From Sporichthyaceae bacterium (GTDB lineage: Bacteria > Actinomycetota > Actinomycetes > Sporichthyales > Sporichthyaceae): DNA of 37,017 bases. A program made the position numbers and the translations under genes. Under the pieces are notes generated by a model that made no database searches, was not told where the DNA came from, and was given only the letters and a program-made list of their open reading frames with translations. Of this stretch, positions 1 to 37,017 are shown piece after piece (the stretch's first letter is position 1; each line of letters opens with the position of its first letter). The stretch lies in the NCBI GenBank assembly GCA_036493475.1, contig DASXPS010000058.1, positions 1 through 37,017 of the forward strand, given 5' to 3'.

Positions 1-212
1 CGGCGCAGCAACTGCTCGGCCACGGCCATCATGCCCAGCGCCATCTGCTCGTCGGTCACACCGGCTGCGGCGTAGGAGTCCCATACGGCGCCCGCGCTCT
101 CGCCGGCGGCCCGGTGACCGCGCTCGCGCGCGTCCTCCACCGCTGTCAGCACGGCCAGGGCCGGCTCCGAGTACCAGTGCGGGTGCAGCCATTCGTATCG
201 CGGGTCGTTCAC
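1..212 (-). CDS. Hypothetical protein, N-terminal part only (runs off the left edge)
   Basis: The minus strand is open from a GTG at 212 to the left edge, giving about 70 residues that begin VNDPRYEWLHPHWYSEPALA. The codons show the strong G/C third-position bias of a real high-GC gene. The sequence is rich in Trp, His and Tyr near the start and then becomes a helical Ala/Glu-rich stretch. A GAGGA sequence lies four bases before GTG 212; a second in-frame GTG at 227 is a possible alternative start but has a weaker site. I do not recognise the family, and the C-terminus is outside the window. The roughly 290 bases between this start and the sortase start show no further gene; they contain only a small hairpin (GGGTGCG at 293-299 with CGCACCC at 309-315) of unknown meaning. 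Confidence 0.55.
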   Translation of the reverse strand, partial: MNDPRYEWLHPHWYSEPALAVLTAVEDARERGHRAAGESAGAVWDSYAAAGVTDEQMALGMMAVAEQLLR

Positions 213-501
213 GTCATCCTCATCCACGTCGTCTTTGAAGCGTCTCCCGGGTCTACCTCAATCCGGGCCTCGAGAATCCCGCCGGCGGGGTCGGGTGCGC
301 GATGTTCACGCACCCCCCGAGAAGCGGACCTCGAGAGTTCACCAGTGTGCGCCGTCGACGCCCCGTCAGCCACCGATTTCGCAAATCACCACGGATGGGC
401 CCAGCGAATCCGGACAGGTCGATCTTTGCCTGCGGCATGAACCCCGCCGCCCTATGGTCAAGGCGTATCGACCGGATGACGTAGCCGGGGGGGCAGTCGT
501 C

Positions 502-1110
502 ATGCAGAGCCGGGTTGCCGCGCGGGCAGCCGCAGTGGTCGTCCCGATTGTAGCGCTGGCCGTCGTGGTGGTGCGGTCCCAGGGCGGGTCCACCGCAATC
601 GCCGAGACACCACTGCCGACCCCATCGCCGATGCCGACCTGCAGCACCGCGCTGGGCGCGCTGCTGCCGACCTCGGTGAGCATTCCCGGCGTGAACAACA
701 AGATCACCGTCCTGCCGCTGCCGCGCGACTCGCACAACGTCCCCGGCACCCCGCCGCTGACCAACCTCGGCAAGACCGAGATGGCCTTCGACCTCGGCAG
801 TGGCATCAAGCCGGGCGACTCGAGCGGTAACGCGCTGCTCAACGCGCACACCTGGCCGGACGGCAGTGCGCTGGGCAACAAACTGCTCGCGAAGCTGCAG
901 AAGGGCGATCAAATCGTCGTGCACGGTGCCCTGGGCCAGGTCTGCTACCGGGTCAACGACCGGGTCGAGGTGCCCGCCGACGACAACGGCAAGCGCTACT
1001 TCGCCACCTCCGGCCAACCCCAGATCGCCCTCATCGTCTGCTCCGGCAAGCGCATCGGGCCGGGCGACTGGACAATGCGCACCATCTGGTACGCCTCACC
1101 CATCGCCTGA
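502..1110 (+). CDS. Class F-type sortase (secreted transpeptidase)
   Basis: Predicted cysteine transpeptidase of the sortase fold, about 202 residues. The N-terminus has one hydrophobic segment (about residues 8-25) that would anchor it in the membrane, followed by a short Pro/Thr-rich linker. The catalytic triad is visible in order: His116 in LLNAHTWPDG, Cys180 in ALIVCSG and Arg193 in TMRTIWYA. The short length and the single N-terminal anchor fit the actinobacterial class E/F group; class F is my best assignment. No LPXTG-type substrate gene is visible in the window, so its partner is unknown. The start is uncertain. ATG 502 is preceded by a G-rich run and puts the hydrophobic segment near the N-terminus; an in-frame ATG at 454 lacks a ribosome-binding site. 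Confidence 0.8.
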   Translation: MQSRVAARAAAVVVPIVALAVVVVRSQGGSTAIAETPLPTPSPMPTCSTALGALLPTSVSIPGVNNKITVLPLPRDSHNVPGTPPLTNLGKTEMAFDLGSGIKPGDSSGNALLNAHTWPDGSALGNKLLAKLQKGDQIVVHGALGQVCYRVNDRVEVPADDNGKRYFATSGQPQIALIVCSGKRIGPGDWTMRTIWYASPIA

Positions 1111-1170
1111 ACACGGGGGCCGCACGTCGCGGCGGGCTACGCTCGGTGGCCCCCGACGGCAGGACCGCCG

Positions 1171-2139
1171 ATGCCCTCAGCCCAGGACCGCGCCACCGCG
1201 CTGATCCGCCGATTCCGGCGCGAGCCGGACGCCAGCGCGCGCTCGCTGCTGGTCACCATCTTCGGCGACTCGGTGGTCCCGCACGGCGGGGAGATCTGGC
1301 TGGGCAGCCTGCTGCGGCTGGTCGAGCCACTGGGCATCAGCGAGCGGCTGGTACGCACCTCGGTGCAGCGCCTGGTGGCCGACGGTCTGCTGGTGACGCG
1401 CCGTCACGGCAGGCGCAGCTTCTACTCGGTCCCTCCGGCGGCCCGGCACGACTTCTGGGAGGCCGATCAGCGGATCTACCACCCGCGGGCGGGCACCCCG
1501 TGGGACGGGCGGTGGACGATCGTCATGGAGACACCGGCCCTGGGCGCTGCGGGTCGCGTGACGTTGCGTCAGCACTTGGCCTGGCTCGGTTTCTCCTCAC
1601 TCGGCCCGTCGGTGCACGTGTGCCCGCTGGACCGCACTGACGAACTCTCCCAACTGTTGACCGACGCCGGCCTGGCCGCGCAGGTCGCCGTGTTGCGCGG
1701 CGAGCTCACCGCCGGCGGATTGGCCGATACCGACCTGGCACAGGTGATGACCACCCAACTGGCGGCCATCGATCCTGCGTGGCGTTCGTTCCTGCGTCAC
1801 TTCGGCCCGATCGCGCAGGCCCTGGACGCCGCCGACGCCGAGGTGGACGCGGAGACCGCCTTCCTCACCCGCACGCTGCTGGTGCATGCCTATCGACGCG
1901 TGGTGCTGCGCGAGCCCGACCTGCCCGTCGAATTGTGGCCGAGAGAGTGGATCGGCGAACGGGCCTATGCCATCGCCGCCACCTGCTACCACGCGCTGTC
2001 CGCACCGGCCGACGTCCACCTATTGGCCGTGTGTCAGGTCGACGGCGCCCCACTGCCGCCACCGGAGGCGGTGTACGCAGCGCGCTACCCGGCCCCGACC
2101 GAGCCGGGCCGACATCTGTCCGTGGTGCCCGGCGCCTGA
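1171..2139 (+). CDS. PaaX-family transcriptional regulator
   Basis: A 322-residue protein resembling PaaX, the repressor of phenylacetyl-CoA catabolism. It has an N-terminal winged helix (about residues 20-95, including ERLVRTSVQRLVADGLLVTR), then the typical middle segment starting with WDGRWTIVME, and a C-terminal PaaX domain with the characteristic CYHALSAPADVHLL region. In the family, a CoA thioester is the usual effector. No paa ring-hydroxylating genes are in the window; the nearest acyl-CoA type gene is the enoyl-CoA hydratase two genes downstream on the other strand. The target is therefore inferred only loosely. ATG 1171 is preceded by an AGGA six bases upstream, and a TACGCT -10-like hexamer lies at 1138-1143. 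Confidence 0.85.
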   Translation: MPSAQDRATALIRRFRREPDASARSLLVTIFGDSVVPHGGEIWLGSLLRLVEPLGISERLVRTSVQRLVADGLLVTRRHGRRSFYSVPPAARHDFWEADQRIYHPRAGTPWDGRWTIVMETPALGAAGRVTLRQHLAWLGFSSLGPSVHVCPLDRTDELSQLLTDAGLAAQVAVLRGELTAGGLADTDLAQVMTTQLAAIDPAWRSFLRHFGPIAQALDAADAEVDAETAFLTRTLLVHAYRRVVLREPDLPVELWPREWIGERAYAIAATCYHALSAPADVHLLAVCQVDGAPLPPPEAVYAARYPAPTEPGRHLSVVPGA

Positions 2140-2156
2140 TCCGCGCGGCGGGCCTC

Positions 2157-2216
2157 TTGACATGACACACCTCGGGCCGATTCGATACACAAATCCTGAG
2201 TCATAACGACTTGTGT
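2157..2216 (+). promoter_or_regulatory. Candidate promoter and inverted repeat before the nitronate monooxygenase-like gene
   Basis: A consensus -35 (TTGACA, 2157-2162) is followed after 18-19 bases by TTCGATA as a possible -10. Downstream lie an outer inverted repeat (ACACAA at 2187-2192 with TTGTGT at 2211-2216) and an inner one (AGTC at 2199-2202 with GACT at 2208-2211). The repeats sit where a repressor would block transcription, but their centres do not coincide, so the operator reading is weak. Confidence 0.35.
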
Positions 2217-2239
2217 GTGTCGTATTGCGCGGAGGCATC

Positions 2240-3493
2240 ATGGCCGACATCGGTCGCAGGCGGATGCTCCAGTTGCTCGGCGGTGCCGGTCTCGGCGTGG
2301 GCGCGGGTCTGCTGAGCCCGGCCGCGGCGGGCGCCGCGACAGCACGGTCGAGCGATCCGCGGCACCCGGCGCCACTGGCCACCCGCCTGACCGAGGCCTA
2401 CGGCGTGAAGTACCCGATCGTCCAGGCCGGGATGGCTTTCTACGCGACCCCCGAATTGGCGGCCGCGGTCACCAACGCCGGCGGTCTGGGGTGCCTGGGC
2501 CCGATCCCGGAGACGCCGGCCGGCCTGCGCAAGCAGATCCAACAGACCCGCGCGCTCACCAACGGCCCCTTCGGCGTGGACTTCGTGTACTTCCCACTGG
2601 CCAATGCCACCCTCTACGGCCCGGGCTACGAGTCCGACGGCGAGCACTACACCCGAACCCCGACGTGGTCGGTCAACGATATGCACATCGACGTCGCCGT
2701 CGAGGAGAAGGTCGATTTCGTCGTGTGGTTCTGGACCGCACCGGAGGCACGGTGGGTGAAGAAGCTGAAGGCGGCCGGCATCCCGCAATGGGCGCAGGTC
2801 GGCACGGTGCGCGGCGCGCTGGAGGCCGTGGAGTACGGCGCCGAGGTGATCATCGCCCAGGGCAAGCAGGGCGGCGGGCACCAGCGCGGCTTCCAGGACG
2901 GCGACCCGCGGTACCGCTCCGAACTGGTGCCACTGGTCCGCAAGGCAGTGCCGAAGAACGTGTTGGTGCTGGGCTCCGGTGGCATCGCGGACGGCCGCAC
3001 GTTGGCCAACGCACTGTCCGAGGGGGCCGACGGTGCCTGGGTCGGCACCCGGTTCGCGGTCTGCGAGGAGTCCTTCGCGCACCCCGAATACATGAAGCGC
3101 GTGATCGCGGTGCAGGACGGCTGGAACGAGACCTCCATCGCGTCGATCTTCGGACCGGAGTTCCCACGCGCGCACACCCGGTCCATCGTGAACCGGGTGC
3201 TCAAGGAGTGGGAGGGCCGGGAGGATCAGATCCCGATGCCGCCGCCGCCCGAGCCGATCGTCGGCACTGCCCGCCTGATGCCGTGGACGGTCGAGGGTGG
3301 CATTCCCTATGCGATGCCGAAGTTCAGCGTGATCATCCCGACCCGCGGGTCGCAGGGCGACTTCGATGAGATGTGCCTGTTGGCCGGTGCGGAGAGCGCG
3401 GAGATCGTGAAGTCGGTGCAGCCGGCCGGGAAGATCGTCGCCGAGATGGCCGCGGACGCCGCCGCCATCCTGGCCACGAAGCACCGTCGATAG
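2240..3493 (+). CDS. Nitronate monooxygenase-like FMN protein with Tat signal
   Basis: A 417-residue TIM-barrel flavoprotein of the 2-nitropropane dioxygenase/nitronate monooxygenase superfamily. The N-terminus carries a twin-arginine signal (GRRRMLQLLGG followed by an Ala/Gly-rich hydrophobic stretch ending near AAAGA), so it is predicted to be exported folded with FMN. The family core is visible: YPIVQAGMAFYATPELAAAV at the barrel start, the QGGGHQRG loop and the phosphate-binding VLVLGSGGIADGRTLANAL. ATG 2240 has GGAGG at 2231-2235. In cytoplasmic relatives the reaction is oxidative denitrification of nitronates; the substrate of exported members is not known to me. The gene ends six bases before the converging enoyl-CoA hydratase gene. 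Confidence 0.8.
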   Translation: MADIGRRRMLQLLGGAGLGVGAGLLSPAAAGAATARSSDPRHPAPLATRLTEAYGVKYPIVQAGMAFYATPELAAAVTNAGGLGCLGPIPETPAGLRKQIQQTRALTNGPFGVDFVYFPLANATLYGPGYESDGEHYTRTPTWSVNDMHIDVAVEEKVDFVVWFWTAPEARWVKKLKAAGIPQWAQVGTVRGALEAVEYGAEVIIAQGKQGGGHQRGFQDGDPRYRSELVPLVRKAVPKNVLVLGSGGIADGRTLANALSEGADGAWVGTRFAVCEESFAHPEYMKRVIAVQDGWNETSIASIFGPEFPRAHTRSIVNRVLKEWEGREDQIPMPPPPEPIVGTARLMPWTVEGGIPYAMPKFSVIIPTRGSQGDFDEMCLLAGAESAEIVKSVQPAGKIVAEMAADAAAILATKHRR

Positions 3494-3499
3494 AGCGGC

Positions 3500-4516
3500 T
3501 CAGCGTTCGAACTGGGCGCGCTTGTGATCCCCGTACGGCTCATCGCGTTCCCGGACCGCCTCCCGGAAACCGACCTCCGCCGCACGCTGCTGGAACGCGT
3601 AGCCCTCCCGGGTGTGCCGGGAGATGCCGTCGAAGACCGTGCTGATCATCCCGGAGTTGGCCACGCCCTGCGCGTACAACGCCGAGTTCAGCGCGAGCTT
3701 GGCCATCATCAGCTGGTTCACCGGCATCCGGGCGATGCGTGCCACCAACGCCTCGGTGCGGGCGTCGAGTTCCGCGGCCGGGCAGGACTCCACCGCCAGG
3801 CCCCACTCCGCGGCCTGTTTGCCGCTGATGCAGTCCCCGGTGAACAGCAGTCGCTTGGCACGCTGATCCCCCAACCGGTGCGCCCACATCCCGGCCGCCG
3901 GGATACCCCACACCCGACACGGCGGGTATCCGATCTTGGTGTCGTCGGCACAGATGATCTGGTCGGCGAACAACGCGATGTCGGTGCCGCCGGCCACCGC
4001 GAACCCGTGCAGCTTCGCCACGGTCGGCTTGTTCGCGTGCAGCAGGCTGGCGAAACCCTTGTTGTAACGGCTGATCATCGCGTAGTCGATCATCGGGTCC
4101 CAGCCGGCCGACGGCTCGTGGTTGATCGCGTTCACCTGCGCGTCCAGCACCGTGCCGGTGATCTCGTCGACCTCGTCACCGGTGTGGAAACCGTGCTCGG
4201 CGAACATGTCCAGGTCGTAGCCACCGCAGAACCCCTTGCCCCGCCCGGACACCAGGATCACGTGCACCCGCGGATCCAGATCCGCCCGTTCCACCGCGTG
4301 CGTGAGATCGCGTGGGGTGTCCGGGGTGATCGTGTTGCCCTTCGCCGGCCGGTTGAAGGTGATGCGGGCGATCCGACCGTCGCGCTCGTAGGTGAGCGTG
4401 GCGTACTCCCGGTCGTGGTCCGGTGCGGGACGGCCGCGCCACGGGCTGTCCGGGGTCTCGGACCAGTTCTCGTACCACGCGGCTGCGCGCGTGCTCGGGG
4501 ATTCGTCGTTCGCCAC
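3500..4516 (-). CDS. Enoyl-CoA hydratase/crotonase-family protein
   Basis: A 338-residue crotonase-fold protein, longer than the usual 260 residues because of an N-terminal extension of about 45 residues and a central insertion. Both oxyanion-hole segments are present: SGRGKGFCGGYDLDMF and LHGFAVAGGTDIALFADQII. The region where classical hydratases carry a catalytic Glu reads GYPPCRVWGIPAAG, so the exact chemistry (hydratase, isomerase or another crotonase reaction) is open. The start is GTG 4516 with AAGGGA eight bases upstream; longer in-frame extension is open but has no better site. It diverges from the kinase gene at 4587, and the 70-base gap must carry both promoters. Confidence 0.85.
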   Translation of the reverse strand: MANDESPSTRAAAWYENWSETPDSPWRGRPAPDHDREYATLTYERDGRIARITFNRPAKGNTITPDTPRDLTHAVERADLDPRVHVILVSGRGKGFCGGYDLDMFAEHGFHTGDEVDEITGTVLDAQVNAINHEPSAGWDPMIDYAMISRYNKGFASLLHANKPTVAKLHGFAVAGGTDIALFADQIICADDTKIGYPPCRVWGIPAAGMWAHRLGDQRAKRLLFTGDCISGKQAAEWGLAVESCPAAELDARTEALVARIARMPVNQLMMAKLALNSALYAQGVANSGMISTVFDGISRHTREGYAFQQRAAEVGFREAVRERDEPYGDHKRAQFER

Positions 4517-4586
4517 CGTGATTCCCTTCCGCGGAGGTTGATGCCTACCGCCTGCAAGGATTGCGGATGCCAACCGGAGGAGAGAC

Positions 4587-5576
4587 ATGGCACTGCCGCT
4601 CAGCGTCGATGAGGTCGATCCGTGGCTGCGTGAGGTCCTGGACGTCACCGAGGTGAAGCAAACCGGAATCATCTGGGGAACCGCGACCAAGGTGCTGGTC
4701 GAGGTGACCCGGGCGGACGGCACCTCCGCGCGACTGTGCGTGAAGGGCGGCTTCGTTCCGGAACTGCGGGCGGTGATGGCCGCGGGCTACCGCGCCGAGG
4801 CGCTGTTCTACCGCGATATCGCGCCGGACCTCGGCGCCGGGATCCCGCGCTGCCATTACGCCGCGGCCGATGAGGGTCAGGGCGTCGTGGTGCTGGACGA
4901 TCTGACCGCGACCGGCGGGCGGGTCAACGATCCGCGCACGCCACTGACGGTGGATCAGGTCGCTGATGGGTTGCGGGTCATGGCCACCTGGCACGCGCGG
5001 ACCGCGCCGGGGCCGGACTGGCTGCCCGCCGCGCCCTACTACCGCCCCATCGTGGACAGCCTGTTCGCGCCCGCGCACTGGGACGCCTACATCGGTCAGA
5101 CCACGACCGGTCCGGTGCTCGACGTGTTCACCGACCGGGAGCGGCTCGCGCAGGTGTACGCCCGGTTGTGGACCTACCAGGACGGCCGGCCCGCCACCTT
5201 CGTGCACGGTGACGCCAACCCGACCAACGTGTACTTCGACGCCGAGGGCGCCACCCGCTTCCTGGACTGGCAGTTCGCCTGCCGCACCGACCCCTATCAG
5301 GACGTGACCGTGTTCCTGGTCGGGGCGTTGAGCATCGACGACCGCCGCGCTGCCGAGCGCGATTTGCTGATGGAGTACTCCGCCGCCCGCGGGTCCGGCG
5401 CGGAGTCCTTCGACGCCGCGTGGGATTCCTACCGGCACCACGCCATCTACGGCGCGGTGTACTGCCTGACGCCGGAAGAGATGCAGCCGGCCACCGTCCG
5501 GGCCCCGTTGGCCGATCGATACGCGCAGGCCACCCTCGACCTGGACACCCTTGCCCTCCTGGAGAAGGGCAGCTAG
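4587..5576 (+). CDS. Phosphotransferase-family (aminoglycoside/choline kinase fold) protein
   Basis: A 329-residue small-molecule kinase-like protein of the APH superfamily. It shows the Brenner-type catalytic loop HGDANPTNVYFD and the metal-binding DWQF segment that replaces DFG. The N-terminal lobe includes RLCVKGGF, whose Lys is the likely ATP-binding residue. Members of this branch often sit beside acyl-CoA metabolism genes, and here an enoyl-CoA hydratase diverges from it; the substrate is unknown. ATG 4587 is preceded by an excellent Shine-Dalgarno sequence, GGAGGAGA from 4576. It is not an antibiotic-resistance call: the fold is shared by many housekeeping kinases. Confidence 0.82.
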   Translation: MALPLSVDEVDPWLREVLDVTEVKQTGIIWGTATKVLVEVTRADGTSARLCVKGGFVPELRAVMAAGYRAEALFYRDIAPDLGAGIPRCHYAAADEGQGVVVLDDLTATGGRVNDPRTPLTVDQVADGLRVMATWHARTAPGPDWLPAAPYYRPIVDSLFAPAHWDAYIGQTTTGPVLDVFTDRERLAQVYARLWTYQDGRPATFVHGDANPTNVYFDAEGATRFLDWQFACRTDPYQDVTVFLVGALSIDDRRAAERDLLMEYSAARGSGAESFDAAWDSYRHHAIYGAVYCLTPEEMQPATVRAPLADRYAQATLDLDTLALLEKGS

Positions 5577-5697
5577 CCCCGTCGGGTCACCGGCTGACCG
5601 TCGCAGAGAACGGCGACTCGCACCCCACCGTCCTTCCCCGCAGCTAACCTGCTGTTCGGGCCGCCGGGTGATGCGCCGGCACGAGGATGGGGAGCCG

Positions 5698-6351
5698 GTG
5701 CACGGTTGGCATGCACGCGACGGGTGGCGTCGACTCGCCCCCCTGCTCGTGGCGCCGGCGCTGTTGGCCGGGTGCTCGAACCCGGCGGGCGACACGGCCG
5801 AGCCGACGCCGGCGGCGACCGCGTCACCGACGATCCGGGCCGCGGACACCCCCGACGCGAACGACCCGAGCACGCTGGGCGCCGCGGTGCGCAAGCACGC
5901 GAAGGCAGCCGGCGTAAACCCGGTGCTGGTCATGGCGATTCTTTTCAACGAGTCCTACAAACCGCACGACGCGACGTCCCAGCAACTGTGGCTGGCGTTG
6001 AACCCGGACGCCTCATTGGGCGTGGCGAACATGCACCGCGCCGCCTACGACGACACCAAGCGCGGTCGTGACTTCGCCGGGCGGGCCTGGGAGGACCTGG
6101 CCGAGGACGCCGACCTCGCCGTCGAGGCCGAGGCCTGGTACCTGCACGACCTGGCCGGGACGCTGCCCACCCGCCGGGCCGGCAGTCTGACCCGCGATGA
6201 ACTGCTCGCCCTCGGCTACAACACCGGGCCGAGCAACATGCGGGCCTTCGCCCGCGGGGTGAGGCCCGGACCGATGGCGCAGACCTACCTCGACGAACTA
6301 CACGACAACTGGGCCAAATCGGCCGCCGCGGTGGGCACGGCCGCGACCTGA
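5698..6351 (+). CDS. Lipoprotein with lysozyme-fold (transglycosylase-like) domain
   Basis: A 217-residue precursor with a lipoprotein signal: basic start, hydrophobic segment and lipobox LLAGC with the lipid-bearing Cys at residue 26. A disordered Thr/Pro/Ala linker follows to about residue 60. The mature domain contains VLVMAILFNES, where Glu85 fits the catalytic acid of soluble lytic transglycosylases, and LGYNTGPSNM, which resembles the AYNAGP motif of that family. The predicted role is cleavage of peptidoglycan outside the membrane. GTG 5698 has GGGGAG just upstream; ATG 5671 is an alternative start. A TAACCT -10-like hexamer lies at 5645-5650. It converges with the MerR gene, leaving two bases between the stop codons. 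Confidence 0.72.
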   Translation: MHGWHARDGWRRLAPLLVAPALLAGCSNPAGDTAEPTPAATASPTIRAADTPDANDPSTLGAAVRKHAKAAGVNPVLVMAILFNESYKPHDATSQQLWLALNPDASLGVANMHRAAYDDTKRGRDFAGRAWEDLAEDADLAVEAEAWYLHDLAGTLPTRRAGSLTRDELLALGYNTGPSNMRAFARGVRPGPMAQTYLDELHDNWAKSAAAVGTAAT

Positions 6352-6353
6352 GC

Positions 6354-7175
6354 TCAGTCCCGCAGCAGGATCGACAACCGGACCCCCGCGGTGGTTGCGG
6401 ACGGATCGTCGGCCCGGGCCTCGTCGAGCGACAGGTATTCCTCGATCACCGGCGCCAGCGGACTCGCGTCGAGACGATCGATCTCCGCGAACAACGCGAG
6501 ATAGGCCAACGACAGCGCATCCAGGCCGCCGCGGTGCACAGTGCTCACCGCAGGGCCGCCGGGCAGCACGACACTCGGCAGGCCTACCCCGCCGCCGTCC
6601 ACGGGTGCGAACACGAACCCATCGACGACGTCCTCGAGGTCCAACGGAAAGGTCGCACCCCAGGTCCCGACACGGCGATGGCCGCTGCGCCGGATCTCGG
6701 TGCGTAGCTCCCCGATCGCCCGCAGCACGATCTCCTCCTGTTCCTCGAAGGGCGAGCGGAACTCACGCACCGCAACCTGACGCTCGATCAGGTCCGTGGT
6801 GATGACGCGATACCGAGCGGGCGCCTCGGCGGCCAGCAGGGTGTCCACCTCGGCGAGCCGGCGGCGGCCGCGTTCCAGTTCGCCGTTGATCCGCCGGCGC
6901 TCGCGCAACAGGGCGGCCGACGCCGCGTCACCGCCGGCCAGAATTTCTGCGATCTGCTGCGGTGCGACCGCGAGTGCGCGTAACCGCGCGATCAGCTCCG
7001 CGGTCGGCAGCTGATCGGCGCGGTAGCGGCGGTATCCGCTGGCCCCGTCCACGGCCGCGGGCGCGAGCAGCCCGATCCGGTCGTAGTAGCGCAACGTCGA
7101 GATCGGCAGCCGGCAGCGCTGGGCGAACTCGCCGATCAGCAACTCGGCGGCGTCCACCCGCGCAGCATGCCTCAT
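6354..7175 (-). CDS. MerR-family regulator with GyrI-like effector domain
   Basis: A 273-residue transcription regulator. The N-terminal winged helix reads LLIGEFAQRCRLPISTLRYY with DRIGLLAP and GYRRY following, the standard MerR DNA-binding sequence. A dimerisation coiled coil (about residues 80-125, ending near RRRLAEVDTLLA) follows, and then a C-terminal domain of the GyrI/SOUL-like effector-binding type as in BmrR. There are no metal-binding Cys pairs, so an organic ligand is expected. ATG 7175 overlaps the stop of the upstream SnoaL-like gene as ATGA, indicating translational coupling and a two-gene operon. A longer open frame upstream is only the shadow of that gene. Confidence 0.85.
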   Translation of the reverse strand: MRHAARVDAAELLIGEFAQRCRLPISTLRYYDRIGLLAPAAVDGASGYRRYRADQLPTAELIARLRALAVAPQQIAEILAGGDAASAALLRERRRINGELERGRRRLAEVDTLLAAEAPARYRVITTDLIERQVAVREFRSPFEEQEEIVLRAIGELRTEIRRSGHRRVGTWGATFPLDLEDVVDGFVFAPVDGGGVGLPSVVLPGGPAVSTVHRGGLDALSLAYLALFAEIDRLDASPLAPVIEEYLSLDEARADDPSATTAGVRLSILLRD

Positions 7176-7630
7176 ACCCCGGCGGACGCCGCGTCGAGAA
7201 TCCGCACTGTGCTGCGCCGAGCCACGATCGCGGCGACTTTCTCCGGCGCGATGCCCTGGGCGTGCAGCGTGGCGGCCCGATCGAAGAACTCGCGGTAGCG
7301 GCAGCAGCGACCGTCCCGCAGCTCCAACCAGGACACGCCGGGCAGGATCAACCGGCGGCCGCCGCCGGACGGAACCGAGTCGGAGACGGTGTAGTCGAAC
7401 TCCCATTCCGCGACGAGCGCCTGCGGGGTGGACAGCGTTCGGGTGACCGTCCAGATGTGGACCGCTGACTCGGCGAAGGTCCGGGAGAACATGTCGCGCA
7501 GGGCGTCGTGGCCGACAAAGTCGCCGTAGAAGATGTCGCGGTAGTCGATGTCGTCGGTGAAATAGTCGAGAACGCCCTCGAGATCGCGGGTGTTGTGGGC
7601 GGTCAGGAAGCGATGCATCAATGTCGTCAT
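7172..7630 (-). CDS. SnoaL-like/NTF2-fold protein
   Basis: A 152-residue protein with the cone-shaped NTF2 fold signature: HRFLTAHNTRDLEGVLDYFT, then DDIDYRDI, and a C-terminal YREFFDRAATLHAQGI strand. SnoaL-like proteins include polyketide cyclases, limonene epoxide hydrolase relatives and ligand-binding proteins; the chemistry cannot be set from sequence alone. It is the first gene of a pair with the MerR regulator, so its product or substrate may be linked to the MerR ligand. ATG 7630 and an in-frame ATG at 7618 are both possible starts. Confidence 0.75.
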   Translation of the reverse strand: MTTLMHRFLTAHNTRDLEGVLDYFTDDIDYRDIFYGDFVGHDALRDMFSRTFAESAVHIWTVTRTLSTPQALVAEWEFDYTVSDSVPSGGGRRLILPGVSWLELRDGRCCRYREFFDRAATLHAQGIAPEKVAAIVARRSTVRILDAASAGV

Positions 7631-7664
7631 GACCGAGATCCTCGACCCTGAAGTCGGGTGAGGG

Positions 7665-8669
7665 TCAACCGGTGATCTCGTGGGCCTGCTCCAGCAGGGC
7701 CCGCCCGTTGCGGCCGAGCCGCTCCCCCACCTCCGCCGTGGTCAGCCCGGCCAGCATCCGGGCATAGGACCCCTCCAGAATGATGCCGAGCCGATAGCAG
7801 GCCAGCACCACGAACCAGGTCACGTCGGTGACGTCACGCCCGGATTGCTCGGCGTACCGCTCGATGATCACCTCCTGCTCGGGCAGGTAGGGCAGCTCCA
7901 GCCGGGCGACCGTGGACTCCCGGGCGGGCCAGGTGGCCAGCATGTGCCCGAGGTCGAGCAACGGGTCGCCGACCGTGGCGAGCTCCCAATCCACGAAGGC
8001 CGCCAGTTCCGGGGCGTCCCGGCGGATCAGCACGTTCGCGAAGTGCACGTCGCCGTGTAACAGGCCGGCGCGCCAGGTGCGCGGCCGGTTCGCGTCCAGC
8101 CAGTGCGCGACCCGGTCCAGGTGCGGCAGCGACGGGCCGGGATAGTTCGCGATGTCGGCGTAGGAGTCCAGCTGTCGGCGCCACCGGGCCACCTGGCGCT
8201 CCAGCCAGCCCTCGGCCCGCCCGAAATCCGTCAACCCGCGCGCGGCCAGGTCGACCCGGCTCAGCGCCGCGATGCCGTCGACCATCGACAGCCCGAGCCG
8301 GTACTGCCACTGCGGGTCGGTGCCGAGCCGCTCGGGCATTTCCTCGGCCGGGTTCACCCCGTCCACCGGCTCCATCAGGTAGAACGCCGCGCCGAGCACG
8401 TCGGTGTGCGGGCAGGCCGCGATCAGCCCGGGGTGCGGGACGTCGGTGCCGGCCAGTGCCGCCAACACCCGTGCCTCCCGGCGCATGGTCTCGTCGCTGT
8501 TGGCGCGTTTGTGCTCCGGCGGTCGGCGCAGCACGTAGTCGCGGCCCGCGCGGTGAAAGCGCAGCAGGATGTTCTGGGTGCCGCCGGTCAGCCCCACCAC
8601 GTCGGTGATCTCGCCCGAGCCGAGCTCCTGGCCGTCCATCCAGGCGGCCAGCCGCTGCAGGTCCACCAC
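7665..8669 (-). CDS. Phosphotransferase-family protein (ACAD10/FadE-linked APH-like kinase)
   Basis: A 334-residue APH-superfamily kinase. It has the glycine-rich start LTGGTQNILLRF, the N-lobe Lys/Arg region YVLRRPPE, the catalytic loop LLHGDVHFANVLI and the metal-binding FVDWELATVGDPLLDLG. The DWELATVGDPLLDLG version is typical of the branch fused to or neighbouring acyl-CoA dehydrogenases (ACAD10 type), where it is thought to phosphorylate hydroxyacyl-CoA; that activity is inferred. The start is a GTG at 8669 (another GTG follows at once) with GGAGGG upstream. A perfect 7+2+7 palindrome at 8688-8703 sits 18 bases before the start, so the gene is probably repressed by a TetR-type regulator not present in this window. 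Confidence 0.85.
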   Translation of the reverse strand: MVDLQRLAAWMDGQELGSGEITDVVGLTGGTQNILLRFHRAGRDYVLRRPPEHKRANSDETMRREARVLAALAGTDVPHPGLIAACPHTDVLGAAFYLMEPVDGVNPAEEMPERLGTDPQWQYRLGLSMVDGIAALSRVDLAARGLTDFGRAEGWLERQVARWRRQLDSYADIANYPGPSLPHLDRVAHWLDANRPRTWRAGLLHGDVHFANVLIRRDAPELAAFVDWELATVGDPLLDLGHMLATWPARESTVARLELPYLPEQEVIIERYAEQSGRDVTDVTWFVVLACYRLGIILEGSYARMLAGLTTAEVGERLGRNGRALLEQAHEITG

Positions 8670-8687
8670 AGGCCCTCCGAAGTGGAT

Positions 8688-8703
8688 TCAACCGTTCGGT
8701 TGA
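8688..8703. promoter_or_regulatory. Palindromic operator, TetR-like
   Basis: The sequence TCAACCGTTCGGTTGA has 7-base perfect arms around a 2-base centre. Its length, spacing and position immediately before the APH-like kinase gene fit a TetR-family operator. The divergent hypothetical gene at 8796 could share it. Confidence 0.6.
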
Positions 8704-8795
8704 GGAGTCATCGACCGGTCGCCGGATACCCCCGGACCGCCGACTACTCAAGCATGAGGAGTCCGAATTACGACGAATTGAGGCGGGGCAACACG

Positions 8796-9152
8796 ATGAA
8801 GGTCGGCAGACAGGGCGCCATCCCGAGGCCGCGCACCGAGGCCCGGATCGACCCGCTCTTCAGCAATTTGACGCTGTGGAGCGACGGCCTGGTGCGCATG
8901 GAGCGCACTGCCCCGGTCGATGTCGAGGAGCTGGTGGCGGTCGCCGCCGACCACGTGGCGGCCGATCTGCAGCTGCGCGTCCGGCGCCTGCGGGACACCC
9001 GTGAGCCTTTCCCCACCAACCCCTACCGCCTCTCAGATGAGCTGCTGGACTCCGGGAAGCTGCCGTTCCTGCCGAAGAATCGCGACGCGGGTCGGGAGCT
9101 GCTGGCCCGGCTGTACCGCGACGCCCTGCACCGCGCGCTGGGCAGCCGGTAG
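8796..9152 (+). CDS. Hypothetical protein, about 118 residues
   Basis: The frame is open with normal third-position GC bias and encodes a soluble, charged protein with no membrane segment. A first half ending WSDGLVRMERTAPVDVEELV is followed by a mostly helical half rich in Arg/Leu (RVRRLRDTREPFPTNPYRLS). I do not recognise the family. ATG 8796 is preceded by AGGCGGGG; an in-frame ATG at 8754 would add 14 residues but has no ribosome-binding site. It diverges from the kinase gene and is followed 20 bases later by the end of a converging gene. Confidence 0.5.
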   Translation: MKVGRQGAIPRPRTEARIDPLFSNLTLWSDGLVRMERTAPVDVEELVAVAADHVAADLQLRVRRLRDTREPFPTNPYRLSDELLDSGKLPFLPKNRDAGRELLARLYRDALHRALGSR

Positions 9153-9172
9153 CCCCGCGGGTCGGGCTGCGC

Positions 9173-9403
9173 CTAGAGAAGCGCGATTTTGGGGTTGGGC
9201 AGGGCGATCCGGCGGGTCTCGGCCCCGAAGTTCACGATGATCTCGCGAGTGCCATTCACGCTCAGCACCGTGCCGAGGCCGTACTTGTCGTGGCTGACCC
9301 GATCGTCGACGGCGAACACCTCCGGGACCACCGTCTCAACGACCCGGGGCTTGAAGGGGCTGGTGGACAGGTGGCGCGCGGGGCGGGGGCTAGAGGTGCT
9401 CAC
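9173..9403 (-). CDS. Stand-alone Tudor-like domain protein resembling the PcrA/UvrD C-terminus
   Basis: A 76-residue protein. Residues 1-25 are a basic, flexible Ser/Pro/Arg tail. Residues 30-76 (VFAVDDRVSHDKYGLGTVLS, then a strand with IIVNFGAETRRI) match the small beta-barrel that ends PcrA/UvrD helicases and resembles the CarD/RID fold used to bind RNA polymerase. As a free-standing protein it may bind RNA polymerase or nucleic acid; that is inference. The start is a GTG at 9403; the ribosome-binding site is weak. It diverges from the cold-shock gene across a 253-base gap. Confidence 0.7.
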   Translation of the reverse strand: MSTSSPRPARHLSTSPFKPRVVETVVPEVFAVDDRVSHDKYGLGTVLSVNGTREIIVNFGAETRRIALPNPKIALL

Positions 9404-9656
9404 GGCTCTAGTGTCGCAGGCCGGGCGCCTCAGCGCCGGCCGCGCCGCTCATTCTCGTCCTGCCGATCCGGTCGCCGGTGCCCGTACCGGGCGGACGTGC
9501 TACCGTCCCGCAGGTTGCACATTTGCGATTCCACGCCGTTTCGACGTGCGCGGATTTGTGTAACCGCAGGGCGCATACCGCATCGATCCACGACGTAGCC
9601 CAGCTTGCCCACCGGGGCGATGCCACTGAGCGTCCGATGCAGGCAGGGAAAACAAC

Positions 9657-9857
9657 ATGCCCCAGGGCACTGTGAAGTGGTTCAACGGCGAGAAGGGCTT
9701 CGGCTTCATCGCCGTCGAGGGCCAGCCGGACGTCTTCGTGCACTACTCCGCGATCAACGCGAGCGGGTACCGCTCGCTGGAGGAGAACCAGCGCGTCGAA
9801 CTGGACATTGTCCAGGGCCAGAAAGGCCCACAGGCGGAGAACGTCCGCCCGATCTGA
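9657..9857 (+). CDS. cspA: Cold-shock domain protein (CspA family)
   Basis: A 66-residue single OB-fold RNA chaperone of usual family length. RNP1 (KGFGFI) and RNP2 (VFVHYSAI) are both intact, within [20 protein letters not shown]. It binds single-stranded RNA and DNA in the cytoplasm and melts secondary structure. ATG 9657 follows AGGGAAAA. The 253 bases upstream (9404-9656) hold no gene I can support; they offer room for a long structured 5' leader, as is usual for cold-shock genes, and TACCGT at 9501-9506 with a TG two bases upstream is a possible extended -10. No typical cold-box can be claimed. Confidence 0.95.
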
Positions 9858-9999
9858 CGTCACCGCACGGCGTCCTCGCCTCGCCCGGGCTTCGGCGCGG
9901 CCGGGCGGGGACGCCGGCAGCGGTGAATCAGCCGTTCAGATGACTGGGGACCACCCGGTCGGCTGATGGTCGGACCGTGCGCGTTTGCGTCCAACGACC

Positions 10000-10680
10000 A
10001 TGTATATCCCTCGCTCGCCCCTGCGCAGGCGGGCTCCGCTGATCGCCGTGGCCGTTGCCGCGATCGCCGGTGGCGGTGCCATGGGCATCACGCAGCTCTC
10101 CGGTAGCAGCGCTGCCGTTGCTGCCGTGCCCGCCGCTGCGTCGCCCGCGGGCAGCCCGATCGTGGTGGTGCCGTCGCTGCCCATCCCGGAGGTCACTGCG
10201 ACCCCCACACCCACCGATGCCGTGCCCACCGGCTGGGAGATCCCTGACACCGGCGATGCCACCTCCGCGCCGGTCGAGTCCAGCACACCCAAGCCGACGC
10301 AGAAGCCCACGCCAAAGCACACCCCGAGCCCGACGCCGAAGCCGACCACCACGCGCACCCCGTCGCCGAAGCCGACCACCACGCCCACCCCACGTGCGCC
10401 CACGTGCACGGATGATGCGGGCCAGACCTACAAGATCGGTGACACGGTCTGGGGTCCTTACGACAGCAACGGGCACCGCATCCAGCACGTGTGCAGTGCG
10501 ACGACCCCCGGCGCGGCCGATTGGACGTCCGTCCCGCCCCAGGCCCCACAGGGCTCGTGCACCACGGAGGACAGCCCTGAGAAGCTGGCTGACGGCTACA
10601 CCTACTACTGCGTCGGCGGGACGTGGTCGAGCACCCCGCCGCCGTCGACACCCGGACCCGGAGACGGCCCCCGCCCGTGA
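10000..10680 (+). CDS. Secreted Pro/Thr-rich protein with two Cys-paired C-terminal motifs
   Basis: A 226-residue protein beginning MYIPRSPLRRRAPLIAVAVA. It has an N-terminal signal or anchor segment (residues 10-30), then an extended linker of Thr-Pro-Lys repeats (about residues 95-135), and a C-terminal region with two similar units. In each, a Cys starts a 17-30 residue stretch that closes with a second Cys followed by a Trp (QHVC...DW and YTYYC...TW). This suggests two small disulfide-closed modules held away from the membrane by a cell-wall-spanning linker. There is no LPXTG sorting signal, so it is not an evident substrate of the upstream sortase. The family is not recognised. Confidence 0.65.
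   Translation: MYIPRSPLRRRAPLIAVAVAAIAGGGAMGITQLSGSSAAVAAVPAAASPAGSPIVVVPSLPIPEVTATPTPTDAVPTGWEIPDTGDATSAPVESSTPKPTQKPTPKHTPSPTPKPTTTRTPSPKPTTTPTPRAPTCTDDAGQTYKIGDTVWGPYDSNGHRIQHVCSATTPGAADWTSVPPQAPQGSCTTEDSPEKLADGYTYYCVGGTWSSTPPPSTPGPGDGPRP
10334..10384 (+). repeat. Tandem repeat in the Pro/Thr linker
   Basis: A 21-base unit (CGCCGAAGCCGACCACCACGC) occurs at 10334-10354 and again unchanged at 10364-10384, a 30-base period. It encodes part of the TPSPKPTTT linker repeat and is a likely site of length variation between strains. Confidence 0.75.
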
Positions 10681-10771
10681 CGACCGCGGCGAGGCCCGGT
10701 TGATAGGGCTGCCGCAACCGCGTCCTGGGCTAGTCCGACTGACCGCCGGATCGGCGCTCAGGGCTTCGGCT

Positions 10772-11320
10772 TTAGTGACCCATGCCCATGCCGGGCATGC
10801 TGTGGTCGTGGCGTTGGGCCGCGAAATACCTGTGAATGGCCTCGACCTGCGCAGGGTCGTCGCTGCGGAAGGCGATCCGCCCACCGGTCGGCAGCTGCGA
10901 GTAGGTGATCTGCATCCGGTCGGCGCCGGATTGCATCTGCGCCAAGCCGGGCATGTCCGCTCCGTGCATCGCGGCGGGGTCGCTGAAGTCACCGGCGGTG
11001 AACTGCCCGGCGATCCTGCTCAGGTGGGCGCGGATGGCGGCGATGTCGCTCGCGTCGTCCGGGCTGTCGGCCACCACCTCCTGAATCCCGCCGTCAGCGG
11101 TGTCGGTGAACGAGTGCACGGTCTTGCTCAGATCGAACCCCATCATTGCGGTCGCCTTCGCCACCATCGCCGAGCCCGACGAGTCCCCTGAACCGTGCGC
11201 GTGCGCGATCAGCACCCCACCGATGCCGCCCGCGAGGACCGCAGCCGCACCGAAGATCAGGACGCGCCGCCGCACACGTGTCCGGCCGGGCCCGGATCTC
11301 GTAGGGAGCACCTGGGTCAT
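10772..11320 (-). CDS. Membrane-anchored His/Met-tailed protein of the family often mislabelled aspartate carbamoyltransferase
   Basis: A 182-residue protein with a basic N-terminus and one membrane segment (about residues 20-40, VLIFGAAAVLAGGIGGVLIA). The outer domain contains FDLSKTVHSFTDTADGGIQE, HLSRIAGQFTAGDFSDPAAM, MPGLAQMQSGADRM and AIHRYFAAQ. These are the marks of a small family that databases frequently mislabel as aspartate carbamoyltransferase; it lacks that enzyme's carbamoyl-phosphate motifs and is far too short. The C-terminus HDHSMPGMGMGH is rich in His and Met and looks able to bind copper or another soft metal; the family often lies near metal-handling genes. ATG 11320 is preceded by GGAAGG. 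A short AT-rich palindrome lies about 85 bases upstream. Confidence 0.72.
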   Translation of the reverse strand: MTQVLPTRSGPGRTRVRRRVLIFGAAAVLAGGIGGVLIAHAHGSGDSSGSAMVAKATAMMGFDLSKTVHSFTDTADGGIQEVVADSPDDASDIAAIRAHLSRIAGQFTAGDFSDPAAMHGADMPGLAQMQSGADRMQITYSQLPTGGRIAFRSDDPAQVEAIHRYFAAQRHDHSMPGMGMGH

Positions 11321-11404
11321 GCCGCACCTTCCGCCGGCCGGCCCGGCCACGCATCACGCCGCCTTGGGCGGCCACGTACCCAGGCCATAGCAAATCAGAG
11401 CTGC

Positions 11405-11418
11405 CCAATTTGAATTGG
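11405..11418. promoter_or_regulatory. AT-rich inverted repeat in the 11351-11603 gap
   Basis: CCAATTTGAATTGG has 6-base arms around TG and stands out as AT-rich in this genome. On the minus strand it lies upstream of the His/Met-tailed protein gene, with TGCTATGG downstream as a possible -10. The rest of the gap holds short open frames without codon bias or ribosome-binding sites, and I see no gene in it. Confidence 0.3.
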
Positions 11419-11603
11419 CCCACAAACACCAGGACTGCAGTGTACGTCTCGGCTCTTGCCTCTCTGGGGCGACCACATCCCGTCCGACGATGCCGGGGCG
11501 GATGAGGCAACGCCGCGGCCGAGTACAGCTAGCGCTGTGGCTACTGCGCGCGGGCTACCAGTCGTTGACCCTCGCGAACGTTGTGACGTGGCTCCGGGGG
11601 TGC

Positions 11604-11847
11604 CTATAGAGGCGGTAGTCCTGCAGCTTCGCGGATGTCCTGCATAGTCAGCATGAAGGCGTCTTCGTGATGACCCGGGAACGGTTCAAAGTCCTTGCGG
11701 CGATACCACTCCGCAGCCGTGGTATTGAGCGCACGAACTATCAGCATCCTGAACCCAGCCTGTCCCGAGATAGCAGCGGCCCGCAGTAGGGCATCTTTCA
11801 GCAGCGGCGAGCCGACGCCGCGCGGCGACGGCGAGAGTCGGTCAACC
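11604..11847 (-). pseudogene. GNAT acetyltransferase remnant, 5'-truncated
   Basis: The minus-strand frame reads AVDRLSPSPRGVGSPLLKDA, then ALNTTAAEWYRRKDFEPFPG and a C-terminal MLTMQDIREA. This matches the last 80 or so residues of a GNAT N-acetyltransferase: the acetyl-CoA loop (RGVGSPLL), the AAEWYRRKDFEPFPG strand-helix-strand and the final strand. These C-terminal parts resemble GNAT toxins of DUF1778-GNAT toxin-antitoxin pairs. The N-terminal half and any start codon are missing, because the frame runs straight into the 3' end of the ABC permease gene. No antitoxin gene is visible. A dead fragment is the simplest reading. Confidence 0.65.
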
Positions 11848-12648
11848 GCGCAGGTCGCGGCGGGCGAACGCCGTGACACCGCCAACCAGGACGAGGACGC
11901 AGACCCCCAGCAGCACCGCGACTTCTTCACCGCCGAACCCGGTGCGCAACGGATCATTGCCGAGGTACCACCGCCATAGCGAGAGCGGGCGCAGGTAACT
12001 CAGCCAATGGACCGTCGCGCTCAGGCCGTATACGAGGTACGACACAAACGTGTAACCGGCGCCGGCTGCTGTTCCGAGCGCCCGCCGCCCACTGGCGGCA
12101 GACACCGCCCCGGCGCCCAGTCCCAGCGCGACACAGAACAGACCCATCTGCACGCACACCGCGAGCAGGTTGACAGTCGGCACGTCGAGCCGCACCGCAT
12201 TGCGCAGGACCACCAGCGGCAGCCAGCTCGCCAGCACCAGTAGCCCGAGCCCGATCACAACCGCCAGCGTCTTTTCCAGGTACAGCGAGCGACGGGTCAT
12301 CGGCTGGGCGAGCAGCAGGTCAAGGGTCCGGTCCTCCTCCTCGCCGGCCACGGCCGCCGCGCCACGGCCGATTGCGAAGACCAGCAGGACGGCGGGCAGA
12401 AAGAACGCGAAGAGTTGGGTGCTCAGATAGCCGGCCGGTGAGGTGAGCTCCGATCCGCCGAGCAACGCCTGCGCCGACGACGAGAGGTCGCCGTAGATCG
12501 AGTCCAGCGACGGGTTGTCCCGGATCGACGGGTAGACGCCGATGATCAGCAGCACGAGCAGCAATACCGACGCTGTCCACACCGCGAGGGAGGACCGCCG
12601 CAGCCGCAGATCACTGCCGGTGACCCGGAGCGCGCGGACCTGACTCAT
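11842..12648 (-). CDS. ABC-2 type exporter permease
   Basis: A 268-residue integral membrane protein with about six hydrophobic segments (for example VWTASVLLLVLLIIGVYPSI, FFLPAVLLVFAIGRGAAAVA and VAVLLGVCVLVLVGGVTAF). The cytoplasmic loop GEEEDRTLDLLLAQPMTRRS between segments two and three is the hallmark of the ABC-2 family and couples to the ATPase. Its ATG at 12648 overlaps the stop of the ATPase gene, so both subunits are co-translated. The exported substrate is unknown; relatives are linked to lipid, drug or peptide export. The stop lies within the GNAT remnant, so the last few codons may have been altered by the event that truncated that gene. Confidence 0.88.
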   Translation of the reverse strand: MSQVRALRVTGSDLRLRRSSLAVWTASVLLLVLLIIGVYPSIRDNPSLDSIYGDLSSSAQALLGGSELTSPAGYLSTQLFAFFLPAVLLVFAIGRGAAAVAGEEEDRTLDLLLAQPMTRRSLYLEKTLAVVIGLGLLVLASWLPLVVLRNAVRLDVPTVNLLAVCVQMGLFCVALGLGAGAVSAASGRRALGTAAGAGYTFVSYLVYGLSATVHWLSYLRPLSLWRWYLGNDPLRTGFGGEEVAVLLGVCVLVLVGGVTAFARRDLRG

Positions 12649-13580
12649 GACCGATCGCCCACATCGGGCCCGTCATGGGCCGAGAAGAACGCGTCTTCGA
12701 GTTCGGCCCGGCTGATGTCCAGCGAGCTGAGCGCGAAGCGCGCGAGGGTCTTGATGACCGCGTCCACGTCGCCGGTACAGCTGAATGTGACCGAGTCCCG
12801 TTCGATCCGGACCTCGGAGACCCGTGGGGTCTGCTCCAGCGCGTCGGCAACCGACTGCAGGTCTGCGGTGTCACGTGGGCGCAGCAGACCGTGGCGTCGA
12901 GACCGCGCCCGGATGGCAGCGATGTCATCGACGACCGCAACCCGGCCGGCGCGCAGGAGAGCGACGCGGGAGGCGGCGTGTTCCACCTCGGACATGACGT
13001 GACTGGACAACAGGACGGTGGCACCGGCAGCGGCGCGTTCCGCGATGAGTTCGGCCACCACGCGCTGCAACAGTGGGTCCAGCCCGCTGGTCGGCTCGTC
13101 GAGGACCAGCAGGTCTGCCGGAGGCGCGAACGCCACCAGCAGGCCGAGCTTCTGTTTGTTGCCCTTGGACAGGTCCGCGACCCGGCGGGTCAGATCGAGG
13201 TCAAGGCGCTCGGCCAATCGGCGGGTCGTGGCGTGGTCGACGCCGGGCCGGGCGAAGGTGTATCGGTCGAATACTTCTTCGCCGGTGAGCCGGCGTGGCA
13301 ACACCAGCTCGCCGGGCAGGTAGGTGGTCCGTCGATGCACCGCGACCGAGTCGCGGACGCTGTCCAGACCGAACACGGACATCGACCCGCTGGTCGGGCG
13401 GATGAAGTCGAGCATCGTACGCATGAACGTCGTCTTGCCCGCACCGTTGGCCCCGACCAGACCGACGACCTCACCGCGCTCGGCACGCAGATCGATCTCG
13501 ATGATCCCGCGCACCTTGCCATAGGACTTGGTCAGTGCCCGCGCCTCGAACGTCGGAGATCGCGAATTTTCAACGGACAC
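12645..13580 (-). CDS. ABC exporter ATP-binding protein
   Basis: A 311-residue ATPase subunit paired with the following ABC-2 permease. Walker A is GANGAGKT (residues 43-50), the signature is LSKGNKQ (137-143, a variant of LSGGQ common in this exporter branch), Walker B is LLVLDE (157-162) with the D-loop SGLD, and the switch His is in LLSSHVMSEVEHA. A C-terminal domain of about 90 residues follows (VSEVRIERDSVTFSC), as in drug and lantibiotic-type exporters. The start is a GTG at 13578-13580. It diverges from the molybdenum hydroxylase operon across 92 bases. Confidence 0.92.
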   Translation of the reverse strand: MSVENSRSPTFEARALTKSYGKVRGIIEIDLRAERGEVVGLVGANGAGKTTFMRTMLDFIRPTSGSMSVFGLDSVRDSVAVHRRTTYLPGELVLPRRLTGEEVFDRYTFARPGVDHATTRRLAERLDLDLTRRVADLSKGNKQKLGLLVAFAPPADLLVLDEPTSGLDPLLQRVVAELIAERAAAGATVLLSSHVMSEVEHAASRVALLRAGRVAVVDDIAAIRARSRRHGLLRPRDTADLQSVADALEQTPRVSEVRIERDSVTFSCTGDVDAVIKTLARFALSSLDISRAELEDAFFSAHDGPDVGDRS

Positions 13581-13672
13581 ATCCCAACCGTATGACGCCG
13601 AGGGACGAGACCGTCTTGACGACCCGATCTCCGACCAGGACTGATGGCTCGCACCGCGGGTAACCGCGCCCT

Positions 13673-14194
13673 ATGTCGACTCAAATCCGAAGCCGGGTCC
13701 AACTGCAGGTGGACGGCGCCCAGCGCAGCATCGACGTGGACAACCGGGTGAGCCTGCTCGACGCGCTACGCCGCGAGCTCAACGTCACCGGGCCGAAGAA
13801 GGGGTGCGACCAGGGTCAGTGCGGAGCCTGCACCGTGTTGCTGGACGGGCGGCGGGTGAACAGCTGTCTGGTACTGGCCGCCGCCGCGGGCGGCAGCACC
13901 GTGACAACGGTGCACGGTCTCGCGCCGGACGGTGAACTGAGCCCGTTGCAGCAGGCGTTCGTCGAGCACGACGGGCTGCAGTGCGGTTATTGCACACCCG
14001 GTCAGCTCTGCTCGGCGGTCGGGATGCTGGCGGAGGCCGGCGCGGGATGGCCCAGCCTGCTGGCCGGCGACCTCACCGCGCCGGTGGAGCTGGACGAGGC
14101 CGAGATCCGCGAGCGGATGGCCGGAAACCTGTGCCGCTGTGGCGCCTATCCGGGCATCGTGGCGGCGATCACCGAATCGGTGGGGACGCGCTGA
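13673..14194 (+). CDS. Molybdenum hydroxylase, [2Fe-2S] subunit (PaoA-like)
   Basis: A 173-residue small subunit of a xanthine oxidase-family enzyme. The N-terminal plant-type ferredoxin domain has Cys45, Cys50, Cys53 and Cys65 (KKGCDQGQCGACTVLLDG). The C-terminal four-helix domain binds the second cluster through Cys104, Cys107, Cys154 and Cys156 (LQCGYCTPGQ and GNLCRCGAYPG). The insertion around GWPSLLAGDLTAPVEL is typical of the PaoA/YagT branch. Unlike E. coli PaoA there is no Tat signal, so the enzyme should be cytoplasmic. It passes electrons from the molybdenum site to FAD. It is the first gene of a three-gene operon; its stop overlaps the next ATG (ATGA-type overlap at 14192-14196). 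Confidence 0.93.
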   Translation: MSTQIRSRVQLQVDGAQRSIDVDNRVSLLDALRRELNVTGPKKGCDQGQCGACTVLLDGRRVNSCLVLAAAAGGSTVTTVHGLAPDGELSPLQQAFVEHDGLQCGYCTPGQLCSAVGMLAEAGAGWPSLLAGDLTAPVELDEAEIRERMAGNLCRCGAYPGIVAAITESVGTR

Positions 14195-15183
14195 TGCGAA
14201 CCTTCAGCTACGCCCGCCCGGGTGATCCGGCCACCGCGGTGGCCGCCGTCGCGGACAGCTTGGAAGCCTGCTTCCTCGGCGGCGGCACCAACCTCGTCGA
14301 CCTGATGCGCCTGGGCGCGGCGCGGCCTGCCGCGCTGGTCGACATCACCCACCTCGGTTTGGATGACGTCGAGGAAACACCCGACGGTGGGCTGCGCATC
14401 GGCGCCACCGTGCGCAACAGTGACCTGGCCGCGCATGCGGTGGTGCGGGCGCGCTACCCGGTCCTCGCCCGGGCCTTGCTCTCCGGGGCCTCCGGGCAAC
14501 TGCGCAACATGGCCACCACCGCGGGCAACCTGTTGCAGCGAACGCGGTGCGTGTACTTCCAACAGATCGATCTGCCCTGCAACAAGCGCGATCCCGGCAG
14601 TGGTTGTCCGGCCCGCGACGGCGAACACCGCGATCTCGCCGTGGTCGGTCATTCGCCCTCGTGTATCGCCACCCACCCCGGCGACCTGGCGGTGGCCCTG
14701 GCGGCGTTGGACGCACAGGTGCAGATCGTCGGGCCGGACGGCCCGCGGGCGCTGCACGTGCTCGACCTGTACCGGCTGCCCGGCGACCGGCCGCAGCAGG
14801 ACACGGTGCTACAGCACGGCGAGTTGATCACCGCGGTGGTGCTGCCGCCGCCCGCCGCGAACGCTCGCTCGACCTATCGCAAGGTGCGCGACCGGGCGTC
14901 CTTCGCCTTCGCCGTGCTATCCGTCGCCGCGGTACTCGAGGTGCGTGAGGACGTCGTGGTCGACGTGCGCGTGGCCTGGGGCGGCCTGGCCGCGAAGCCG
15001 TGGCGGGCCCGGTCCGCGGAGGCAGCGCTGCGCGGTCATCGTCCGGGGATCGATGCCCTGCAGGCCGCATTCGAGACCGAGCTGGCGGAGGCGGAACCCT
15101 TGCCCGACAACGCTTTCAAGGTCCCGCTGGCCCGCCGGCTCGCGGTGCACACGCTGCTGGAACTGGCGGGAGAGCAATCGTGA
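14194..15183 (+). CDS. Molybdenum hydroxylase, FAD subunit with [4Fe-4S] loop (PaoB-like)
   Basis: A 329-residue medium subunit of the CO dehydrogenase flavoprotein fold. FAD-binding loops are FLGGGTNLVDLM (about residues 27-38) and ATTAGNLLQRT (about 108-117). A loop absent from ordinary xanthine dehydrogenase subunits carries Cys119, Cys129, Cys138 and Cys157 (RTRCVYF, LPCNKR, GSGCPA and SPSCIATHPGDLAVAL). This pattern matches the [4Fe-4S] site of the E. coli aldehyde oxidoreductase subunit PaoB. It accepts electrons from the small subunit. The gene overlaps both neighbours, with GTGA at its end, indicating tight co-translation. Confidence 0.9.
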   Translation: MRTFSYARPGDPATAVAAVADSLEACFLGGGTNLVDLMRLGAARPAALVDITHLGLDDVEETPDGGLRIGATVRNSDLAAHAVVRARYPVLARALLSGASGQLRNMATTAGNLLQRTRCVYFQQIDLPCNKRDPGSGCPARDGEHRDLAVVGHSPSCIATHPGDLAVALAALDAQVQIVGPDGPRALHVLDLYRLPGDRPQQDTVLQHGELITAVVLPPPAANARSTYRKVRDRASFAFAVLSVAAVLEVREDVVVDVRVAWGGLAAKPWRARSAEAALRGHRPGIDALQAAFETELAEAEPLPDNAFKVPLARRLAVHTLLELAGEQS

Positions 15184-17267
15184 CCACGCTCATCGGAATC
15201 GGTGCCCCGGCCCGGATCGAGGCACCGCAGAAAGTCACCGGCACCGCCCACTACGCCGGCGAGGTGCCGGCCGAGGGTGTGGCCTACGCCTGGCCGGTCG
15301 GTGCGGCGATCGCCTCCGGGCGGGTGCTCCGGGTGGACGCGGCAACCTGCGAGGCCACCGCCGGAGTGATCGCGGTGCTCACCGCGGCCAATGCCCCTCG
15401 CCTGACCGAAATCGACGACGCGGAGTTGATGCTGCTGCAGAGCCCGGCCGTGGCCTACCGCGGGCAGGTGGTGGCACTGGTGGTCGCCGAGACCGAGGAG
15501 ACCGCCCGGGAGGCCGCCGAGGGAGTGCACATCGAGTACGAGACACAGCCGCACGACGTTGTTGTGACGCAGCGTCACCCCGCGTTGGAAACGCCGGAGA
15601 CGGTCAACCCGAACTTCCCCGCGGTGAGCTCCATCGGGGATCCGGAAGCCGCACTGCGCACGGCCCCGGTGGTCGTGGACGCCACGTACAGCACCCCGGA
15701 GCTGCACAACCAGCCGATGGAACCGCACACCAGCACCGCCCGCTGGGACGGCGGGCGACTCACCCTGTGGGAGTCCACCCAGGGCACCACCTCGGTGGCC
15801 GCCGACCTGGCCCAGCTGTTCGGGTTGGCTGCGGATCAGGTGCGGGTGTACGCCGAGCATGTCGGCGGCGGCTTCGGCTCGAAGGGCACGGCGCGGCCGA
15901 ACACCGTGCTGGCGGCGATGGCGGCGCGCGTGCTCGGCCGCCCCGTCCGGCTGGCTCTGCCCCGCCGGGCGATGTTCTTCCTGGTGGGCCATCGAACGCC
16001 GACCATCCAGCGGATACGGCTCGGCGCGGATCCGGACGGGCGGCTGCTGGCGGTCGACCACGACGTCGTCGAACACACCTCGCGGATCGTGGAGTTCGCC
16101 GAGCAGACCGCGGTGCCCACCCGAAGCATGTATGCGGCCGCGAACATGGGCACGAGGCATCGCCTGGCCCGCCTCGACGTGCCGACCCCGCGCTGGATGC
16201 GCGCGCCCGGCGAGTGCCCCGGCATGTTCGCGCTGGAGTGCGCGATGGACGAACTCGCGCTGGCGGTGGGCGCGGACCCGATCGAGCTGCGCGTGCGCAA
16301 CGAGCCGGGCCGTGATCCGGAAACCGGCAAGGCGTTCAGCAGCCGAAACCTGGTGGCCTGTCTGCAAGACGGCGCCGCCCGCTTCGGCTGGGACGCGCAC
16401 GCGGCGCGACCGAGCCGGCGTAGGTCCGGGGATTGGCTGGTCGGCACCGGCGTCGCGGCGTCCACCTACCCCACCTACATCCGCCCGTCGGGCGCGCAGG
16501 CGCACGCCGATGCCGACGGCACCTTCACCATCGGCATCAACGCCACCGACATCGGCACCGGTGCGCGCACTGTGCTGCACGCAATCGCGGCCGAGGCGCT
16601 CGGCGTCGACCCGGCGCGAGTGCGGGTGCACCTCGCGGACAGCGCGCTGCCCGAAGCGCCGGTGGCGGGTGGATCGGCCGGGACGGCGTCGTGGGGGTGG
16701 GCGGTCACCAAGGTGTGCCATCGACTCCTCGAGCAGATCGAGACCCAGGGCGTCGGTCCCGAGGGCGTGACGGTGGGAGCGCACACCAAGCACGATATTG
16801 CCGCGGGCGAGGACCTGACCCGGGCCGCGTACGGCGCACAGTTCGCCGAGGTCGGCGTCGACATCATCACCGGGGAGATCCGGCTGCGCCGCCTGCTCGG
16901 GGTGTTCGCGGCCGGGCGGATCCTCAACGCCCGCACGGCCCGCTCGCAGTTGGTCGGTGGCATGACCATGGGCGTCTCGATGGCGCTGCACGAGGAGGGC
17001 CGCATCGATCCGGGGCTCGGTCTGTTGGTGAACTCCGACCTGGCGAGCTACCACCTGGCCACCGCCGCGGACACCGCCGGCATCGAGGCGCACTGGATCG
17101 ACGAACACGACGATGCGCTCAATCCCATGGGCAGCAAGGGCATCGGGGAGATCGGCATCGTCGGCACCGCCGCCGCGATTGCCAATGCCGTGTTCGACGC
17201 GACCGGCGTGCGGGTTCGGGACCTTCCGCTTCGGCTGGACCGCCTGCTGGGGGGACTGCCCGATTGA
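15180..17267 (+). CDS. Molybdenum hydroxylase, molybdopterin-binding large subunit (PaoC-like)
   Basis: A 695-residue catalytic subunit, the shorter length typical of PaoC/YagR rather than about 770 residues for xanthine dehydrogenase. It begins with the hammerhead domain (GIGAPARIEAPQKVTGTAHY), followed by cofactor-binding segments HVGGGFGSKG and RAPGECPGMFALECAMDELA. The catalytic base is Glu657 in GSKGIGEIGIVG. The predicted reaction is water-derived hydroxylation, most likely of aldehydes to acids; the substrate is not decided by sequence. GTG 15180 overlaps the previous stop (GTGA). No cofactor-loading chaperone (PaoD/XdhC) follows, so maturation genes must lie elsewhere, although moaE is found about 8 kb downstream. 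Confidence 0.92.
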   Translation: MTTLIGIGAPARIEAPQKVTGTAHYAGEVPAEGVAYAWPVGAAIASGRVLRVDAATCEATAGVIAVLTAANAPRLTEIDDAELMLLQSPAVAYRGQVVALVVAETEETAREAAEGVHIEYETQPHDVVVTQRHPALETPETVNPNFPAVSSIGDPEAALRTAPVVVDATYSTPELHNQPMEPHTSTARWDGGRLTLWESTQGTTSVAADLAQLFGLAADQVRVYAEHVGGGFGSKGTARPNTVLAAMAARVLGRPVRLALPRRAMFFLVGHRTPTIQRIRLGADPDGRLLAVDHDVVEHTSRIVEFAEQTAVPTRSMYAAANMGTRHRLARLDVPTPRWMRAPGECPGMFALECAMDELALAVGADPIELRVRNEPGRDPETGKAFSSRNLVACLQDGAARFGWDAHAARPSRRRSGDWLVGTGVAASTYPTYIRPSGAQAHADADGTFTIGINATDIGTGARTVLHAIAAEALGVDPARVRVHLADSALPEAPVAGGSAGTASWGWAVTKVCHRLLEQIETQGVGPEGVTVGAHTKHDIAAGEDLTRAAYGAQFAEVGVDIITGEIRLRRLLGVFAAGRILNARTARSQLVGGMTMGVSMALHEEGRIDPGLGLLVNSDLASYHLATAADTAGIEAHWIDEHDDALNPMGSKGIGEIGIVGTAAAIANAVFDATGVRVRDLPLRLDRLLGGLPD

Positions 17268-17403
17268 GGGCCACCCCACCTGGTGAATCCGGGCGGTGCC
17301 ACGTCGAGCCGGTCCCGCCGGGGAGGCGGCCCACGCCCGGGCTGACGGTGGATCTTGCCGCCGGGCGGGTAGGGGCTGAATGTGGCTACCTGAGGAGGTA
17401 GTG

Positions 17404-18057
17404 ATGCCATTCCGCGACCGCAGGGATGCCGGGCGCCGGTTGGCCGATCGGGTGCGTGGCCTGGATCTGCACGACGTGCTCGTACTGGCTCTGCCCCGCG
17501 GTGGTGTGCCGGTCGCTTTTGAGGTGGCCGTGGCGTTGGGCGCGCCACTGGAGGTTTTCGTGGTCCGCAAGATCGGTGCGCCCGGACAACCCGAGCGTGG
17601 CATCGGCGCGGTTGCCGAGGGCGGTTGGCAGGTCGTCGACCGGTCAGCGTTGCGAATACTCGGCTTGACCAACGATCAGTTCGGCGAGCTCGCCGTTGCC
17701 GAATTGCGCGAGCTGGATCGGCGGGTGCGGCACTACCGGCGCGGGCGCGTGTTACCCGACCTGGCACAGCGCGACGTGGTGCTGGTCGACGACGGCCTGG
17801 CCACCGGGGTGACCGCGCAGGCTGCCATGTGCGCGCTACGGAACCGAAATCCCCGGCGGCTGGTGTTGGCCGCACCCGCCTGCGCGCCGGGCACCGCGAC
17901 CCGGCTGCGGGAGGTCGCTGACGAGGTCGTGTGCGTGCTGGAGCCCGAGCCGTTCTTCGCCGTCGGGCAGTGGTACCGCGACTTCCGTCCGACCGATGAT
18001 GCCGAGGTGCTCCTGCTCCTCGATCGCGCCGCGGGGCGCGCGGGCGTCGGGCGGTGA
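17404..18057 (+). CDS. Phosphoribosyltransferase-domain protein
   Basis: A 217-residue type I PRTase fold protein. The PRPP-binding loop is VVLVDDGLATGVT (126-138), and the N-terminal LALPRGGVPVAFEVAVALG with VVRKIGAPGQPERGIGAV marks the family usually found with, or fused to, dienelactone-hydrolase-like proteins in actinobacteria. The substrate base is unknown; some members may be regulatory or hydrolytic. ATG 17404 has an ideal AGGAGG at 17393-17398. It is followed after three bases by the hydrolase gene. Confidence 0.85.
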   Translation: MPFRDRRDAGRRLADRVRGLDLHDVLVLALPRGGVPVAFEVAVALGAPLEVFVVRKIGAPGQPERGIGAVAEGGWQVVDRSALRILGLTNDQFGELAVAELRELDRRVRHYRRGRVLPDLAQRDVVLVDDGLATGVTAQAAMCALRNRNPRRLVLAAPACAPGTATRLREVADEVVCVLEPEPFFAVGQWYRDFRPTDDAEVLLLLDRAAGRAGVGR

Positions 18058-18060
18058 CCT

Positions 18061-18747
18061 GTGGTGATGGTCGAACAGGCCATTCGGATCCGTTTGGCGC
18101 ACGGCGACGTTCTCACCGGGGATCTCGCGGTGCCCGAGTCGGCGCACGGCGTGATCGTGTTCGCGCACGGCAGCGGCAGCAGCCGGCACAGTCCACGCAA
18201 CCGCATGGTGGCCGAGGCGCTGCGCGAACGCGGCCTGGCCACGTTTCTCATGGACCTGCTCACCTCGGACGAGGAGGAGGTCGACCTGCGCACCGGGCAA
18301 CTGCGCTTCGACGTCGAGCTGCTGGCCGACCGCCTGAACGCCGCAATGAGTTGGCTCGCCGAGCGGCCCGCCACCGCCGGGTTGCCGGTCGGCTACTTCG
18401 GGGCCAGCACCGGAGCGGCCGCGGCGTTGATCGCGGCCGCGCGGCGGCCGGCCGGCGTGGCCGCGGTGGTGTCCCGCGGCGGGCGGCCCGATCTGGCGGG
18501 GCCCCACCTGCCCGACGTGCAGGCGCCGACGCTGCTGATCGTCGGGGGGCACGACCGGGACGTGCTCGACCTCAACCGGGCGGCCCACGACCGGCTGCGG
18601 GTCGCCCGGCGATTGGAGATCGTGCCCGCGGCCGGTCACCTGTTCGCCGAACCCGGTGCGTTGGAACTGGTGGCGGGGCTGGCCGGTGACTGGTTCACTC
18701 GTCACCTGCCACTCGCCGTCGCGGCGGACGGCCGCAGGCAGGCGTGA
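18061..18747 (+). CDS. Alpha/beta hydrolase (dienelactone-hydrolase-like)
   Basis: A 228-residue hydrolase with a full catalytic triad: Ser116 in the nucleophile elbow GASTG, Asp165 in GGHDRDV and His193 in AAGHLF. FAHGSGSSRHSP forms the oxyanion region. The substrate is unknown. The partner PRTase gene ends three bases upstream, and in many actinobacteria the two occur as one fused protein, so a shared pathway is likely. The start may be GTG 18061 or ATG 18067. A hairpin at 18792-18811 follows. Confidence 0.85.
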   Translation: MVMVEQAIRIRLAHGDVLTGDLAVPESAHGVIVFAHGSGSSRHSPRNRMVAEALRERGLATFLMDLLTSDEEEVDLRTGQLRFDVELLADRLNAAMSWLAERPATAGLPVGYFGASTGAAAALIAAARRPAGVAAVVSRGGRPDLAGPHLPDVQAPTLLIVGGHDRDVLDLNRAAHDRLRVARRLEIVPAAGHLFAEPGALELVAGLAGDWFTRHLPLAVAADGRRQA

Positions 18748-18791
18748 CGTTGCTGCGGGTTGGACAACCTGACTCTGGCACCGGAAACAGA

Positions 18792-18811
18792 AGAGGCCCC
18801 GAAGGGCCTCT
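18792..18811 (-). terminator. Hairpin terminator after tRNA-fMet
   Basis: AGAGGCCC (18792-18799) pairs with GGGCCTCT (18804-18811) around a CGAA loop. On the minus strand it is followed by TTCTGTTTCC, suiting termination of the tRNA transcript. It may also stop the hydrolase transcript coming from the other side. Confidence 0.75.
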
Positions 18812-18825
18812 GACCTGCACTTCTT

Positions 18826-18902
18826 TGGTAGCGGGGACAGGATTTGAACCTGTGACCTCTGGGTTATGAGCCCAGCGAGCTACCGAGCTGCTCCACCCCG
18901 CG
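18826..18902 (-). tRNA. Initiator tRNA-fMet (CAT)
   Basis: A 77-base cloverleaf on the minus strand with anticodon CAT (loop CTCATAA) and an encoded 3' CCA. Two features mark the initiator: an unpaired first acceptor position (C1 opposite U72) and three G-C pairs in the anticodon stem next to the loop (GGG with CCC). The T-arm (GGTTCAAATCC) is standard. It is nearly identical to my memory of mycobacterial initiator tRNAs. Confidence 0.95.
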
Positions 18903-18913
18903 TCGGTGACCCC

Positions 18914-18943
18914 AGCTTACGCGGGCGCGGTTCCGGGCTGCAA
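18914..18943 (-). promoter_or_regulatory. Promoter of tRNA-fMet
   Basis: On the minus strand TTGCAG (-35, 18938-18943) and TAAGCT (-10, 18914-18919) are 18 bases apart. The -10 ends about 12 bases before the mature tRNA 5' end, leaving room for a short precursor. Confidence 0.6.
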
Positions 18944-18989
18944 ATCGCTATCGAGGCGGCGCGAACCCGCGGCCCCCAATGCACATAGA

Positions 18990-19031
18990 AACGCCCGGGG
19001 CGATCACGGTGCCTCCCGCGCCCCGGGCGTT
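18990..19031 (-). terminator. Strong hairpin terminator after the UPF0182 gene
   Basis: AACGCCCGGGGCG (18990-19002) and CGCCCCGGGCGTT (19019-19031) form a perfect 13-base stem with a 16-base loop. On the minus strand TTTCTATG follows. It lies 22 bases after the UPF0182 stop and separates that gene from the tRNA promoter. Confidence 0.8.
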
Positions 19032-19052
19032 CCAACGTGCATCGTCAATTCG

Positions 19053-22000
19053 CTAGCTCTTCCGCGGTGGCGACGTGGCCTGCGCGGTCGGCGCGGGCGT
19101 CGCTCCCTTGGAATCCGGGGCCGGCGTCTTGGTCGGGGTAACGGTGCTCTTGCTTGACGCCGAGTTCTCCGCCTCCGCGGCCTTCTTCAGCGCCGCGGAC
19201 AATCGGTCCTGGGCCTTGCCGTAGGCGGCGAAGTCGCCCTTGGCCAGCGCCGCCCGCCCATCGTCGAAGGCCTGCTGGGCGTCGGCCACCGCGGCGGCCA
19301 CCGCGGCACTGCCGCCCTTACCGGGGGTCCCGGTGGTCGTCGGCTTGCTGCCCGACCCACTGCTGGTGGCCGCGCCGGACTGCCCGCCGAACAACGAGTC
19401 CAACGCGCCCTTGAGGTCGTCACCGATGGCGATGTTGCTGCCGAACGACACGATCACCTGACGCAGCAACGGGAACGAGGTCGAGCCGGACGTCGGCTGC
19501 ACGTACATCGGTTCGACGTAGAGCAACCCACCGCCCACCGGCAGCGTCAGCAGGTTGCCGTTGCGGATCTGATTTCCCTTGAACTGCAGCACTTTCTGGG
19601 CGACCGCTGCATCGGAGGTGATGTTGCTCTGCGCCTGCCCCGGCCCGGCCACGGTGGTGTTCGCGGGTAACTGCAGCACCCGGATCGTGCCGTAGTCCGG
19701 CCCCGGTTCGGCGTCCACCGCCATGAACGCGGCCAACTGATTTCGCCCGACGGGTTCGAAGGTCGTGGTCAACGAGAACGTCGAACCGGTCTGCGAGGGC
19801 ATCTTCAACGTCAGGTAGTACGGCGGCTGCGGCTCCGGCTCCGAGGCCCGGCCCAGCCCGGCCACGTCCCCACCGGTGGGGTCCAGCGGCACCTGCCAGA
19901 AGTCGGCCTTGGTGTAGAACGAGTTCGGGTCGGTGACGTGGTAGCGGGACAGCAGTTCCCGCTGCACCTTGAAGAAGTCCTCCGGGTAGCGCAGGTGCCC
20001 CAGCAGCGCCGGTGGGATGTCCTTTTTCTCCTTCACGGTGTTGGGGAACGCCTTCTTCCACGTCGCCAACACCGGGTCGGTGTCGTCCCAGGTGTAGAGG
20101 TTGACGGTGCCGTCGTAGGCATCGACGGTGGCCTTCACCGAGTTGCGGATGTAGTTGACCTCGTCGCGCGGGGCGATGACTCGCCGATCCGCGTTGGTCA
20201 GCGTGGTCTCGGTGGCGTGCCCGAGCGTGGTCCGGGAGGCGTACGGATAGTTCCCGGTGGTCGTGTACCCGTCGACGATCCACTGGATCCGCCCGTTGAT
20301 CGCCGCGGGGTACGGGTCGGAATCCAGCGTCAACCACGGTGCCACTTGCTCGACGCGCGCCCGCGGGTCGCGGATGTAGAGCACCCTGGACGCCGGATTC
20401 AACTCCGAGGACAGCAGGATCTTTTGCTCGCGGAACTTCACCGCGTAGAGCATCTTGCGCCAGAACGACCCGATGGGCACGCCACCCTTGCCCTCATAGG
20501 TGTTCGCCACCTGCCCGTTGGGCTGCGACGGGTCCTCCCGGTCGAACTCCCGCGGTGGCGTACCGGCCCGGGCGCCCACGATCGAGTAGTCCGGGGACTC
20601 CTCGCCGAAGTACACCCGCGGCTCGTAGGACCCGATCTGCGAGGTCGGCGGGATGTCCTTGGACACATACGACGGCGAACCGTCCTTCTCCACTGCATTG
20701 CCGCGCGCCGCGACCAACCCGAACCCGTGGGTGTACAGGAAGTGGTCGTTGATCCAGTTGCGCTGCTCCGGCGGCACCGACCCCAGGTTGATCTCGCGGG
20801 CGCCGACCACCACGTCCTGGTTGCGGCCGTCGATGTCGTAGCGATCGATGCGCAACGTCTGCGGGAAGCTGTAGAAGCGACGGATCTGCTGTTCCTGCTC
20901 GAAGGTCGGGGAGACGATCGTCGGGTCCAGCAACCGGATGCTGGCGGTGGTGTCCGCGTCCGCCCGCAACTGACCCGGCTGCACCGTGGTCTTGGCCTCG
21001 TACGGGTCCACCTGCGACGAGGCCAATCCGTAGGCCGCCCGGGTCGCGGTGATGTTGCGCCCGATGTAGGCCGCCTCGCGCTTGGACTCCGACGGCTTGA
21101 CCTGGAACTGCTGCACGATCGCCGGGTAGGCCACGCCGATCAGCAACGCGGAGAGCACCAGCAGGCCGAAGCCGATACCGGGCAGCAACCAGGTGCGCCG
21201 CCACACGTTGGCGAAGAACAACGCGGCACAGATCACCGCGATGGCGGCCAGGATCTCCTTGGCCGGCAGCAGCGCGTTGACGTCGCGGTAGCGCAACCCG
21301 GTCCATCCGCTCACCGCGGAGAACCCACCGCCGTGCACCGCCAGTCCGTATCGGTCCAACCAGTACGCCACGGCTTTGAGCAGCACGAACAGCCCGAGCA
21401 GCACAGACAGGTGAGCCTGCGCGGCCGGTGTGGCCTTCTCCCCCGGCGTCTGCAGCCGTAGCCCGCCGTAGAGGTAGTGCGTCACCAGCGCGGCCAGCAA
21501 CGCGACCAGCACGATGCCGAAGGAGAAGCCCAGCAGGAAGCGCCACCACGGGTAGCTGAACACGTAGAACGAGACGTCCCTGTGGAACTGCGGGTCCTTG
21601 ACCCCGAAGGGCTGGCCGTTGCGCCACAGCAACCAGGTGCGCCACTCCCCGGCCGCGGACGCCCCGGACATGATCGCCAGCAGCAACCCGACGACCACCA
21701 CCAGCGGCGCCTTGTACGGGTCGATGCCGACCCGGTAGCGATCCAGGTTCTGCTGCTCGGTGGACATGCCGCGCACCGTCGGCCGCAGCCGGTAGGCGAT
21801 GACCACATTCAGCGCGGTGACCACGGCCATGGCCAGCCCGAACACCACGAACAGCACGATGCGGGTGCTCAGCTTGGTGGTGAACACCTTGCGGTAGTCC
21901 ACCGACTGGAACCACCACAGGTCGGTGATGAAGTCGGTGACCACGAAGAACACCACGATCAGGCCGATCACCACGGCCACTGCCGGGATCAGCGCCCGGG

Positions 22001-22109
22001 GTCGCCGAGGCGGGCCCGACGGCGGAGTCGGGAAGGGACGGCGGCCCGGCGTGGTCGGCGGATCGAAGCTCAACGCGACACCTGCAGCACCTCGGCCGGT
22101 CACGGCCAC
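19053..22109 (-). CDS. UPF0182-family large membrane protein
   Basis: A protein of about 1,018 residues with a cytoplasmic Pro-rich start, about seven transmembrane helices in the first 340 residues (for example LIPAVAVVIGLIVVFFVV and LFVVFGLAMAVVTALNVVIA), and then a large outer domain with NYPYASRTTLGHATETTLTN and PDYSIVGARAGTPPREFDRE. The C-terminal 110 residues are low-complexity Ser/Thr/Pro/Ala with a predicted helix (AAVAAAVADAQQAFDDGRAA). The family is widespread in actinobacteria and cyanobacteria, and its function is unknown. The PPA1309 gene diverges from it, the usual arrangement. The start is uncertain: GTG 22109, GTG 22103 or TTG 22073 are possible. CTGTAA at 22129-22134 gives a possible minus-strand -10 (TTACAG). 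Confidence 0.9.
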   Translation of the reverse strand: MAVTGRGAAGVALSFDPPTTPGRRPFPTPPSGPPRRPRALIPAVAVVIGLIVVFFVVTDFITDLWWFQSVDYRKVFTTKLSTRIVLFVVFGLAMAVVTALNVVIAYRLRPTVRGMSTEQQNLDRYRVGIDPYKAPLVVVVGLLLAIMSGASAAGEWRTWLLWRNGQPFGVKDPQFHRDVSFYVFSYPWWRFLLGFSFGIVLVALLAALVTHYLYGGLRLQTPGEKATPAAQAHLSVLLGLFVLLKAVAYWLDRYGLAVHGGGFSAVSGWTGLRYRDVNALLPAKEILAAIAVICAALFFANVWRRTWLLPGIGFGLLVLSALLIGVAYPAIVQQFQVKPSESKREAAYIGRNITATRAAYGLASSQVDPYEAKTTVQPGQLRADADTTASIRLLDPTIVSPTFEQEQQIRRFYSFPQTLRIDRYDIDGRNQDVVVGAREINLGSVPPEQRNWINDHFLYTHGFGLVAARGNAVEKDGSPSYVSKDIPPTSQIGSYEPRVYFGEESPDYSIVGARAGTPPREFDREDPSQPNGQVANTYEGKGGVPIGSFWRKMLYAVKFREQKILLSSELNPASRVLYIRDPRARVEQVAPWLTLDSDPYPAAINGRIQWIVDGYTTTGNYPYASRTTLGHATETTLTNADRRVIAPRDEVNYIRNSVKATVDAYDGTVNLYTWDDTDPVLATWKKAFPNTVKEKKDIPPALLGHLRYPEDFFKVQRELLSRYHVTDPNSFYTKADFWQVPLDPTGGDVAGLGRASEPEPQPPYYLTLKMPSQTGSTFSLTTTFEPVGRNQLAAFMAVDAEPGPDYGTIRVLQLPANTTVAGPGQAQSNITSDAAVAQKVLQFKGNQIRNGNLLTLPVGGGLLYVEPMYVQPTSGSTSFPLLRQVIVSFGSNIAIGDDLKGALDSLFGGQSGAATSSGSGSKPTTTGTPGKGGSAAVAAAVADAQQAFDDGRAALAKGDFAAYGKAQDRLSAALKKAAEAENSASSKSTVTPTKTPAPDSKGATPAPTAQATSPPRKS

Positions 22110-22176
22110 GCCCCGGCCGGCGTCGCCCCTGTAACCCGCAACTTACCGACCCGCGATCGAGTTCCCGTGCACGGCG

Positions 22177-22182
22177 TACGGT
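22177..22182 (+). promoter_or_regulatory. -10 element of a likely leaderless transcript
   Basis: TACGGT ends seven bases before GTG 22189, the spacing expected when transcription begins at the first base of the start codon. No Shine-Dalgarno sequence precedes that GTG. No clear -35 is visible. Confidence 0.45.
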
Positions 22183-22188
22183 GACGCG

Positions 22189-22695
22189 GTGAATCCGTCG
22201 CTGCACATCGTGCTGCTGGAGCTCTCCGATCAGGTTGCGGCCGAGGGGTGGGGGCAGCCGGCCCGGTTATTCGCGCTGGTGTCCACCGCCGATTTGCAGC
22301 GCGACGACCCGGCCTTCGCCGCACAGCTCGGGCTGGCCGAGGTGGACCCCACCGTCGCCCCGTGGACCGCCCTGGAGGACGACTTCGGCAACTCCACGTT
22401 GGAGGAGGTGGCCTGGCCACCGACCGTGGATGGCTGCGCGGTGGCGGTGGAGCGGCTCACCTTGCCGCCGACGGCCGAGGCCGACCTGCCCGCCGACCCG
22501 ACCGAGGCGGCCCGCTGGGCGGCGGAACACCCCGACCGGCAGGAGATCAGGTTGGTGGCCTGCATGTTGCGCGACGGGACCCGCGATGCCGCGGTGCGTT
22601 TCCGCGCGCACGACACCCGCGAGGACATGGTGTTCGGCCCCGAGCTGGTCACCGCCGAGTTGGCCGCGGTGCTGCTGGGCACCTTCGCGGGCTAG
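22189..22695 (+). CDS. PPA1309-family protein
   Basis: A 168-residue soluble protein with the family pattern: an N-terminal helix (HIVLLELSDQVAAEGWGQPA), RLFALVSTADLQRDDP, the EEVAWPPTVDGCAVAVERL core, AARWAAEHPDRQEIRLVACM and a C-terminal ELVTAELAAVLLGTF. The function is unknown, but in actinobacteria the gene is almost always beside UPF0182 and the PDZ/Lon protease gene, hinting at a shared envelope-related task. The start is GTG 22189, probably leaderless. The stop codon lies inside the perfect hairpin at 22690-22720. Confidence 0.88.
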   Translation: MNPSLHIVLLELSDQVAAEGWGQPARLFALVSTADLQRDDPAFAAQLGLAEVDPTVAPWTALEDDFGNSTLEEVAWPPTVDGCAVAVERLTLPPTAEADLPADPTEAARWAAEHPDRQEIRLVACMLRDGTRDAAVRFRAHDTREDMVFGPELVTAELAAVLLGTFAG

Positions 22696-22720
22696 CTGTC
22701 CCCGGTCAGGACAGCTAGCC
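22690..22720. terminator. Bidirectional hairpin between PPA1309 and zwf
   Basis: GGCTAGCTGTCC (22690-22701) and GGACAGCTAGCC (22709-22720) form a perfect 12-base stem with a 7-base loop. It contains the PPA1309 stop codon and ends two bases before the zwf stop. There is no T-run on either side, so it may terminate poorly and act mainly as a 3'-end stabiliser. Confidence 0.7.
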
Positions 22721-22722
22721 GA

Positions 22723-24159
22723 TCAGCCGCTGCGCCAGCCGCGCTCGAATGGCAGCCGCCAGGAGTGCGGGGTGACGAGTTGGTGGATGGCGTTCGGGCC
22801 CCAGGAGCCGACCGGGTAGGGACGCACCGGCGGCGGCGCGGCCAGTAGCGGCGCGGAGAGCTCCCAGAGGCGTTCGATGCCATCCGCGGTGGTGAACAGC
22901 GTGTGGTCACCGCAGATCGCGTCGTGGATGAGGCGTTCGTAGGCCTCCAGGACGTCTTCGGCGTGCTCGGTCGTGTTCAGCGCGAACTGCAGCGAGAGCT
23001 TCTCCAGCCGCATGCCCGGCCCGGGCCGCTTGCCGTAGAAGGACAGCGACAGCTTCGAGGCCTCGGCCAGGTCGAACGTCAGGTGGTCCGGGCCGTGCGC
23101 GCCCACCCCGGAGCCGGGCGGGAACATGCTCTTCGGCGGTTCCCGAAACGCGATCGAGATGATCCGGGCGCCCTCGGCCAGTTTCTTGCCGGTGCGCAGA
23201 TAGAACGGCACCCCGGCCCACCGCCAGTTGTCGATCTCCGCCCGCAGCGCGATGAACGTCTCGGTCTCCGAGAGCGTGGCGACGCCCTGGTGCTCCCGAT
23301 AGCCGACGTACTGGCCGCGGACGACGTCCGCCCCGGTGATCGGCCGCATGGACCGGAAAACCTTGTTTTTCTCCTCGCTGATCGCGCCCGGCTCCAGCGC
23401 GGCCGGCGGCTCCATGGCCATGAATGCGAGCACCTGGAACAGGTGCGTGACCACCATGTCCTTGTAGGCCCCGACGCCCTCGTAGAACCCGGCCCGGTCC
23501 TCGCAGCCGAGGGTCTCCGGGATGTCGATCTGCACGTGGTCGATGTGATTGCGGTTCCAGATCGGCTCGAACAGGCCATTGGCGAACCGGAAGGCCAAGA
23601 TGTTCTGCGCCGCCTCCTTGCCCAGGAAGTGGTCGATCCGGAAGATCTGCTCCTCGGCAAAGGTCTCGTGCAACGCGGCGTTGAGCACCCGAGCACTGGC
23701 CAGGTCCGTGCCGAACGGCTTCTCCAGGATGATCCGGGAGCGTTCCACGAGCTTGGCCTCGTCCAGGGTCCGGACCACCGCCATGGCCGCGCTCGGCGGC
23801 ACGGACAGATAGTGCAGCCGTCGGGCGATGCCGCCCAGTTCGTCCTCGGCGCGGCTCACCACCGTCGCCAAACCCTCGGCGCCGGTGGCCGTGGCGGTGT
23901 AGGTCAACCGATGCGCGAAGTCTTCCCAGCTGGCCCGATCCGGCGGGTGCGTGGAGAACTGCTGAATCGCATCCCAGGCGAACTCCCGGAACGCGTCGTC
24001 ATCCAGGTCGTCCAGCGAGCTGCCCACCACCCGGCACGGGCCGAGCAGCCGGGTCGCGCACAGCCGGTAGATGCCCGGCAGCAACTTGCGCCGCGCGAGG
24101 TCACCGGTTGCCCCGAACAGCACGATGATCTGCGGCAGCTCACCCGCGGTGGGGTCCAT
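22723..24159 (-). CDS. zwf: Glucose-6-phosphate dehydrogenase
   Basis: A 478-residue enzyme of usual length that oxidises glucose 6-phosphate to 6-phosphogluconolactone, making NADPH. The nucleotide-binding loop is [14 protein letters not shown] (from residue 16), EKPFG is at 146-150, and the active-site signature RIDHFLGKE is at 174-182. Substrate-binding segments such as FYLRTGKKL are intact. It sits between the PPA1309 and YlbL-type genes, which normally adjoin, so it is probably an insertion into a conserved block, or this is a second zwf besides the one in the usual tal-zwf-opcA cluster. It starts at ATG 24159, 60 bases after the protease stop, and is likely read from the same operon. 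Confidence 0.96.
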
Positions 24160-24219
24160 GCACGGACGCTAGCCGCGCCACGTTGCGGGCACGTGTCGCG
24201 CAGACCAACGACGGGCCCA

Positions 24220-25290
24220 TCAGCAGTGCGGGACGGTGCCCTGCCCGGTGCGGATCGCCTGCAATGCGGACAGTGCGGTGGACAGCTTGTCCACCCGTAC
24301 CAACTGGATGCCCTTCGGCGCCCCCTGGAGCGCCTCGCGGCAATTGTCCGCCGGCACCAGGAACACCGTGGCGCCGGACCGCCTGGCGCCGCGGATCTTC
24401 ATCTGGATGCCGCCGATCTTGCCGACGGTGCCGTCGTCGTCGATGGTCCCGGTGCCGGCCACGATCTTCCCGCCGTCGATGTCCTCCGGGGTGAGCCGCT
24501 CGATGATGCCCAGCGCGAACATCATCCCGGCGCTGGGCCCGCCGACGTCGTCCAGCTGGATCTTCACGTCGAACGGGAACGTGTAGTCGCGGTCCGGTCG
24601 GATGCCCACAAAGGGAACTGACGCATCATCAGGGTTTTTGGTCGTGGTCACCGTCTGGGTCAGCTCGGCGGCGCCGCGCTTGACCACGAACGTCACCGCC
24701 TCGCCCGGCTTGTGCTTGCGCACCGCGGTGACCACCTCCTCCGGGGTGGTGATCACGGTGCCGTCGATCTTCTCGATCCGGTCACCGATGTTCAGCTTGC
24801 CCGCCGCCGGAGTGCCGTCGGTGACCGCGGCGACCACCACGTAGGACTGGATGCCCGGGATGTTCAGCGCCTGCAGCGCGGCAGCGGTGGCGTGCTTCTG
24901 GGAGAGCGCCATCTCCTGGGTGTTCTCGGCCTCGATCTGCTGGCTGGACTTGGTGGTGTCGTAGACGGTGTCCTTCGGGACAACGGCCACCCCGGAGCGG
25001 AACCACCCGGTCAACGCCTCGATCAGGCTCATTCGGTGGTCGGGGTTGGTGATGGAGACCGTGGTCAGCTCCAGCTTGCCGGTCACCGGGTAGGTCGGGT
25101 GCCCGGTGATCACGATCAGCGGTTTGCCGTCGGCACTACCCAGGGTGTCGGTGGGCGGGCCCGGCGACAGCCGCGCGTAGGGCACCGGTAACAACACCAG
25201 CAACCCGGCGAGCACCGCCAACAGAGCGCCCGAGACGGTCAACGACGCCGACCGCGGGGACCGCCAGTCGGTGGGCTTGAGCTTGAGCAC
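24220..25290 (-). CDS. YlbL-type PDZ/Lon-protease-domain protein (S16-like)
   Basis: A 356-residue membrane-anchored serine protease. One N-terminal membrane segment (about residues 17-37, LTVSGALLAVLAGLLVLLPV) is followed by a PDZ domain (VTDGTPAAGKLNIGDRIEKI and nearby strands) and a C-terminal Lon proteolytic domain. The Ser-Lys dyad is Ser253 in GGPSAGMMFAL and Lys298 in GGIQMKIRGARRSG. The active site faces outside the cell, unlike Lon itself, and has no ATPase. Relatives in Firmicutes degrade a cell-division inhibitor; the actinobacterial target is unknown. The start is GTG 25290, 29 bases after moaE. Confidence 0.92.
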   Translation of the reverse strand: MLKLKPTDWRSPRSASLTVSGALLAVLAGLLVLLPVPYARLSPGPPTDTLGSADGKPLIVITGHPTYPVTGKLELTTVSITNPDHRMSLIEALTGWFRSGVAVVPKDTVYDTTKSSQQIEAENTQEMALSQKHATAAALQALNIPGIQSYVVVAAVTDGTPAAGKLNIGDRIEKIDGTVITTPEEVVTAVRKHKPGEAVTFVVKRGAAELTQTVTTTKNPDDASVPFVGIRPDRDYTFPFDVKIQLDDVGGPSAGMMFALGIIERLTPEDIDGGKIVAGTGTIDDDGTVGKIGGIQMKIRGARRSGATVFLVPADNCREALQGAPKGIQLVRVDKLSTALSALQAIRTGQGTVPHC

Positions 25291-25319
25291 GACGCGACCC
25301 TACGCGAGCATGTCGGGGC

Positions 25320-25745
25320 TCAGGGGGTCCCCACCCATTCGGTCGTGCCGTCCCCGAACTCCTGGTGCTTCCAGATCGGCACGCTCGCCTTGATCCGGTC
25401 GATCAGCGCCTTGCATGCGGTGAACGCCTCGCCGCGGTGCCCGGTGGACACTGCCACCACCACCGCGAGGTCCCCGATCTCCAGGTCCCCCACCCGATGC
25501 ACCGCGGCCAACCGGATGACGTCGAACTCGGCGATGACCGACTCGGCCACGGTGCGCATCACGTCGACCGCGCTGGGGTGCGCGCTGTACCGCAACGCGT
25601 TGACATCGCGACCACCGTCGTGGTCGCGCACGGTCCCGACGAACAACGTGCTGCCGCCGGCCGCGGGGTCGTCGACCGCGGCCAGGATCTCCTGCGGCGA
25701 CAGCGGGGTGTCCCTGATCTCCAGCACTCGAATGACGTCGCTCAC
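25320..25745 (-). CDS. moaE: Molybdopterin synthase catalytic subunit MoaE
   Basis: A 141-residue subunit that transfers sulfur from MoaD thiocarboxylate to precursor Z to form molybdopterin. Core motifs are GSTLFVGTVRDHDGGRDV, AVHRVGDLEIGDLAV, and KASVPIWKHQEF with Lys119 and Lys126, the catalytic pair at the same numbering as in E. coli MoaE. MoaD is not adjacent. The start is GTG 25745, 13 bases after the SDR-like gene. It supplies the cofactor needed by the hydroxylase encoded at 13,673-17,267, though other Mo enzymes may use it too. Confidence 0.95.
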   Translation of the reverse strand: MSDVIRVLEIRDTPLSPQEILAAVDDPAAGGSTLFVGTVRDHDGGRDVNALRYSAHPSAVDVMRTVAESVIAEFDVIRLAAVHRVGDLEIGDLAVVVAVSTGHRGEAFTACKALIDRIKASVPIWKHQEFGDGTTEWVGTP

Positions 25746-25758
25746 AGGACTGATTGTG

Positions 25759-26835
25759 TCAGCCGCGCCGCCGGCGGCGCGCCTGGCGTAGCAATGCGGC
25801 CGTGCCCACCATGGCCACCGCGGCGCCGGCGGCCACCGAACCCGACTGCGGCAACCCGCGCCGACTGCCGTTCGCGGCCAGGTCAGCGATCAGTGCCTGC
25901 AGCGCGGTCACGTTGTCGTAGTGCGGCCGCCAGCCCGCCTCGGACAGCCTGGTGCTGGGGATAACCCATGGGTAGGCGACGTAGCGCAGCTCGCTGGGCG
26001 GGGCCGGACTCACCCCGAACCGGTGCAACCGTTCCGCGGTGCCGAACGCCAACCCGGCGGGCACCGACACCCGGCGCATTCCGGTCGCGGCCTCCACGGT
26101 CTCCTGGTCCAGCCACCCCTGGCAGCCCACGGTCACCGCACCGGAGACCTTGCCCAGCACCGCGTATTCACCCGCCGCGAGCAGGTCGTCCACATGGCAG
26201 AACTGCCACACCGGACGTTCCCCCTGCAGATGCAGCAGCCGCGGGCCGGCGAAGTGCCGGGTGAGCACGGTGTCCGCGCCACGCCCGACGATCATCGCCG
26301 GGCGCAGCACGGTCAGCCGCTGCCCGGCACCGGCCGGCCGGGCCGCGGCGGCCAGTTGCTCGATGGCCAGCAGGTCGGTGACCAGCCCGCCGTCGTCGGC
26401 CGCCCGCAGCTCGGCGTCCTCGTCCAGCGGGAGCTCGTTGGCCGGGTCCGCGCCGTAGACCATGGCGGAGCTGACCAGCACCAGCCGGGGCACACTGTTG
26501 GCGCCGCGCAGCACCGTCGCGGCGGTACGTACCGCCGATCCGGTCGGGGTCAGCGTGTCCAGCGGTAGCGCGAAGTGCACCACAACGTCGGCGCCGCGTA
26601 GTCGCGCCGCCAACCGGGGCTCGCCGGTCGCGACGGCCCGCAGGTCGGCCACCTCGGGGTGACCGGTCAACCGCTCCGCAAGCAGCGCGCCCAGGCCTCG
26701 GTCGGCGTCGGTGATTGCGACGATCGGGCCGCGTCCGGGCCGCGGGGATCGCGTGCGCGCCGCGGCCCAGCGGGCCGGCGCGGCAGGGCTCGACTCGGTC
26801 CGCCCAGAGCGAACCCGACCCTGCGCCTCGGTCAT
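25759..26835 (-). CDS. SDR-like NAD-dependent epimerase/dehydratase-family protein lacking the catalytic pair
   Basis: A 358-residue protein with an extended-SDR Rossmann fold. The N-terminal 35 residues are a basic, disordered tail. The nucleotide loop is VAITDADRGLGALLAERL, a weak version of TGxxGxxG. The VSSAMVYGADPANELPLDED strand is recognisable, and WQFCHVDDLLAA fits the family. The YxxxK pair is absent: the expected segment reads VTDLLAIEQLAA. It may therefore bind a nucleotide without classic oxidoreductase chemistry. The C-terminus has one hydrophobic helix and ends QARRRRRG, suggesting tail anchoring with a cytoplasmic basic end. ATG 26835 is chosen; the longer frame overlaps small ORFs on the other strand. 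Confidence 0.78.
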   Translation of the reverse strand: MTEAQGRVRSGRTESSPAAPARWAAARTRSPRPGRGPIVAITDADRGLGALLAERLTGHPEVADLRAVATGEPRLAARLRGADVVVHFALPLDTLTPTGSAVRTAATVLRGANSVPRLVLVSSAMVYGADPANELPLDEDAELRAADDGGLVTDLLAIEQLAAAARPAGAGQRLTVLRPAMIVGRGADTVLTRHFAGPRLLHLQGERPVWQFCHVDDLLAAGEYAVLGKVSGAVTVGCQGWLDQETVEAATGMRRVSVPAGLAFGTAERLHRFGVSPAPPSELRYVAYPWVIPSTRLSEAGWRPHYDNVTALQALIADLAANGSRRGLPQSGSVAAGAAVAMVGTAALLRQARRRRRG

Positions 26836-26865
26836 CCCCGCGGCCGCCCGGCTAGGTTGGAATTC

Positions 26866-26955
26866 ATGAACGTCCAGTTCACGACGCCCAGTCTGCCCCG
26901 GGATGGGCATTGCGCAGCGCTGCACGCTCCGGCGCGCTGGGAGCCAGGCCGATGA
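26866..26955 (+). CDS. Candidate small upstream ORF A (29 codons)
   Basis: ATG 26866 follows AGGTTGGA and opens a 29-codon frame starting MNVQFTTPSLPRDG and ending EPGR. Its TGA (26953-26955) overlaps the ATG of the next small ORF as ATGA. The codons show no clear coding bias at this length. It may be a coupled leader or just an accident of a repeat; see the finding. Confidence 0.35.
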   Translation: MNVQFTTPSLPRDGHCAALHAPARWEPGR

Positions 26956-27035
26956 GTGAGCGAAGCGAGCTCATCATCGAGCACAGTGTCAACGCGGCTG
27001 CTGAGCCGCACGAGTGCAGCGAGGCACGCCGATGA
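26952..27035 (+). CDS. Candidate small upstream ORF B (27 codons) carrying a gene-start repeat
   Basis: ATG 26952 opens a 27-codon frame beginning MSERSELIIEHSV. Its TGA (27033-27035) overlaps ATG 27032 of the zinc metalloprotease gene, again as ATGA. The first part contains the GAGCGAAGCGAGC repeat type common near actinobacterial gene starts, with GATGAG (26951-26956) and CTCATC (26970-26975) as inverted ends. GCCGATGAG occurs at 26948-26956 and again at 27028-27036, an 80-base period, so the start region may have been duplicated. Confidence 0.35.
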   Translation: MSERSELIIEHSVNAAAEPHECSEARR

Positions 27036-28312
27036 GCGAGGTGCCGTTCGGGTTCGGCATGCCGGGTGACGACGACCCGGACCGGCCGAGGATGGACTTT
27101 ACCGACCCGAACACCAACCCGTTCGCGGCCATGTTCGGCAACGACCCCGCAGCGATCCAGGCGGCATTCGCCCAGATCGGCCAGATGATGGCCTGGACCG
27201 GCGGCCCGGTGAACTGGGACCTGGCCAAGGACGTGGCCCGCAAGCAGGTTGCCACCGAACCGGACCCGTCCGTGTCCTCGGCCGCGGCCGGCGAGGTAGC
27301 CGACGCACTGCGGTTGGCCGAGCTGTGGCTGGACCCGCTGACCGCACTGCCGGCCAGCGGCGCCGCTGCGCTCGCCTGGAGTCGGGCGGAGTGGGTCGAG
27401 GCGACGCTGCCGATCTGGCGCAAGCTGGTCGACCCGGTGGCCGCGCGGGTGGTTGGCGCGATGGGCGAGGTGCTGCCCGCGGAGATGGCCGCTCAGGCCG
27501 GACCACTGCTCGGCATGATGCGGCAGATGGGCGGCGCCATGTTCGGTGCCCAGGTCGGTCAGGCGCTGGGCACCCTGGCTGCCGAGGTGGTCAGCGCCAC
27601 CGACATCGGGCTGCCGCTGGGCCCGGCCGGGCGTCCGGCCCTGGTCCCCAGCAACGTGGCCGCGTTCGGCGCCGGCCTGGGCGTGGAGGCGGCCGAGGTC
27701 CGTCTGTTCCTGGCGCTGCGCGAGGCCGCACATCAGCGTCTGTTCGCGGGCGCCCCGTGGCTGCGCGGCCACGTGCTGTCCGCGGTGGAGGCCTATGCGG
27801 GCGGGATCAACGTCGACATGTCGCGCATCGAGCAGATCGTTGGTGAGTTGGACCCGAACAACCCCGAGGCGATCTCCCGGGCGCTGTCCGAGGGCATGTT
27901 CACCCCGGAACAAACCCCCGAGCAGCAGGCCGCGCTGACCCGGCTGGAGACCGTGCTGGCGCTGATCGAGGGCTGGGTGGACGAGGTGGCCGGCGCCGCG
28001 GCGGCCGAGCATCTCACCGCGGCGGGCGCGCTCCGGGAGACCGTGCGCCGCCGCCGCGCGGCCGGTGGACCGGCCGAGCAGACGTTCGGCAACCTGGTCG
28101 GGCTGGAGCTGCGCCCCCGGCGACTGCGTGACGCCGCGGTGATGTGGCAGAAGCTCGCCGAGGCCCGCGGCATCGCCGGACGCGACGCAATCTGGGCGCA
28201 CCCGGACCTGCTGCCCACCGCCGAGGATCTGGACAACCCCGACGGGTTCATCTCCAGCAGCGAGCTGGACCTGGGCAGTCTGTTGGACGACGAGAACCCC
28301 GAGGGGCAGTGA
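27032..28312 (+). CDS. Zinc-dependent metalloprotease (DUF2342, F420-biosynthesis-associated family)
   Basis: A 426-residue cytoplasmic protein. After an acidic, Pro-rich N-terminus come MMRQMGGAMFGAQVGQALGT and the metal-site region LALREAAHQRLFAGAPWLRG, the family's variant of a zincin helix (EAAH with a later His in LRGHVLS). The family was named from co-occurrence with F420 biosynthesis; a proteolytic role is predicted, not shown. ATG 27032 is preceded by GAGG seven bases upstream and overlaps the end of a tiny upstream ORF. Its stop overlaps the Nudix gene start as GTGA. Confidence 0.88.
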   Translation: MSEVPFGFGMPGDDDPDRPRMDFTDPNTNPFAAMFGNDPAAIQAAFAQIGQMMAWTGGPVNWDLAKDVARKQVATEPDPSVSSAAAGEVADALRLAELWLDPLTALPASGAAALAWSRAEWVEATLPIWRKLVDPVAARVVGAMGEVLPAEMAAQAGPLLGMMRQMGGAMFGAQVGQALGTLAAEVVSATDIGLPLGPAGRPALVPSNVAAFGAGLGVEAAEVRLFLALREAAHQRLFAGAPWLRGHVLSAVEAYAGGINVDMSRIEQIVGELDPNNPEAISRALSEGMFTPEQTPEQQAALTRLETVLALIEGWVDEVAGAAAAEHLTAAGALRETVRRRRAAGGPAEQTFGNLVGLELRPRRLRDAAVMWQKLAEARGIAGRDAIWAHPDLLPTAEDLDNPDGFISSSELDLGSLLDDENPEGQ

Positions 28313-28860
28313 GTCTGCACGCCGACGCGGTCGGCGTGCTGACGGCGTATCAGCCCGAGGACCCGGTCCAACAGCAGTTGCGCGCGGATTACCTGGCGCA
28401 CCTGGCCGCGCACGACGACGCGTTGTGGCGCACCTGCGCGCCCGCGCACATCACCGCCTCCGCACTGGTGCTGGATGTGGACCTGCAGCACGTCGGTCTG
28501 GTGTTGCACCCGCGCGCCGGGCTGTGGTTACAGCCCGGCGGGCACTGCGAACCGAGCGATGCCACGTTGGCCGACGCGGCGCTGCGCGAGGCCACCGAGG
28601 AGACCCTGATCGAGGGTCTACGCATCCTCGGCGGACCGGTGCTGCTGGATCGCCATCCCGCGCCCTGCCGGCGCAAACGCCCGGACGTGGAGCACCACCT
28701 GGACGTGATGTACGCCGCTCTCGCCCCCGTCGGCGCGCAACCGGTGGCCAGCGAGGAGTCGGATGACGCCGCCTGGTTCCCGTTCGACGCGTTGCCGGAG
28801 AACACCGACGACGCGGTGCGCACGCTGGTCCGGGTGGCATTGGCCAGAGCGCGGGCATGA
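28309..28860 (+). CDS. Nudix hydrolase
   Basis: A 183-residue hydrolase of nucleoside diphosphate-linked compounds. The Nudix box runs from Gly78 (GGHCEPSDATLADAALREAT) through REATEET (93-99). The usual first Glu is Asp84 here, as in many relatives with the GGHxEPxD sequence; the metal-binding REATEE core is intact. The substrate is not predictable. GTG 28309 overlaps the previous stop, and its own stop overlaps the next ATG, so three genes are co-translated. Confidence 0.88.
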   Translation: MSLHADAVGVLTAYQPEDPVQQQLRADYLAHLAAHDDALWRTCAPAHITASALVLDVDLQHVGLVLHPRAGLWLQPGGHCEPSDATLADAALREATEETLIEGLRILGGPVLLDRHPAPCRRKRPDVEHHLDVMYAALAPVGAQPVASEESDDAAWFPFDALPENTDDAVRTLVRVALARARA

Positions 28861-29516
28861 GTCGGCCGCTCGGGCTGGGGCCGCTGCGCACGACCACGCT
28901 GCCCGAGCAGCAGGCGGTGGTGGTGCGCCAGCCCGCCGCCCTGGGGGTGGGCGTGTTCCTGCTGCTGGTCAGCGTGGCATTCGCCGCCGCGGTGCTGGCC
29001 GACCCCGGCCAAACCGTGAACTCCGGCAGCGGGTTCCTCGACCGGTGGTTCTTCGGGGTGCTGGTGGTGCCCATGCTCTGGGGCACCGACCGCTTCCTGT
29101 TGCGCCCGCGAGTCCGGGTGGACGACACCGGCGTCGCCTTCCACAACCCGCTGCAGACGATCCACACACCCTGGCCGGGCGTGGCCGGCGCCGCATTCGA
29201 CCGACACCTCACCCTGGCCCTGGCCGACCACGACCAGGTGCGCTCGATCCTGTTCGGCCCGGCGCTGTCCGGACCGATGACCCGCGAGCACCGGGTGAAG
29301 GAACTCGTCGCGCTGATCAATACCGAATCGGCGCGTCGGGCCGGTGGCCAGTGGGACCCCGACGAGCTCTACGCCGCCGAGCCGTTGATCGGCACGCAGA
29401 CCGATCGGCCGGCACCGGCCGGTCCCGGGTCGGTCACCTCGCCGGCCTACGGCATCGCGGCGGCCATCGGTTACGCGGCGGTCTGGACGGTGGCCTGCGT
29501 GCTCGCCGCGAGCTGA
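28857..29516 (+). CDS. Membrane protein with bacterial PH-like domain
   Basis: A 219-residue protein with two N-terminal membrane helices (ALGVGVFLLLVSVAFAAAVL and WFFGVLVVPMLWGTDRFLL), a PH-like core (RVRVDDTGVAFHNPLQTIHT, WPGVAGAAFD) and a final membrane helix (IAAAIGYAAVWTVACVLAA). PH-like bacterial domains often mediate protein contacts at the membrane. No enzyme motif is seen. It is the last gene of the metalloprotease-Nudix operon and ends 13 bases before the converging metallopeptidase gene. Confidence 0.72.
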   Translation: MSRPLGLGPLRTTTLPEQQAVVVRQPAALGVGVFLLLVSVAFAAAVLADPGQTVNSGSGFLDRWFFGVLVVPMLWGTDRFLLRPRVRVDDTGVAFHNPLQTIHTPWPGVAGAAFDRHLTLALADHDQVRSILFGPALSGPMTREHRVKELVALINTESARRAGGQWDPDELYAAEPLIGTQTDRPAPAGPGSVTSPAYGIAAAIGYAAVWTVACVLAAS

Positions 29517-29529
29517 CCGACACCGCGGC

Positions 29530-30084
29530 TCAGGACGAGGCGTCCCCGTCGGAATCGGCGTCGCCGAGGTCCAGTCCGGCAGCGTGGGCAACCCCGTCGA
29601 GATAGCCGCGGGCCCGCTCCAGCTTCGGGTAGTCGGCCAACAAAGCCCAGAACGTCGGACCGTGGCCGGGCTCGAGAAGGTGCGCCAACTCGTGCAGCAG
29701 CACGTAGTCCACGACGTAGCTCGGCATGCCGCGCAGGCGGGTGGACAGTCGGATGCTGCCGTCCGACGGCGTGCACGAACCCCAGCGGGTGACCTGGTTC
29801 TCCGCCCAGCGCACCGACACCGGGGCTGCGAGACCACCGAGGTAGCGCTCGGACAGCTTCCACCCCCGGCCCAGCAGCACATCGTCGGTGGGTCGGCGGC
29901 GCCCGTCCTGGGCGGAGAGTCGGGCCAGCATGACCTCGACCCAACGCCGTTCCTCGGCCCGGCTCATCCGGGCCGGGATCAGCACGACGGTCCGCCCGGC
30001 CTCCCGGTAGGCGGTCACGGTGAGCCGCCGGCGCGCGCTACGGCGAACCTCGACAGGTTCGGCAGCGGACGGCTCGCTCGGCAC
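29530..30084 (-). CDS. YgjP-type (M48-like) metallopeptidase
   Basis: A 184-residue predicted zinc peptidase. The catalytic helix is VVDYVLLHELAHLLEPGHGP with the HExxH motif and a downstream His in GHGPTFWALL. Upstream motifs WGSCTPSDGSIRLSTRLRGM match the YgjP/DUF45 family, which is often found with DNA-processing genes and is cytoplasmic. GTG 30084 is preceded by GAGGA with good spacing; the longer frame to 30177 has no ribosome-binding site and poor composition. Confidence 0.88.
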   Translation of the reverse strand: MPSEPSAAEPVEVRRSARRRLTVTAYREAGRTVVLIPARMSRAEERRWVEVMLARLSAQDGRRRPTDDVLLGRGWKLSERYLGGLAAPVSVRWAENQVTRWGSCTPSDGSIRLSTRLRGMPSYVVDYVLLHELAHLLEPGHGPTFWALLADYPKLERARGYLDGVAHAAGLDLGDADSDGDASS

Positions 30085-30203
30085 TGCGGAAGTCCTCGAC
30101 CCCACGAAAAATGACGGTACAGCCGAGCGGCCCTCACTCGGGGGCGATCGGCAACGGCGCGCCGCCGGACGAGGCAAGTAGGGGCGCTGAGCGTGTCTCC
30201 CCC

Positions 30204-30209
30204 TAGGCT
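30204..30209 (+). promoter_or_regulatory. -10 element before the DUF5679 gene
   Basis: TAGGCT is a typical actinobacterial -10. A GTG at 30215, in frame with the DUF5679 gene, lies five bases after it and could act as a leaderless start. I prefer ATG 30251, which has GGAG upstream and fits the family N-terminus. Confidence 0.45.
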
Positions 30210-30250
30210 GGAGCGTGACGAGAGACTCCCGCCGAGCCCAGGAGACCGAG

Positions 30251-30409
30251 ATGGCCGAGAGCTACACCGGCAACGCGTACTGCGTGAAATGCAAGGAGAA
30301 GCGCGATTTCACCGGCGAAGTCAAGGTCAGCGAGTCGGGTCGCCGGATGGCCCAGGGCATCTGCCCGGTTTGCGGCACCAAGCTCAACCGCATTCTCGGC
30401 AAGGCCTGA
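30251..30409 (+). CDS. DUF5679 small zinc-ribbon protein
   Basis: A 52-residue protein starting MAESYTGNAYCVKCKEKRDF with a CxxC pair (YCVKC) and a second pair (ICPVCGTK) about 27 residues later, forming a zinc ribbon. The KVSESGRRMAQG segment between them is family-typical. The function is unknown; it is conserved beside the ABC1 kinase gene in many actinobacteria. GGAGACCGAG precedes the ATG. Confidence 0.92.
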   Translation: MAESYTGNAYCVKCKEKRDFTGEVKVSESGRRMAQGICPVCGTKLNRILGKA

Positions 30410-30490
30410 CCCGCCTGCCCCACCCGTTCCTGGAGTTACTGCCGGCACGCTGATTCCGGCCGTGATCATCGCCAGGACGCACCCGCACGT

Positions 30491-30496
30491 CACAAT
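30491..30496 (+). promoter_or_regulatory. -10 element of a likely leaderless ABC1 kinase transcript
   Basis: CACAAT ends six bases before GTG 30503, so transcription would start about at the GTG. No Shine-Dalgarno sequence is seen, consistent with a leaderless mRNA. The -35 is unclear. Confidence 0.4.
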
Positions 30497-30502
30497 GAGC
30501 GG

Positions 30503-31861
30503 GTGAGCTCCTCTTCCGGCCCCGCGGATATCCCGCTCAAGGCGGTGACCCGCGGGGCCAAGCTCGCCGCTCTGCCGCTGGGGATGGCCGGGCGCGCCAC
30601 CCTTGGCCTGGGCAAACGCATCGGGGGGCGGCCCGCGGAGATCGTCACCGCGGAGATCCAGCAGCGCACCGCCGAGCAGGTGTTCAAGGTGCTCGGCGAG
30701 CTCAAGGGCGGGGCCATGAAGTTCGGCCAAACCCTGTCCGTGTTCGAGGCCGCGCTGCCGGAGAACCTCGCGGCGCCCTACCGGGCCACGCTGACCAAGC
30801 TGCAGGAAGCCGCCCCGCCGTTACCGCCGCGGGTGGTGCACGAGGTGATGACCTCCAGCCTCGGGCCGGCGTGGCGGGAGATGTTTGCCGAGTTCGACAC
30901 CCGCGCGGTGGCCGCGGCCAGCGTGGGCCAGGTACACCGCGCGGTGTGGGCCGACGGCCGTCAGGTGGCGGTCAAGGTGCAATATCCGGGCGCGGGCGCG
31001 GCGCTGCTCGGCGACCTCAATCAGCTCTCCCGGTTGGCCCGGTTGTTCGGTGTGCTGGTGCCGGGGTTGGACGTTAAACCGCTGGTCGCCGAGCTCAAGG
31101 AGCGGGTCGCCGAGGAACTGGACTACGCGCTGGAGGCGGACTCGCAGCGCGCGTTCGCCGCAGCCTTCGACGGCGATGCGGACATCTGCGTGCCCAAGGT
31201 GGTGCACCAGGCCGGCGAGGTGCTCGTCACCGAGTGGATCGACGGAATCCCGCTGTCCCGGATCATCAACGAGGGCGATCAGGCGATCCGCGACCGCGCC
31301 GGTTTGCTCTACCACCGCTTCCTGCTGGTCGGGCCCGCCCGGTCCCGGAAGCTGCACGCCGACCCGCACCCGGGCAACTTCCGGATGCTGCCCGACGGCC
31401 GATTGGGCGTGCTGGACTTCGGCGCGGTCGCGCACCTGCCCGAAGGCATGCCGGCGCCGATCCGCCAATTCCTCGCCGCGGCGCTGGCCGGGAACGGCGC
31501 GGAGGTGGTGCGTGGCCTGCGCCAGGAGGGCTTCATCAAGGCCTCCATCGACATCGACCCGGACAAGCTGCTGTCGTACCTGATGCCGTTCCTGGAGCCG
31601 GTGACCACGGACGGGTTTCGGTTCTCCCGGTCCTGGCTGCGCGCGCAGGCCGCCCGCATCTCCGACCCGCGGTCCGCGCACTACTACACCGGCCTGCAGC
31701 TGAACCTGCCGCCGAAGTACCTGCTCATCCACCGGGTGTGGCTGGGCTCCATCGGCGTGCTCTGCCAGCTCGAGGCGGGGGGTCCGTGGCGCGACGAGCT
31801 GAACACCTGGCTGCCCGGCGAGGAAGAGATTCCCGACCCGGCGGCCGCCGGCTGCGCGTGA
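30503..31861 (+). CDS. ABC1/UbiB-family atypical kinase
   Basis: A 452-residue protein kinase-like protein of the AarF/UbiB/ADCK family. The family-specific KxGQ motif reads MKFGQTLSVFEAALPENLA (KFGQ at 73-76), the Ala-rich loop replacing the glycine-rich loop is AVAAASVGQVHRAV, and the ATP Lys157 is in VAVKVQYPG. The catalytic and metal segments are HADPHPGNFRMLPDG and LDFGAVAHLP. In other organisms the family supports quinone synthesis and lipid homeostasis; in mycobacteria the neighbour of whiB7 (Rv3197) is linked to macrolide susceptibility. The gene converges on the whiB7 unit with a shared terminator. Confidence 0.92.
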   Translation: MSSSSGPADIPLKAVTRGAKLAALPLGMAGRATLGLGKRIGGRPAEIVTAEIQQRTAEQVFKVLGELKGGAMKFGQTLSVFEAALPENLAAPYRATLTKLQEAAPPLPPRVVHEVMTSSLGPAWREMFAEFDTRAVAAASVGQVHRAVWADGRQVAVKVQYPGAGAALLGDLNQLSRLARLFGVLVPGLDVKPLVAELKERVAEELDYALEADSQRAFAAAFDGDADICVPKVVHQAGEVLVTEWIDGIPLSRIINEGDQAIRDRAGLLYHRFLLVGPARSRKLHADPHPGNFRMLPDGRLGVLDFGAVAHLPEGMPAPIRQFLAAALAGNGAEVVRGLRQEGFIKASIDIDPDKLLSYLMPFLEPVTTDGFRFSRSWLRAQAARISDPRSAHYYTGLQLNLPPKYLLIHRVWLGSIGVLCQLEAGGPWRDELNTWLPGEEEIPDPAAAGCA

Positions 31862-31869
31862 GCAAGAGA

Positions 31870-31901
31870 AAAGGGCCCGGGCGCTGAGGCCCGGGCCCTT
31901 T
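31870..31901. terminator. Bidirectional terminator between ABC1 kinase and the whiB7 unit
   Basis: AAAGGGCCCGGGC (31870-31882) and GCCCGGGCCCTTT (31889-31901) form a perfect 13-base stem with a 6-base loop, flanked by A-rich and T-rich sides (GAGA on the left, TCTC on the right). It can terminate transcripts from both directions. Confidence 0.9.
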
Positions 31902-31914
31902 CTCGTGGCGGTGG

Positions 31915-32088
31915 CTACTCGCCGCTGCGCATCACAGCGATGTCCGCGCGCAGCGCGGCTCGCTCGGCGCGGCGGGCCAACCGCTCTGCCCGACGGATCC
32001 GCCGCGCCGTCCCCAGGCGACGCGAGCGGGAGGCCTCCGCCAGGCGTGTTCGGACGTGTTCTCGCGCCACGTCCTCGATCCCGTACAT
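31915..32088 (-). CDS. Small Arg-rich protein downstream of whiB7 (57 residues)
   Basis: ATG 32088 follows a strong AAGGAG six bases upstream. The 57-residue product begins MYGIEDVAREHVRTRLAEAS and continues as a long basic amphipathic helix with paired arginines (RRIRRAERLARRAERAAL); about 16 residues are Arg. Small proteins of this composition are common in actinobacteria and have no known function. It lies 45 bases after the whiB7 stop with no terminator between, so it is probably co-transcribed with whiB7, and it ends just before the shared terminator. Nucleic acid or ribosome binding would fit the charge but is not shown. Confidence 0.75.
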   Translation of the reverse strand: MYGIEDVAREHVRTRLAEASRSRRLGTARRIRRAERLARRAERAALRADIAVMRSGE

Positions 32089-32133
32089 GACTGACTCCTT
32101 CGGCTGTTGGCTGATGGTCAGTCACTGCGCTTG

Positions 32134-32418
32134 CTAGGCAGCAAGTTCGGTCTTGCGGGGCCTGCCACGCGGCCGCTTGCGCGGTGCGACGATGCCCTGC
32201 ACGAACAACTCCCCGCCCCAAACACCCCACGGCTCGGCGCGGTGAAGCGCGCCGGCCAGGCACGCCGTGCGCACCGGGCAGTTGCGGCACAGTGACTTCG
32301 CGTACTCGACGTCCTCCGGGGACTCCGCGAAGAACAACTCCGCGTCGAAAGCTCGACACGGCAGCCTCTTCGCGACCTCCTCGGCGAGGTCGTCGATCAC
32401 TGCGGCGGTCTGCAACAT
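32134..32418 (-). CDS. whiB7: WhiB7 transcriptional regulator
   Basis: A 94-residue Wbl protein. Cys21, Cys44, Cys47 and Cys53 (LPCRAF, SLCRNCPVRTAC) hold a [4Fe-4S] cluster; EPWGVWGGE contacts the primary sigma factor; and the C-terminal RPRGRPRK is the AT-hook that distinguishes WhiB7. It binds sigma-A on RNA polymerase and activates intrinsic antibiotic-resistance genes and its own promoter when translation is disturbed. ATG 32418 has AAGGGGG upstream; the frame open to 32454 lacks a site. A 400-base leader with an upstream ORF and attenuator precedes it, and uvrD2 lies upstream as in mycobacteria. Confidence 0.95.
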   Translation of the reverse strand: MLQTAAVIDDLAEEVAKRLPCRAFDAELFFAESPEDVEYAKSLCRNCPVRTACLAGALHRAEPWGVWGGELFVQGIVAPRKRPRGRPRKTELAA

Positions 32419-32494
32419 CGGGATGTCACCCCCTTTTCTGGAGATCACTTGCATCGGTGGTGCGTCTGTCGGTAGTTCGCTGGGTTACCGCGGG

Positions 32495-32538
32495 CCCAAA
32501 CAAGAAGGCCGCGGATCCCTTGTCGGGTTCCGCGGCCT
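32495..32538 (-). terminator. Attenuator hairpin in the whiB7 leader
   Basis: On the minus strand AGGCCGCGGAACCC (32538 down to 32525) pairs with GGGATCCGCGGCCT (32519 down to 32506), with 13 of 14 positions paired and a 5-base loop. TTCTTGTTTGGG follows at once. It is an intrinsic terminator placed about 80 bases before the whiB7 start and after the upstream ORF, where it would stop transcription unless prevented. Confidence 0.8.
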
Positions 32539-32563
32539 GGAAGTGGCTCGCCGGTCGTGGTGC

Positions 32564-32758
32564 CTAGACCGGTGGGTCCATTCCGCGGAATCTGGACGGG
32601 AAGACATCGGTGGTGCGCTTGAGCTGCTTGGCCATGACATGCGGGCGCACAGCATCAGTCAGCTGCCAAGCGGCGGCAGCTGCGGGCACCGCAGCGGCCA
32701 TGGGCAAGCGAGCCCCGGCGGTGCCGACGTAGCTGTTGCCAGCGATTGCGTTGATCAC
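32564..32758 (-). CDS. whiB7 upstream ORF (leader peptide, 64 codons)
   Basis: GTG 32758 follows GGGAGGTGA at ideal spacing, the strongest ribosome-binding site nearby. The peptide begins MINAIAGNSYVGTAGARLPM and ends FRGMDPPV; the stop is at 32564-32566, 25 bases before the attenuator stem. An Ala/Pro-rich centre and no recognisable domain suggest the act of translation matters more than the product. Upstream ORFs in whiB7 leaders are known in other actinobacteria. Confidence 0.7.
   Translation of the reverse strand: MINAIAGNSYVGTAGARLPMAAAVPAAAAAWQLTDAVRPHVMAKQLKRTTDVFPSRFRGMDPPV
32580..32591 (-). promoter_or_regulatory. Candidate antiterminator segment in the whiB7 leader
   Basis: The palindrome ATTCCGCGGAAT lies within the last codons of the upstream ORF. 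Its TTCCGCGG can pair over 8 bases with CCGCGGAA in the 5' arm of the attenuator hairpin. Ribosomes translating to the stop would cover it; ribosomes stalled earlier would leave it free. Confidence 0.5.
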
Positions 32759-32821
32759 CTGAACTCACCTCCCTGTTCGCGCGCGCCGCAGCCCCGAGTG
32801 GGCACAGCTGTTAGTGACTGG

Positions 32822-32860
32822 AGAGTACGTTGCCGTACCACGAGCCCGCAACCGATTATT
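32822..32860 (-). promoter_or_regulatory. WhiB7-type promoter of whiB7
   Basis: On the minus strand: AT-rich AATAAT (32855-32860), 3 bases (CGG), -35 TTGCGG (32846-32851), an 18-base spacer and -10 TACTCT (32822-32827). An AT-rich block just 3 bases before the -35 is the recognised target of the WhiB7 AT-hook, so autoactivation is expected. The block directly follows the uvrD2 stop. Confidence 0.75.
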
Positions 32861-32861
32861 C

Positions 32862-35000
32862 CTATGGTCCTTCGGCCTGCTCGCCGGAATTTTCCGCGTC
32901 CGCGGGGTCCAATCCCGCACAGATCGCCAGTACGTCCGCGCCGTAGCGCTCCAATTTTGCGGCGCCGACCCCGGAGATTCGGGCCAGTTCGTTCGGCGCG
33001 GCGGGTTCGGTTTCCGCGATGGCCAGCAGCGTTGCGTCGGTGAACACGCAGTAGGCGGGCAGCGACTGGGCGCGGGCCCGGTCCAATCGCCAACTGCGCA
33101 ATCGGTCCAGCAGTGCCTCATCGACCCGGGACGGGCAATCGGGGCAGCGGCCCAGTTTGCGGGCGGCAGCCTCGATCAGCGGCCGGCCGCACTCGCGGCA
33201 GGTGCGGGTGCGGGCGGATTTGCCGGCTTTCGCCGGTCGGTCCGCCGCTACCGGCCGCGAGCGGCTGGGCCGCAACGGGTCGAGAAAGCGCGAGGCGGGC
33301 CGATTCCCGCGGCCGCCCGGCGAGCGGGACAGCGCCCAGGACAGCTCGAGGTGTTTGCGGGCCCGGGTGAGCCCGACGTAGAGCAGTCGCCGTTCCTCCT
33401 CGATCGCTTCCGGGGTACCCGCGTAGCTGATCGGCACCATGCCCTCGACCAGACCGACCAGGAAAACCGCCTCCCATTCCAGGCCCTTCGCGGCGTGTAG
33501 CGAGGCGAGCGTGACGCCCTCGATCACCGGCACGTGCGAGTCCGCGGCCCGGGTGTCCAGCTCGGCGACCAGCGCGGCGAGGTCCGCGGCCGGGTCGGCG
33601 GCGGCGAGGTCCTCGGCCACCCGGATCAGCGCCGCCAACGACTCGGCCTGCTCCCCCGCGGCACCCGCTGCCCGCGCGCTGCCCGCGGTGAGTCCGGCGT
33701 CGGCGAGCACCGCGCGCACTTGCTCGACCATGCTCAGCTCGAGGTCGTGGCCGGGGTCGGTGCCCACCGCCGCGGCCCGGGCCGCGCCGCGCAGCCGCAG
33801 CAGCGAGGCCTTCACCTCGGGGCGGGCGAAGAACTTCTCCCCGCCGCGCAGCACGAACGGCACCCCGCGCTCGGCCAGGGCCTGCTCATAAGCCAGCGAC
33901 TGGGCGTTGGTGCGGAACAGCACGGCGATCTCGCTGGCCGCCACGCCCGCCTCACGCAGGGCTGCGATGTGAGCGGCCACCGCCTCGGCCTCGGTGGGTT
34001 CGTCCGGATGCTCGGTCAGCGTGGGGGCCGGACCGGCGGGTGATTGGGCCCGCAGCTCGACGCCGGCCCCGGCGCGCAGCACTTGGTTGGCCAGCTCGAC
34101 CACCTGCGGGGTGGACCGGTAGTTACGCACCAGCCGCACGGTGGTGGTGCCGGGCAGCCGGCGGACGAAGGTCTGCAGGTACTCCGGGGTGGCCCCGGCG
34201 AAGGAGTAGATGGTCTGGTTCGGATCCCCGACCACGCACAGCTCGCGGGAGTTCCCGGCCCACACCTCCAACAGGCGTTGCTGCAGCGGGCTCACGTCCT
34301 GGTACTCGTCGACCACCAGGTGCCGGTACTGGCGGCGGACCCGCTCGGCGACGTCGGCGTTCTCGCTGAGCACGCCGACGGTGAGCAGCAGGATGTCCTC
34401 CATGTCGATCAGGCCGCGGCCGGCCTTGACGTCCTCATAACCCGCGTACAGCTCGGCCATGCCCGCCGGGTCGAGGCCGGCCGGGGTGGTGCGGTCGGCC
34501 TTGATCGCGGCGCCGGCGTAATCGGCGGGGGCGACCTGGCTGACCTTGGCCCACTCGATCTCCGCGGCCAGGTCGCGCACGTCGGCCGGGCCGGGGCGCA
34601 GGCGCGCCCGGGCGGCTGCCGCGGCGACCTGTGCGGCCTTGGACGCCTCCAGCCGGGGCAGCTCGCCGCCGATGGCCGTCGGCCAGAAGAACTGCAGCTG
34701 GCGCAGCGCCGCGGAGTGGAACGTGCGGGCCTGCACGCCGTGCGCGCCCAGCGCGCGCAGCCGGGAGCGCAATTCCCCGGCCGCGCGAGCGGTGAACGTC
34801 ACCGCGAGCACGTGCTGCGCCGGGTACGCCCCGACCAGCACCCCGTGCGCGATGCGGTGCGTAATGGCCCGGGTCTTGCCGGTGCCGGCGCCGGCCAGCA
34901 CACACACCGGACCGGTCAGGGCTTCGGCGACCGCACGTTGTTCGGGGTCGAGGGCATCAAGGACGGCAGCGACACGGACGGCGGTGACACTTGAAGACAC
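32862..35000 (-). CDS. uvrD2: UvrD2 superfamily 1A DNA helicase
   Basis: A 712-residue 3'-5' helicase. Walker A is AGAGTGKT (residues 36-43), and further motifs are AVTFTARAAGELRSRL, VVDEYQDVSPLQ (DExx-type box), GDPNQTIYSFAGA, RNYRS, SLHAAKGLEWEAVFLVGL and YVGLTRARKHLELSWA. The C-terminus has a four-Cys zinc motif (CRECGRP and CPDCPS) and an HRDC domain (ISGVGAAKLERYG), the combination that defines mycobacterial UvrD2. It acts in DNA repair and replication in the cytoplasm and is essential in mycobacteria. GTG 35000 with AGGATGGG upstream is preferred over the open frame to 35075. Confidence 0.95.
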   Translation of the reverse strand: MSSSVTAVRVAAVLDALDPEQRAVAEALTGPVCVLAGAGTGKTRAITHRIAHGVLVGAYPAQHVLAVTFTARAAGELRSRLRALGAHGVQARTFHSAALRQLQFFWPTAIGGELPRLEASKAAQVAAAAARARLRPGPADVRDLAAEIEWAKVSQVAPADYAGAAIKADRTTPAGLDPAGMAELYAGYEDVKAGRGLIDMEDILLLTVGVLSENADVAERVRRQYRHLVVDEYQDVSPLQQRLLEVWAGNSRELCVVGDPNQTIYSFAGATPEYLQTFVRRLPGTTTVRLVRNYRSTPQVVELANQVLRAGAGVELRAQSPAGPAPTLTEHPDEPTEAEAVAAHIAALREAGVAASEIAVLFRTNAQSLAYEQALAERGVPFVLRGGEKFFARPEVKASLLRLRGAARAAAVGTDPGHDLELSMVEQVRAVLADAGLTAGSARAAGAAGEQAESLAALIRVAEDLAAADPAADLAALVAELDTRAADSHVPVIEGVTLASLHAAKGLEWEAVFLVGLVEGMVPISYAGTPEAIEEERRLLYVGLTRARKHLELSWALSRSPGGRGNRPASRFLDPLRPSRSRPVAADRPAKAGKSARTRTCRECGRPLIEAAARKLGRCPDCPSRVDEALLDRLRSWRLDRARAQSLPAYCVFTDATLLAIAETEPAAPNELARISGVGAAKLERYGADVLAICAGLDPADAENSGEQAEGP

Positions 35001-35095
35001 CGGCCCATCCTGACAGCCCCGTCCGACAGGCACCTGGAAGAGTTCGGGCCCATCGACGGTTGAACTGGTTGACACGTCGAGCAGAAGGGATTCCG

Positions 35096-35344
35096 GTGAC
35101 CTCCACCGAATCGATCACGGTCTTCAGCACCACCTGGTGCGGCCCCTGCCGTCGCCTCAAGGGCCTGTTGCAGACCGAGGGCATTCCCTTCACCGCCGTC
35201 GACATCGACGCCGACCCCGAGGCCGAGGCCTTCGTCAAAGAGGTCAACCGCGGCTACGCCGTGGTCCCCACCGTCCTGTTCCCCGACGGCACCGCCCTCA
35301 CCAACCCCACCCTCGCTCAGGTCCGCGCCAAGCTCGCGCCGTAG
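35096..35344 (+). CDS. Mycoredoxin (glutaredoxin-like, CGPC active site)
   Basis: An 82-residue thioredoxin-fold protein of the mycoredoxin/NrdH-like group that reduces mixed disulfides, with mycothiol as the expected partner. Active-site Cys15 and Cys18 lie in TTWCGPCRRLK, the cis-Pro is in YAVVPTVLF, and the TNPTLAQVRAKLAP end is typical of Mrx1. The motif CGPC is that of thioredoxin; the M. tuberculosis protein, as I recall it, has CGYC. GTG 35096 is preceded by AAGGGA. It diverges from uvrD2 and converges with nudC, as in mycobacteria. Confidence 0.92.
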   Translation: MTSTESITVFSTTWCGPCRRLKGLLQTEGIPFTAVDIDADPEAEAFVKEVNRGYAVVPTVLFPDGTALTNPTLAQVRAKLAP

Positions 35345-35406
35345 CTGATGTCATCCTCCTGAACCACGCCGGCCCCGTGTTTCGTGGTCGACGCGGATGA
35401 CGTCAG
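35345..35406. terminator. Large nested hairpin between mycoredoxin and nudC
   Basis: CTGATGTCATCC (35345-35356) pairs with GGATGACGTCAG (35395-35406) with one mismatch, extendable by one G-C pair. Inside it ACCACG (35363-35368) pairs with CGTGGT (35383-35388). A second hairpin, CCACTGG at 35407-35413 with CCAGTGG at 35419-35425, overlaps the nudC stop. The position between two converging stops fits a bidirectional terminator, though there is no T-run. Confidence 0.55.
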
Positions 35407-35415
35407 CCACTGGAG

Positions 35416-36330
35416 TTACCAGTGGTTGTCGGCGGGGAGGGGTTTGCCGAACCAGCGTTCGACGAGCCAGCGGGCGATGGAAATGGAGCCGGGCATCAGG
35501 ACTTCCCTGGCCTTGCCGGCGGCGACGAGTTCGTCGCGGCTGAACCAGCGGGCTTCGGTGATTTCTTCGGCGTCGATACGCAGGGTGGGGTCGCAGGTGT
35601 GGGCGCGGAAGCCGAGCATCAGCGAGGAGGGGAAGGGCCAGGGCTGGCTGCCCTCGTAGCTGACGTCGTCGATGACGACGCCCACCTCCTCGTAGACCTC
35701 GCGGATGACGGCGGCCTCCAGGGATTCACCTGGTTCGACGAAGCCGGCCAGGGTGGAGAACCGGCCGGGCGGCCAGGCGGGGTTGTGCCCGAACAGCGCG
35801 CGGTCGTCGTCGTCGACGACGAGCATGATCACCGCGGGGTCGTAACGCGGGAAGTGCTGGGACCCACAGTTCGGGCACTGCCGGACATGCCCGGCGGCAG
35901 CGATAACGGTGGGCGACCCGCACACCGCACAGAAGCCGTGCTTGACGTGCCAGTTGGCCAAGCCCAGCGCGTGGACATAAAGCCCGGCCGCGGTCGGGCC
36001 GAGCGAGGAACTGATGTCTCGCAGCCCCACCGCGCGTTCCCCCTCGGCGGGTTCCCACGGGCCATCGGCCGCGAAGTACGGGGACCCGTCGGCATCGAGG
36101 CCGAGGAAGTAGCGCGCGGCCGCCGGATTAACCTGACTTGCCGTCAGATACGCCAGCTCCTTGCCGTCCGAGCCGAACGCGGCCAAGCCGCCGTGCACCC
36201 GGATCACCTTGGCGCGTGGGTCGTCCCAGGCCGCGGCCAGCGCCGCCGGGTCCAGCCGTAGGTGCGCGGCACGGTCGTGGGTGCTGCGGCTGAGCATCAT
36301 GGGTTCCTGCACCCACCCCGGCGTGGTCAT
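35416..36330 (-). CDS. nudC: NAD+ diphosphatase NudC
   Basis: A 304-residue Nudix enzyme that cleaves NAD(H) into NMN(H) and AMP and can remove NAD caps from RNA. A zinc ribbon with Cys134, Cys137, Cys152 and Cys155 (GFCAVCGS, RQCPNCGS) precedes the Nudix box (GFVEPGESLEAAVIREVYEE, 196 onward). The subfamily signature SQPWPFPSS (228-236) is intact, including Gln and Trp. The start is ATG 36330, nine bases after the adnB-like stop, so the two are likely co-transcribed. Mycobacterial synteny normally has a potassium-channel gene between them; it is absent here. Confidence 0.95.
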   Translation of the reverse strand: MTTPGWVQEPMMLSRSTHDRAAHLRLDPAALAAAWDDPRAKVIRVHGGLAAFGSDGKELAYLTASQVNPAAARYFLGLDADGSPYFAADGPWEPAEGERAVGLRDISSSLGPTAAGLYVHALGLANWHVKHGFCAVCGSPTVIAAAGHVRQCPNCGSQHFPRYDPAVIMLVVDDDDRALFGHNPAWPPGRFSTLAGFVEPGESLEAAVIREVYEEVGVVIDDVSYEGSQPWPFPSSLMLGFRAHTCDPTLRIDAEEITEARWFSRDELVAAGKAREVLMPGSISIARWLVERWFGKPLPADNHW

Positions 36331-36339
36331 GAGCCGAGC

Positions 36340-37017
36340 CTATGCACTGCCCCTGCCGAGCAATTTCTCGAGTTCGGCCCGCTGCGGCAGGTCGGGGCGC
36401 ACCACCCGCCCGGAGCGCACGTAGCAGAACGCCGCATCGACGGTGTCGATCGCTGCGCCGACGATCTCCGCCCACGCCAACCGGTAGATGGCCAGCTGCA
36501 GCGGGTCGGCGGATTGGCTGCGATGGGTCTTCCAGTCCACCACCTCCCAGCCGCCGAGGTGCTCGTAGACCGCGTCGATACGCCCGCGGATCACCCGGCC
36601 GGCGAGGGCCAACGCGAACGGCGCCTCCACCCGGTAGGGCCGTCGCGCGGCGTACGGCCCGCGCCGGAACGCCGACTGCAGCGCGGCGAGTTCCTCGTCG
36701 TCCAGGTCGGCGTCGGCGGCCTCGGGCAGGTCGTCCACCTCGAGCAGGGACTGCTGGCCGAATTGCGCCTCCACCCAGGCGTGGAATCGGGTACCCCGAC
36801 GCGCCGCCGGCGCCGGTGGGCGGGGCATGGGCCGGGCCAGGTCGCGGGCCAACGCGTCGGGATCGGCCGCCAGCGCGAGTACCTGCGAGGCGGACAGGCC
36901 GACCGGCAACCGGACCTCGCGGATCCGCTCGGCGTTCGCCCGCAGCTCGGTGAGCAGCAACTGCAGGTCGCGGTCCCACCCGGCGACCCGCACCGCATCG
37001 GCGGAGTTGATGCCCGC
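36340..37017 (-). CDS. adnB: AdnB-like helicase-nuclease, C-terminal part (runs off the right edge)
   Basis: The frame enters from the right edge without a start and covers the last 225 or so residues. They form a RecB-type PD-(D/E)XK nuclease: RGTRFHAWVEAQFGQQSL, GRVIRGRIDAVYEHLG with the metal-binding Asp, WEVVDWKTHRSQ (the DxK pair), and QLAIYRLAWAEI with the RecB-family Gln and Tyr. In AdnAB, the actinobacterial end-resection motor-nuclease, AdnB carries such a domain. The position next to nudC matches mycobacteria, but the helicase part is outside the window, so AdnB rather than another UvrD-nuclease is inferred from context. Confidence 0.85.
   Translation of the reverse strand, partial: AGINSADAVRVAGWDRDLQLLLTELRANAERIREVRLPVGLSASQVLALAADPDALARDLARPMPRPPAPAARRGTRFHAWVEAQFGQQSLLEVDDLPEAADADLDDEELAALQSAFRRGPYAARRPYRVEAPFALALAGRVIRGRIDAVYEHLGGWEVVDWKTHRSQSADPLQLAIYRLAWAEIVGAAIDTVDAAFCYVRSGRVVRPDLPQRAELEKLLGRGSA

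Follow-up and report, generated by a model that had tools for sequence, protein, structure and literature searches.

A leader with the parts of a translation-sensing attenuator ahead of whiB7 in a Sporichthyaceae bacterium

What decides whether RNA polymerase reaches whiB7 in a Sporichthyaceae bacterium? The window (the whole stretch of DNA that was analysed, 37,017 nucleotides of contig DASXPS010000058.1) carries this gene on its minus strand, as it does every part of the leader described below. A preliminary description had proposed that an upstream open reading frame (uORF) and an intrinsic terminator in the leader act together, transcription stopping when the leader is translated normally and continuing into whiB7 when translation is disturbed. 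In our analysis, the leader is very probably an attenuator of the whiB7/wblC kind, sensing translation of the uORF. Such attenuators in Streptomyces and Mycobacterium were reportedly the subject of work by Lee, Lee and Roe in 2022, by Burian and Thompson in 2018 and by Dinan in 2014.

The gene itself had been correctly named. Starting from an ATG at 32418, it encodes 94 amino acids (32134–32418, minus strand) with a WhiB domain (PF02467, Whib, 60.5 bits) and an RGRPRK AT-hook that scores at its cut-off, and its orthologues within the order are 77–82% identical. A Shine–Dalgarno sequence, GGGGGTGA, precedes it (32426–32433, minus strand). The neighbour upstream of the leader, uvrD2, lies on the same strand and ends at 32862.

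Immediately after uvrD2 comes a predicted WhiB7-type autoregulated promoter (32822–32860, minus strand), recognised by its pattern in relatives and laid out as AATAATC-GG-TTGCGG-18-TACTCT, with the AT block at 32860–32854, the −35 element at 32851–32846 and the −10 element at 32827–32822. The AT block stands about 3 nt ahead of the −35 element, where a WhiB7-dependent promoter has it; transcription would start near 32815. The same pattern preceded the uORFs of 82 out of 92 lineages, where shuffles would lead one to expect 0.2. A stock scan for terminators and promoters missed both the leader terminator and the leader promoter, presumably because of the internal loop of the former and the non-consensus −35 of the latter.

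Some other features of the window can be recorded here. Just 3′ of whiB7 lies a basic ORF of 57 amino acids with a good Shine–Dalgarno sequence (31915–32088, minus strand), for which Pfam and NCBIfam gave no significant match and tblastn found relatives at whiB7 loci, both within the order and in Streptomyces, Kribbella and Modestobacter. Between this ORF and the end of an ABC1-kinase-like gene on the plus strand there is a terminator-like hairpin (31892–31873, minus strand), probably the shared terminator of convergent genes. Another hairpin with a T-rich tail, also terminator-like (32361–32340, minus strand), falls inside the early whiB7 coding sequence and may be due to chance, two having been found in the region against 0.8 expected. 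A tRNA gene (Rfam RF00005, 63 bits) is at 18902–18829, minus strand.

The uORF was found as first drawn, with a strong ribosome-binding site. It runs from a GTG at 32758 to a TAG at 32566–32564 (32564–32758, minus strand), comprises 64 codons plus the stop, with the predicted peptide (M)INAIAGNSYVGTAGARLPMAAAVPAAAAAWQLTDAVRPHVMAKQLKRTTDVFPSRFRGMDPPV, and is preceded by the Shine–Dalgarno sequence GGGAGGTGA (32765–32773, minus strand). Its GC content by codon position (0.67/0.56/0.77) is coding-like. An open frame by itself is weak evidence, because long ORFs are common at 70% GC; this one goes beyond chance, since it is conserved in all four other genomes of the order. In each of the five Sporichthyales genomes sampled, from two genera, we found the promoter, the Shine–Dalgarno sequence, an open frame ending in ...PPV-stop and the terminator GGCCGCGGAACCC...GGGATCCGCGGCC, the frames of the other four being 73–85 codons long.

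Beyond the order, we collected 170 whiB7 upstream regions (80 from named genomes, 85 from further members of the class and the five of the order), 155 of which had a uORF with its stop 12–34 nt ahead of the terminator, while the search pattern of uORF plus terminator did not recognise the other 15 leaders. A Shine–Dalgarno-like sequence (at least 5/6 matches) preceded the uORF in 131 of the 155. The uORFs ranged from 23 to 190 codons with a median of 76, meaning that the leader peptide of the window, which had been called long, is of unexceptional length.

Among relatives, the frame and the position of the stop are conserved and the peptide sequence is not. Codon periodicity is present in the uORF bodies and disappears over the final 12 codons, as would be expected if those codons serve as RNA. 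The comparison of 93 lineages shows that the parts under selection, as read from sequence, are the stop position, the stop hairpin and the antiterminator, and not the peptide. In the Sporichthyaceae bacterium the uORF is presumably translated.

The terminator had been described as a 13-pair GC hairpin with a T-rich tail, which our folding confirmed. The hairpin AGGCCGCGGAaCCCgacaaGGGaTCCGCGGCCT (32506–32538, minus strand) has ten outer and three inner pairs flanking a single 1x1 internal loop and is followed by TCTTGTTT; the U-rich tail UCUUGUUU occupies 32498–32505 (minus strand), where transcript 3′ ends would be expected. Its folding energy, −28.1 kcal/mol, corresponds to a z of −4.3 against dinucleotide shuffles, none of 200 being as good. 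The hairpin is kept throughout the order and its sequence is near-invariant across Actinomycetes. In the Sporichthyaceae bacterium, transcription presumably terminates there.

Covariation of the hairpin in related genomes had been suggested as a check. Covariation by MAFFT and RNAalifold on the leaders was low, because a plain alignment puts the stop hairpin in the wrong place and because the terminator hardly varies. In place of these programs we used an alignment-free partner-swap test, which compares the pairing energy of a lineage's own segments with that of pairings in which one segment is exchanged between lineages. By this test the terminator gave a clearly positive result (z −13.4, 93 lineages).

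All of the positions in the preliminary description proved accurate, but the promoter had been left out of it, and the antiterminator and the hairpin at the stop codon had been missed. Between the last uORF codons and the terminator loop, the RNA folds into a single long antiterminator hairpin (−33.6 kcal/mol), in which the last ~11 codons of the uORF are paired to the 5′ arm of the terminator. The antiterminator 5′ arm, UUCCGCGG, lies within the uORF 24–17 nt before the stop (32583–32590, minus strand); its partner is CCGCGGAA in the 5′ arm of the terminator. The middle helix, UGGAC (32576–32580, minus strand), pairs across the spacer near 32542–32539, and the apex is formed by a hairpin that encloses the stop codon of the uORF, CCGGUC-UAGGCACCAC-GACCGG (32551–32572, minus strand).

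Taken from the window sequence alone, the antiterminator duplex was not significantly better than its shuffles (p = 0.12), in a test that is weak for single sequences (23 of 65 at p < 0.05); the case for an antiterminator built of uORF sequence and terminator 5′ arm is one that rests on relatives. There, the stop hairpin, which occurs as 51 distinct helices across lineages, gave a partner-swap z of −13.5 in the 93 lineages and −8.4 in the 40 lineages below 66% identity; the corresponding values were −10.6 and −5.6 for the antiterminator, and its lower helix gave −8.6 / −5.0. The p-values of this test assume independent lineages and relatedness makes the z values optimistic, but control segments further up the uORF, which share the same relatedness, gave only 0.2–0.7 when paired with the terminator arm and 0.5 to −1.3 when paired with the spacer in the 40-lineage re-test. 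The comparison thus shows coevolution of the two predicted, competing structures across Actinomycetes.

In the full-length RNA, the most stable fold was the terminator plus the stop hairpin, and the terminator won at equilibrium in every sequence folded, implying that the antiterminator would have to win kinetically, before the 3′ arm of the terminator exists. When the bases that a ribosome at the stop codon would cover were held single-stranded during folding, the terminator formed.

These observations are consistent with the following mechanism. RNA polymerase would initiate from the WhiB7-dependent promoter, and a ribosome would begin translating the uORF. Upon reaching the end of the uORF, the ribosome would sit over its final codons and over the hairpin at the stop codon and so block the antiterminator, whereupon the terminator would fold and transcription would end near 32498–32505. 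If instead the ribosome stalled or lagged in the uORF body, or did not initiate at all, the last ~11 codons would be free to pair with the terminator 5′ arm through the long hairpin that has the stop codon in its apex, and the polymerase would read on into whiB7, whose product would then amplify its own promoter. The proposal that normal translation of the uORF leads to termination, and disturbed translation to read-through, is therefore supported, both by the published whiB7/wblC model and by the finding of a competing antiterminator that coevolves. The analysis shows the predicted parts, how they are spaced and that both competing structures coevolve; induction by ribosome-targeting drugs or by amino-acid shortage in the Sporichthyaceae bacterium is what we infer from them.

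We considered what the uORF might sense. It could mainly monitor one amino acid, namely alanine, a role put forward for whiB7 of mycobacteria, given that alanine makes up 22% of the uORF, including an AAAVPAAAAAW run, and that passages of PMC13236596 and PMC10727445 cite a link between alanine starvation and whiB7 in mycobacteria. Alanine is not clearly enriched, however, given a content of 18.6% in the adjoining uvrD2, 17.8% in the uORFs when pooled and 12–17% in those of the rest of the order; composition gives no clear support to this reading, which we regard as improbable.

A specific arrest peptide of the ErmCL or TnaC type, stalling the ribosome in the presence of a particular drug, would account for a C-terminal W-S/G-P-P-V pattern that recurs in several families, but only these last few residues recur. 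A tblastn search with the uORF peptide gave no convincing match outside its own genome, lengths vary as widely as 23–190 codons, dN/dS is ~0.73 in 27 close pairs, and the inducers known in relatives are diverse, comprising ribosome inhibitors and amino-acid depletion (PMC13393426). An arrest peptide is thus very improbable. Because the peptide is hardly conserved, a generic sensor of ribosome progress is likelier than a drug-specific one, and progress is the likelier sensed quantity than any one drug or amino acid.

Finally, an ordinary terminator insulating whiB7 from read-through of uvrD2, which ends just upstream on the same strand and whose transcription the hairpin alone would stop, with the uORF incidental, is barely tenable given that a WhiB7-type promoter sits between uvrD2 and the hairpin, that 155 of the 170 regions retain the uORF and the spacing from its stop to the terminator, and that coevolution with the terminator arm is seen for uORF codons and not for control segments.

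The leader peptide of the window ends in MDPPV, with the Pro-Pro-Val-stop codons at 32575–32564, and it had been suggested that the Pro-Pro step could slow ribosomes near the switch. The uORF ends in Pro-Pro-X-stop in 36 of 93 lineages, 26 of them with PPV, and this end is mostly absent from the uORFs of mycobacteria and Cellulomonas. Elsewhere in the uORF bodies Pro-Pro is depleted (7 observed, 22.8 expected; 5 and 10.1 in the strictest set), far more so than in control long open frames (116 vs 148).

Part of the PPV conservation is at the RNA level, because CCGGUC pairs with GACCGG, and the proline at −2, inside the CCGG pairing, can be explained by RNA alone. The proline at −3 cannot easily be explained in this way. 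In the 54 lineages with proline at −2, codon −3 was the least paired of the antiterminator arm (~0.4), with C at the first base in 42 and at the second in 40, and the third base free. Moreover, the rare codon CCA was enriched at −3, where it accounted for 22 of 47 proline codons as compared with 10 of 393 in the uORF bodies (p = 7e-17). The unpaired bases at −3 may also have a role as RNA.

The distribution of Pro-Pro hints at a terminal ribosome brake. It might have been selected to hold the ribosome, through a terminal Pro-Pro often containing CCA, on the antiterminator arm for as long as the terminator takes to form, and be excluded elsewhere, avoiding false induction; this proposal is tentative, with the chances leaning somewhat against it. 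The suggested pause thus gains from the concentration of Pro-Pro at −3/−2 and its depletion elsewhere, but the comparative support falls short of proof and RNA pairing accounts for a part of the PPV. If true, the brake would explain a clean 'off' from one ribosome and offer a simple mutational test of attenuator timing. The terminal Pro-Pro pattern is possibly a new detail, and it is the sole part of the leader that merits a specialist's second look.

A model search of the order's genomes found the leader once per genome, at whiB7; besides the palindromic opposite strand at whiB7, other places scored E 0.03 or worse, with no strong further copy. The genome of the Sporichthyaceae bacterium has five WhiB-domain matches, and only whiB7 carries the leader. 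No family of Rfam release 15 matched the leader at the gathering threshold, and a permissive threshold gave chance-level matches only.

Irrespective of the role of the terminal prolines, the leader is a real, well-conserved and ordinary example of a known attenuator. With it, the range of the best-known intrinsic antibiotic-response switch in actinobacteria takes in an order that has received little study. The uORF/terminator/antiterminator model is established for whiB7/wblC in passages of PMC10727445, PMC11550727 and PMC13236596, and is also found in PMC13393426 and PMC4128351; those passages, with parts of PMC13393426, present it for Streptomyces and mycobacteria. In common with these systems, the window has the gene, an autoregulated promoter, a uORF that is led by a Shine–Dalgarno sequence and ends just ahead of an intrinsic terminator, and an antiterminator made from overlapping uORF and terminator sequences. 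Compared part by part, rather than pair by pair with the structure of Lee 2022, it differs only in details of lineage: the GTG start, the 64 codons, the CCGGUC/GACCGG stop hairpin and the terminal MDPPV.

In the ilvB1/ilvBNC leaders of Mycobacterium and Corynebacterium, translation of a uORF likewise picks the terminator or the antiterminator, but those leaders monitor branched-chain amino acids by means of specific codons, whereas no codon is clearly over-represented in the uORF of the window. The ARE-ABCF leaders (tiaA, are5sc, lmrC) share antibiotic-responsive uORF attenuation in actinomycetes. In tiaA and are5sc the uORFs are very short, the ribosome stalls at the start codon and the ribosome binding site is part of the antiterminator, while the leader of the window has a long uORF and carries the antiterminator in its last codons.
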